From: a bacterium
Lineage (GTDB): Bacteria; Bacteroidota; Ignavibacteria; Kapaibacteriales; UBA7675
NCBI GenBank assembly: GCA_030430495.1
Contig: JAUIKM010000013.1
Span: forward strand, 62,001-126,000
Length of the DNA: 64,000 nucleotides
Direction of reading: 5' to 3'
Shown: positions 1 to 64,000 of the stretch, piece after piece
Layout: each line of letters starts with the position of its first letter
Position numbering within the stretch: position 1 is the stretch's first letter
The notes under the pieces: model-generated
What the model was told of the DNA's origin: nothing
Seen by the model: the letters and a program-made list of their open reading frames with translations, nothing else
Database searches by the model: none
Made by a program: the position numbers and the translations under genes

Positions 1-3000
1 GTCGTGCAGCCGCGCAAACCCGCCGCCGCGTCCAGGATGGCGGCGGACAGTTCGTCCACCACGACGAGATTTAACTCGGCGGAATCGCGATTGTAGTCGT
101 TTGCCGGATCAACACCCGCACGCAGCGGCAGACGCGCCGCCGGCACGGAAACGGAAGCGCGCCAGTAGTCGAGCGCCGCGTCGAGTTCAGCACTGTCCGC
201 CCAGCGCTGCTGCACCTGCGCCCAGTCGCGATACGCCGTGGATTTGGACGGCAGCGCCGCAGCGCCGGGACCGCCGCTCATGCGGTACAGGCGCGTGAAG
301 TCTTCCAGCAGAATGCGCCAGGAAACACCGTCGATCACGAAGTGATGCGCCGCCAGGAAGAGTCGACCGGGTGAAGAACCGGCCAGTTTAACATAGGCGG
401 CGGCAAAGAGTGGACCTTCTTCGATGTTAAACGAAGCTTGCAACCCGGCGCAGAATTCCTCCAGGCGTTCGTTTTGCATTCGCGGATCGGCACTGAGGAT
501 CTGTTTTTCAGCCCAGATGACATTGTTTGCGTCGCCTTCGGGCCAGACCTGACTCCAGATGCCTTCGCGTTGAACAAAACGCGTGCGCAGGGCATCGTGG
601 TGGTCGAGCAAAATGTTAACAATCCGCCGCGCGCGCGCCGCGTCAAAATCGACCGGCACGCTGAACATCAGACTCTGGTTAAAATGCGAGGGGAACTCCA
701 GCTTGCGTTGCAGCAGCCAGTGCTGGATCGGCGTCGGCGGAGCCGTGCCGGTCACGCGCCCCTGTTCCGCCTGCACAATGCCGCCGCGGCCCGCCAGCAG
801 CGCCAGCTCGGCCACGGTCTGGCGTTCAAACATGTCGCGGACGGACAGGTGGATGCCGGCCTCGCGCGCGCGCGCCAGAATCTGAATACTCAAAATAGAG
901 TCGCCGCCCAGCGCAAAGAAATTGTCGTGAATGCCGACGCGTTCGCGGCCCAGAACGGCGGCCTGTATCTCGGCCAGAACAGCTTCGTGTTTTGTGCGCG
1001 GCGCAACATAGGGCGTTTCTTCATCGCGCTGTTTTATCTGCGGCAGGGCGCGGCGGTCAATCTTGCCGTTGGACGTCAGCGGCAGCGCGGCCAGCATGGC
1101 AATTTCGGCCGGCAGCATGTACTCGGGCAGAACGCCGCGCAGGTGGTCGCGCAGCAGTTCGGCGGCCTCGGCGGAACGGCGGCCGTCCTCCGTTTCCACA
1201 AAAAGATGCACGGCGCGGCGGCGCACGACGGCGACGCAATTCCGCACCCAGTGCAGTTTGCGGCTTTGTTGCTCAATCTCGCCCAGTTCAATGCGGAAAC
1301 CGCGCAGTTTTATCTGGTGATCGCGCCGACCGATAAACTCGATCGCGCCGTCGGCGCGCAGACGCACGATGTCGCCGCTGCGGTACAATCGCCGACCGCT
1401 TGCCCGGGGATGCGGCACAAATGCCGCGGCCGTCTGCCCCGCCCTCCCGGCGTAACAGCGCGCCGGCGCCGCGCCGCCGATATAGAGTTCGCCGGGTGCG
1501 CCCGCCGGCAGCGGCTGCATGAAAGCATCCAGCACCAGGAGCTCCACGCCGTCGATGGCATGGCCAATCGGCACGCTGCGATCCTGCGCGCCCGCGGCGG
1601 CGCGCCAGGCGCTGACGTCGATGGCCGCTTCCGTCGGTCCGTACAAATTGTACAGCTCCGCACCGCATTTGGCGTGGCAGAGCTCGACCAGATCCGCCGG
1701 CAGCGCTTCCCCGCTGCACACGATATGCCGCAGACGCGTCAGCTGCGCCGCGTCGACCGCATTGAGAAATGCGCGCAGCATCGGCGGCACAAAGTGTACC
1801 ACGCTGACCGCTTCGGCGCGCATCAACTCGGCAAGATAGAGCGCGTCGCGCTGTCCCTCCGGCCGTGCAATCACCTGAAGCGAACCCGTGCAGAGCGGCA
1901 GCAGCAGCTCCCAGACCGACACGTCGAAGGAAATCGGCGTCTTGTGCAGGATGCGATCCAGCGGGCCGATATCCAGATAGTTTTCCATCCAGGCCAGGCG
2001 ATTCCACAGCGCGCCGTGTGTGTTGACCGCCCCTTTGGGACGCCCCGTGGACCCGGAGGTAAAGATGACGTAGGCGGCGCTGTCGCGGCTGAGCGGCGGC
2101 GTGCCGAAGGGCGTCGAATCAAAAGCGTCCGGGCTGATCGCTTCCAGTGGAATGAGGGTGCAGTCCAGCGAGCTCAGAACCTGAAAGCCGGCCGCATCGC
2201 AGAGTACCAATGCGGCGCCGGCGTCCGCCAGCATGCCGGAAAGTCTCTCCGCGGGCAGCGACGGTTCGAGCGGCAGGAAGGCAGCACCGGTTTTGAGGAT
2301 GCCGAAAATCGCGCCGATCAGTTCAGGCGAGCGTTCGGCGCTGACGCCGACCACTTTTTCCGGCCCCGCTCCCAGCTCCCGCAAGGCACGCGCCACGGCA
2401 TTCGCATAGGCGTTAACCTGGGCATAGCGAAACGTCTTGCCCTCAAACCGGATGGCGGCTTTGTCCCCATCGCGCTGCACCCGCGCTTCAAAGGCGGCGT
2501 GCACACCTGCGCGGAAACGCGCGGCCGGCACAGGCGGCTGCTCGACAACCGCGTGATCACCGGCATCCAGCGGCAGCGCCGAGAGCGGCACGGCCAGATT
2601 CCGCGGCAGATCGCGCACGATGTTGTTAAACATCGTCGCCATCCGCTCGATCGATTCCGCGCGGAAGAGATCCAGCGCGTACTCGATGGAACAGGTGATT
2701 TCATCTTCATCCTCGCGGCAGGCCAGCGTCAGATCAAAACGCGCCCCGCCGGGAGGCATCGGTATCGTTTCAACCGCCAGTCCTTCGTGCTGCAACTCGC
2801 CGCCGGGCATGTTGTGCATCACAAACATGACCTGAAAGAGGGGCGTGCGGCTGAGCGAACGACTGGGGCTGACGGCCTCGACGACGCGTTCAAAGGGCAC
2901 GTCCTGATTTTCGAGCGCTTCGATTGTGACGCGGCGCACCTGGTCGAGAATGTCGCCGAGCGCTTCCATCGGCCGCATGCGCAGGCGCAGGACAATGGTG

Positions 3001-6000
3001 TTGAGGAAAAGCCCGACAATTTTTTCGGTGACCGCGGGCCGGCGATTGGCCACGGGCATGCCGATCGTCACATCGTCCGCGGCGCTCAACCGCGCCAGCA
3101 GAATGGCCCAGACCGCACTGAGCAGCATATTGCTCGTCATGCCGCGATCGGCGCACAGTTGTTTAATCGCAGCCGCAGCGTGCGCATCGATGCGGCTGTT
3201 AAAGACCGCGCCGCGGTGTGAAGCCTGCGCCGGCCGCGAGCGATCCGTCGGCAGATCCAGCGCCTCCGGCGCGTCGGCCAGCGCCGTGCGCCAGTAGTCC
3301 AGCTGGGCGTCGTCGCGCCCGCGCTCCGCTTCCTCGCGCTGCCAGGCGGCGTAGTCGGCATAGGAAATGTTAACAGTTGCGGGCGCTGCGCCGCGCAACA
3401 GAGAGCGTAACTCTTCAGCCAGAATCGACATCGTCCAGCCGTCGGCCACGATGTGATGCAGCGTCAGAAACAGAATTTTGTCGTCCGCGGCCAACTCCAG
3501 CAGGCGCGCGCGGATTGGAATTTCCTGCGCCAGCGTGAAATTGCGCTCCACCTCGCTCTGCGCTTCGGCGTGCAACTGCTCTTCAAGCGTCGTGCTTTCA
3601 TCGCGTTTAACCTGCTCCACCCGCAATGCGGCATCCTGGAGCGGAATCTGCACGGCGCTGCCGTCGATGGACGGAAAGATGCTGCGCAATTGTTCATGTC
3701 TTTGCACCAGGGCGTTGAGCGCGCCTTCCAGCGCGCTCGTCTTCAGTGCGCCGCGCAGGCGCAGCATCATCGGCATCAGGTAGACGCGACCGCCGCCCTC
3801 GAGCTGATCGAGGAACCAGAGTCGTTCCTGCGCGAAGGACAGACGGCGCTGTGCGGGGTGTTCGCGCGTGTTTAAGTCGCGGCCGGCGGGCGCGGTGTTT
3901 CCTTCCCGCGCGAGCGTGTCAAGAGCGGCGGCGTAGTCCGCCAGCACGGGCTGTTTAAAGACGAGTTCGACCGGCGGCTCAAAGCCGAGTTCCTCGCGCA
4001 GACGGGCGCCGGCGCGCAGCGCCAGGAGTGAATGCCCGCCGCGGCTGAAGAAATTGTCGTGACGACCGACGGGCCGGTCGTTCAACAGCTGACTCCAGAC
4101 GCGCGCCACGAGAACTTCGCGGCTGGTTTGCGGCGCGATGAATTCAGACTCGGCGGTTAACAAAATAAGGCTGTTTAAGCGGGCCGCGTCGACCTTGCCG
4201 TTGGGCGTCAACGGAACGTCGTCCAGTATGGTCAAAGTTGCCGGTTGCAGATAGTGCGGCAAATGCGCCTGCGCATACGCCTGAAGCTGGGCGCGGTCGG
4301 GCCGCTCCGGCCCCTGGTCCACGATGCAAAAGGCGTTTAACTGCATGCCGCCGGACGCCGCCGTAGCCGTCACGTATGCGCGTGCGACCTGCGGATGACG
4401 CATGAGCGCCGCAGCGGTTTCGCCCGGTTCAACGCGCACGCCGCGAATCTTAACCTGATTGTCGACGCGGCCGATAAATTCAAAACGACCGTCGCGACGA
4501 CGGCGCACCAGGTCCCCCGTGCGGTACATGCGCTCGCCGGGCTCGGAACACCACGGGTCGGGCACAAACGCGGCCGCGGTGCCGGCGGGATTGTTAACAT
4601 AGGCGATCGCCGTCATCGGTCCCGCCAGGCAGAGCTCGCCCGGAACACCCGGAAGCTGCCGCCGGCCCTGACCGTCGAGCACATAAGCGCGCACATAGTC
4701 AAACGGCGCGCCAATTGTGATCGCCCCGTCGTCGACAAGATCCTGAGTGACAACTATCGTCGTTTCCGTCGGCCCGTAACCATTGTGCAGTCGCACGCCC
4801 GGAAATTGTCGGCGGTGTTGTTTAACAACGTCCGGCGTCAACTGGTCGCCGCCGACAACGATGTCGCTTAATGACTCCGCCGCAGCGCCGCCGAGCAGAC
4901 CGCTTTCGAGCAAGGCGGCATATGGCGCAAGAGCAGCGTTCAGATGATGCGGGTGGAAAAATGTGAAGTCGTCCTGCACGGACGCCCTGTCGACGTGCGC
5001 CGCATCGCTTAAACAGACGGCGGCGCACTTCAGAAATGCGCCCAGCGACACCTGCAGCGAAGCGTCAAAAGCAGGTGCGACATAACTGAGCAGGCGCGCG
5101 CCCGTTTTGACCTTAGTGATGTCCACGAAGGTGTGCAGCGTCCGCGCCAGCGAATCGTACGACACCAACACGCCCTTGGGAATGCCGCTGGAGCCGGAAG
5201 TAAACAGGCAATACGCCGCCGCTCCGGGTAGATGTTTAGTCCCGGGATTGTGATCCGGCATTGCATCCAGCTCGGCGCGGACAGCCGCAATGTTTAACCA
5301 GGTAGCTGCGCCGTTCATTCTGTCACTATCGGCCTCGCGATCAGCGATAAGCAGTGCGGGGCGGCATTCGCGCCGCATCAGGTCGAGTCGGGACGCCGGG
5401 CTGCGCGGATCGGCGGGGATAAACACAGCGCCAATTTTTAGCGTCGCAATCAGAAGCGCCAGGTAGTCGACGTGTTTGTCGAGCAAGAGCATCACGCCGT
5501 CGCCGCGTTTAACGCCATGCGCCGTCAGCAGATGCGCCCAACGGTTGGCGTGGCTGTTGAACTCGCGGTAGCTGAAGTTGCGCGCGCGACTCATCACCGC
5601 AATCGCCGCCGGACTGGTCCGCGCAAATTCCTCGAGTTTGCCGTGGGGCAGCGCCGGCGGATCCGCAGCCGCGCCGGACGCGCAAGCCTCCTGTACTTGT
5701 CTGTCCGCCGCGCTGCTGATATCGGCTTCGGCCAGCGAGCCGCCATAGTTTGCCGCTATCAGTTCAACAATGATCTCGTAGCGCAGGCGCAGTGCTTCGA
5801 TCTCTTCCGCTGCAAAGATGTCGCGGTCGTAATCGAGCGCGCCGTGCAGTTCGGGTCCTGAATCACCTTCCAGCTCGGCAAAACTCAGCTCCAGTTCGTG
5901 TTTAACCGTCGGTGCGGCCAGCTCCACAAAATCCGTTTTCATACCGGGCAGATGCAGTTCCGGCGCGGGTGTGTTTTGCAGAACAAAGGAGGACTGGGCC

Positions 6001-9000
6001 AGCGGCATCGCACCCAGTTCGCGGCGCGGCTGCACCGCTTCAACCAGCATGTCAAACGGCGCATCCTGATGGTTGAACGCTTCCAGCACAACGTCGCGCA
6101 CCTGCTGCAGGAATGTCGGCAGACTGTCGGTTTGTTTAACCCGGAAACGCAGGGGCAGCGTGTTGACAAAAAAGCCAATGAGGTCTTCGAACTCGGCGCG
6201 GCGACGGTTGGCGACGGGTGTGGCGACGACAATATCTTCGCGCCCGCCGTGGCGCGCCAGCAACCAGGCCCATGCAGCCGCCAGCAACATAAAAATACTG
6301 GAATGTTGTTCGCGCGCGCATGCGCGCAGCGCCGCAGTCAGCTGCGTGCCGAATTGCAGGCGTTGACTTGCGCCGTGATAGCTGCGACGCTCCGGACGGA
6401 CGGCGTCCGATGGAAGCTGCAACGGCGGCGGCAAATCGCTGAAGACACCTTGCCAGAAATCGAGGTCGCGTTTAACATTGGCGCGCCCGGCGTCACTGTT
6501 GAGCCAGGCGGAAACATCGGCATAGTCGAGCGGCAGGCTGTCGGAAAGCGGAGGTTCTCCGGCCGCGAGGCGCGTATAAAAGTCGTTTAACTCACGCACC
6601 ATAACCGACTGCGACCAACCGTCAAATGCAATGTGGTGAATGCTCAGAACCAGCAGGTGTTGATCGGCCGAAGCGCGGAGCAACAGCGCGCGAATCGGCA
6701 GGTCGGTCGCCAGGTTAAACGGCCGCCAGGCAAAATCCGTCGCGACGCGACGCAATTCATCGGGATTGTTAAACTGCTCCACTTCAAGGGAGCGATACTC
6801 CAGCGCAAATTCGCCCGCCGGAGCGGCCTCCGGCACTGGTGCGCCGTCGATATTTTTAATACGCGTGCGCAGCACGGAATGACGCGCCACAATGTGTTCC
6901 AGGGCTCCCCGCAGTGCGGTGGTATCGAGAGGTCCGCTCAGTTTTATTGCCGCGGGCAGATTGTACTGCGCACTCGGCCCCTGCAACATTTCGATGAACC
7001 ACAAGCGCATCTGGGCGGGCGAAAGCTGTAGCACTGTCGAGCTGTCGCGCCGTGGAATCGCCGAATCGGTCTCTCCCCTGTCCAGGTCGCTGATCGCAGT
7101 GCAGAACCGGGCGACGGTCGGATGTTCAAATACCAGTCGCACGGGAATGTCGCGCTGGAAAATGGGTCGCAGGCGTGCGGTTAATCGCGTCGCCAGCAGC
7201 GAGTGTCCGCCGGCAATAAAAAAGTCGTCGTGAACGCCCAGCCCCGGCTTGTCGAGCAGTTTGCGCCAGACGTCCAGAATCAACTCTTCGGTCGGCGTGC
7301 GCGCCGGCGCGCCGGTGGAGGCCTCGTCGGCACTTTCGAGTGCAAGCCTGTTTAACTCACGCCGATTGATCTTGCCGCTCGGCGTAAGCGGCAGTGACTC
7401 GACGCGCACATAACGCGCCGGCAGCATGTACTCCGGCAGCCGCCGCGCCAGGAAGGCGCGCAACTCTGTGTCACTTGCCGCGCCTTCAACGGCCACAAAG
7501 GCGATCAAAGCCGCGTGTATGCCGCTGCCGTGCACAAGGACGGCCGCCTGCCGCACGGCTTCGTGGCCGGAAAGCACCTGCTCAATTTCAGCCGGTTCAA
7601 CGCGGTAGCCGCGCAGTTTAACCTGTGAATCGGCGCGGCCGACGTATTCCAGATTGCCGTCCGCCGTCCAGCGCGCCAGGTCGCCGGAGCGATACATCCG
7701 TTCGCCCGCGCGGCCGAAGGGATTCGGCACAAAACGCTCTGCCGTCTGCACCGAGCGCCGGTGATAGCCGCGCGCCAGGCAGGCGCCCGCAATGTACAAC
7801 TCGCCCACAAATCCAACCGGCAGCGGGCGCAGCAGCGCGTCGAGCACATAACACTCGCTGTTGTCAATCGGGCGGCCTATCGCAGGCAGGTCGTTCCAGT
7901 GTTTAACATTCGCCGGCAAACAAAAGTCGGTACAGACGTGGCTTTCGGTCGGCCCGTACTGATTGCGCAGACGCGCGCCCACGGACTCAATCCAGTTGCG
8001 CAGATCGGCGTCGGCCACAAGCTGCTCGCCCGCCGTGTGAACTTCACGCAATTCCGTCGGCGTCAACCCATTGTCGGCGGCGTACACCGCCAGGCTGCGC
8101 AGGCCGACGTAGGGCATAAACAGGCGTTGAATGCCGGCTTCGGCGAGCAAACGCAGCAGCAGGTGCGGATCGCGCTTAACGTCCTCGTTGACAACGTGTA
8201 CCTCACCGCCGCTCACCCACGCGCCGAACAACTCGTGAAATGACACGTCAAAACTGTACGACGACATCTGCGTGGTGCGCAATCCCGCGCCAAATGCGGC
8301 ATCGTCCACCTGCCAGCGAATGAGATTAAACAACGGACGATGCGCCAGGATCACACCTTTGGGCCGCCCGGTCGAACCGGATGTGTACATCAGGTAAGCC
8401 GCGTCCGCGGTATCCGGTGGCGGCGCCGCAAATCTGGCGGGATCGAGCTTCGCGGCATCGCGCTGCAATTCCGCGGGCCCGACGCAGCTGAGCCCCGCAC
8501 AGGCCCCGTCCCGCGGGTCGTCGGAGATTAACAAAACCAGGTCGGCATCGCGCGCCATAAACTCACGACGATCGGCCGGATACACGGGATCCAGGGCCAG
8601 GTATGCGGCTCCCGCGCGCAGAATGGCCGTCAGCGCCAGGGCGGACCAGGCCGAACGTTTAACATGCAGGCCGACGACGTCGCCGCGCCCGACGCCGCGC
8701 CGCTGCAGCGCCAGAGCCAGCTGAGCGCCGCCTTCCCACAACTCGCGGTACGTAAGTTCTTCGCCGGAATCGCGGTCGAATATCGCCGTTTGATCGGCGT
8801 AATCGCGACAAGCCTTTTCCAACAGGTCAACCAGCGTCCCTTCGCCCTGTTTAATCGGACCGCGCGTCAGGGTGCGCACGGAGCGCAGAGCCGCGGCATC
8901 GAGCAGCGGCATGCGCGCGAGCGGCCGGCGAGGATTCTGCACCAGCTGTCGCAAAACCTGCTCAAACAGCATTGCCAGTCGTCGCACCGTCGCGGCGTCA

Positions 9001-10226
9001 AGTCGTGTACTGTCGTACACCCAGCGAATGTTTAACTCGGCGCCGGGAATGACAATGATTGTCAGCGCAAAATTGGTCCGCTCAAATCCGTCGACGTTTT
9101 CGACGCGCAGACGGCGGTCCGAATTCGCCGCATTCAGATTTGGATAGTTTTCGAACACCAACACGTGGTCAAACAGGTCCGCCGCGCGCCCCAGTCCGGC
9201 CGCCGCCGAAATACCGCTGAGCGGCGTCTGGCTGAACTCATCTTTATCGGCGTGATCTGACGCCAGTTGCCGCAGCAGGGCCGCGGCATCCGCGAAGCGA
9301 TCGGTGCGGCAGCGCACCGGCAGCGTGTTGATTAACAGTCCGACCATCCGCTCCACGCCGTCCAGCGCGGCGGGTCGGCCGGAAACGGTCGCACCAAACA
9401 CCACGTCGGCTGTACCGGACTCGGCGGCCAGAACCAGCGCCCAGGCGGCCTGCGCAATAGTATTGAGCGTGACGTTCAGCTCGCGGGCAACATTCTGTGC
9501 GGCCTGCGTCAGGTCCGCTCCGAGACCGGTGCGCACTTCCCGCGAGACCTCGCGCAATACCGCGCCGCTGCGTTTATGATCAGAGCGAAGAGTCGTCGCT
9601 TCGTCAAAATCCTGCAGGTAGTCGCGCCAGAAGTTCTCCGCGGCTACGGGATCGCGCTGTTTAACATATTCAACAAATCGTTTGAAGGGCGGCGGCGGTG
9701 CGGCGTCATGCACCGAGTTGTTAACACGGGCGTCATACGCGGCCATCAGATCGGACAGCACGGCGGCCATCGACCAGCCGTCCAGAATGATATGATGAAA
9801 ACTCCAGACAAAGCGATAGTGCTCGTCGCCCAGGCGCATCAGCGCAAAACGCATCAGCGGTGCGCGGCCGAGGTTGAAACCCGTGGCGCGGTCGGCCGTC
9901 AGAAATTCGGCAAAGTCGCGCTCGACAAGTTCGGGTGTATGCTCGCGCCAGTCCAGCTCACGCCAGGGCAGCTCGGCCTGCTGAAAAACCACCTGCATCG
10001 GCGCATCGAGATTTTCCCAGTAGAAGGCGGTGCGCAGGACGGCGTGCCGCGCCATGGTGTCCGCCCAGGCCTGTTTAAGTGCGCCGACGTCCAGCGCGCC
10101 CAGCATATCGCCGCGCATCTGCTCAAAATACACTTCAACGCCCGTGGCATAGACACTGTGAAACAGCATGCCTTCCTGCATCGGCGCGGGCGGATAGATG
10201 TCAATGATTTGTGGTTGGTTGCTCAC
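1..10226 (-). CDS. NRPS, modules C-A-PCP / C-A-PCP / C-A-PCP-E (3' end beyond window)
   Basis: Multimodular non-ribosomal peptide synthetase, cut at the left edge. It has no stop in the window. I chose the GTG at 10226: it lies 5 bases after the previous stop, and GGGAG lies about 12 bases upstream. Reading the minus strand gives three C-A-PCP modules, then the start of an epimerization (E) domain. The first C carries HHIILDGWS and an N-terminal PMQEGMLFH signature, as in C domains that accept a D-residue donor; the next two look like LCL domains (RLWFIE, RLWFLDQL). Carrier serines fall near residues 1007, 2065 and 3108. Specificity residues aligned by hand to GrsA read DVHFHAQVC (unassigned), DAQFVGGIV (unassigned) and DVWHVSLID (the serine signature). 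The E domain at the left edge has HHFVIDGVSW, so D-Ser is expected. The D-accepting first C fits the E domain ending the upstream protein. No thioesterase is seen. Confidence 0.95.
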   Translation of the reverse strand, partial: MSNQPQIIDIYPPAPMQEGMLFHSVYATGVEVYFEQMRGDMLGALDVGALKQAWADTMARHAVLRTAFYWENLDAPMQVVFQQAELPWRELDWREHTPELVERDFAEFLTADRATGFNLGRAPLMRFALMRLGDEHYRFVWSFHHIILDGWSMAAVLSDLMAAYDARVNNSVHDAAPPPPFKRFVEYVKQRDPVAAENFWRDYLQDFDEATTLRSDHKRSGAVLREVSREVRTGLGADLTQAAQNVARELNVTLNTIAQAAWALVLAAESGTADVVFGATVSGRPAALDGVERMVGLLINTLPVRCRTDRFADAAALLRQLASDHADKDEFSQTPLSGISAAAGLGRAADLFDHVLVFENYPNLNAANSDRRLRVENVDGFERTNFALTIIVIPGAELNIRWVYDSTRLDAATVRRLAMLFEQVLRQLVQNPRRPLARMPLLDAAALRSVRTLTRGPIKQGEGTLVDLLEKACRDYADQTAIFDRDSGEELTYRELWEGGAQLALALQRRGVGRGDVVGLHVKRSAWSALALTAILRAGAAYLALDPVYPADRREFMARDADLVLLISDDPRDGACAGLSCVGPAELQRDAAKLDPARFAAPPPDTADAAYLMYTSGSTGRPKGVILAHRPLFNLIRWQVDDAAFGAGLRTTQMSSYSFDVSFHELFGAWVSGGEVHVVNEDVKRDPHLLLRLLAEAGIQRLFMPYVGLRSLAVYAADNGLTPTELREVHTAGEQLVADADLRNWIESVGARLRNQYGPTESHVCTDFCLPANVKHWNDLPAIGRPIDNSECYVLDALLRPLPVGFVGELYIAGACLARGYHRRSVQTAERFVPNPFGRAGERMYRSGDLARWTADGNLEYVGRADSQVKLRGYRVEPAEIEQVLSGHEAVRQAAVLVHGSGIHAALIAFVAVEGAASDTELRAFLARRLPEYMLPARYVRVESLPLTPSGKINRRELNRLALESADEASTGAPARTPTEELILDVWRKLLDKPGLGVHDDFFIAGGHSLLATRLTARLRPIFQRDIPVRLVFEHPTVARFCTAISDLDRGETDSAIPRRDSSTVLQLSPAQMRLWFIEMLQGPSAQYNLPAAIKLSGPLDTTALRGALEHIVARHSVLRTRIKNIDGAPVPEAAPAGEFALEYRSLEVEQFNNPDELRRVATDFAWRPFNLATDLPIRALLLRASADQHLLVLSIHHIAFDGWSQSVMVRELNDFYTRLAAGEPPLSDSLPLDYADVSAWLNSDAGRANVKRDLDFWQGVFSDLPPPLQLPSDAVRPERRSYHGASQRLQFGTQLTAALRACAREQHSSIFMLLAAAWAWLLARHGGREDIVVATPVANRRRAEFEDLIGFFVNTLPLRFRVKQTDSLPTFLQQVRDVVLEAFNHQDAPFDMLVEAVQPRRELGAMPLAQSSFVLQNTPAPELHLPGMKTDFVELAAPTVKHELELSFAELEGDSGPELHGALDYDRDIFAAEEIEALRLRYEIIVELIAANYGGSLAEADISSAADRQVQEACASGAAADPPALPHGKLEEFARTSPAAIAVMSRARNFSYREFNSHANRWAHLLTAHGVKRGDGVMLLLDKHVDYLALLIATLKIGAVFIPADPRSPASRLDLMRRECRPALLIADREADSDRMNGAATWLNIAAVRAELDAMPDHNPGTKHLPGAAAYCLFTSGSSGIPKGVLVSYDSLARTLHTFVDITKVKTGARLLSYVAPAFDASLQVSLGAFLKCAAVCLSDAAHVDRASVQDDFTFFHPHHLNAALAPYAALLESGLLGGAAAESLSDIVVGGDQLTPDVVKQHRRQFPGVRLHNGYGPTETTIVVTQDLVDDGAITIGAPFDYVRAYVLDGQGRRQLPGVPGELCLAGPMTAIAYVNNPAGTAAAFVPDPWCSEPGERMYRTGDLVRRRRDGRFEFIGRVDNQVKIRGVRVEPGETAAALMRHPQVARAYVTATAASGGMQLNAFCIVDQGPERPDRAQLQAYAQAHLPHYLQPATLTILDDVPLTPNGKVDAARLNSLILLTAESEFIAPQTSREVLVARVWSQLLNDRPVGRHDNFFSRGGHSLLALRAGARLREELGFEPPVELVFKQPVLADYAAALDTLAREGNTAPAGRDLNTREHPAQRRLSFAQERLWFLDQLEGGGRVYLMPMMLRLRGALKTSALEGALNALVQRHEQLRSIFPSIDGSAVQIPLQDAALRVEQVKRDESTTLEEQLHAEAQSEVERNFTLAQEIPIRARLLELAADDKILFLTLHHIVADGWTMSILAEELRSLLRGAAPATVNISYADYAAWQREEAERGRDDAQLDYWRTALADAPEALDLPTDRSRPAQASHRGAVFNSRIDAHAAAAIKQLCADRGMTSNMLLSAVWAILLARLSAADDVTIGMPVANRRPAVTEKIVGLFLNTIVLRLRMRPMEALGDILDQVRRVTIEALENQDVPFERVVEAVSPSRSLSRTPLFQVMFVMHNMPGGELQHEGLAVETIPMPPGGARFDLTLACREDEDEITCSIEYALDLFRAESIERMATMFNNIVRDLPRNLAVPLSALPLDAGDHAVVEQPPVPAARFRAGVHAAFEARVQRDGDKAAIRFEGKTFRYAQVNAYANAVARALRELGAGPEKVVGVSAERSPELIGAIFGILKTGAAFLPLEPSLPAERLSGMLADAGAALVLCDAAGFQVLSSLDCTLIPLEAISPDAFDSTPFGTPPLSRDSAAYVIFTSGSTGRPKGAVNTHGALWNRLAWMENYLDIGPLDRILHKTPISFDVSVWELLLPLCTGSLQVIARPEGQRDALYLAELMRAEAVSVVHFVPPMLRAFLNAVDAAQLTRLRHIVCSGEALPADLVELCHAKCGAELYNLYGPTEAAIDVSAWRAAAGAQDRSVPIGHAIDGVELLVLDAFMQPLPAGAPGELYIGGAAPARCYAGRAGQTAAAFVPHPRASGRRLYRSGDIVRLRADGAIEFIGRRDHQIKLRGFRIELGEIEQQSRKLHWVRNCVAVVRRRAVHLFVETEDGRRSAEAAELLRDHLRGVLPEYMLPAEIAMLAALPLTSNGKIDRRALPQIKQRDEETPYVAPRTKHEAVLAEIQAAVLGRERVGIHDNFFALGGDSILSIQILARAREAGIHLSVRDMFERQTVAELALLAGRGGIVQAEQGRVTGTAPPTPIQHWLLQRKLEFPSHFNQSLMFSVPVDFDAARARRIVNILLDHHDALRTRFVQREGIWSQVWPEGDANNVIWAEKQILSADPRMQNERLEEFCAGLQASFNIEEGPLFAAAYVKLAGSSPGRLFLAAHHFVIDGVSWRILLEDFTRLYRMSGGPGAAALPSKSTAYRDWAQVQQRWADSAELDAALDYWRASVSVPAARLPLRAGVDPANDYNRDSAELNLVVVDELSAAILDAAAGLRGCT

Positions 10227-10231
10227 GCCGT

Positions 10232-13200
10232 TTAATCTCCCTTCACAGCCCGGCTTACCTGATCCAGGAGCGCCGCCATGTTTGTGGCGTCGAGCCCCGA
10301 ATCCGCGAACTGCGGGATTTCTTTTTCAGGCGCACCTGGTCGCGCGCCGGAGACCTGCTGCGTTTGAGGCGCAACAATCGATTTCGCCAGATCGTCCAGC
10401 ACCCGGATCATATCATCAAGCAGTTTCGCGCTTGTCGACGAATCCAGCAAGACGTCGTCCCAGGCAAGGCCGATTTTTAACGTGCCGTTTTCCACCCAGG
10501 CATTACAGGTTAAACAATGCGTCGGCCGGACATTGGACGGGCGGTCGTCGCCGCCGGATTCCGCGGCAGTTTCCCACCTGTCGTTGCGCAAAGCGGCGTC
10601 GAGTTCCCCCAGGTAGTTAAACGCTATTTCAGGCTGATCCACCGCCGTCAGTTCCGGGTAACGCTGCGGCGCCAGATAACGCGCGGCCGCAAAGGGCAAG
10701 CCGTCATGCGGAACGCGGTTGCGTTCTTCAACCACCTGTTTAAGTGTGTCCTGCGCATCGGCCCCGGCCGGCAGCAACAAAGGATACACCGCGGTAAACC
10801 AGCCGACAGCGCGCGCCAGATCGGGTGCATCGTCAAAAGCGGCGGACACGGCGCTGCGGCCGTGATGTTCCAGTTCAATTACAAATGCGCCGCTCTCAAC
10901 TCGGCGGCGCAGCGCCACCGACAATGCAGTCAGAAGATAATTTTCCGGCGATTCATTGCCGCGCAACAAAGCGCCTGTTGTTTCCGCCGCGGCGGTTTTA
11001 ACGTCGCTGCGGATGCGACCTTCACCTTTGTTGTGTTTAAGCTCGCCCTTGCGTCGCGGCAGTCGCGCCGAGATCGTCCCGCTCAGATTGCGCCAGTATT
11101 GCAAGCGGGCGCTGAACTCCGGGTCTTCGGTCCATTGCCGCAGCCGGTACGCATGCAGCCGCGCACCAAACTCAACGGGCAGTGTGGTTTCCACCTCCAT
11201 GTTAAGTGCGGCATCCAGTTCGTCGAGCAGAATGCGGATCGACACCACGTCAAGCAACAGATGGTGACCAATAAGGAAGAGGCGCTGCGATCCGTCACGC
11301 AGGCTTAACAGATGTACGCCGAACAGCGGTCCTGCGCCCGGTTCAAACGCGCGTTGCAACGTGGAACAATAGGCCGTCACATCGCGCGCCGAATCAAGCT
11401 CGACGGCGCTGAAGAAATCGACGGAGTGCGGCATCTCGCTGATTTCCACGTCCTGACCGTCAATGTCGTACACGGTCCGCACTATCGGGTGCGCCGCCGC
11501 AAGCTGTTTAACCGCCTCGCGCAGGTGCCGCGGATCCAGCGCCCGTTTAAGTCTCAGCAGAATCGAAAGGTTAAAATGCCGCGGTTGCTCAGGCTTGCGC
11601 GCGGCAAACCAGGCCTGGGCGGGCAGCGGCCGCAGCGGCACATTCATCGCGACATGTTCATTCGGAACAGCGTCCCGCCGGATCAACCCGGCCAGTTTTG
11701 CGGCCTGCGGCACGTTAAACACGTCGCGCAATTTCAGATGCATGCCTTCGTTCGCGGCGCGCGCCACCAACTGGATTGCGGAGATGGAATTGCCGCCCAT
11801 TTCAAAAAAACCGTCGGAAGCCTGCATCTGCGGCGCGTCCAGCAGCTTGCGCATGATTGCCAGCAGCCTTTCCACAACAGCCATCTTGTTAACCTTCGAG
11901 CCGGAAGACTCCGCGTCGCCGGCCCGCCCCGCAACCTCGCGCTCCGGGTCGGCAGTCGGCAGCAGATCCGCCAGCCGCGAGCGGTCAATCTTGCCGTTGA
12001 GGTTCAGCGGCAGAAGTTCGACGCGTTGCAGCAGATCCGGCAGCATGTAGCTCGGCAGCGCTGCGGCCAGGTTTCGGCGGATCCGGGCTTCGCTGTCCTC
12101 CGCACCTTCGTACAGCGCACAGAGGCGGTCGCCGTGGACAAAAACGACAGCGCGGCGCACTTCTGAATCCTGGTACATGCGCGCTTCAATCTCGCCCGGT
12201 TCAATCCGGAAACCACGCAGTTTAACCTGCGAATCGGCGCGGCCGACAAAGTCCAGCAGGCCGTCGCGGCGGCGGCGCACCAGGTCGCCGGTGCGGTAGA
12301 GTCGCTCGCCCGGGCGTCCGTACGGATTCGGTACAAAACGGGCCGCCGTCAGAGCGCCGCTGTGCACGTACCCGTGCGCCAGGCCTTCCCCGCCCACGTA
12401 CAACTCGCCCAGCGCACCGGGCGGCGCCAGGCGCATGTCGCCGTCTAACGCCAACGCCGTGCTCCTGTCGATGGCGCGACCGATCGGCACGCCGGCCGCA
12501 TTGACCGGAAAGTCGGCTGTAATTTCATACAAGGTCGAAAAGGTCGTGTTTTCGGTCGGCCCGTAACCGTTGAACAGTCGCAGTTCCGGGCAGGCCTGTC
12601 TGACGCGTAGCACATGCGAGGTCGACAGCGCTTCGCCGCCAACCAGCAGTGTGTCGAGATGCGCAAACATGGCGGGCCGTTCTTCGGCCAGGACGTTAAA
12701 CAGACTGCTGGTCAACCACAGATGTGTGATGTTGCCGTTTTGCAGGCAGTCCGCCAGCACTTCGGGGTCGATAAACTCATCCTCAAACACCTGCACCGCC
12801 GCGCCGTTCAGCAGCGCCGCCCAGACTTCAAACGTAGAGGCGTCAAAGGCCGGAGACGAAAGCGCGAGCGTCGCGGCGCCCGGATGACGCAGCGAAGCAA
12901 AACCGGAGTGTCCGGCAAGGCGAACGACGGCGCGCTGCGGTACTTCCACGCCCTTCGGCCTGCCGGTCGAACCGGACGTAAACATGATATATGCGGTGGC
13001 CGCGGGCGGGCTGTCAAACGCCGGCACGGGCTCCGGACTCAAATCGTTGAGAAGTGTATCTACTTCCAGCGCATGGCACTCGGGCGGCAGCCAGGCCGGG
13101 CGCTCGCGGCACACGAGGAAACGCGAAGCCGCCGTGGAGAGCATTGTTTCGCGACGCGACGGCGGCGACTGAGGATCAAGCGGCAGTGCGACGGCGCCGA

Positions 13201-16200
13201 TGCGCATGCAGGCCGGCATGACGGCGATATTCAGCGGCGAGCGCGGCAGGTCAATCGCCACAACATCGGCGGGACGCACGCCCCAGCGCCACAACCAGGC
13301 CGAGATATCCTCCGCCTGACGGCGCAGATATTCATATGTCCAGTTGACGCTTTTGCCGCGCAGGGCCGTCGCATTCGGCCGTTCATCGCAGCGACGATTA
13401 AACAACGCGTAGACGGACTCTTCCACCGGCGGCGGCGAGGCTTCGGACCGACTCGACGACTCCGCTGTTTCAGGTTCGCTGGTTAACAAAGGAAAAACCT
13501 GCTCAGCCCGTCCGGGCGCAAGCAGCTCAGTCAGCGTCGCGCGCAACAAGTCCTGAAATTCCGTCACGCGCTCCGCGCTTAACAGCGACGCGTCGTATAG
13601 CCAGGAACAATGCAGTTCGCCGCTCTGGCGCACCACGAGAGTCAGCGGGAAATTGGTGCGTTCACGCGCGCGCGCATCGCGAATAAACATGCCGCCGAAG
13701 TCGGACCGCAGCTGATCGTCGAGCGGATAATTTTCAAAAACGAGAATCGAGTTAAACAATCCGTCGCGCACGTTCACTTCCGCAAGGCGAATAATGTCGG
13801 GCAGAGACATCCAGGCGTGCTGTTCGCGTTGCGCCATGCGGTCGCGCGCCTGCTGCAGAACAGCATCGGAATTGTCAAACGTCGAAAGGTCAAAGCGCGC
13901 CGGCACGGTGTTGATAAACATGCCGACCATTTCCGCCATGCCGGGAACCTGCGGCGGACGCCCCGAAACCGTAACGCCGAAAACGACGTCGTCGACGCCC
14001 GCCGTCATGCCCAACACACGCGCCCAGGCCACCTGCACCAAAGTGTTAAGCGTCACGCGGCGCAGGCGCGCGGCCGAACGCAAAGCGGTGCTGAGTTCGG
14101 CCCCCAGCGCAAAGTCGAGCTCGCGGTCGTCGCGTCCTGAGTTGTTCACACGAACGCGGTCAAAGCCGAGGTCAACAGCCTGCGTGAAAGCGCGCAATTC
14201 CTCGCGCCAGAATTCTTCGGCCGGGACGGGGTCGTTGCTGTTTAACCAGAGTGCGTAGTCGCGCAGTGTGGGCGCAAGTCGCAGGCGCGCCTGCCCCTGT
14301 GTCCGTTCCGCCGCGTACAGCTCCAGCACCTCGCCCACGATCAATGGCAGCGACCAACCATCGACGATGGCGTGATGATGCACCCAGAACAACCGCCATT
14401 CCGTCGGCCCGGTGCGGTAGAGAAACAGCCGGCTGAGCGGCGCGCAATGCATGTCGAAACCCCGCCGCGTCTCGCTGCCGTGCAGGGAGTTAAACAGCAT
14501 TTCCTGCTGACGCTCGTTCAGCCCGGATACGTCGCGCAATTCAAATGGCAGGCGGACATGCGCCTGCACGGCCTGCAGCAAGCCGTGGCCGGCGGACACG
14601 ACAAAAGCTGCACGCAGACTGTCGTGGCGGTTAAACACCGCGTTCCAGGCGCGTTCAAGCGCCGCCGCATCACAGTCGCCGCTTAAACGGATTTCAAAGA
14701 CCTGTGTGTAGAGCCGGTTGTCCCTGCCGTCGAGCATGGCGTACATGAGCATACCGGCCTGCAACGGCGCGGAAGGCAGAATGTCGGCGATCGACGGGTA
14801 GTGACCGCCATGCGATTCGATCTCGGCCGCAATATTATCCAGCTCGTCCTGTTGCAGGGTCAGCGCGGTAAAATCCGACGGCGTGTAACGACCGTGCGGA
14901 GCGTTTGCACAGTGTTCGATTAAACGGCGCAATTCGTCCAGCGTGCGCTCCAGCAGCGCCTGCATGGAATGTTCGTCGTGAAGCAGCGGACAATAGGCCA
15001 GGTACAGTTGCAGCACGTCGCCGGCGGAGCGGTCTATGCCGGCGTTGATCTCGAGCAGCCAGGGACGGCGGTTTTCAGCTGCGCGCACGCGCCCGGGCTC
15101 AATCAGACTTAAACGCCAGTCGGGCGATTTAACATCCGGATTGTCGTCGCCGGACGCCTCTCCGTAGCGACCGAGGTAGTTAAACACGAGTTCCGGCCGG
15201 ACGGCGGGAGCAAGTCCGGCAACGGCGCTACAGGCCACGTTCAGCGCGCAGGACGCGCGCGAATTACGGCGCAGTTGTTCCTTGACCGAGATAATGATGT
15301 CGGCGGGATCATCGGAATACGGAAGTCCGATCAGCAGCGGCGCGATAGCCGTAAACCAACCGACGGTTCGCGACACATCGGGCATGCCGTAGGAATCCGG
15401 CGTTTCGCGGCCATGCGATTCGCGCGCCAGCAGCAGCCTGTCCTCGCCGGTCCAGGCGCGCAGAGCCAGAGCCAGCGCCGCGAGCAGGAATTCGTCGACG
15501 CGGGTTCGGTACTTTCCGGCGGCCACGTCCACAAGTTGAGTTGTTAAACCGGCGTCGAGCGTCACCTTTGCCAGGCGCTGGTTCGCTTCCGTGTTAACAG
15601 TTGTTTCATCGGCGTCGAAGTCGCGCGGCAGCGCCGACGATAGATTGTTCATTTCTCCGCATTCCGCATTCAGATCAACGCGCCCGGGAAGTTCCGCCAT
15701 GGCGCGCGCCCAGTCGCGGAACGACGTGGTTTTGGGCGGCATTTCGGGCGCTGCGCCGGAGCGGAGCGCCGCGTCGATGGCGCGCAGGTCTTCGACGATA
15801 ATGTTCCAGGACACCACGTCGACGACCATGTGGTGAATGCTGATCAGCAGGTAGTTGCGGCCGCCGCGGCAGTGCAGCAACAGGAGGCTCCAGACTGGGC
15901 CGGCATCCAGATCGAGTGCGGTATGCGCCGAGTCGGCATGGATTTCAAGCGCGGCGTCAATGTCCAGATCCGGGCAATCCACCGACCTGACCGCCAATTG
16001 CGCAGTGGATGCAAATTCCTGTTCGCCGGACCGCGTCAGGCGTGTACGCAGCGCATCGTGGTGTTCCTGCAGAATTCCTGCAATCGTTTCGATCCGCCGG
16101 ATGTCAATATCCGCCGGCGCTTCCAGAACCACCGCCTGATTCCAGTGTGCAGGCGCGGCAAACTCCTGCGCCATAAACCAGCGCTGCACGGGCGTCAGCG

Positions 16201-18790
16201 GCGCCGTGCCGGTAACCGTCCCCTGCTCGGCGTTTGCAAGCAGGCCGCGTTTAACATGCGGTGCAAGCGCGGCTACCGTCTGATGCGTGAACATCAGGGC
16301 GGGAAGAATCTGCAGATTCCGCTGCGCGGCGCGGGCGACGATGCGCAGGGCCAGGATCGAGTCACCGCCGACGGCAAAAAAATTGTCCAGCCGCCCGATG
16401 CGCGTTCTTCCCAGGACCGCGCGCCAGATTGCCAGCAGTTCGGTCTCAATTTCACTGTCGCCGGCGCTGTTTTGTGCAAGCGCATCCGCGCTTTCCAGCT
16501 GTTTAACGCGTTGTTCCAGTGCGCGTTTGTCGGTCTTGCCGCTGGGCGTCAAAGGCAGTTCGTCAATGTTAAACCACAGGGTCGGTAGCATCCAGACCGG
16601 CAGAAGCGCGGCCAGCTGCTCGCGCAGATCGGTCTCGTTAAACATCGTACCAGCTGCGGAGACGACAAATGCGGCCAGACGCAGATGCTGCAATTCATCG
16701 CCTTCGGCGGGATACATCACCAACACGGCGCAGCGCGCCACATCGGCACGTTCATTCAGGCGCGCTTCAATCTCGCCCGGTTCAATGCGGTAGCCGCGCA
16801 CCTTGACCTGATCGTCGCGCCGCCCGTGAAAAGCCAGATTTCCATCGTTCGCAAAACTGACAATGTCGCCGGTGCGATAGAGGCGCGTACCGGACGTGTT
16901 AACATCGGCAAAGGGATTCGGCACGAAGTGCGCGGCGCTGAGAGACGGACGATTCAGGTAGTTGACGGCCAGTGACCCGCCGCCCAGATAAAGCTCGCCG
17001 CGCAGGCCGGGCGGCACGGGGTTCATGTCCGCATCGAGCACGTAGATGCGCGTGTCCGCCACGGGACGGCCGATCAGCGGATAGTCATCGGTCGCCCGCA
17101 CCTCCGCAAACGTGGCGTAGGTTGTCGCTTCGCTGGGACCGTAGAGATTAAACACACGCACAGCGGGACGCTGTTTGTGAATTGCGCGCACAAGTTCGGC
17201 GCGCAGCGCCTCACCTGCCAGGTTAACAACACGGACTCCGGCGGGAAGCGCCTGTTTTTCGAGCAGCGCCGCAGCGGCGCTGGGCACGGTGTTTAACAGC
17301 GTAATTTCGGCGGCGCGCGGATGATCGGCCAGGGACAGCGCGTTCGGCAGCACAATAACTTTGCCGCCGGCCATCAGCGGAACAAAGAGCTCAAAAATTG
17401 AGAGGTCAAAACAGACGGACGTCGTCGCCGCCACGCCGCTCAGGTCCTCACGCTTAAACCGTTGACGTCCCCACAGGACAAATTGCAGTGCGGACTCCTG
17501 CGAAATTACAACGCCTTTGGGACGGCCGGTGGAGCCGGACGTGTAAATGCAGTAGGCCGCCGATTCGGCCGGCGGAAGTTTAAATTCACCAGCATTGAAT
17601 TCAACTTCAACGTGCCGCGGCGGGATAATTTCCTTCCTGATGCCGCGTTCGCGCAGCAGCTCCGGCATGTCGCTGACAATGAACTGCGCGCCACTGTCGT
17701 TTAACAAATACTGCAGGCGTTCGGCCGGATAGTCGGGATCGAGCGCCACCAACATTGCGCCGGAGAGCATAACACCGAGCATCGCAACCGGCAGGTCGAC
17801 GGAGCGACGCATACACAGCGCCACCGGCTGCCCGTGTTTAATTCCCGCTTGCCGCAGCGCCGCCGCCAGTCCGCACACCTGCTCAAACACTTCACCGCGA
17901 GTGAGTTCACGTTCGCCATCGACAATGGCGACGACGTGACGATTCGCATCATGCGCGACGCCTGTTAACACATGCGCCGCAAAACTGACATAACTATCTT
18001 CTTCTTTCAGATCGTTGGCATCGCTTCCACGCGACCACGTTTCCAGAATCGCCTGCCGTTGTTCCGCGCTCATGGTGTCGACCCGCCGCAGAGGCTGATC
18101 GATATTCGCCGACATGGACGCCAGCACGGGGCGCAGCATGCCCGCTATTTTTTCAAGGCCGCTTTTGTTTATCACCGAGCCTGAAGCATCCAGGCGACAA
18201 TGCAGTTGATTGTCTTCGCGCGTCCAGTTAAACAGCATGTCCGGCGTCGCCGCGTCGAAGTATCGCGGATTCTGGATGTTCCGCAGCAGAATTCCGACCG
18301 CGGGCGTTGTTGCTTCAACGCCCTGATCCGCCAGCATGGCCGCCAGCGGGTAGTTCTGGTGCGCGCGCGCGGCGCTTATAACCGTGCGCACGGAACGCAA
18401 CAGGCTGCGCACATCGCCGGAGGGATTGTAATCGAGCGGCAGCGGCAGAATGTCGGCCAGACCTCCGGCCACGAATTCAGTGCTGAACGGGACAGTGTGC
18501 AGCAAAACGGGCCCGCCGGCGCCGCAACGAAAACCAAGGTGGCGCAGCGCGGCGACGAGGATTGTCAGCAAAGCATGATCGGAATTGGCCGCCAGACGCA
18601 GCAACGCGGCGGCGTCAACGGAAAAGTCCACGGACAGACGTGCGCCGTCGGCTGTGACGCTCCCTCGCCCGCCGCCGCATACGGCGTCGAAACGCAGCAT
18701 GGGCGCCGTCAGGTCACAGTCGCGCCAGAAGTCGCGCTCGCGCCGCAGCTTAACGTCATTCCTGATTTTCGCCAGTTGAATCGTATCCAT
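10232..18790 (-). CDS. NRPS, (partial C)-A(Ala)-PCP-E-C-A(Val)-PCP-E, 2852 aa
   Basis: Two-module synthetase. ATG at 18790 follows GGGAAA and lies 22 bases after the previous gene. Residues 1-240 resemble only the C-terminal half of a condensation domain and contain no HHxxxDG. A1 spans about 260-760 (YTSGSTGRPKG at 416-426) with specificity residues DLFNNALTY, the known alanine code. PCP1 has GGDS with Ser811. E1 spans about 860-1320 with HHMVVDVVSW (986-995), ESHGRE (1124-1129), VGWFT and FNYLG. C2 starts near 1334 with HHAIVDG (1472-1478), in the D-accepting style. A2 (about 1790-2280) reads DAFWLGGTF, a valine code. PCP2 has its serine near 2334. A second E domain carries HHLLLD near 2510 and EHHGR near 2641, though the usual tryptophan of DGVSW is isoleucine. 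Expected output is D-Ala then D-Val. The missing first C is probably supplied by the C domain ending the upstream protein (18813-22763). Confidence 0.96.
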   Translation of the reverse strand: MDTIQLAKIRNDVKLRRERDFWRDCDLTAPMLRFDAVCGGGRGSVTADGARLSVDFSVDAAALLRLAANSDHALLTILVAALRHLGFRCGAGGPVLLHTVPFSTEFVAGGLADILPLPLDYNPSGDVRSLLRSVRTVISAARAHQNYPLAAMLADQGVEATTPAVGILLRNIQNPRYFDAATPDMLFNWTREDNQLHCRLDASGSVINKSGLEKIAGMLRPVLASMSANIDQPLRRVDTMSAEQRQAILETWSRGSDANDLKEEDSYVSFAAHVLTGVAHDANRHVVAIVDGERELTRGEVFEQVCGLAAALRQAGIKHGQPVALCMRRSVDLPVAMLGVMLSGAMLVALDPDYPAERLQYLLNDSGAQFIVSDMPELLRERGIRKEIIPPRHVEVEFNAGEFKLPPAESAAYCIYTSGSTGRPKGVVISQESALQFVLWGRQRFKREDLSGVAATTSVCFDLSIFELFVPLMAGGKVIVLPNALSLADHPRAAEITLLNTVPSAAAALLEKQALPAGVRVVNLAGEALRAELVRAIHKQRPAVRVFNLYGPSEATTYATFAEVRATDDYPLIGRPVADTRIYVLDADMNPVPPGLRGELYLGGGSLAVNYLNRPSLSAAHFVPNPFADVNTSGTRLYRTGDIVSFANDGNLAFHGRRDDQVKVRGYRIEPGEIEARLNERADVARCAVLVMYPAEGDELQHLRLAAFVVSAAGTMFNETDLREQLAALLPVWMLPTLWFNIDELPLTPSGKTDKRALEQRVKQLESADALAQNSAGDSEIETELLAIWRAVLGRTRIGRLDNFFAVGGDSILALRIVARAAQRNLQILPALMFTHQTVAALAPHVKRGLLANAEQGTVTGTAPLTPVQRWFMAQEFAAPAHWNQAVVLEAPADIDIRRIETIAGILQEHHDALRTRLTRSGEQEFASTAQLAVRSVDCPDLDIDAALEIHADSAHTALDLDAGPVWSLLLLHCRGGRNYLLISIHHMVVDVVSWNIIVEDLRAIDAALRSGAAPEMPPKTTSFRDWARAMAELPGRVDLNAECGEMNNLSSALPRDFDADETTVNTEANQRLAKVTLDAGLTTQLVDVAAGKYRTRVDEFLLAALALALRAWTGEDRLLLARESHGRETPDSYGMPDVSRTVGWFTAIAPLLIGLPYSDDPADIIISVKEQLRRNSRASCALNVACSAVAGLAPAVRPELVFNYLGRYGEASGDDNPDVKSPDWRLSLIEPGRVRAAENRRPWLLEINAGIDRSAGDVLQLYLAYCPLLHDEHSMQALLERTLDELRRLIEHCANAPHGRYTPSDFTALTLQQDELDNIAAEIESHGGHYPSIADILPSAPLQAGMLMYAMLDGRDNRLYTQVFEIRLSGDCDAAALERAWNAVFNRHDSLRAAFVVSAGHGLLQAVQAHVRLPFELRDVSGLNERQQEMLFNSLHGSETRRGFDMHCAPLSRLFLYRTGPTEWRLFWVHHHAIVDGWSLPLIVGEVLELYAAERTQGQARLRLAPTLRDYALWLNSNDPVPAEEFWREELRAFTQAVDLGFDRVRVNNSGRDDRELDFALGAELSTALRSAARLRRVTLNTLVQVAWARVLGMTAGVDDVVFGVTVSGRPPQVPGMAEMVGMFINTVPARFDLSTFDNSDAVLQQARDRMAQREQHAWMSLPDIIRLAEVNVRDGLFNSILVFENYPLDDQLRSDFGGMFIRDARARERTNFPLTLVVRQSGELHCSWLYDASLLSAERVTEFQDLLRATLTELLAPGRAEQVFPLLTSEPETAESSSRSEASPPPVEESVYALFNRRCDERPNATALRGKSVNWTYEYLRRQAEDISAWLWRWGVRPADVVAIDLPRSPLNIAVMPACMRIGAVALPLDPQSPPSRRETMLSTAASRFLVCRERPAWLPPECHALEVDTLLNDLSPEPVPAFDSPPAATAYIMFTSGSTGRPKGVEVPQRAVVRLAGHSGFASLRHPGAATLALSSPAFDASTFEVWAALLNGAAVQVFEDEFIDPEVLADCLQNGNITHLWLTSSLFNVLAEERPAMFAHLDTLLVGGEALSTSHVLRVRQACPELRLFNGYGPTENTTFSTLYEITADFPVNAAGVPIGRAIDRSTALALDGDMRLAPPGALGELYVGGEGLAHGYVHSGALTAARFVPNPYGRPGERLYRTGDLVRRRRDGLLDFVGRADSQVKLRGFRIEPGEIEARMYQDSEVRRAVVFVHGDRLCALYEGAEDSEARIRRNLAAALPSYMLPDLLQRVELLPLNLNGKIDRSRLADLLPTADPEREVAGRAGDAESSGSKVNKMAVVERLLAIMRKLLDAPQMQASDGFFEMGGNSISAIQLVARAANEGMHLKLRDVFNVPQAAKLAGLIRRDAVPNEHVAMNVPLRPLPAQAWFAARKPEQPRHFNLSILLRLKRALDPRHLREAVKQLAAAHPIVRTVYDIDGQDVEISEMPHSVDFFSAVELDSARDVTAYCSTLQRAFEPGAGPLFGVHLLSLRDGSQRLFLIGHHLLLDVVSIRILLDELDAALNMEVETTLPVEFGARLHAYRLRQWTEDPEFSARLQYWRNLSGTISARLPRRKGELKHNKGEGRIRSDVKTAAAETTGALLRGNESPENYLLTALSVALRRRVESGAFVIELEHHGRSAVSAAFDDAPDLARAVGWFTAVYPLLLPAGADAQDTLKQVVEERNRVPHDGLPFAAARYLAPQRYPELTAVDQPEIAFNYLGELDAALRNDRWETAAESGGDDRPSNVRPTHCLTCNAWVENGTLKIGLAWDDVLLDSSTSAKLLDDMIRVLDDLAKSIVAPQTQQVSGARPGAPEKEIPQFADSGLDATNMAALLDQVSRAVKGD

Positions 18791-18812
18791 AGTTTCCCGT
18801 TTCCGGCGAATG

Positions 18813-21800
18813 TTAAAACTCGCCGAACTCTGCGTCGGAATCGCTGTCGATGCTGTTGTACCGGACGCCGACGGGCACGTCGGTCAGCGTCAGGTCGGCA
18901 TTGATCGTCACGGCGTTTAACAGTTCGATGTAGTCGTCGGCCATCGTTTTGATGCTTTCCGCCCGGAACAAATCCGTCGAGTATTCAATGCCCAGAATAA
19001 GTCTGTCCTCATCCTGAACAAACTCAAAACTCAGATCGAACTTGGCCGTGCGCGGTGCAAAATCGTGATGCCGCAATGATACGTTTTCGTCAAGACGCAC
19101 GTTCGTCGAGGCAACATTCTGCAACAGCAGCATGACGTCAAAGAGCGGGCTGCGCGACGCGTCGCGTTCGTGTTCCAGGTCCTCCACGAGGAGTTCAATC
19201 GGATATTCCTGGTGGGCGTAGGATTCCAGACACATTTGTTTAACCTCCGCCAGCAGCTCCGCAAAGGTCTGCGTTGCCCGTGGACGCGCACGCAGCGCCA
19301 GCGTGTTGACGAACATGCCGGGCATGCGCTCCAGCTGCACGTGATTGCGGCCCGCCACCGGCGTGCCGACCACGATGTCGTTCTGGCCGGAATAACGATG
19401 CAGCATGGCGTAAAAAGCGCTCAACAGGAACATGAACAAGGTCGCTTCCTGACGTCGCGCCGCTTCGTTGACCGCGGCCGCCTGTTCGCTGCTCAGGACA
19501 AAACTGCTGCGACTGCCGGCGTATCCGCGGCGGGCCGGACGCGGGAAATCGGTCGGCAGTTCAAGCGGACGCGGCGCGTCGGCAAACTGTGCGCGCCACC
19601 ACGCGCCCTGCGCCTGCCCCGCCGGAGAAGCCAGGTATTGCGCCTGCCAGCGCGCAAAATCTTTGTAGTGCAGTTCGGGCCGCGGCAGCTCCTCGCCGCG
19701 GTAGAGCGCCGCCAGTTCTTCGGTAAAAATCGCGGCGGACGTTCCGTCAAACACGATGTGATGCACATCGAAGACAAGCATGAGTCCGCCCGAATCCAGT
19801 TGCAACAATGCGACGCGCAGCATCGGCGCGCGCTCCAGGTTAAACGGACGCGTAAAATCGTGCACCGCGGCTTCAATCCCGTCGTCCGCGGCCGTCAGCG
19901 TTTCAAGCTCAAATTCAACCGTCGGGGCAACGCGCTGCCGCGGGCCGTCGTCGGTCATGACAAATGAGGTGCGGAACACTTCGTGGCGCGCAACCATCAG
20001 ACGGAGCGCCTGTTCAAGCCGCTCAACATCAATCTCCCCTTCCACCCTGAGAGCCGAAACGAGGTTGTAGGCCAGGTTCTCGCCGCCTTCAACCTGATTG
20101 ATGATCCACATCGGGCGCTGGCTGTAGGAAAGCTCGTAGACTTCCCGCTCGGGCGCCGGCTCGATCGGCGCGGCGTGGAGGTCCACGACGCCGTCGGTGC
20201 GCCCGGCCAGTCGTTCGTCGACGCCGGCGGCCATACGACGCACCGTGCTGAAAGTCAGAATGTCTTTGAATTGCAGGCGGATATTAAACTCCTGCTCGAT
20301 CCGGCTGGTAACCATCGTGCCGAAGAGCGAGTGACCGCCGAGCGAAAAGAAATCGTCGTCGAGTTTAACGGCCTCGATCTTGAGGACCGCCTGCCAGATT
20401 CGGGCGATGCGCTGCTCCGTCGGCGACCAGCTCTCATCGACTTCAGCCGCTTCAATTGCGGGACCGAGATCCGGCGCCTTGAAGTAGTCCTGCTCGGCCG
20501 CGCCGTTGTTATGCACGCCGTTTTGCGGCAGCGGCGCCGCGCCGCTCCGCAGCGAAGCCTGCCACTGCTCGTATTCTTCATCGGTCCAGGCCGGACGCGC
20601 CCATACGCGCAGCCCTTCAAACTGGTATGACGGCAGATGGATGCGGCGGCCGGCGCGGTCCTGATGCCAGGCCTGCCAATCCACGGCGTAGCGACAGGAA
20701 TACAGTTCGCCGGTCAGCACGGCCGCGCCGGAATACTGGCGCGGATCAAAGCGCAGCACGTCGAACATGACGTCGCGATCGGCGGGCTGCCACGCGTCCA
20801 GCGCCTGACTGAGTTCGCCGGCGGGACCGAGTTCCACAAAGAGGACTTTGCCGTCGGCGCTCTCGCGATCGACCAGCCGCTCCACCCGCGCCCGCATGTC
20901 GGCGGGCGTCTCCACCGCATTAAAACCGCGCGCCTGTTCGAGCGCCGCCGCGGGAGCCAGTTCGTTGAGGATCAGACGCACGCTGATATCGCCCGCGCCG
21001 AGACCCAGAATGCGCTTGCTGAGCACGCCGCGTTGTTTGAGACTGTGCCAGGCGCAGAATTGCCCGACCAGGGTGGCGCAGGCCGGCAACTCCAGCGAAG
21101 CGTCCAACTGCCCGCTCGGAAATTGTTCCAGCGCCTGTTTAAAGTCGGAATCAATGTCCGCCTGCAACTCGATGTCCGCGCGTGTCCAGCCGCTGTTGGA
21201 CGAACAAATGAACAGCATGCCGCCGCTCTCGTCCGCTCCGGCGTCAAACGAGACGTCGTCGGTCGGCACGTGCTGCAACATGTCGTACAGTTCTTCGGTC
21301 GAACGCGCCACCAAAACACAGCGATAGCGGAAGTGACCGCGGCCGGTGTTTAGGGTAAAGGCGATATCCGCCACGTCGGCCCCGGGATATTCCGCCAGGT
21401 GCTCGCGCAGTTTATTGATGTTCTGTCCGACGCCGTCGGCGCGTTTGGAAGAAATGCAGACCGGATAAGCGGCTTCGCGCGGTCGTGTGTCCGCGGGACG
21501 TTCCGGCGCTTCTTCCAGCAGAACGTGCACGTTGTTGCCGGCGAATCCCCAGGAAGAAACTCCGGCGCGCAATGGCTCGCCGTTCCAGCGCTGCCAGGGC
21601 GTCAGCCCGGTGTTAACAAAAGTGGCTGAATTGGCAAAGTCAATAAATGGGTTGGGTTTTTCAAAATGCAACGAGGGATACAACTCGCCGTGGCGCAGAC
21701 TTAAAACGGCTTTGAGCATGCCGGCCATTCCGGCGACTTTGTCGGTATGACCGATATTCGTTTTAACACAGGTCAAGGCGCAGAAGTGTTTATCGTCCGT

Positions 21801-22763
21801 GTGGCGACGCATGGCTTTGTCGATGGCGGCCACTTCAATCGGATCGCCCAGGCGCGTTGCGCTGCCGTGCGGTTCGATATAGGTTATGGTGCGCGGGTCG
21901 ACCTCGGCATTGCGCCAGGCATCCAGCATCACCTCCGTCTGCGCAACGCTGCTGGTGGCCGTCAGGCTGGCCGCACTGTTGCCGGATGAATTGCTCGCCC
22001 CGGCGCGGATGACCGCCCAGATATTGTCGTCGTCCGCAATGGCTTTTTCCAGCGGTTTTAACATCACCGCCGTTACGGCTTCGGACGAACCCGAACCGAC
22101 CGAGTCCGCATTAAACGTGCGCGTTTTGCTGTCGTCGGAGGTAACGCCGACGTCGTACGTCAGCCCTTCGCGGATGGGGTCGAGCATGATGCGCGACGCC
22201 ACCACCAGCGCGGTCTCACCCAGACCGGCGCGCAGATAATCACAGGCCTGCACAACCAGAAACAGCGCCGTGGAACAGCCGGTGTCCGACACCCAGGCCG
22301 GCGCTTTGGTGTTTAAGTAGCGCGAAATGCGACCGGCGATTGAAAAGGGCGTGTTGCCGGAAAACATGGCCGGCTCAAAATGGTCGAAGAGTTTGTAGTA
22401 GTGGTAATCCGCGTTTGCGCCCAGCACCAGCATGCGGCTGCCGTCGACCGAACCGGCGGAATAACCGGCGCTTTCAATGCACTCGACCGCACTCTCCATC
22501 ATGATGCGCTGGTGCGGGTCGATCTGTTCGGCCTCGCGGCGCGAAATGTTAAAATACTTGTAGTCAAAGTGGTCGACGTTGTCGAGCCAGCCCATCGGCC
22601 GGAATCCGGTTGAGAGCAGCGGCAGGGTCGAATTGCAGATGCGTTTTTTGGAAATGGGCGTCACCGCATCGCCGCCGGAGCGCAGTTGCGCGTGAATGGC
22701 CTGTATGTCCGATGCAAGCGGAAAACGGCCCGACATTCCGATAACAGCTATGTCGTGTTTCAT
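18813..22763 (-). CDS. Hybrid PKS-NRPS protein KS / degenerate AT / carrier / C, 1316 aa
   Basis: I start at ATG 22763, giving MKHDIAVIGMSGRFP at the beginning of the KS. An open frame continues upstream to 22928 but runs into the preceding gene. KS spans 1-420 with catalytic Cys163 in DTGCS, His299 in PHGSATRLGDP and His339 in KTNIGHTDKVAG. Residues about 430-730 align with an acyltransferase and its post-AT linker (LPSYQFEGLRVW), but the catalytic GHSxG is replaced by GLGAG (587-591), so the nucleophilic serine is lost. The carrier has GGHS with Ser812. A condensation domain with HHIVFDG follows, and the protein ends in an acidic tail (DSDSDAEFGEF). There is no KR, DH or ER. The extender unit must come in trans; the adjacent hydroxymalonyl-ACP type cassette is the obvious candidate. 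The C domain probably serves the A domain of the next protein. A paralogue of the same plan lies at 59451-63476. Confidence 0.95.
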   Translation of the reverse strand: MKHDIAVIGMSGRFPLASDIQAIHAQLRSGGDAVTPISKKRICNSTLPLLSTGFRPMGWLDNVDHFDYKYFNISRREAEQIDPHQRIMMESAVECIESAGYSAGSVDGSRMLVLGANADYHYYKLFDHFEPAMFSGNTPFSIAGRISRYLNTKAPAWVSDTGCSTALFLVVQACDYLRAGLGETALVVASRIMLDPIREGLTYDVGVTSDDSKTRTFNADSVGSGSSEAVTAVMLKPLEKAIADDDNIWAVIRAGASNSSGNSAASLTATSSVAQTEVMLDAWRNAEVDPRTITYIEPHGSATRLGDPIEVAAIDKAMRRHTDDKHFCALTCVKTNIGHTDKVAGMAGMLKAVLSLRHGELYPSLHFEKPNPFIDFANSATFVNTGLTPWQRWNGEPLRAGVSSWGFAGNNVHVLLEEAPERPADTRPREAAYPVCISSKRADGVGQNINKLREHLAEYPGADVADIAFTLNTGRGHFRYRCVLVARSTEELYDMLQHVPTDDVSFDAGADESGGMLFICSSNSGWTRADIELQADIDSDFKQALEQFPSGQLDASLELPACATLVGQFCAWHSLKQRGVLSKRILGLGAGDISVRLILNELAPAAALEQARGFNAVETPADMRARVERLVDRESADGKVLFVELGPAGELSQALDAWQPADRDVMFDVLRFDPRQYSGAAVLTGELYSCRYAVDWQAWHQDRAGRRIHLPSYQFEGLRVWARPAWTDEEYEQWQASLRSGAAPLPQNGVHNNGAAEQDYFKAPDLGPAIEAAEVDESWSPTEQRIARIWQAVLKIEAVKLDDDFFSLGGHSLFGTMVTSRIEQEFNIRLQFKDILTFSTVRRMAAGVDERLAGRTDGVVDLHAAPIEPAPEREVYELSYSQRPMWIINQVEGGENLAYNLVSALRVEGEIDVERLEQALRLMVARHEVFRTSFVMTDDGPRQRVAPTVEFELETLTAADDGIEAAVHDFTRPFNLERAPMLRVALLQLDSGGLMLVFDVHHIVFDGTSAAIFTEELAALYRGEELPRPELHYKDFARWQAQYLASPAGQAQGAWWRAQFADAPRPLELPTDFPRPARRGYAGSRSSFVLSSEQAAAVNEAARRQEATLFMFLLSAFYAMLHRYSGQNDIVVGTPVAGRNHVQLERMPGMFVNTLALRARPRATQTFAELLAEVKQMCLESYAHQEYPIELLVEDLEHERDASRSPLFDVMLLLQNVASTNVRLDENVSLRHHDFAPRTAKFDLSFEFVQDEDRLILGIEYSTDLFRAESIKTMADDYIELLNAVTINADLTLTDVPVGVRYNSIDSDSDAEFGEF

Positions 22764-22833
22764 GATGGTTTCCGGCTGTTTAAAAGGATGAGTGTTAAAA
22801 AGTTGGTGTTTACGCGTTGTTCGGCGACAGAAC

Positions 22834-23913
22834 TCAGCCGGCAAGCTCGGAGGTGCGACGCCCGGCAAATGGCGGCTCAGCCGGCAGATCCAGCTCGATA
22901 TAGTCCGGGTATGCGCCGTCGTTTGCAAGTGCGTGTTCCAGCATCACGCCGCCGCCGGGCAATTCCCCCGCTTCGCTGAAACCGGCAAATTTGTAGGTCA
23001 TGAACATCATGCGGTTGCGGTCCGTGTGTTTAAACTCCGCTGCAAGCCCGGCGTTGAGCGCACGGGCGTTGTTGATCAGGAAGTTTAACAATACCGTCCC
23101 GACGCCGCGCGCCATCACGCGGCAGGACATGAGCAACAGTTTGATATGCCAGGTGGACTCGCGGCGCTCCAGCAGCGCCACGCCGATCTTGCCGTAGGTG
23201 CCGTAGCGGTCCGCCAGTTCAGCCACGTAGAGCTGGTGCTCGTCCGAATCGAGCAGTTCCAACAGCTCATCATACGAGTAGGTATAACCGGTTGCGTTTA
23301 ACTGGTTGGTGCGCACCGTCAGCTCTTCCACGCGTTTAAGGTCTTCCGGCACGGCCGCGGACACGCAAAATTTCATGTTGAGCGAGCGCAAAAATTCCTG
23401 GTTGTTTTCGAAGCGCTCGCTCTCCTCGTTGCGCTGCGCATCGGCCTGATACAGCAGGCGGCGCTGCGCCGATTCGGCCGTCACAAATCGCGGCATAAAC
23501 TGCGGCAGGTCCAGCATTCCGGCTATCTGATCAACATCGTAGATCTGCACTTCGTCGTGGACAAACTTCACTTCGTCGCGCTCGTAGGCGGTGTCGTCAA
23601 AAAATGCAATTGCGTCGAAGCCGATGTTGATCGCCTCCTTGATTTTTGCAATTGATTCCGACTTCGCGCCCCAGTTGATCTGCGGGTAGAGGAAAAAATG
23701 ATCGAGTCCAAACTCCTCCACCTTTTTCCAGGCGTCGGCATGGGTATTTTTGCTCGCGATCGATTGTAAAACGCCGCGGCGATCCAGTTCCTCCATGATG
23801 GCGCGGATATTGTCGCGCAGCACCAGCTCGTCGCCCTCGGTCAGTGTGCCGTGCCAGACGGTGTTGTCCAGGTCCCAGACGACGACTTTGATTTTAACTG
23901 TATCAGCAGACAT
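22834..23913 (-). CDS. fkbH: FkbH-family HAD-like glyceryl transferase/phosphatase
   Basis: 359 aa. ATG at 23913 (MSADTVKIKVVVWDLDNTVW) is preceded by AAGGA at good spacing; a TTG seven codons earlier is unlikely. The HAD nucleophile motif is DLDNT (Asp14, Asp16), and SKNTHADAW follows as in the FkbH family. The C-terminal third looks like the family's GNAT-like domain (LLLMSCRVMARGVGTVLLNF). Known members take 1,3-bisphosphoglycerate, dephosphorylate it and load the glyceryl group on a dedicated ACP, the first step to hydroxy- or methoxymalonyl-ACP. The ACP and both dehydrogenases of that pathway lie just upstream, so the same role is inferred here. It is the last cassette gene before the KS/pseudo-AT protein, 70 bases away, and probably co-transcribed with it. 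Confidence 0.93.
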   Translation of the reverse strand: MSADTVKIKVVVWDLDNTVWHGTLTEGDELVLRDNIRAIMEELDRRGVLQSIASKNTHADAWKKVEEFGLDHFFLYPQINWGAKSESIAKIKEAINIGFDAIAFFDDTAYERDEVKFVHDEVQIYDVDQIAGMLDLPQFMPRFVTAESAQRRLLYQADAQRNEESERFENNQEFLRSLNMKFCVSAAVPEDLKRVEELTVRTNQLNATGYTYSYDELLELLDSDEHQLYVAELADRYGTYGKIGVALLERRESTWHIKLLLMSCRVMARGVGTVLLNFLINNARALNAGLAAEFKHTDRNRMMFMTYKFAGFSEAGELPGGGVMLEHALANDGAYPDYIELDLPAEPPFAGRRTSELAG

Positions 23914-23969
23914 TGTTTTGGTCCTTTTTGTCAAACGACAGAGTGCAGTGAGAGATCGATTTTGTGGAT

Positions 23970-24938
23970 TCAGGCGCGCAGCAGCACGCCGCTCCAGGCG
24001 GCAACCGGGCTGTTGTTCATCAGCAGCACCGATTCGCCGGGGTTGATCATGCCCGTGTCGAGCCCGGTTTTGTAGTTTAACAAGATGTCGGCACAGCCCA
24101 GATGGCCGTACTGCGAAAGGTTGAGTTTGCAGACAGGTGAAATGCTGCAGTTGAGCGCCATTTCGTAGTAGTCAAAGGCGCGGCGCGCAATGTTCTGCAT
24201 CATGATGTGCGGCAGCTCGCCGATTGAGAGACCGTTGCGTTGCAGCAGACGCGTGTTCAAGTCCACGAATCGATTTTTGCTCTCGACCGCCAGTTCAAAG
24301 CCGTATTTGCGCGGGTCTGAAACCTGCTCCACGTACTCGGCAAAGGTGCGATCGCGATACTCCATCGCAAAAAGGTCCCAGTAGCGGCCGTTGGATTCGA
24401 TTTCCATGTCGACGAGTGCGTTGTTCTCGCCGCGGCCCACCAGCGCGGCTATGCCGCCGTCGCCCTGAATTGTGACCGGCATGCGGAAGCGGCGCGGCGA
24501 ATACTGTCTGTGGCCGTAGGCGATCAGAACATATCTGGCGCGGCGGTTGGCCTTCAGGATATCCTGCGCCAGGCGCAGCGCAGCGGTGCTGTCGACGCAG
24601 CCCAGATCGCCGAGGGCGAAGGTCAGCGCGCGTTCGGCGCCCAGCGCATACTGCAGACGCGTCGCCTCTGAACTGATAAACGTTTCGGGGATGCGCGGCC
24701 GGATGTAGATGATGCAGTCGATCTCATCGGCGGCGACGCCCGCCTGCGCCATGACTTCCTCCGCCGCGCGCTGCGCCAGGTCGAAGGCGCTCAGCCCCTC
24801 CGCGTCGTAAAACGCGTCGATGCCCATCTGGTCAAAGTATTCGCGTTCGGCGTCGCTCAGCGCGGCGTATTCGGGCAGGTCGCCCGCCGGAAAGCGCGTG
24901 CCGGCGATGTATTCGCGTATGGCGTGGATATTTATCAC
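23970..24938 (-). CDS. KAS III-like (FabH-fold) protein with non-canonical active site
   Basis: 322 aa. The start is GTG at 24938, with GGAG six bases upstream. The thiolase-fold nucleophile is present as Cys114 in DLGCVDSTAALR. The usual HQAN box is not: the segment reads HIMMQN (244-249). The usual asparagine of the GN motif is also replaced, giving YGHLGCAD (His279, Asp284). KAS III homologues with altered triads include acyltransferases that move acyl groups between carriers or onto other acceptors (CerJ, ChlB3-type), rather than decarboxylating condensing enzymes. Placed inside a hydroxymalonyl-ACP cassette and next to a KS module with a dead AT, it may act as the trans acyltransferase, but this is inference. 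A role in starter formation is the main alternative. It is not part of the classical FkbG-K set. Confidence 0.85.
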   Translation of the reverse strand: MINIHAIREYIAGTRFPAGDLPEYAALSDAEREYFDQMGIDAFYDAEGLSAFDLAQRAAEEVMAQAGVAADEIDCIIYIRPRIPETFISSEATRLQYALGAERALTFALGDLGCVDSTAALRLAQDILKANRRARYVLIAYGHRQYSPRRFRMPVTIQGDGGIAALVGRGENNALVDMEIESNGRYWDLFAMEYRDRTFAEYVEQVSDPRKYGFELAVESKNRFVDLNTRLLQRNGLSIGELPHIMMQNIARRAFDYYEMALNCSISPVCKLNLSQYGHLGCADILLNYKTGLDTGMINPGESVLLMNNSPVAAWSGVLLRA

Positions 24939-25023
24939 TGTTTGCTCCGCATTGTCGTGTGCGGGGTGCTGTCCCCGCCTGTACTCGTATGCCCGGGCTG
25001 CGGGCCGGACGCCGATCCAATTC

Positions 25024-26166
25024 TCAGTCGATAATCAGATCGGGATTTTTAATGGCCTGTTCACCGATCAGCAGCTCCTGCATCTCGGTTGAACCTTCGA
25101 TGATTTCCATCACGCGCGCATCGCGGAAGTAGCGCTGCACGGGGCTGGATTCGTGGCAGCCGAGCGCTCCGTGGATCTGCACGGCGTGGTCGGCCGCGCG
25201 GTTGGCGGCGGCGGAGGCGTGGTACTTGGCCATGGCCGTCCGCATGATTGCTTTGGGGCTGCCGCCGTCGCGCAGGGCGGCGGCGTCCTCACACAGCAGC
25301 GCGGCCGTTCTGGCGTCGAGGGCGATGGCGGCGGCGCGCCGGCGAATCAGCTGGAAATCCCGCAGTTTGGAACCGAATTGTTCGCGCGTGTTGGCGTGCT
25401 GCGCCGCAGCGCGCAACGCTGCGCGGGCGATGCCCACGCAGCCCGCCGCCACGCTGAAGCGCCCGTTGTCCAGCGCGGTGTTGACAATCTGCAGGAATCC
25501 CAGCCCGCGCCGCCCCAGGACGTCGCGCTCGTCCACCGCACAACCGGACATCTCCATTTCAGCTACGAGCGAGGCGCGCGTGCCCAGCATGCCGTCGAGC
25601 GGGCCAAGCAGGAGGGATTTCCCTGCCTTTGAACGGTCCAGGAGGAATGCGCAGACGCCCTCCTCGCCGTCCGCCACCACCAGGAAAAGGTCGGCGCGCT
25701 GCCCGAAGGTCGTCCATTTTTTGCGGCCGGTCAATCGGTATCTGTCTCCGTCGCGGACGTAGCGCGTGTGCACGTTTTTGGCGTCGCTGCCGGTCAGTGG
25801 TTCGGACAGGGCAAAAGCGGCGATTTTGCGGCCGGAAGCGAGGTCAGGCAACAGACGCGTTTTTTGCTCGGGCGTGCCCCAGCGCGCTATCGTTTCGGAA
25901 ACCAAGGCCAGGTGCACGGTCAACAGACTGCGCATCGACGAACAGGCCTCGCCGACGGCCATGTTGAGCAGCATGACGCCGCGCTGGTCCAGACCGCGTC
26001 CGCCGAATTCCTCGGGGATGCTCAGGCCCAGAAAACCGGCCTCCGCCATGGCGCGAATGGCCGATTCAGGCACGGCGCCGTTGCGATCCCACTCGTCCGC
26101 GAAGGGTGCGATCTGTTCGGCCGCAAAAGCTTCAAATTCTGCGCGTAGTGCGTCGTAGCTTGCCAT
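25024..26166 (-). CDS. fkbI: Acyl-CoA/acyl-ACP dehydrogenase, FkbI type
   Basis: 380 aa. The start is ATG at 26166 (MASYDALRAEFEAFAAEQ); a longer open frame to 26376 overlaps the ACP gene and is rejected. The protein shows the full acyl-CoA dehydrogenase fold signatures: FALSEPLTGSDAK, RYRLTGRKKWTTFG, REQFGSKLRDFQLI, and the C-terminal QIHGALGCHESSPVQRYFRD followed by IIEGSTEMQ. In the FkbI/ZmaE pathway such flavoproteins oxidise the hydroxyl-derived carbon of glyceryl-ACP on the way to hydroxymalonyl-ACP. The gene begins 22 bases after the ACP stop and belongs to the same cassette. It contains none of the GTTWAAC heptamers so frequent in the flanking NRPS genes. Confidence 0.9.
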   Translation of the reverse strand: MASYDALRAEFEAFAAEQIAPFADEWDRNGAVPESAIRAMAEAGFLGLSIPEEFGGRGLDQRGVMLLNMAVGEACSSMRSLLTVHLALVSETIARWGTPEQKTRLLPDLASGRKIAAFALSEPLTGSDAKNVHTRYVRDGDRYRLTGRKKWTTFGQRADLFLVVADGEEGVCAFLLDRSKAGKSLLLGPLDGMLGTRASLVAEMEMSGCAVDERDVLGRRGLGFLQIVNTALDNGRFSVAAGCVGIARAALRAAAQHANTREQFGSKLRDFQLIRRRAAAIALDARTAALLCEDAAALRDGGSPKAIMRTAMAKYHASAAANRAADHAVQIHGALGCHESSPVQRYFRDARVMEIIEGSTEMQELLIGEQAIKNPDLIID

Positions 26167-26188
26167 AAAAAGTCCGTCCGATGCGGCC

Positions 26189-26455
26189 TCAGGCCGCGCT
26201 GTTGTTGCGTTTGCGTCCAACGAAGTCCGCGATGGCGTCGACGCTGCGGAAGTTCTGGAGATCCAGGTCGTCGTTTTCGACGGTAATTTTGAAGCTGTCC
26301 TCCAGGAAGGTGACGAGCTGCAGGGCGAACAGGGAGTTGACGAGGCCGTCGGCAAAGATGTCGTCGCCGTCGGCAAAGCGGGCGTCCTTGCCCATGTTGG
26401 ACTTGAAGTAGTCGCGAATGTCGGATTTCAGCTGGTCGTTGTCGTTGGCAGTCAT
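26189..26455 (-). CDS. fkbJ: Free-standing acyl carrier protein, FkbJ type
   Basis: 88 aa, ATG at 26455, with AAGGAA about 12 bases upstream. The phosphopantetheine site is GLVNSLFALQLV (Ser near residue 39). The residue before the serine is Asn instead of the common Asp, as in several ACPs of the hydroxy/methoxymalonyl pathway. It would carry the glyceryl, then the hydroxymalonyl group made by the neighbouring FkbH, FkbK and FkbI proteins, and hand it to a PKS module. It is the only free-standing carrier gene in the window. Confidence 0.93.
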   Translation of the reverse strand: MTANDNDQLKSDIRDYFKSNMGKDARFADGDDIFADGLVNSLFALQLVTFLEDSFKITVENDDLDLQNFRSVDAIADFVGRKRNNSAA

Positions 26456-26721
26456 GGGGCCGTCGATTCCTTGAAAGCGTTGAGACGAAAGCGTCGGAGG
26501 CGGCCGTTCATCGGCCTTTGAGGACCGTTTTGCGCGGCGCGTCTAACATTTCGGGTTACAAGCGGTGAAAATCAGGGGGTGCGCATGTGGGCATCCGTCT
26601 GAGACCGCTCACAGAGCCGATCAGTACATAGTTTGAGCTGGGAACTCCAGGGGCTCACAGCTATTTTTTCGCAACAATACATATTTGCCTGAAGTCACAA
26701 AAATCCGCGACTTCAAAACAC
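26456..26721. other. Intergenic spacer inside the extender-unit cassette
   Basis: This 266-base gap separates the FkbK-type gene from the ACP gene. It is lower in GC than its surroundings. It holds imperfect inverted repeats (TGAGC...GCTCA near 26634-26665; GGCCG-TTCAT-CGGCC near 26502-26516) but no clear terminator with a T-run on the minus strand. It could hold an internal promoter for the ACP-FkbI-KAS III-FkbH run. I see no convincing -35/-10 pair and no gene. Confidence 0.4.
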
Positions 26722-27660
26722 TCAATACTTGAAAAATCCTTCGCCGCTCTTGCGCCCCAGACGCCCGGCGTCGACCATTTTGCGCAGCAGCGGCGCGGGC
26801 CGGAACTTCGGGTCGTTGTAGGCTTCCAGCAGCACGTCCAGCGTGTACAGGATCGTGTCCAGGCCGATCAGGTCGCCCGTGGCCAGCGGTCCCATCGGGT
26901 GGCCGAAACACTCGCGGAAAATGCGGTCGACGTCTTCCGGCGTGGCCACGCCGTCCTGCACCGTAAAAATCGCCTCGTTCACCGTCAGCATCAGCACGCG
27001 GTTGGACACAAATCCGGGCAGGTCGTTGACCACCACCGCCTCCATCCCCGCCCGCGCCAGGATCGATTGCGCGTACTCCAGACTGGCTTCGGTCGTGTGG
27101 AATCCGCGGATCATTTCCGCCGTGTGTTTCATGTGCACCGGATTCATAAAGTGAATCCCCAGCACGCGCGCCGGATCCGCCAACAGCGCCGCCAGCCGTG
27201 TAATCGAGATGGCCGAGGTGTTGACCGCCAGCACGCATTCCTCGTTCAGGATGGGTTTCATCCGCCGGTACAGCGCCAGCTTGGCTTCGATATTTTCCGT
27301 GATATTTTCGACGACAAACGCGCATTCGGCCAGTGATTCCAGCTCGGTCGTCAGGTGGATGCGCTCCGGCGCCCGCAGCGATTCACGCGCCTGGTTAAAC
27401 AGCACGTCGTGCCGCGCAATATTCCGCAGCGCTTTGTGCGCTTCCTGCAACGCCGCATCGTCGCGATCAATGAGCGTCACGGTCGCCCCGAATTTAGCGA
27501 AACGAAAGGACACACCGCGCCCCATCAGTCCCGCACCTACGACTCCGATCCTGATTCCGCTTAAGTCCGGCGCCTTTGTTTCCGCATCCGCCGACGCCTG
27601 ATCTGCTGCACCTGCCACACCTTCCTCCTGAGCTTCCGACATGAATTTCTTGTTTGTCAC
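26722..27660 (-). CDS. fkbK: 3-hydroxyacyl dehydrogenase, FkbK type
   Basis: 312 aa from a GTG at 27660; an ATG six codons later (27642) is a good alternative start because neither has a strong ribosome site. The NAD-binding motif GVVGAGLMGRG lies near residues 38-48. The family core continues with NTSAISITRLA, HFMNPVHMKHTAEMIRG and the C-terminal GRKSGEGFFKY. FkbK/ZmaG-type enzymes oxidise the alcohol of glyceryl-ACP. The gene follows the 4407-residue NRPS by 45 bases and begins the hydroxymalonyl cassette. The first codons coincide with one copy of the dispersed GACAAACAAGA element (27647-27660), so the element may have supplied or moved the start. Confidence 0.9.
   Translation of the reverse strand: MTNKKFMSEAQEEGVAGAADQASADAETKAPDLSGIRIGVVGAGLMGRGVSFRFAKFGATVTLIDRDDAALQEAHKALRNIARHDVLFNQARESLRAPERIHLTTELESLAECAFVVENITENIEAKLALYRRMKPILNEECVLAVNTSAISITRLAALLADPARVLGIHFMNPVHMKHTAEMIRGFHTTEASLEYAQSILARAGMEAVVVNDLPGFVSNRVLMLTVNEAIFTVQDGVATPEDVDRIFRECFGHPMGPLATGDLIGLDTILYTLDVLLEAYNDPKFRPAPLLRKMVDAGRLGRKSGEGFFKY
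27647..27660 (-). repeat. Dispersed short element, copy 1 (GACAAACAAGAA core)
   Basis: On the minus strand it reads GTGACAAACAAGAA at the start codon of the FkbK-type gene. Three other copies are at 36606-36623, 49502-49521 and 59431-59449. Confidence 0.55.
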
Positions 27661-27705
27661 CGTGAGTTCGGTTGCGCGTCGGCGGGACTCCGCCTGACGG
27701 CTCCC

Positions 27706-48998
<21,293 letters not shown>

Positions 48999-49113
48999 AG
49001 GGTGTCCGTGAGAACAGAGCTGTCGGGAGCTGCACAAGCCGCCGGAGAGCAGGCGGCAGATTGAGTTTGGACCTTGGACGTCACGTGCGGATGCGGCGCG
49101 GCATGCCTTTGGG

Positions 49114-51399
49114 TCATTGCCGCGCTCCCCGCGCAACTATTTCATTCAGGACGGCATCCACCTGCTCGTCGCTGAGTCGGTCGATATCATCGGGCCGCAA
49201 CGTCGCAAGATCAATTCCGGCCGGCGGCGCGGCGGAATCTTCCCTCGGCGCAAGCAGCTGCCGCGCCAGGGCCCGCGGCGTTTCAAACTCCCAGGCGGCG
49301 TCGGATGAGAGTCGGACGTCAAATCGTTCGGAGGCATCGCCCAGCAGGCGCTGCGTCGTGAGCGAGTCCAGACCGATGCGCTGCCAGCTTGCCGCGGCAA
49401 AACCGACGCCGGGCTCCAGCTGCAGTTCGCGTTCCAGCCACGCGCGCATCCATGCCAGAATCATTGCTTCGTCGACTTCACCCGAGTCGTTTTGGCTTGC
49501 CTTCTTGTTTGTCACTGCGAGCGAAACTTCAGGTTTGCCGTTCAGGCCATTCCGGATCGCGCCGGAAGCGCCGTTTGCGGCAGCGCCGCCTTTGTTTTTT
49601 GCGTGCCCGTTTGCGGCCGGCGGCGACATCAGGTCGTCGGCGGCGGTCAGTGTGCCGTCCCGCCAGGCGGCGCGCGTGGCGCTGCGCTGCAACTTGCCGC
49701 TCGAGGTTTTGGGCAGCGCGTTGGGACGCAGCAGCGCGATGTCGTGCAGACGAATTTCAAACTCGGCGGCGACGGCGGCGGCAACGGCCTCGCGCAGTTC
49801 GGCGGGCGTCACGGAGCGAAGTGCGCTGCGCCGCACTTCAAGTGCCAGGCAGACGGCTTCGCCGGCATCCGTGCGGACGGAAAAGGCGGCGCAGGCGTCC
49901 GCCTTCAGCGCGGGGTGTGCGCGTACCGCGCAGCGCTCCAGGTCCTGCGGATAGAGGTTGCGGCCCCGCACGATCAGCAAATCTTTCATGCGCCCGGTCA
50001 CGAACAACTCGCCGCCGCTGAGGAATCCCAGGTCGCCCGTGCGCATCCAGCCGCCCTGATCCGCGGAGTTGTTGTCGGCCGTCGCGGCGTCAAACTGTAA
50101 GGCGGCGGCCACCGGATTCTGCCAGTAGCCTGCGGCGACAATCTTACCGCGCACCCAGATTTCACCGATGGCGTCTTCACCGAGTCGGCGCTGCGAGCGC
50201 GGATCGACAACGGCAATCTCAGTGCCGACGTGGGAGCGGCCGCAGCCGACGACGGCGCGGGCGGCGGGATCAAAGGGTGCAACGAGTTCCAGCCTGTTCT
50301 GTTCGAGCGCCGCGGCGCGCAGGTGCAGCACGCGCGGCAGGTCGTCGCGCCCCGCCGCACTGACTTTCAGCGTGGCTTCGGCCAGGCCGTAGCCGGGGCA
50401 GAAGGCCTCGGCGCGGAAGCCGCCCGGCGCACATGCGCGGCTGAAATCTGTCAGGGTCCGCAGGTCGATCGGTTCGGAGCCGTTGACCGCCACGCGCCAG
50501 CCGCTCAGGTCGAGGCCGGCGATATCCGCCTCGTCGATGCGGGCGGCGCAGAGCGCGTAGGCAAAGTTGGGCGCGCAGCAGTGCGTGCCGCGGTAGGCGT
50601 GCATGGCGCGCAGCCAGCGCACCGGACGCTGCAGAAAATCGGCGTGGTGCATCAGGACGCAGGGCACGCCGACAAACGGCGCGGCCAGCACGCCGTAAAT
50701 CAGTCCCATGTCGTGGAAAACGGGCAGCCAACTGACAATCACGGAGTCGGCCGTGTGCCGCCAGCCGCGGTGCATGTCTTCGATGGTCCACACAAGATTG
50801 TCGTGACTGATGACGACGCCGCGCGGGTCCGAGGTGCTGCCGGAGGTATACTGCAGGTAAGCCGGATCGTCTTTCCGCGGCGGCGCCAGATATTCGAGGT
50901 CCGCGCCGTCAAAGCGCCGCGCATCTTCCGCGCGAATGAAGCGCAGACTATCCGGCGCGACTTCGCGCACCTGATCTTCGTACTGCGCAGGCGCCATAAC
51001 AAAGGCGGCATCCGCGTCCGCGATCATCAATTGCAGGCGCGCGGCCTTGCGGTTGCGGCGCGGCGGATACGCCGGCACGGCGATCATTCCCGCGAAGGCA
51101 CAGGCAAAAAAGGCCGTCACAAAGTCGGGACCGGCGGGATGCAGGATGAGAACGCGCGCGCCGCGGCGCTCCAGCGAATTCAGCAGCGCCGCCATGGCAG
51201 CCACGCGGCGGCTCAGCTGCGCATAGGTCAGATGCAAATACTCTTCCTCCCCGTCGCGCAGAAAGCGATAAGCTATCGCGTCAGGCGTTTCCCGGGCGCG
51301 AAACAGCAGAGCCTCGCAGATGGTCGCAAAACGCGGCGCATCGAACGAGGAATCGGAAGAGAGGTCCGGTTGACGTAGCTGTGGAGTTGCGGAGATCAT
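49114..51399 (-). CDS. Fatty acyl-AMP ligase fused to an acyl carrier protein (FAAL-ACP)
   Basis: 761 aa. ATG at 51399 (MISATPQLRQPDL) follows AGGTGA. The adenylation domain fills about 1-590: YLQYTSGSTSDPRGVVISHDNL, the FAAL-typical SWLPVFHDMGLIYG, PGYGLAEATLKVS, GWMRTGDLGFL and LPKTSSGKLQRS. A flexible linker rich in Asn and Gly follows, then an ACP with GLDSLTTQRL (Ser near 677). FAALs adenylate a free fatty acid and load it on a carrier, here in cis, to start a lipopeptide. The next gene begins 115 bases downstream with another carrier and a C domain, which fits lipoinitiation. It is the first gene after a 596-base gap and probably starts the operon. The linker contains a copy of the GACAAACAAGA element. 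Confidence 0.94.
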   Translation of the reverse strand: MISATPQLRQPDLSSDSSFDAPRFATICEALLFRARETPDAIAYRFLRDGEEEYLHLTYAQLSRRVAAMAALLNSLERRGARVLILHPAGPDFVTAFFACAFAGMIAVPAYPPRRNRKAARLQLMIADADAAFVMAPAQYEDQVREVAPDSLRFIRAEDARRFDGADLEYLAPPRKDDPAYLQYTSGSTSDPRGVVISHDNLVWTIEDMHRGWRHTADSVIVSWLPVFHDMGLIYGVLAAPFVGVPCVLMHHADFLQRPVRWLRAMHAYRGTHCCAPNFAYALCAARIDEADIAGLDLSGWRVAVNGSEPIDLRTLTDFSRACAPGGFRAEAFCPGYGLAEATLKVSAAGRDDLPRVLHLRAAALEQNRLELVAPFDPAARAVVGCGRSHVGTEIAVVDPRSQRRLGEDAIGEIWVRGKIVAAGYWQNPVAAALQFDAATADNNSADQGGWMRTGDLGFLSGGELFVTGRMKDLLIVRGRNLYPQDLERCAVRAHPALKADACAAFSVRTDAGEAVCLALEVRRSALRSVTPAELREAVAAAVAAEFEIRLHDIALLRPNALPKTSSGKLQRSATRAAWRDGTLTAADDLMSPPAANGHAKNKGGAAANGASGAIRNGLNGKPEVSLAVTNKKASQNDSGEVDEAMILAWMRAWLERELQLEPGVGFAAASWQRIGLDSLTTQRLLGDASERFDVRLSSDAAWEFETPRALARQLLAPREDSAAPPAGIDLATLRPDDIDRLSDEQVDAVLNEIVARGARQ
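49502..49521 (-). repeat. Dispersed short element, copy 3
   Basis: On the minus strand it reads CTCGCAGTGACAAACAAGAA, in frame (VTNKK) in the linker between the FAAL domain and its ACP. Confidence 0.55.
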
Positions 51400-51550
51400 T
51401 CATCACCTGTGCATCGTCGCCTTCAACATTGCGGAAGGACTGCGCCGCGGGAACTTCCCGCCGCTCTTTCCAGCCCGGCGCCTGACGAACGGCTTTCAAT
51501 GGTGTAACGCAGAAGCTCGCAAGATCGACATTGGAGTTTTCAGTTCAAAG

Positions 51551-51576
51551 CGGGCGTCGCCGAAGGCGTTCGCCCG
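51551..51576. promoter_or_regulatory. Nested inverted repeat in the FAAL upstream region
   Basis: CGGGCG pairs with CGCCCG, and an inner GCC pairs with GGC around GAA. On the plus strand it is followed by AATTTTG. Relative to the minus-strand FAAL gene it would be in the 5' leader if transcription starts further right. Its function is unknown. Confidence 0.45.
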
Positions 51577-51935
51577 AATTTTGTGCGAGTCACTCGCGAG
51601 CTGGTGTTGAGTTAACCGTGCATCGTGCTATTCTGTTGAAGGACCTGGTTTGGACTGTACGTTTGATCGCCGGGCGAACGCTGGCAGCGCCAGTGGGACG
51701 CCGAGGCGAAGCAAGCCGTTCATCGAAAGACGCGAGACCCTGTGCACGCTTCTGAAACTGGCCGGAAGTCGCGGAGCAGTGTTCGGTTCTTGGATTGGCC
51801 GGCAGCTTGCACGTACCTGGTTGCGCTGATTTTTGATGTTTGAAATTTAGAGCGTTAAATGTAAATCGGGGTGCACGGGACCGACTTCACGCTGCGAAGA
51901 TAGTGAAAATCGCGTTAAATGACTGATGCGCGCGC

Positions 51936-51981
51936 AAAAAAATATGGCCTGCGGCGCCGCGCGTTCCGCCCGCGGCGCGGC
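51936..51981 (-). terminator. Possible terminator after the ABC exporter gene
   Basis: Minus strand: GCCGCGC pairs with GCGCGGC across a 12-base loop, and a seven-T run follows 14 bases later, starting just after the ABC stop. The distance between stem and T-run is long, so this is only a candidate. Confidence 0.35.
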
Positions 51982-51995
51982 ATCCCTGGCAGACG

Positions 51996-53870
51996 TCAGC
52001 GGTATCCGCGCGCCTGCAGTTCAAACAACTCGGCGTAGCGGCCGCCCAGCTTCAGCAATTCCTCGTGTGAACCCACCTCCCGCACCCTGCCGCGGTCCAG
52101 CACCAAAATGCGGTCGGCCATGCGCACCGTGGAAAAACGGTGCGAAATCAGTACGGCGGTTTTGTCGCGCGTCAGCTGACTGAAACGCACGAAGACGTCG
52201 TGCTCGGCGCGTGCGTCCAGCGCGGCCGTCGGCTCATCCAGAATCAACACGGACGCATCGCGCATGTAGGCGCGCCCCAGCGCAATTTTTTGCCACTGAC
52301 CGCCGGAGAGGTCGACGCCATTGGCAAAACGCCGGCCGATCATCTGTTCGTATTTGTCGGGCAGGTTTTCCACCACTTCATCGGCCAGGCTCATGGCGGC
52401 GGCGCGGCGGACGCGCGGGTCGTCTTCGCGTTCGTCGATGCGGCCGACGGCGATGTTCAGCCCGGCGGTCATCTGGAAACGCACAAAGTCCTGAAAAATC
52501 ACGCCGATTTCGCGGCGCAGTTCGCCCGGATCGTAGTCGCGCAGATCGCGACCCTCGAGTAGAATTCGCCCTTCGTCGGGGTCGTACAGGCGCGCCAGCA
52601 GCTTGACCAGCGTCGTTTTGCCCGCTCCGTTCTCCCCCACCAGCGCCAGTTTTTCGCCCGCGCGCAGGTGGAAACTGACGTTGCGCACGGCCCAGACCTG
52701 GCTGTTGTGATAGCGAAAACCGACGTTCTCAAAGCGAAAACCGTCGACGATCCTGGACGGAAACGGCAGCGGTGCGTCCGGCCGTTTTATTTGCGGTTCG
52801 ATGTCGAAAAAGTCAAAAAAGTCTTTCAGATACAGCGCCTGCTCGGCCACGCGTGAGAAGCGATTCAGAAAGCTGTCGAGCAGCGAGCGCATGCGGTTGA
52901 ACGAGCCCGCCAGAAAAGTCAGGTCGCCGATGGTCAGCGCGCCCGCCACCGTCTCCAGCACAATCATCACATATGCGCCGTAATATCCGACCGATCCAAC
53001 GCCGGCAAAGACGGCGCCCCAGGCGGCGCGGCGGACGGCCACGGTGCGATTGGCCTCGTAGTAGCGGTCCGACAGCGCTTTGAACCGCTCGCTCAGAAAT
53101 CCCGCCAGGCCGAACATCTTGATTTCCTTGGCCGTTTCATCGCTCGCGCCGGTGTAGCGCAGGTAATCCAGCTCCCGCCGCTCCGGCGTCAGGCCGTGCA
53201 CCAGCGAATAACTGCGCTCGTTGAAATGCGACTCCCCCAGGAAGGCCGGAATAACGGCCACGGCCAACAGCAGAATCAGCCAGGGATTGTAGGCCGCCAG
53301 ACCGCCGGCCAGGAAAAGCATCGAAATCAGATCCTGCACCTGACTGAGCAATTGCGAAAGCAGGATCGTGCGGCTCAGCGTCTGCCGCCGCGCGCGCGCC
53401 ATCTTGTCGTAAAAGTCCGAATCCTCAAACTGCGTCAGGTCCAGGCTGCCGGCGTGCTGCATCATGCGCACGGAGGTGACGTTCGCAAACTGATCGCCCA
53501 TCAGCCCGTCAAGCAGCGCCGTCAGGCGGTTGATCCCGTCGGACGTGACGGCCAGCCCGAACTCGATGCCCAGATAGATCCAGACCTGGTCGAGCGCCAC
53601 GTCCGGCCACAAACCCGCCTGCAGAATAACCTCGTCGATGATCAGTTTGCCGACGTAGAGCATCGCCAGCGGAATCGCACCGGCGGCCAGACGCAGCAGC
53701 ATGGAGGCGAGCATCATGCCGGGGCTGATTTCCCAGACCATTTTGAGAAATCGCGGCAGGTTGGTCAAGGCGCGAAAGCGGTCGCGCAGCGACATTACCT
53801 CCCCGGACGGGACCTGCCCCGGCAGCGGATTGCGCGGCGGACGGATTTGGCGCAGCAGATTCCTGAGCAT
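51996..53870 (-). CDS. Type-1 ABC exporter, fused transmembrane and ATPase domains
   Basis: 624 aa from ATG at 53870 (MLRNLLRQIRPPRNPLPG), which has GGAG five bases upstream; a GTG at 53930 in the same frame lacks a ribosome site. The N-terminal half has several hydrophobic segments (for example MMLASMLLRLAAGAIPLAML, LILLLAVAVIPAFL, VGYYGAYVMIVLETVAGAL). The C-terminal ATPase is complete: Walker A GENGAGKTT, Q-loop IFQDF, signature LSGGQ, Walker B VLILDEPTAALD, H-loop LISHRFS. Such half-transporters work as dimers. Beside a lipopeptide cluster it is a natural candidate for product export and self-protection. It could equally serve the two small secreted-type proteins upstream, although these carry their own signal peptides. 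It holds no C39 peptidase domain. Confidence 0.93.
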   Translation of the reverse strand: MLRNLLRQIRPPRNPLPGQVPSGEVMSLRDRFRALTNLPRFLKMVWEISPGMMLASMLLRLAAGAIPLAMLYVGKLIIDEVILQAGLWPDVALDQVWIYLGIEFGLAVTSDGINRLTALLDGLMGDQFANVTSVRMMQHAGSLDLTQFEDSDFYDKMARARRQTLSRTILLSQLLSQVQDLISMLFLAGGLAAYNPWLILLLAVAVIPAFLGESHFNERSYSLVHGLTPERRELDYLRYTGASDETAKEIKMFGLAGFLSERFKALSDRYYEANRTVAVRRAAWGAVFAGVGSVGYYGAYVMIVLETVAGALTIGDLTFLAGSFNRMRSLLDSFLNRFSRVAEQALYLKDFFDFFDIEPQIKRPDAPLPFPSRIVDGFRFENVGFRYHNSQVWAVRNVSFHLRAGEKLALVGENGAGKTTLVKLLARLYDPDEGRILLEGRDLRDYDPGELRREIGVIFQDFVRFQMTAGLNIAVGRIDEREDDPRVRRAAAMSLADEVVENLPDKYEQMIGRRFANGVDLSGGQWQKIALGRAYMRDASVLILDEPTAALDARAEHDVFVRFSQLTRDKTAVLISHRFSTVRMADRILVLDRGRVREVGSHEELLKLGGRYAELFELQARGYR

Positions 53871-54380
53871 GCATTCTCCGGACTGTAAAATGGACCTCCC
53901 TTGACGAGCAACACCCATTTGGATTTGCACCGGGTTGTCAGGCCCGCGCCGCCGGGTGGACGCCAGGTCTCAAAGGCTCATGTTGAGCGCTAGTTATGCA
54001 ACCATTTGGTTGCGCATTTTAAGGTACGACGCCCGCGAACAGCGGCGTCAAACGACTGTGCGCCCGTGGCGGCAAAACACAAAACGGACCCGGAAGCCTC
54101 GCTCCCGCAACGCGGCGACCGGCAAGAGGCAAAAGCAAGCTGCAAATGCAGCGAAGCGCTCAAACAAGCAAGCTGTGAAACAGCGAAGCGATCAAGACGT
54201 CGGAAGTAAGTTGTTTGCTGCATTTCGAACAAATGTGTTTAAGTCCTGATCCGGTGTGTTAAACACAACAGGCCCGTGCAAAAACATATGCACAGGCCCG
54301 CACTGCGGATGAACAGATTTTTGTAGCGCGACCGAATTAACGGGCGCCGCGTTTAAGTCAAACGCAGGTAATCGGCAACG
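53871..54380. other. Intergenic region with stem-loops, upstream of the ABC gene
   Basis: 510 bases without a supported gene. Features seen: an inverted repeat GCAACC-ATTT-GGTTGC (53998-54013) followed by TTTT on the plus strand; two tandem stem-loop repeats (54133-54196); a palindrome GTGTTAAACAC (54261-54271); and a small hairpin GCGTTT-AAGTC-AAACGC (54349-54365) just after the stop of the secreted-protein gene. A plus-strand open frame over 53935-54249 is Arg/Lys-rich and is not believed. Confidence 0.5.
54133..54196. repeat. Two tandem stem-loop repeats with compensatory changes
   Basis: Two copies of about 31 bases share AAGCAAGCTG...CAGCGAAGCG.TCAA. The first can fold GCTGCA-AA-TGCAGC, the second GCTGT-GAA-ACAGC. 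The bases that differ keep both stems paired, which suggests selection for structure. Confidence 0.6.
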
Positions 54381-54878
54381 TTATTGCACGGTCAGAGTCA
54401 GGGTCGAACCCGCTTTGAGATACAGAAGCTTCGTACCGTTGTGGAAGTTAACGCGCTCGCGCAGCGTGTATTCATTGGTGCCGACCGGCCAGGCATCAAC
54501 AACGCCGTCCAGCGTCAGGTCCCTGTCGCGCTCATACGTTTCGCCGTCAACCGTCACATTGGACGGCAGCGAAATTTCAACGTCAAGCGAACCGCCGGTA
54601 TTCGGGGTAATCGTAACGTCGCCCGTCAGCGTGCCGGCGAGGCCGAGCGTGACGGTCGGAGTAAACGTGGCAAGCTGGCTGGTGATTTCAAAATCGCCCA
54701 GACCGCGCTCCTGGCACACCACATCACAGAAATAGCCGCCGGGCGTAAAAGGATCGCCGTTTTGTTTAAACAAAGGTGAACTGGACGATCCTGTACCCTG
54801 GGCGGCAAAGGCCGCAACAGCAACAAACACTACCGCAAATGTCGCGGCAACGGACGAGAACAGTTTAAAACGAGGCAT
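54381..54878 (-). CDS. Small secreted protein, paralogue 2
   Basis: 165 aa from ATG at 54878 (MPRFKLFSSV), with GGAG eight bases upstream; the frame opens earlier, at 54941, without support. The N-terminus is a classical signal peptide: basic start, hydrophobic core (VAATFAVVFVAVAAFAA), likely cut after AFAA. The mature part has a CDVVC motif, then a Thr/Gly-rich, probably beta-strand-rich region. The last 70 residues are shared with the next gene: DVEISLPSN, LDGVVDAWPVGTNEYTLR, and the C-terminal LTLTVQ. I do not recognise the family. A soluble periplasmic or extracellular protein is likely. It sits between the ABC exporter and the protease-nuclease gene; no function can be assigned. Confidence 0.85.
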   Translation of the reverse strand: MPRFKLFSSVAATFAVVFVAVAAFAAQGTGSSSSPLFKQNGDPFTPGGYFCDVVCQERGLGDFEITSQLATFTPTVTLGLAGTLTGDVTITPNTGGSLDVEISLPSNVTVDGETYERDRDLTLDGVVDAWPVGTNEYTLRERVNFHNGTKLLYLKAGSTLTLTVQ

Positions 54879-54920
54879 GAGATAACTCCAGTAATTACAG
54901 AGATAAAAAAGGAATGATGG

Positions 54921-54951
54921 ATTATCGCGGCAGGACAACAACGTGTGGCAA
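54921..54951 (-). promoter_or_regulatory. Possible sigma-70 promoter of the paralogue 2 gene
   Basis: On the minus strand TTGCCA is followed after 19 bases by GATAAT, about 45 bases before the ATG. The spacing is slightly long. No other promoter-like pair was clearer. Confidence 0.3.
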
Positions 54952-55007
54952 TGGCGGTGTCTGCATCGCCGCGCGCATAGCAGACGTTTAACAGCAGTTT
55001 AATACAA

Positions 55008-55083
55008 GCCGGCCGCATACGAACGTACGCTCCGCATTGCGGCCGGCGTTTAACTTCACATTTTAACATGCCGCAATGCGGCA
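55008..55083 (-). terminator. Two stacked hairpins after the paralogue 1 gene
   Basis: A small stem TGCCGC-AAT-GCGGCA (55069-55083) starts 13 bases after the stop. A perfect 10-base stem GCCGGCCGCA / TGCGGCCGGC (55008-55017 with 55038-55047) follows, then TTGTATT on the minus strand. The CCGCATTGCGG sequence occurs in both, in opposite orientation, so alternative pairing is possible. Terminator function is likely but no long T-run is present. Confidence 0.5.
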
Positions 55084-55095
55084 CATGTGAAATGT

Positions 55096-55584
55096 TTACT
55101 GCACAGTCAGGCTCAGTTTAGCGCCTGCGTCGATGTGCAGGGTTTCAACTCCGTCAGTGTATTCAACCGTGTTGCGCAGCGTGTATTCGTTGGTACCGAC
55201 GGGCCAGGAATCGACCTCGCCGTCCAGAATAACATCGCCCTGACGCTGGTAGTTAATACCGTCAATCTGCAGGTTGGAAGGCAGCGTGATTTCAACATCG
55301 TACGTACCGCCGCCGTTCTGCGTAAGATTAACACGACCGTCCAAACCGGCGGTCAGGCCAAGCTGGCCATTGTTCCAATGCAGATTTTGCGAGGTAATTC
55401 TCCAGACGAGCGGACCATCTTCAATGCAATCGACATAACACTGCGGCAGACCGTCAGTGCGCTGCTGGCCCAGTTCATCATAAACCTGAGCGGTGGAGTT
55501 GCCCACGCCATGGGCGGCAAAGAGGGTTCCAATAGTAACAACGGTACAGGCCAGAGCCATCAAGGCAAGTTTAATGCGTGACAT
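55096..55584 (-). CDS. Small secreted protein, paralogue 1
   Basis: 162 aa from ATG at 55584 (MSRIKLALMALACTVV), with AAGGGCG just upstream. A signal peptide is evident, cut probably after LFAA. The mature protein has CYVDC near its start, matching CDVVC of the neighbour, and ITSQ follows in both. The C-terminal 70 residues align closely with paralogue 2 (DVEITLPSN, LDGEVDSWPVGTNEYTLR, LSLTVQ), while the middle has diverged. It is a tandem duplicate of an unrecognised secreted family. The two conserved cysteines could form a disulfide or bind metal, but nothing else points to a function. Confidence 0.85.
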   Translation of the reverse strand: MSRIKLALMALACTVVTIGTLFAAHGVGNSTAQVYDELGQQRTDGLPQCYVDCIEDGPLVWRITSQNLHWNNGQLGLTAGLDGRVNLTQNGGGTYDVEITLPSNLQIDGINYQRQGDVILDGEVDSWPVGTNEYTLRNTVEYTDGVETLHIDAGAKLSLTVQ

Positions 55585-56077
55585 AATCAACGCCCTTAAT
55601 AAAGTGGTAAAGTGGAAAAAGTGTTAAGCGAACCGCTGTGGGGCCGGCCGGCTGCTTAACGTGGATAGAACTACATGGGAAAGTTTGAATGTTGCAGCGG
55701 TCAAATCACTTTTGACAATGAGACCGCGGTCAATGGTAGTTATTGAGGTTTCCGCCGGAGGGCGGCTACTTCACATTCAAACCGGGATGCGGACATCCGG
55801 CCGGACATGATCGTGTTACCGGCTGGTGCGCAGCATCAAAGTCAATGCTCGCGAGGCAATTAACATCAGTATTGGGAATGTTCATTATCGGTGATGGGCG
55901 TATGCCGATGTTGAACGCCGTCAATCAAGCAAAATTACTTCTCTCATGCAAGTTAAATTTTTGTAACCCGCCTATTTTTTACGTAAGGGTGAAAAAGAGA
56001 CAAATTTTTACACCAAAGCCGGATCGGAGTGTTTTAACATCCGACCCGGCTTTTGATTCTCTTCCCCGCCGCATGCC
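55585..56077. other. Intergenic region with a terminator
   Basis: 493 bases without a supported gene. The right end holds a strong terminator hairpin (56015-56054). A palindrome TCCGGCCGGA lies near 55796. The left end should contain the promoter of the paralogue 1 gene, but no clear -35/-10 was identified. Confidence 0.5.
56015..56054. terminator. Strong stem-loop terminator after the protease-nuclease gene
   Basis: AAAGCCGG-A-TCGGA pairs with TCCGA-C-CCGGCTTT across a 10-base loop, only 24 bases after the stop of the minus-strand gene. A-rich and T-rich flanks make it potentially bidirectional. Confidence 0.75.
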
Positions 56078-58933
56078 TCAGGACAGCCCGCGCTCAAATT
56101 TGATGCTCGCGGCCAGTTCGGGCAAGTCGATCAGCGGATTGCGGTTGCCCTGCACCTCGTAGATCGCCTTGTTGCGGTGTTTTTCGTAGCCGTCCACCGC
56201 ATACTTTTCATGCCAGTGCAACAGATTTTCGAGATCCCCGCTCGTGTAGTCCTTGATTTTACGGGGATAACGCAGCAGAAAATACAGCGTGGCGCGCGCC
56301 GCGGCGCCCTTGCCTGATTCCGGTTCAAAACGACCGCCGTCGCTCTTGCCGCATTCGACGCGCACGCCCTCGCTCCTGTCCGGATCGTAGTCCGCAAAGT
56401 CGATGTAGGGCGAGTTTGAGCGCGAGGAATTGCAACGCATTTCACAGGAAAACAGGTGATGCAGATCGCTCTTCATCGGGTTGGCCTTGCCGAACCAGGA
56501 CTGCGGCACCACGTGTTCGCAGTTGAACGGATTGTCCGACTCGATGGTCTCGAGAATGCCCCGGCGCTCGGCTTCGGTGTAGAGCGATTCGGCGTGAATG
56601 AAACGATTGATCGCTTCGTTGCGACGGCGCTCCGCTTCAAAGTCGCGGCGGATCACTTCGGCCGGATCCATTTCCGATCCGTCGTAAATACTTTTGAGTT
56701 TGCCGTTGGGCTGCAGGTCCACCCAGGCATACAGGTGGTTGTGGCGCGCCGTGGCGTAGGACAATTGGTTGACATGCGTGCGCGTCAGCAGACTGCTCAA
56801 ACGCTCAAACAGGTCGGCCGCCGTAAAGTCAATATCGGCATAGTAACGCGCCACGCTCTCCCTGTCGCCGTCCTCGTCGTAGTACTCCCTGCCGTCGATG
56901 ATAATTGCGGGTGCGCCGCCGTCCGTGCCCGCCGCACCGGAACCGCCACTTCCGCCGGCGTCCTTGTCCGTTGCCGTGTTGTCGACCTTGCCTCCGCCGC
57001 CGACAGTTACCGCGGCGCCGGTTTTGATCCCCAGCTTAACAAGCGCTTTGTGCAGCGCGTCGACCAATTGCGGCAGGTCGGCCGAGCAATCGCATTTTTT
57101 ATCCGGGCTCGACGATGTGCCGTCGGTGACGACCGCCTGCGTGTTGTACGTCAGGCGCATGACGAGCGGCACGTGATCCGAAACGTCGCGCACAAATCCG
57201 GACACGGACTTGTCGAGGCGAATAATCGCGGCATCGTCGTTGCTGATCTGCCCGAGCGCCGCGTCGGTGCTGACGATGATGTGATCGATGAGCGATCTGT
57301 ATCTGTCGCCCACGTATGAAATCACGTCGCCCTGCGCGTCGTCGGCCGTCAGAGTGAACAGATCGGGCGAATCCGTTAAGTCGCTCAACACCGAACCGTC
57401 GAGCTCCTGGTTGAAGTCGCCGCCAAGAATCACCGGGATCCCCTCCTTACCGCGCAGATCCTCGATGATGGCGGCCAGGATATTGGCCGAGAGCCTGCGG
57501 CGCTCGCGGCTGAGTTCGTCGCCGAAAGCCTTGAGGTGCACCACGATCATCAGGAACTCCGTGTCCCCGTCTTCTTCCCGAACCTTGCAGTGAGCAAAAA
57601 GCGGCTCACGCCCGCCGGCAAACGCCTGTTTTACAGTACCGTCGACGGTGACGGTCTGTTTAAGCACGCGGCTGTACTGTGCGTTGATGTCGCTGCGCAG
57701 GGTCACGGACGTCGTCTCCAGATCGTAGAGCACCGCCAGGTCCTGCGCGCCGGAGGCGTCCAGATGGACGTAATCCATGTTCTGACCGCGCAGCCTGAGC
57801 GCCTGTTTAAGTCGGTCGAGTCCGCCGCGTTCCACTTCGCTTAAACCCAGCACGTCCATCGAAAGCCCGGCGACGACGTCGGCCACCTTGTCCACGCGGG
57901 CGGCGGACACGCCGTCGTTAAAGTGTTCAATGTTCCAGAATCCGATATCGGCAAAACGGCGGTTGCCGGCCCACTGCGGCAGTTCTATTTCGGCGCCGGC
58001 GGAATCGCCCACCAGGCCGGACACGTCAAAGAAACCCAGATAAGGCGAAGTGTCCGTCACCGTGCGCAGGACCTTGCGCGCCGCGGCGGTCGCCTCATTG
58101 CGCGAATTGCTCATCGAAATCAGGTGGGCCACGATAGCGGAAATGCGAATGCCTTCATTCGTCGCCGTTTTGGTTTTTTCATCGGAATACCAACCGGCGT
58201 GGTGCAGCGCCACAAGTTCCCAGGCATTGTTAAACACGCCCGAACCGGACGAGCCCGGCTCCGTGTCCGTCTGGTAGTGCAACACCTTGTCGTAGACGTA
58301 GGTCACTTCATTGTTCTGCAGCGCGACTTCTTTCATTCGGCCGCGCGGATGTTGAATGATGTTAACCGCTTCTTTGCGCGTTATCGTGGCGGGATTGCGC
58401 AGCAGGCGCACCGGCACAACGTCGTCTATGCCGACCATGTCGCAGCCGACGATGCTGAAATCGAGTTCCTCATCGGTAATGAACAACAGGTCCGGCCGCA
58501 GTTTAACGGTCACGGTTTCGCGGTCCTCTTCGTAGAAAAACTCGGCCACGCTGCCGTCGGATTCGTCATAGTCCCCCAGCACGTGGTTGTTTGTCATCAG
58601 GTAGCCGTTGCCGATTAAAATGCCGGTGCCCCAGGAGGTCGCTGTTGAAATGCGGCACACGGCGCGCGAACGGTCCGCGCCTTTGTACAGAAAACTCACC
58701 GGCAGCAGGTCGTTGCCCTGGCTGATTTTTTCGTAGTGCTGTGCAATTTTTACTTCGGCCTCGCGGCGCGCCGCTTCGTCCGCTGTAATTCGGTCAATGT
58801 CAACTTCTTCACCGAGCAGGCTCATAGCCCGGCGTTTAACAAGGTTGTTGAACTCGGCCGGACTGAGTTTTTGTGCGCCGCCGCGACCCTGAGTTTCGTT
58901 AACCAGGGAATGGGCCTTTGTTTTAACAGGCAT
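56078..58933 (-). CDS. Trypsin-like protease fused to an EEP nuclease and an endonuclease I-type nuclease
   Basis: 951 aa. ATG at 58933 has AGGAG seven bases upstream. Three enzyme domains are fused. (1) A V8/trypsin-like serine protease, about 75-280: His117 in MTNNHVLG, Asp158 in ELDFSIVG, Ser229 in PGSSGSG. (2) An endonuclease/exonuclease/phosphatase (DNase I-like) domain, about 325-600: Asn333 (FWNIEHF), Glu366 (LSEVER), His466 (VVHLKA), Asp506/Asn508 (GGDFNQ), Asp550, and Asp586/His587 (SDHVPLV). (3) A beta-beta-alpha-metal nuclease of the endonuclease I type, about 680-935: His807 in EHVVPQSWF, then SDLHHLFSCEMRCNSSRSN. All catalytic residues appear intact. A Gly/Asp-rich linker (about 640-675) precedes the last domain. 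No signal peptide or membrane segment is seen, so cytoplasmic action or non-classical export is possible. The context (a natural-product cluster) does not explain it. A conflict or defence effector is the most attractive reading, but is inference. Confidence 0.93.
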   Translation of the reverse strand: MPVKTKAHSLVNETQGRGGAQKLSPAEFNNLVKRRAMSLLGEEVDIDRITADEAARREAEVKIAQHYEKISQGNDLLPVSFLYKGADRSRAVCRISTATSWGTGILIGNGYLMTNNHVLGDYDESDGSVAEFFYEEDRETVTVKLRPDLLFITDEELDFSIVGCDMVGIDDVVPVRLLRNPATITRKEAVNIIQHPRGRMKEVALQNNEVTYVYDKVLHYQTDTEPGSSGSGVFNNAWELVALHHAGWYSDEKTKTATNEGIRISAIVAHLISMSNSRNEATAAARKVLRTVTDTSPYLGFFDVSGLVGDSAGAEIELPQWAGNRRFADIGFWNIEHFNDGVSAARVDKVADVVAGLSMDVLGLSEVERGGLDRLKQALRLRGQNMDYVHLDASGAQDLAVLYDLETTSVTLRSDINAQYSRVLKQTVTVDGTVKQAFAGGREPLFAHCKVREEDGDTEFLMIVVHLKAFGDELSRERRRLSANILAAIIEDLRGKEGIPVILGGDFNQELDGSVLSDLTDSPDLFTLTADDAQGDVISYVGDRYRSLIDHIIVSTDAALGQISNDDAAIIRLDKSVSGFVRDVSDHVPLVMRLTYNTQAVVTDGTSSSPDKKCDCSADLPQLVDALHKALVKLGIKTGAAVTVGGGGKVDNTATDKDAGGSGGSGAAGTDGGAPAIIIDGREYYDEDGDRESVARYYADIDFTAADLFERLSSLLTRTHVNQLSYATARHNHLYAWVDLQPNGKLKSIYDGSEMDPAEVIRRDFEAERRRNEAINRFIHAESLYTEAERRGILETIESDNPFNCEHVVPQSWFGKANPMKSDLHHLFSCEMRCNSSRSNSPYIDFADYDPDRSEGVRVECGKSDGGRFEPESGKGAAARATLYFLLRYPRKIKDYTSGDLENLLHWHEKYAVDGYEKHRNKAIYEVQGNRNPLIDLPELAASIKFERGLS

Positions 58934-59450
58934 ATTTACTCCTGAAAACTGAAGTGTGGAATACGCGGCCCGTTTGCGCCGCGCCTATGGTACGTGGTAT
59001 GCGACCGGCACAGGCGTTTAACCGCCGCCCCGCCGTGTACGGGGCCTCAGCTGCGTCATCTGTGCATGTTCGCCATGGATAAACCGGGCATAAAACGGAA
59101 CGGGTGTTGTGGCATGTGAACAAGTTCCACCGTCCGTGCAATGCCGAAAACCCGCATACACCATTGCCTTCGAATCGCCTTTATCGGCATGTGATCGACG
59201 ATTCCGAGGGCCTGATCCCGACAGCCGACCGCGGCTGCTTTCGGGTGCATTGTTCTTTACGGCCCGAAATATAAGAATTTCGGGATTCCGTCAACATTAT
59301 CTGCATTCCCGTCGCAAAATTTTTCACGTCTGTTTACGATCCGCTCCGGGCGTTTAACCACCCGGGTGGAACGCAGACCGACCTGATCGCTTTGAGGCCT
59401 CCACCCTGCTTCGGCCTCAGGCTCCATGATTTTTTTGTTTGTCCCGCAGT
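58934..59450. other. Intergenic region upstream of the protease-nuclease gene
   Basis: 517 bases without a supported gene and with lower GC than the genes. It holds a palindrome CCACCCGGGTGG (59359-59370), a stem TGAGGCC...GGCCTCA (59393-59419) that may weakly terminate the KS/C gene, and a dispersed-element copy at its right edge. No promoter was called with confidence. Confidence 0.5.
59431..59449 (-). repeat. Dispersed short element, copy 4
   Basis: On the minus strand it reads CTGCGGGACAAACAAAAAA, directly after the stop codon of the KS/C gene. Confidence 0.55.
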
Positions 59451-62400
59451 TTAAAGCTCCAGGATCTCGATGTCTTCATCCGCTGCGCCGCCGGCGACGG
59501 AACTGTCGTCCGTTCCGAGATCGATGTCGCCGATTTTAACAGCCGGATCCGCCGTCACGATGTCTATCAGGCGGCGCAGGTCGTCCACCAGCGCATCGAT
59601 GCTCGCAGCCTTAAACAAACTCTCGGCGTATTCGACGTCGAGTCTCAGGCCGCCGTCCGTCTCGTGGAAAATCAGCGTCATGTCGTAGCGCGAGGTCGGC
59701 GGAGCGATCGGATATTCGCGCAGTTCCAGTTCGTTGCGGCCGCGCACGCCTTCGCCCGCGTTGCCGGCCGGAATGCCCGCCACGTTAAACATGTGCAGCA
59801 CTGTGTCGAAGAGTGGATGACGCTCTTCGGTGCGCGACATTCCGAGTTCGTCCACGAGCGACTCAAAGGGATAATCCTGATTGTCGAACGCTTCCAGTGC
59901 GCTGCGCCGCACTTCCGCCATCACGTCTTTGAAGGTTGTATCTTCTTCAATCCGACCGCGAATCGCCAGCATGTTGGCAAACATGCCGGGAATGCGTTCG
60001 AGCTCGACGCGCTGCCGTCCGGCTATCGGCGTACCGACGACGACGTCGGGCGTTCCGCCGACGATGCGCAGCAGGGTCTGCCAGGCGCTCATCAGCGTCA
60101 TGAACAGCGTGCTGCTGTTGCTGCGCCCCAGTTGCAGCAGGGCCGCGGCGCGTTCCGCACCGAATTCATAGCTGCGGTTGCCGCCGACAAAACTGCGCGG
60201 CGCGCGCCGCTCAAAATCGCTGTTCAGGACGGCGCTCCGCGGACGATCCTTAAACAGCTCGCGCCAGTAGGCCGCCTGTTTCCGCCCCTGCTCGCCGTGC
60301 AGGAAGGCCTGCTGCCACATCGTGTAATCCTTGAAGTGGATCGCCAGTCCCGGCAGTTCGCGGTCGTGATAAAGCGCGTTGAAATCGTGCAGAAAAGCCG
60401 CCGAGGACGCGCCGTCGAAGATAATGTGATGGAAGTCGTACAGCAGAAAGTGGAAATCCGGGCGCACCCGCACCAGCAGCGCGCGCATCAGCGGCGCGCT
60501 GCTTAAGTCAAAGGGCTGAATAAACTCTTCGGCTATCTGCGCCAGTTCGGATTCGCGCGCCGTCCGGCGCTCCAGTGCAAAGTCCACCGCGTCGGCGATT
60601 CGCTGCACCGGCGCCCCGTCGACGCGGTCGATGCGCGTGCGGAAACTCTCGTGCCGTTCAATCAGGCGGCGGAAGCAGGTCTCAACGCGGTCGGCGTCCA
60701 GCGGACCAAATACTTTGATCGCCGACGGCAGGTTGAAGGTCAGATCGTCGTCGTCCATCATGTCCTGGAACACCTGAATGCCGCGCTGACTGCTGGCCAG
60801 CGGATACCACTCCGCTTTGGCCGCCGGTTCAATCGGCTCGTAGCGCTCCGTCCGCCCCTCGCGCACGATATTGTCGACGCCGCGCGCCAAAGCGCGGATC
60901 GTGCTGAACGTGAAAATGTCCTTGACGTAGAGTTTAATATTCCACAGCTGTTCAATTCTGTTGGCGACCATCGTGCCGAAGAGCGAGTGACCGCCCAGGC
61001 TGAAGAAGTCGTCGTCGAGTCCGATGTTCTTTCGCTGAAGCAGTTGGCTCCAGATTTCGCCCACGCGGCGCTCCGTCTCGCTCCAGTCGGACTGGTCGAC
61101 GCTCGTTTCCGTTGCCGCCGCGCCGCTATGCGCACCGTTTTGCGCTTCGGCAGCGCCGTTTGTCGCGCTGTTGCCCTTGCTCTCCTTGTTGTCCTGCGCG
61201 CCGTTCTGTTTAAGCGGCGCGACGCTTTTACCGGATTTTGCGGCTTCCTGCAGCGCCAGATAGTGTTCCCATTCCTCGTCGCTGTAGGCCTCGCGGTACC
61301 AGCAGGAAGTCTTCTCAAAGTTATAGGCGGGCAGGTCGATGCGGAGGCCGCCCTGCATGCGGTGGAACTCGCTCCAGTCGGGCGTATAACCGGCTTCGTA
61401 GAGCTGTTGAAGCAGCTCCAGATAATCCTGCCCGTCCGCCTGTTTAATCAGGCTGTAGTACAGCTCGGCATCCGGCATGTCGAGCGCTGCCAGCGCTGCG
61501 CCCAGGATGCCGCCGCGCGTCAGTTCAATGCATCCCAGTCGCTCGCCGGCGCCTTCGTTTTCAACAAAACGGCGCAGGCGTTGCGGCAGATCGGCGGGCA
61601 GTGACGGGACGGCGTTTTTCACCTGTTCCACGGCGGTCGCTAAACTGATGTCGTCCAGAATCACGTTCACCGCCGTTTCACCGACGCCGACGCCGAGCAG
61701 GTTGTGCGGGCGCACGCCGCAGGCGCACATAAGCTCGTAGTTGGCGATGGACGCCAGCAGTTGTTGCACGGCGGGCAGCGCGCGGTCGGCGGCTTCGATC
61801 TGGCCGCTCAGTTTCTCAAAGCTGTCGTTAAACAGACTGAAACGGCAGCGCATTTCGGCCAGCCAGTCGTTAAACAACGCTTCGGCTTCGGACGGACTTG
61901 CGGCGTGCGGCGCGCCGGAAAACAGGAAAATCAAGCTGTTAAGCGCCTCGGGTACACGCCCCTCCAGCTCTTCCGACGCCGCGTTTGTCAACTGCGTCTC
62001 AAGTTGTTTAACATTTTCGACCACAAAAGCACGGCGATAGTTAAAGTGGCTGCGCCCGGCGTTCTGTGTGCGCGCCACATCCTGAATGTGCAGGTCGGGC
62101 TGTGCGGCCGCCGCCGCCAGCGAACGCATGTTTTCACGCACGCCTTCCGCCCGACGCGAGCTGACCGTCACCACCGTCGGCCCCGCCGCGCGAAACACAT
62201 CCGGGCGCTCGGGGGCTTCTTCCAGCAGAACGTGGACGTTGTTGCCGGCAAAGCCATACGACGACACGCCCGCGCGGCGTCGGCCGGAATACGGGTTTTC
62301 CCAGGCGCGCAGCTCGGTGTTGATAAAAGCGGCGGAGTCGTCAAAGTTGATAAAGGGATTCGGTTTTGTGAAGTGCAGCGAGGGAAAAAGCTCGCGGTGG

Positions 62401-63476
62401 CGCAGCGAAAGCACCACTTTGCTCAGTCCGCTCAAACCGGCCACCTGATCCGTGTGCCCGATGTTTGTTTTAACGCTGGAAACGCCGCAGAAATGTTTAT
62501 CGCCGCTGAACTGGCGCAGCGCCAGGTTAAGTCCTTTGATTTCAATCGGATCGCCCAGCTGCGTGCCGCTGCCGTGAGCCTCGAAGTACTCGATGCCGCG
62601 CGGATCGATACCGGCGCGACGCCAGGTTTCAACCAGCAGTTTCGACTGCGCCGTGCTGCTCGTGGCGGTTAAACTGGCGGAAGTCTGACCGGAGGAATTG
62701 TTGCCCGCGGCCAGGATTACGGCCTGCACCGGGTCGCCGTCTTTAAGCGCCTGATCCAGCGGTTTAAGCAGAACCGACACGATGGCTTCGGCACTGCCGG
62801 AACCGGTTGAATCGGCGTTGAAACTGCGCGTTCGACCGTCGTGTGAAGTTACGCCGACGTCCATAAAGTTGCGTTTGGGGTGAATGTGCAGCACCACGCG
62901 CGCGCCCAGCACCAGCGCCGTATCGACGCGTCCGAGCTGCAGCTGGTCGACGGCCATGTTAACGCCCATCAGGCCGGAGGAGCAGCCGGTGTCAACCAGC
63001 ATCGTCGGCCCCTGCATGTTAAAAAAGCGCGCAATGCGTCCCGCCACGGCAAACTGGGTATTGCCGCTGATCATATGCGTTTCCGCGCTGGTCAGGTGAT
63101 TCTGATATTCATAGGTGGCATTGGTCACGATAACGGCGGTGCGGCTCTCGTAGAACTGCTCGGCGGGACAGGCCGCGCTTTCTATCGCCTCCCAGGCCAG
63201 CTCCATCATCAAACGCTGGTGCGGGTCCATGCCCTGCGCTTCGCGCAGTGAAATGTTAAAAAAGCGGTGATCAAAGGTGTCGACTTCGCGCAGCCGCCCC
63301 ATGTCCATTGCTTCTTCTTCGAGGAATGGCAGCGTAGAACGCTGAAAACGCTCTTTGCTGACGGGGGCGATGCAGTCGCGCCCTTCGCGCAGCACCTGGT
63401 GGAATTCGCGCAGTGAATTGGCGCCGGGGAATCTCCCGGCCAGACCGATGATGGCAATCGGCATAGACTGACTCAT
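59451..63476 (-). CDS. Hybrid PKS-NRPS protein KS / degenerate AT / carrier / C, 1341 aa
   Basis: ATG at 63476 (MSQSMPIAIIGLAGRFPG) has AGGAG eight bases upstream. KS: Cys165 in DTGCSSG, His301 in AHGSGTQLGDP, His341 in KTNIGHTDQVAG. Residues about 430-730 are an AT-like region with post-AT linker (LPAYNFEKTSCWYRE), but GHSxG is replaced by GVGVG (595-599), so it lacks the serine needed for acyl transfer. An Asn/Gly/Ala-rich linker leads to a carrier (GGHS, Ser831) and a C domain with HHIIFDG (1016-1022). The tail is acidic (DEDIEILEL). It is a paralogue of the 18813-22763 protein with the same rare plan. It has no reductive domains. It follows an A-PCP protein by 83 bases, but downstream it is cut off from the other synthetases by four non-assembly-line genes. 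Its C-terminal C domain therefore has no adjacent partner. Confidence 0.94.
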   Translation of the reverse strand: MSQSMPIAIIGLAGRFPGANSLREFHQVLREGRDCIAPVSKERFQRSTLPFLEEEAMDMGRLREVDTFDHRFFNISLREAQGMDPHQRLMMELAWEAIESAACPAEQFYESRTAVIVTNATYEYQNHLTSAETHMISGNTQFAVAGRIARFFNMQGPTMLVDTGCSSGLMGVNMAVDQLQLGRVDTALVLGARVVLHIHPKRNFMDVGVTSHDGRTRSFNADSTGSGSAEAIVSVLLKPLDQALKDGDPVQAVILAAGNNSSGQTSASLTATSSTAQSKLLVETWRRAGIDPRGIEYFEAHGSGTQLGDPIEIKGLNLALRQFSGDKHFCGVSSVKTNIGHTDQVAGLSGLSKVVLSLRHRELFPSLHFTKPNPFINFDDSAAFINTELRAWENPYSGRRRAGVSSYGFAGNNVHVLLEEAPERPDVFRAAGPTVVTVSSRRAEGVRENMRSLAAAAAQPDLHIQDVARTQNAGRSHFNYRRAFVVENVKQLETQLTNAASEELEGRVPEALNSLIFLFSGAPHAASPSEAEALFNDWLAEMRCRFSLFNDSFEKLSGQIEAADRALPAVQQLLASIANYELMCACGVRPHNLLGVGVGETAVNVILDDISLATAVEQVKNAVPSLPADLPQRLRRFVENEGAGERLGCIELTRGGILGAALAALDMPDAELYYSLIKQADGQDYLELLQQLYEAGYTPDWSEFHRMQGGLRIDLPAYNFEKTSCWYREAYSDEEWEHYLALQEAAKSGKSVAPLKQNGAQDNKESKGNSATNGAAEAQNGAHSGAAATETSVDQSDWSETERRVGEIWSQLLQRKNIGLDDDFFSLGGHSLFGTMVANRIEQLWNIKLYVKDIFTFSTIRALARGVDNIVREGRTERYEPIEPAAKAEWYPLASSQRGIQVFQDMMDDDDLTFNLPSAIKVFGPLDADRVETCFRRLIERHESFRTRIDRVDGAPVQRIADAVDFALERRTARESELAQIAEEFIQPFDLSSAPLMRALLVRVRPDFHFLLYDFHHIIFDGASSAAFLHDFNALYHDRELPGLAIHFKDYTMWQQAFLHGEQGRKQAAYWRELFKDRPRSAVLNSDFERRAPRSFVGGNRSYEFGAERAAALLQLGRSNSSTLFMTLMSAWQTLLRIVGGTPDVVVGTPIAGRQRVELERIPGMFANMLAIRGRIEEDTTFKDVMAEVRRSALEAFDNQDYPFESLVDELGMSRTEERHPLFDTVLHMFNVAGIPAGNAGEGVRGRNELELREYPIAPPTSRYDMTLIFHETDGGLRLDVEYAESLFKAASIDALVDDLRRLIDIVTADPAVKIGDIDLGTDDSSVAGGAADEDIEILEL

Positions 63477-63559
63477 ATCTGGCTCCTGCTTGTCGTATTC
63501 GTTTGCGGCAACAAACTGCGGCGTGTTTCAAGTTGAGCGAAACATCGACGGAGTTTGTT

Positions 63560-64000
63560 TTATAAACGGATTTTCCCAATCCGCTTTTTGTTTGCCTCCG
63601 CGTCCGCGGCAGCGGCGTCGGAAGATGGTCGGGAAGCCCCGATCGCCTCGGCCTGCAGCCTGATCGTGTTCTTGTCGAACATGTCGGCTGCGTCAAAAAC
63701 GCCGGGGAAATTTTCCTGCAGTCTGGTTAACAATGCAATGCTTTTGAGCGAGTTGCCGCCCAGATCAAAGAAATTGGCGTGAACATCCGCGATGTCGATT
63801 TCCAGCGTGCGCCGCCAGATATCCGCCAGGCGGCGCTCCAGCTCCGTGTCCGGCGGCGTGGCGGCGCCCGAGTGCAAAGCGGCCGGGCGGTCGTCCAGCT
63901 GCGACAGGGATTGATAGTCCGTCTTGCCGTTGGGCAGGCGCGGAATGGCGTCGAGCGCGGTCAGGCTGTTGGGCTGCATGTGCGCCGGCAGGTGCAGACG
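63560..64000 (-). CDS. NRPS C-terminal fragment, A (end)-PCP, 5' part beyond window
   Basis: The frame is open through the right edge, so only the last 146 codons are seen. They hold the end of an adenylation domain (IPRLPNGKTDYQSL, with the conserved A10 lysine) and a carrier domain with NFFDLGGNSLKSIALL, then a short basic tail (NKKRIGKIRL). No C, E or TE domain follows in this protein. The next gene is the KS/C protein, so the peptidyl or aminoacyl group on this carrier would be extended there. The missing 5' part should hold at least the rest of the A domain. Confidence 0.9.
   Translation of the reverse strand, partial: RLHLPAHMQPNSLTALDAIPRLPNGKTDYQSLSQLDDRPAALHSGAATPPDTELERRLADIWRRTLEIDIADVHANFFDLGGNSLKSIALLTRLQENFPGVFDAADMFDKNTIRLQAEAIGASRPSSDAAAADAEANKKRIGKIRL

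What the first reader, a model, noticed from the sequence alone, without database searches (positions are those of the whole stretch)
18813..22763. KS module whose acyltransferase lost its catalytic serine (GHSxG to GLGAG)
The region after the KS keeps AT-like length and the post-AT linker, yet the nucleophile elbow reads GLGAG at residues 587-591. The KS active site is also unusual (DTGC, not DTAC). The module has no way to load its own extender. Both AT-dead proteins in the window share this, so it is a stable design and not a random lesion.
Basis: partly seen in the sequence, partly recalled or inferred. Interest (0 to 1): 0.72.

Follow-up and report, generated by a model that had tools for sequence, protein, structure and literature searches.

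The report
Polyketide module with collapsed loading domain
A polyketide-making enzyme has lost the domain that normally feeds it building blocks, and a family of similar modules in three bacterial groups mostly sits beside an unusual transferase that probably does the feeding instead.

Summary
The AT lesion is real. The protein at 18813-22763 (-) is KS-linker-degenerate AT-ACP-C. The nucleophile elbow reads GLGAG, and no intact GHSxG follows the KS. But the AT is not full-length with one lost residue: about 150 residues are gone (177 versus 328 in an active AT of the same cluster), including the ferredoxin-like subdomain, the catalytic His and the Gln motif. In 24 aligned relatives the serine is Gly in 24/24, and their KS domains form one supported clade (100/97) beside KSs without any AT domain. 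So it is an old, stable design. DTGC is not diagnostic: only 13/24 have it, and Cys-His-His is intact.

Directly upstream lies a five-gene kit, HCDH-ACP-ACAD-KSIII-FkbH: the hydroxymalonyl-ACP genes plus a KASIII-like protein. Its Cys114/His279/Asp284 triad matches the ChlB3/CerJ acyltransferase pattern, not FabH, and is invariant in 28/28 rows. In 344 Streptomyces genomes, KSIII occurs in 22, all carrying FkbH; all 15 genomes with strongly matching dead ATs carry it.

Best reading (inferred, not shown): the KASIII-like protein loads the dead-AT module in trans with an ACP-borne hydroxymalonyl unit. Collapsed ATs are known (colibactin); a KASIII-type loader would be new as far as I could check.

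The parts
18813..22763 (-). P1: KS - KS/AT linker - degenerate AT - post-AT linker - ACP - condensation domain, 1316 aa
21495..22763 (-). P1 ketosynthase domain; Cys163 in DTGCS (22272-22286), His299, His339 intact
20664..21242 (-). P1 degenerate AT: collapsed hydrolase core (approximate limits)
   Evidence: alignment; predicted alpha/beta core, pLDDT mostly 60-89
20991..21005 (-). GLGAG, residues 587-591, in place of GHSxG; catalytic Ser position is Gly
20616..20636 (-). post-AT linker motif LPSYQFE
20226..20414 (-). P1 acyl carrier domain (GGHSL at 20325-20339)
18882..20147 (-). P1 condensation domain (HHIVFDG at 19743-19763)
22834..23934 (-). FkbH (TIGR01686, 259 bits): loads a bisphosphoglycerate-derived glyceryl unit on an ACP
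   Evidence: HAD motif DLDNT
23970..24938 (-). KASIII-like protein with Cys114/His279/Asp284; candidate trans-loader
25024..26166 (-). acyl-ACP dehydrogenase (Acyl-CoA_dh family); ORF listed as 25024-26376, likely start Met at 26166
26189..26455 (-). discrete acyl carrier protein, 88 aa
26722..27660 (-). 3-hydroxyacyl dehydrogenase of the hydroxymalonyl kit
59451..63476 (-). P2: second KS - degenerate AT - ACP - C protein; GVGVG at 61680-61694
40926..49136 (-). NRPS-PKS protein whose KS module keeps an active AT (GHSIG ... HAFH); internal comparison

Best explanation
P1 (and P2) are PKS extension modules inside an NRPS line whose own AT has decayed to a small structural remnant. The five genes just upstream of P1 make hydroxymalonyl on a discrete ACP: FkbH loads a glyceryl unit, HCDH and ACAD oxidise it, and no O-methyltransferase is present. 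The KASIII-like protein takes the acyl unit onto Cys114, helped by His279 and Asp284, and passes it to the ACP of P1 without decarboxylating it. The KS then condenses it with the upstream aminoacyl chain, giving an alpha-hydroxy-beta-keto unit that the C domain joins to the next amino acid. Shown: anatomy, AT collapse, triad, gene order, co-occurrence. Inferred: substrate, direction of transfer, use of P1's ACP as acceptor, product.
For: AT residues needed for catalysis are gone; Ser is Gly in 24/24. KSIII-like triad Cys/His/Asp with His-Asp spacing 5 and His at FabH's Asn274 position, invariant in 28/28 rows, as in ChlB3 C113/H296/D301 (PMC9573744) and the Cys/His/Asp triad of AfcL (PMC12186527); fold matches DpsC/NatS/ChlB3 at Z about 33. 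Gene order HCDH-ACP-ACAD-KSIII-FkbH-KS/dAT is the same in Chitinophaga vietnamensis, and the same five genes lie together in C. japonensis. Streptomyces: KSIII in 22/344 genomes, all 22 with FkbH (background 150/344, p 5e-9); all 15 genomes with a strong dead-AT match have KSIII. No AT hit at E<=1e-4 in the fetched stretches of 15 Streptomyces loci, mostly 20 kb. KS and KSIII distances correlate (r 0.74, 0/2000 permutations). Own genome has only three ATs: this cluster's GHSIG AT, one beside FabH (FabD-like), and one in another PKS. Brevibacillus has the kit without KSIII but with a discrete AT.
Against: No biochemistry. The nearest genome with dead-AT modules (G002, 91% complete) shows neither KSIII nor FkbH. 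Chitinophaga sp. YR627 has the dead-AT module without KSIII or kit, so other loading is possible. At least five Streptomyces genomes carry similar collapsed ATs (GHGIG and others) without a KSIII at the threshold used. The dead-AT profile was partly built from KSIII loci, so its counts are somewhat circular. Seven KSIII genomes gave no strong dead-AT match; of the five whose loci were examined for a KS, four have a KS without an AT remnant and one a KS with an active AT.
Confidence: 0.62

Rival explanations
1. Ordinary trans-AT loading: a FabD-type malonyl transferase, or the cluster's own AT at 40926-49136, loads malonyl onto P1 and P2; the KASIII-like protein does something else.
For: Discrete GHSLG ATs accompany related clusters in Chitinophaga and Brevibacillus; YR627 has a dead-AT module with no KSIII; the colibactin AT ClbG transfers aminomalonyl to several modules in trans (PMC5923317).
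Against: The own genome has no AT dedicated to this cluster beyond the cis one, which has GHSIG/HAFH as in the malonyl-CoA AT ZmaK and not GYSFG/GAAH of the hydroxymalonyl AT. It leaves the hydroxymalonyl kit next to P1 without a user.
Confidence: 0.2
2. Tetronate-type chemistry: the KASIII-like protein joins glyceryl-ACP to a polyketide/peptidyl thioester and releases the chain.
For: FkbH, ACP and a FabH-like protein do this in tetronates (Mad16, PMC7489565).
Against: The kit here also has both oxidases, which in tetromadurin belong to the methoxymalonyl kit and not to the tetronate set; P1 is followed by further NRPS modules with a TE at the end, so no early release is needed; several Streptomyces loci have KSIII and a dead AT without FkbH in the fetched 20 kb. 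Not compared by sequence with Mad16.
Confidence: 0.08
3. The KASIII-like protein is a true decarboxylating condensing or priming enzyme, as in DpsC-type starters.
For: DpsC is among the best fold matches (Z 33.4, tied with ChlB3 33.2).
Against: FabH's Asn274 is replaced by His and its His244 by Gln in the window (His or Gln in relatives), and Asp is invariant five residues on; the line already has a FAAL-like AMP-binding loader for priming.
Confidence: 0.07

Closest known systems
Colibactin modules ClbC/ClbK with the discrete AT ClbG
   Same: KS modules with a shortened region after the KS (solved chains 8xbl, 8cjh align over it); an ACP-borne rare extender (aminomalonyl) is put on in trans (PMC5923317). 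That their AT is inactive is from my own knowledge.
   Different: The loader is an AT; here the candidate loader is a KASIII-like protein and the unit is probably hydroxymalonyl.
Zwittermicin A hydroxymalonyl-ACP pathway with ZmaA-AT
   Same: Kit of FkbH, ACP and two dehydrogenases giving hydroxymalonyl-ACP (PMC4207774, PMC6395733).
   Different: Zwittermicin uses an active cis AT (GYSFG/GAAH); P1's AT is dead.
KASIII-type acyltransferases ChlB3, CerJ, AfcL
   Same: Thiolase fold with Cys/His/Asp triad in place of Cys/His/Asn.
   Different: They move starter, ester or peptidyl groups; loading an extender unit on a modular PKS is not described in the papers I could search.
trans-AT polyketide synthases
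   Same: Module without a working AT; KS clade adjacent to KSs lacking any AT domain.
   Different: An AT remnant of about 177 aa is kept, and no dedicated discrete AT was found in this genome.

Membership tests
Active cis-AT domain (PF00698) | GHSxG serine, catalytic His, ferredoxin-like subdomain | tested here: not met
trans-AT PKS module | KS module without functional AT | tested here: met
trans-AT PKS module | KS groups with KSs of modules that have no AT domain | tested here: met
   sister clades, both 100/97, away from cis-AT KSs; sample limited to loci found here, presumed trans-AT
trans-AT PKS module | discrete AT in cluster or genome | tested here: not met
   own genome: cluster cis-AT, a FabD-like AT beside FabH, and one AT in another PKS; shared use of the FabD-like AT not excluded
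KASIII-type acyltransferase (ChlB3/CerJ) | Cys/His/Asp triad with His-Asp spacing of 5 | tested here: met
   C114/H279/D284; 28/28 rows (PMC9573744)
KASIII-type acyltransferase (ChlB3/CerJ) | thiolase fold of KASIII type | tested here: met
   pLDDT 84.7; Z 33.2 to ChlB3, 31.5 to CerJ; fold shared with condensing KASIII
KASIII-type acyltransferase (ChlB3/CerJ) | acyl transfer without C-C bond formation | not testable with these tools
   needs enzyme assay
FabH condensing enzyme | Cys-His-Asn triad | tested here: not met
   Asn274 position is His, His244 position is Gln in window
Hydroxymalonyl-ACP kit | FkbH, discrete ACP, HCDH, ACAD, no O-methyltransferase between them | tested here: met
Hydroxymalonyl-ACP kit | product is hydroxymalonyl-ACP | not testable with these tools
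   inferred from zwittermicin and tetromadurin pathways
Tetronate glycerate kit | FkbH + ACP + FabH-like plus acyltransferase and dehydratase, chain release | tested here: inconclusive
   FkbH, ACP and a KASIII-like gene present, both oxidases present; no sequence comparison with Mad16

The most novel reading that the evidence does not exclude
A class of PKS modules in which a KASIII-fold acyltransferase, not an AT, loads an ACP-borne extender unit in trans onto modules whose AT has collapsed; found in at least three bacterial groups.
Probability: 0.5. Interest if true: 0.72.

Novelty: new variant of a known kind. Interest (0 to 1): 0.62.

Why it matters
Every way of choosing an extender unit on modular PKSs that I know of goes through an AT fold. 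A different fold doing this job would widen the rules used to predict polyketide structures from genomes, and would offer a loader for ACP-borne hydroxymalonyl that works in trans. It would also explain clusters that prediction tools would call broken.

Tried and rejected
Single-residue lesion: rejected, about 150 residues are missing. DTGC as a marker: rejected. Recent decay of the cluster's own AT module: rejected, P1/P2 KSs fall in another clade than the cis-AT KS. KSIII as a general partner of FkbH: rejected, FkbH is in 150 of 344 Streptomyces genomes and KSIII in 22. KSIII in the window's phylum: only this genome among 395. Loci L097-L101 with KSIII and dead AT but no FkbH in the fetched 20 kb: their three genomes (G464, G476, G764) carry FkbH elsewhere; genes near L098 are aromatic-precursor genes, no second extender kit seen. 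S. eurythermus locus as source of eurystatin (an alpha-ketoamide from that species, PMC8154582): a lead only; hydroxymalonyl would add one carbon too many unless one is lost. Literature: the ten searches found no KASIII-type extender loader, but subscription papers are mostly absent. Model of KS-dAT is poor in the KS part (mean pLDDT 64), so only the AT remnant was read.

Full report
Observation. P1 (18813-22763, minus strand, 1316 aa) is KS - linker - degenerate AT - post-AT linker - ACP - C. The elbow reads GLGAG at 587-591 and the only GxSxG in the protein lies in the KS. The paralogue P2 (59451-63476) reads GVGVG. An AT Pfam domain is not found in either, while the AT of the protein at 40926-49136 is found and has GHSIG.

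The lesion is bigger than reported. Aligned with two active ATs, P1, P2 and six relatives have 173-184 residues from AT start to the post-AT linker instead of 327-328. The missing block runs from behind the elbow to the ELGP motif and holds the ferredoxin-like subdomain and the catalytic His; the SGQG and Gln motifs are also lost. The KS/AT linker, the ELGP strand and the post-AT linker are kept. The structural model gives a small alpha/beta core there (pLDDT mostly 60-89) although the KS part of that model is poor.

It is a stable design. Relatives were found in a genome of the same family (G002), in Chitinophaga and in Streptomyces. In 24 aligned sequences the serine position is Gly in all. 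Their KS domains form one clade (100/97) next to KSs from modules without any AT, and apart from cis-AT KSs of the window cluster and of G002. Cys-His-His is intact; DTGC occurs in 13 of 24.

Neighbourhood. Upstream of P1 on the same strand are HCDH, a discrete ACP, ACAD, a KASIII-like gene and FkbH. FkbH, ACP and the two dehydrogenases are the hydroxymalonyl-ACP set of zwittermicin and of the first part of the methoxymalonyl route (PMC4207774, PMC6395733, PMC7489565); no O-methyltransferase lies between them. The same six genes in the same order occur in Chitinophaga vietnamensis (L078/L079), and the same five kit genes in the same order in C. japonensis (L040).

The KASIII-like protein. Cys114 is kept; FabH's Asn274 position is His279 and its His244 position is Gln248; Asp284 follows five residues on. 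Cys, His and Asp are invariant in 28 of 28 rows, a few of which are overlapping copies of one locus. ChlB3 has Cys113, His296, Asp301 and CerJ needs its Cys and His for malonyl transfer (PMC9573744); AfcL has a Cys/His/Asp triad and stores peptidyl thioesters (PMC12186527). The model (pLDDT 84.7) matches DpsC, NatS and ChlB3 best, but OleA and others are within one Z unit, so the fold alone does not decide.

Co-occurrence. In 344 Streptomyces genomes the KASIII-like protein is in 22 and FkbH in 150; all 22 are among the 150 (p 4.6e-9). Seventeen full-length dead ATs scoring 186 bits or more lie in 15 genomes, all with KSIII, and within about 11 kb where mapped. These p values ignore shared ancestry, and the dead-AT profile was partly built from those loci. 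With an independent five-row profile the Streptomyces copies beside KSIII score 55-102 bits, overlapping the other collapsed ATs (38-65 bits). So collapsed ATs also exist without this KSIII: L130-L133 and L144. Distances of KS-dAT and KSIII correlate over 20 loci (r 0.74).

Natural contrasts. Brevibacillus dissolubilis has the kit without the KASIII-like gene and has a discrete GHSLG AT. Chitinophaga sp. YR627 resembles the C. japonensis cluster but lacks the five kit genes, keeps the dead-AT module and a discrete AT. G002 has two dead-AT modules and neither KSIII nor FkbH, in a 91% complete assembly. Four Streptomyces loci (L102-L105) pair the kit and KSIII with a KS that lacks the AT remnant; L106 has an active AT nearby.

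Mechanism. Most likely the KASIII-like protein takes hydroxymalonyl from the discrete ACP and loads P1's (and perhaps P2's) ACP. The module has no KR by Pfam, so the unit would be an alpha-hydroxy-beta-keto amide; this is inference. Rivals are malonyl loading by a FabD-like AT, tetronate-type chemistry, and a condensing role for the KASIII-like protein.

Known or new. Dead-AT modules loaded in trans with an ACP-borne unit have a precedent in colibactin, where the loader is an AT (PMC5923317). I found no description of a KASIII-type extender loader in the open library; absence there is weak evidence. I rate it a new variant of a known kind.

Noticed in passing
window 56078-58933 (-): One 951-aa ORF joins a trypsin-like peptidase, an endonuclease/exonuclease/phosphatase and an endonuclease I domain, lying between the two parts of the NRPS region.
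   Followed up: no
L130, L131, L133 (GHGIG or GHGVG); L132, L144: Other Streptomyces PKSs carry collapsed ATs without a KSIII at the search threshold; three share a GHGxG elbow. A second, separate case of AT collapse.
   Followed up: partly
L041 (Streptomyces eurythermus JCM 4206) and L031 (S. achromogenes): Clusters with FAAL, NRPS modules, KS-dAT and the kit; possible eurystatin-type alpha-ketoamide clusters, since eurystatins come from S. eurythermus (PMC8154582).
   Followed up: partly
L028 versus L040 (Chitinophaga): Two related clusters differ by the presence of the five kit genes between the dead-AT gene and the next gene: a natural gain or loss experiment.
   Followed up: partly
L097-L101: Streptomyces clusters with KSIII and dead AT but no FkbH in the fetched 20 kb; the kit may be shared in trans with another cluster of the same genome.
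   Followed up: partly

Follow-up and report, generated by a model that had tools for sequence, protein, structure and literature searches.

What is the role of a bacterial protein that joins a serine protease to two different nucleases in one chain? The question is raised by a gene in the window analysed here, a 64,000-nt stretch of a Kapaibacteriales genome (contig JAUIKM010000013.1, positions 62,001 to 126,000), in which a single minus-strand ORF begins at an ATG and encodes a 951-aa protein with three enzyme domains (Table 1). The stop-to-stop frame comprises 968 residues, which leaves room for at most ~17 residues 5′ of the chosen ATG, and a search of the whole source genome returned one match to the protein. 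The initial annotation had credited the gene with its own ribosome-binding site and terminator, and a ribosome-binding site and a terminator-like hairpin can both be recognised. The stretch containing the terminator-like hairpin has a folding energy of –29.6 kcal/mol (z = –4.56); a stock terminator scan missed it because the 11-nt spacer exceeds the scan's loop limit of 8. A promoter scan of the minus strand upstream of the gene gave no match. The large flanking ORFs look NRPS/PKS-like by eye, and the gene lies between them on the same strand.

Table 1. Features of the gene for the 951-aa protein (window coordinates)
Feature	Position	Strand	Basis
951-aa protein: V8-like serine protease, EEP nuclease and endonuclease I	56078..58933	–	ORF list, translation, Pfam
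Ribosome-binding site AGGAG, 5 nt before ATG	58939..58943	–	Sequence read directly
N-terminal region, residues 1–101, family-conserved	58631..58933	–	Alignment, hydrophobicity screen, model
Trypsin_2, residues 102–243	58205..58630	–	Pfam, alignment
EEP (DNase I-like) nuclease, residues 333–587	57173..57937	–	Pfam, Foldseek, alignment
Gly/Ser/Asp-rich linker, residues 600–681	56891..57136	–	Sequence; low model confidence
Endonuclease I module, residues 682–951	56081..56890	–	Pfam, alignment, plasmid relatives
Terminator-like hairpin 3′ of stop codon	56015..56053	–	Arms 56015–56028/56040–56053, folding energy

Pfam identifies Trypsin_2 (E = 1.4e-19), Exo_endo_phos (E = 1.4e-10) and Endonuclease_1 (residues 780–939, E = 3.2e-30), and because all three matches lie above the curated gathering scores, chance can be excluded. 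To follow the active sites, we used an alignment (A1) of the 951-aa protein and 19 relatives picked from the 31 described below, in which seven rows (the protein and six relatives) include endonuclease I; the residues counted as catalytic are those known as such for the families. The protease triad (H117/D158/S229) and the EEP set (N334/E366/H466/D506/N508/D586/H587) are identical in 20/20 rows, and E806-H807 (the EH motif), H825-H826 (HH) and N835 (the metal-site Asn) of endonuclease I are identical in 7/7. Thus, the three intact catalytic sites on which the initial annotation rested are borne out for the protease and for endonuclease I (His807 and HH825-826). Those of the EEP domain stand at Glu366, His466, Asp506, Asp586 and His587, while the asparagine given as residue 333 is actually N334. 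Nor do the domains appear degenerate, the catalytic residues being invariant among the relatives aligned.

The protease aligns with V8, Spl and exfoliative-type enzymes. Two further residues, T224 and H244 (the latter just outside Trypsin_2), occupy V8 pocket positions and are identical in 20/20 rows of A1. In V8, these positions hold the acidic P1 residue, and their invariance therefore predicts cleavage after Glu or Asp, which suggests a protease specific for acidic residues. The fold assignments are backed by structure for the first two domains: in an AlphaFold2 model (mean pLDDT 59.8), the protease and most of the EEP domain are well modelled, and Foldseek agrees with both. The EEP matches shown span the superfamily (Nocturnin, DNase I, TDP2, PDE12) at 14–18% identity, and the FAM111A protease and TDP2 are among the best 50 solved folds listed. 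Confidence is low for endonuclease I, because the alignment holds only seven rows there. Upstream of the protease, the model contains helices at residues 25–39, 46–51, 53–66 and 79–89, with low to moderate confidence before residue 80. The linker is a possible cleavage region.

To find relatives, we applied six peptide patterns, a method that catches close relatives only, to 84,980 species genomes and obtained 31 loci. Architectures were assigned by Pfam for seven of these and by length plus the motif EHVxPQSWF or GDSW for the rest. On this basis, the order protease–EEP–endonuclease I is shared by eight of the 31 (L002–L009), from Clostridium, Paenibacillus, Sporosarcina and one Kapaibacterium MAG. 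A GDSL-type domain precedes protease–EEP, without endonuclease I, in 15/31, mostly from Rhodobacteraceae-type bacteria (the GDSL match in L018, as in the more distant L042, falls below the Pfam cut-off), and protease–EEP stands alone in 8/31, two of them from Nitrosopumilus MAGs. The Nitrosopumilus sequences lie well apart from the bacterial ones and show 33–37% identity to the 951-aa protein; their contigs are short (5 and 14 kb), so the archaeal placement may be a binning error. A further, distant triple-fusion protein is encoded on a Mesorhizobium plasmid. The triple arrangement, which was not known from elsewhere to the initial annotation, is hence found in other organisms.

More distant fusions extend this picture. 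Endonuclease_NS is joined to a trypsin module matching the core profile in L038, L044, L071 and L072 (and, by annotation, in L084 and L085), and an alpha/beta hydrolase takes its place in L073 and L075; L042 joins a core-profile protease to its GDSL domain and has no EEP. An Endonuclease_NS-fused trypsin module matches the core profile at 7.4e-74. Some plasmid matches to Endonuclease_NS fusions span residues 11–315, past both ends of Trypsin_2, as with the fusion on a P. polymyxa plasmid (E = 1e-34). The endonuclease I module also has stand-alone relatives on plasmids, 44–51% identical to it. The trypsin-PLD protein of L083 was considered as another fusion of the same module and set aside, as it has no match to the core profile and is a neighbour only. 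In a tree of 35 cores, made by a quick method and with long branches flagged for L033 and L069, the 951-aa protein groups with L005 inside a nine-row endonuclease I clade (SH-aLRT 100); the Mesorhizobium copy falls outside this clade, and the tree needs at least five partner changes. Together, the architectures, the tree and the invariant sites indicate that the core retains its active sites while changing its partner. Phage origin was also considered and rejected: tblastn against 50,697 phage records gave two weak matches, both confined to the endonuclease I part, and the six peptide patterns found no relative in viral contigs.

The distribution of the core is scattered. In the phylum of the source genome, 14/296 genomes match the core profile, and all of these matches are partial except that of the source genome itself. 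The full core occurs in two of 61 near genomes, namely the source genome and that of L005. L005 is the Kapaibacterium MAG locus (C75:8425-10233), and as its genome shares a family with the source genome, the latter is probably an uncultured member of the Bacteroidota from the Kapaibacterium group. Counts that include the starting genome are similar elsewhere: 3/25 genomes in the genus of L006, 3/200 in the family of L032 (two full-length) and 12/248 in the family of L010, where nine of the 12 matches reach the protease part only. These data point to an accessory, patchy gene. In a simple screen, none of the 32 family proteins has a strongly hydrophobic N-terminus of the kind expected for a signal peptide, with a maximum hydrophobicity of 1.62 versus 2.6 and 2.9 in two export-like controls. 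The low frequency among near genomes and the lack of a recognisable signal peptide both speak against a common, secreted housekeeping nuclease.

We then compared the genes near the core (at most two genes and <1.5 kb away) with genes farther off. For this, 22 of the 31 loci were used, with L020 and the near-copies L007, L009, L011, L013, L014, L015, L017 and L030 left out, and genes of <100 aa or with partial codons dropped; the resulting 53 near genes include the length-filtered astacin gene of L031, put in for a contig-edge ORF of L024. The control consisted of 120 genes drawn at random from 150 far genes, those of >900 aa having been set aside. Nine of the 53 near genes match proteases, namely S8 (four), astacin (three) and Trypsin_2 (two), compared to at most one of the 120 far genes (Fisher P = 1.1e-4); without the export-like L022 and L025, the near count is 7/53 (P = 1.1e-3), and in neither case are the counts independent of phylogeny. 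Among the first 25 of 145 families listed for the far set, no S8, astacin or Trypsin_2 family has two or more members, and there is one Peptidase_M90 gene. The sole far match in a seed search (L022:3827-4399) depends on the S8 of L022 itself as the seed and overlaps it, and the two are probably pieces of one gene. The same-cluster subtilisin of L026, 2.3 kb from the core gene, is a far gene outside the sample of 120. A strongly hydrophobic N-terminus is absent from six of the nine neighbour proteases; those of L022 and L025 are export-like, and that of L018 has a membrane-like segment. PADLOC, applied to the same 53 near and 120 far genes, gave no enrichment other than 'subtilase' (3/53) and RT-Protease_XI (1/53), and a defence-island context was discarded. 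The neighbourhood survey that the initial annotation had called for thus uncovered proteases but no excess of known defence genes.

Several of these pairs are tightly spaced. The S8 gene of L002 lies 18 bp upstream of the core gene, that of the Nitrosopumilus locus L032 lies 15 bp upstream on the same strand, and the metalloprotease gene of L003 overlaps the core gene by 4 nt. The subtilisins that adjoin the core in Roseovarius (L010) and Nitrosopumilus belong to the same family (3.6e-132) and have no hydrophobic N-terminus; their mutual match suggests that the core–S8 pairing extends across two domains of life. On plasmids, 100 records contain a match, and we opened 17 regions. A protease, amidase or similar lytic gene adjoins the match, or is one small gene off, in eight of these; two are unannotated, one has the match in three pieces and is unannotated, and six are without such a neighbour. 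In six plasmid records, the match covers 80% or more of the endonuclease I module; three of these contain an intact stand-alone gene, and in all three an annotated S8 gene is directly upstream (overlaps of 8 and 1 nt and a gap of 13 nt). Directly before a core-type protein, Sinorhizobium and R. etli encode a GDSL-amidase-M15 protein and Paracoccus an annotated amidase. Small inhibitor-like proteins were seen at L086 and in Rhodobacteraceae c4. At the locus of the 951-aa protein itself, no second protease, sensor or EAD domain adjoins, and Pfam recognises nothing in the two small genes downstream; none of the ten S8 matches of the source genome is on the gene's contig, and the Roseovarius and Nitrosopumilus subtilisins match none of them at 1e-5. 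L005, the nearest relative, likewise has no S8 or astacin neighbour.

Which known systems does this resemble? The closest parallel in design is System 3 (NucA-trypsin), for which the main text of Kaur et al. 2020 (PMC7159879) describes a trypsin-like protease and a nuclease in one chain or operon, mostly in alphaproteobacteria, with an S8 subtilisin and peptidoglycan-attacking effectors in some members and the EAD1 adaptor in a subset. A protease cascade deploying the nuclease and a role in conflict are both predictions there (PMC7159879, eLife 9:e52696). The same main text contains no mention of EEP, GDSL, lipase, exonuclease or amidase, and in a search that lacked most subscription papers and bioRxiv preprints, we found neither EEP nor endonuclease I described for a system of this kind. 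Like System 3, the 951-aa protein has a trypsin-like peptidase with an intact triad, homologous to the trypsin modules of Endonuclease_NS fusions. It differs in that Pfam finds no NucA/Endonuclease_NS at E values up to 1, EEP and Endonuclease_1 being present instead, and the S8 partner is absent from its locus though present beside several relatives. Pfam contains EAD models, yet none matches the protein up to the same E value. Without NucA and EAD1, the protein is not filed as a System 3 member here but is said to work like System 3; we judge it to be a variant of a System 3-like, predicted protease-cascade conflict system. The protease-triggered defence effector proposed in the initial annotation therefore finds a precedent in the System 3 design, as given in that main text (PMC7159879), and is less isolated than it had seemed.

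Other likenesses concern single domains. The C-terminal part of PADLOC's RT-Protease_XI model matches residues 62–269 (E = 2.5e-9), but there is no reverse transcriptase here, and the likeness rests on the model name and the match range. The protease shares its fold, its triad and the Thr/His of the acidic pocket with S1 glutamyl endopeptidases of the V8 and Spl type; whereas these are secreted single-domain enzymes, the 951-aa protein is signal-less (simple screen) and fused. The EEP domain carries the full active-site set of EEP nucleases (N, E, H, D/N, D-H). Endonuclease_1, with its EH, HH and N motifs, resembles EndA and Vvn, which are exported enzymes; by contrast, the subgroup found here, where checked, has no hydrophobic N-terminus, and fusion or operon links it to proteases.

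Proteases and nucleases without a signal would harm the cell's own DNA and protein, so they have to be either latent or segregated. The swapping of lytic partners, the proteases encoded nearby and the patchy distribution are consistent with an effector that is activated by proteolysis. We therefore favour, with a probability of roughly one half and on sequence grounds, a reading in which the 951-aa protein would be a latent intracellular, protease-deployed multi-enzyme effector of a modular protease-nuclease family. Inhibition, perhaps through the N-terminal region or the domain order, would keep the protein inactive until some damage or invasion signal led to proteolysis. The cut would be made by the protein's acid-specific protease, as the auto-processed toxin suggested in the initial annotation would require, or by a second protease. 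A candidate outside activator would be a subtilisin or astacin-type gene product, as encoded beside several relatives. The freed EEP and endonuclease I domains would then destroy DNA, and the protease would destroy proteins; the cell would be killed, and the invader stopped or the cell contents recycled. In such a scheme, EEP and endonuclease I would take the part that NucA plays in System 3 (Kaur et al. 2020). Against this reading weigh the lack of an adjacent second protease both here and at L005, and the fact that known defence genes other than the subtilase show no enrichment near the homologues. If true, the predicted bacterial death system widens from one nuclease to mix-and-match executioner enzymes, found in several bacterial phyla and probably in archaea. 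With three separately removable active sites in the product of one gene, the 951-aa protein would make a compact model for the study of protease-activated nucleases.

More tentatively, and with clearly less confidence, the family as a whole might be a prokaryote-wide, signal-less kit for dismantling cells, in which an acid-specific protease core and exchangeable enzymes, fused to it or encoded next to it, serve programmed self-digestion in bacteria and probably archaea. Every major cell polymer would be a target: DNA (EEP, endonuclease I, NucA), lipids (GDSL and alpha/beta hydrolase, and PLD and patatin encoded nearby), peptidoglycan (amidase with M15) and protein (subtilisin, astacin). The kit would then parallel apoptotic execution and far exceed the NucA-trypsin system in breadth.

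The lack of a signal peptide would also suit a multi-hydrolase cargo, and a contractile injection system, or some other secretion system, could deliver the protein as a weapon into hosts or competing cells. In this respect, L034, on a Streptomyces plasmid, has a gene ~2 kb away with DUF4157, a marker of injection cargo. However, Pfam finds no delivery leader domain in the 951-aa protein, no recognised immunity gene adjoins it (the two small neighbours have no Pfam match), and phage-sheath matches are absent from the source genome and present in only two of nine core-bearing genomes searched, making delivery unlikely. A scavenging enzyme, freed by lysis or by unrecognised export, would digest DNA and protein for nutrients, and the relatives do have hydrolases around them that act on protein, DNA, lipid, peptidoglycan and, in one case, starch. 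Against this stand the 32 proteins without a signal peptide (simple screen), the patchy occurrence and the amidase of L037, which also has no strongly hydrophobic N-terminus; scavenging thus seems improbable to us.

The presence of FAM111A and TDP2 among the best 50 solved folds listed by Foldseek raises the idea that the protease and a TDP2-like EEP, cutting the tyrosyl-DNA bond, remove proteins stuck on DNA, in repair or as a defence against relaxase-linked plasmid DNA. But the EEP matches shown are spread over the superfamily at only 14–18% identity, and fusion to endonuclease I or GDSL, like the subtilisin or amidase neighbours, is ill-suited to repair, so that we give this idea little credence. 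Least probable of all, and very much so, is a role in tailoring or self-protection within the surrounding NRPS/PKS-like cluster. Position and strand would agree with this, but in flanks of up to 8 kb, sometimes far shorter, only L008 of the 31 loci has a synthetase-like ORF (a 545-aa adenylation-type match, 2.7 kb away), and L005, the nearest relative, has none. The island between synthetase genes noted in the initial annotation therefore matches the appearance of the flanking ORFs but looks incidental.

Base composition gave no sign of a recent insertion, and that possibility was dismissed: the 1-kb windows of the gene have a GC content of 0.57–0.61, near that of the synthetase-like side (0.58–0.63). 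The stretch downstream (54000–56500) is lower in GC, at 0.51–0.54.

By eye, the small ORFs adjoining the subtilisin genes of L010 (a Roseovarius locus) and its counterparts (L011, L013–L015, L017 and L030), and of locus L086, look like putative stand-alone propeptide-type inhibitors. These ORFs encode 82–131 aa, and the subtilisins that they flank have no hydrophobic N-terminus. The plasmid S8 proteases of L080, L081 and L037 have N-termini similar to LIPY/F, the motif associated with latency in intracellular subtilisins.

Several Rhodobacteraceae carry an overlapping pair of genes farther out than the subtilisin, as in L010: one is RimK-like ATP-grasp and the other encodes 243 aa. In L013, the DUF6603 gene lies 190 bp downstream of the GDSL–protease–EEP gene. 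The L083 run encodes a GDSL–amidase–M15 fusion, a core-type trypsin protein, a trypsin–PLD protein whose trypsin part gives no match to the core profile, and a patatin/phospholipase identified from its annotation.

In the window, the adjoining 186-aa and 164-aa genes lie in a region of lower GC; both products begin with a strongly hydrophobic stretch and, by eye, are similar to each other.

Coordinates of features in the window and in numbered relative or plasmid loci
Feature	Locus	Positions	Strand	Remark
Small protein, 186 aa	window	54381-54941	-	no Pfam family
Small protein, 164 aa	window	55096-55590	-	no Pfam family
S8 protease	L080	5967-6929		plasmid
S8 protease	L081	5866-6861		plasmid
S8 protease	L037	601-1524		plasmid
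Four-gene run	L083	4070-15341		R. etli plasmid
Small ORF	L010	6455-6850		adjoins subtilisin
Small ORF	L086	6528-6776		adjoins subtilisin
DUF6603 protein, 1195 aa	L013	9940-13527		
RimK-like ATP-grasp	L010	2763-3704		
243-aa gene	L010	3701-4432		no Pfam match
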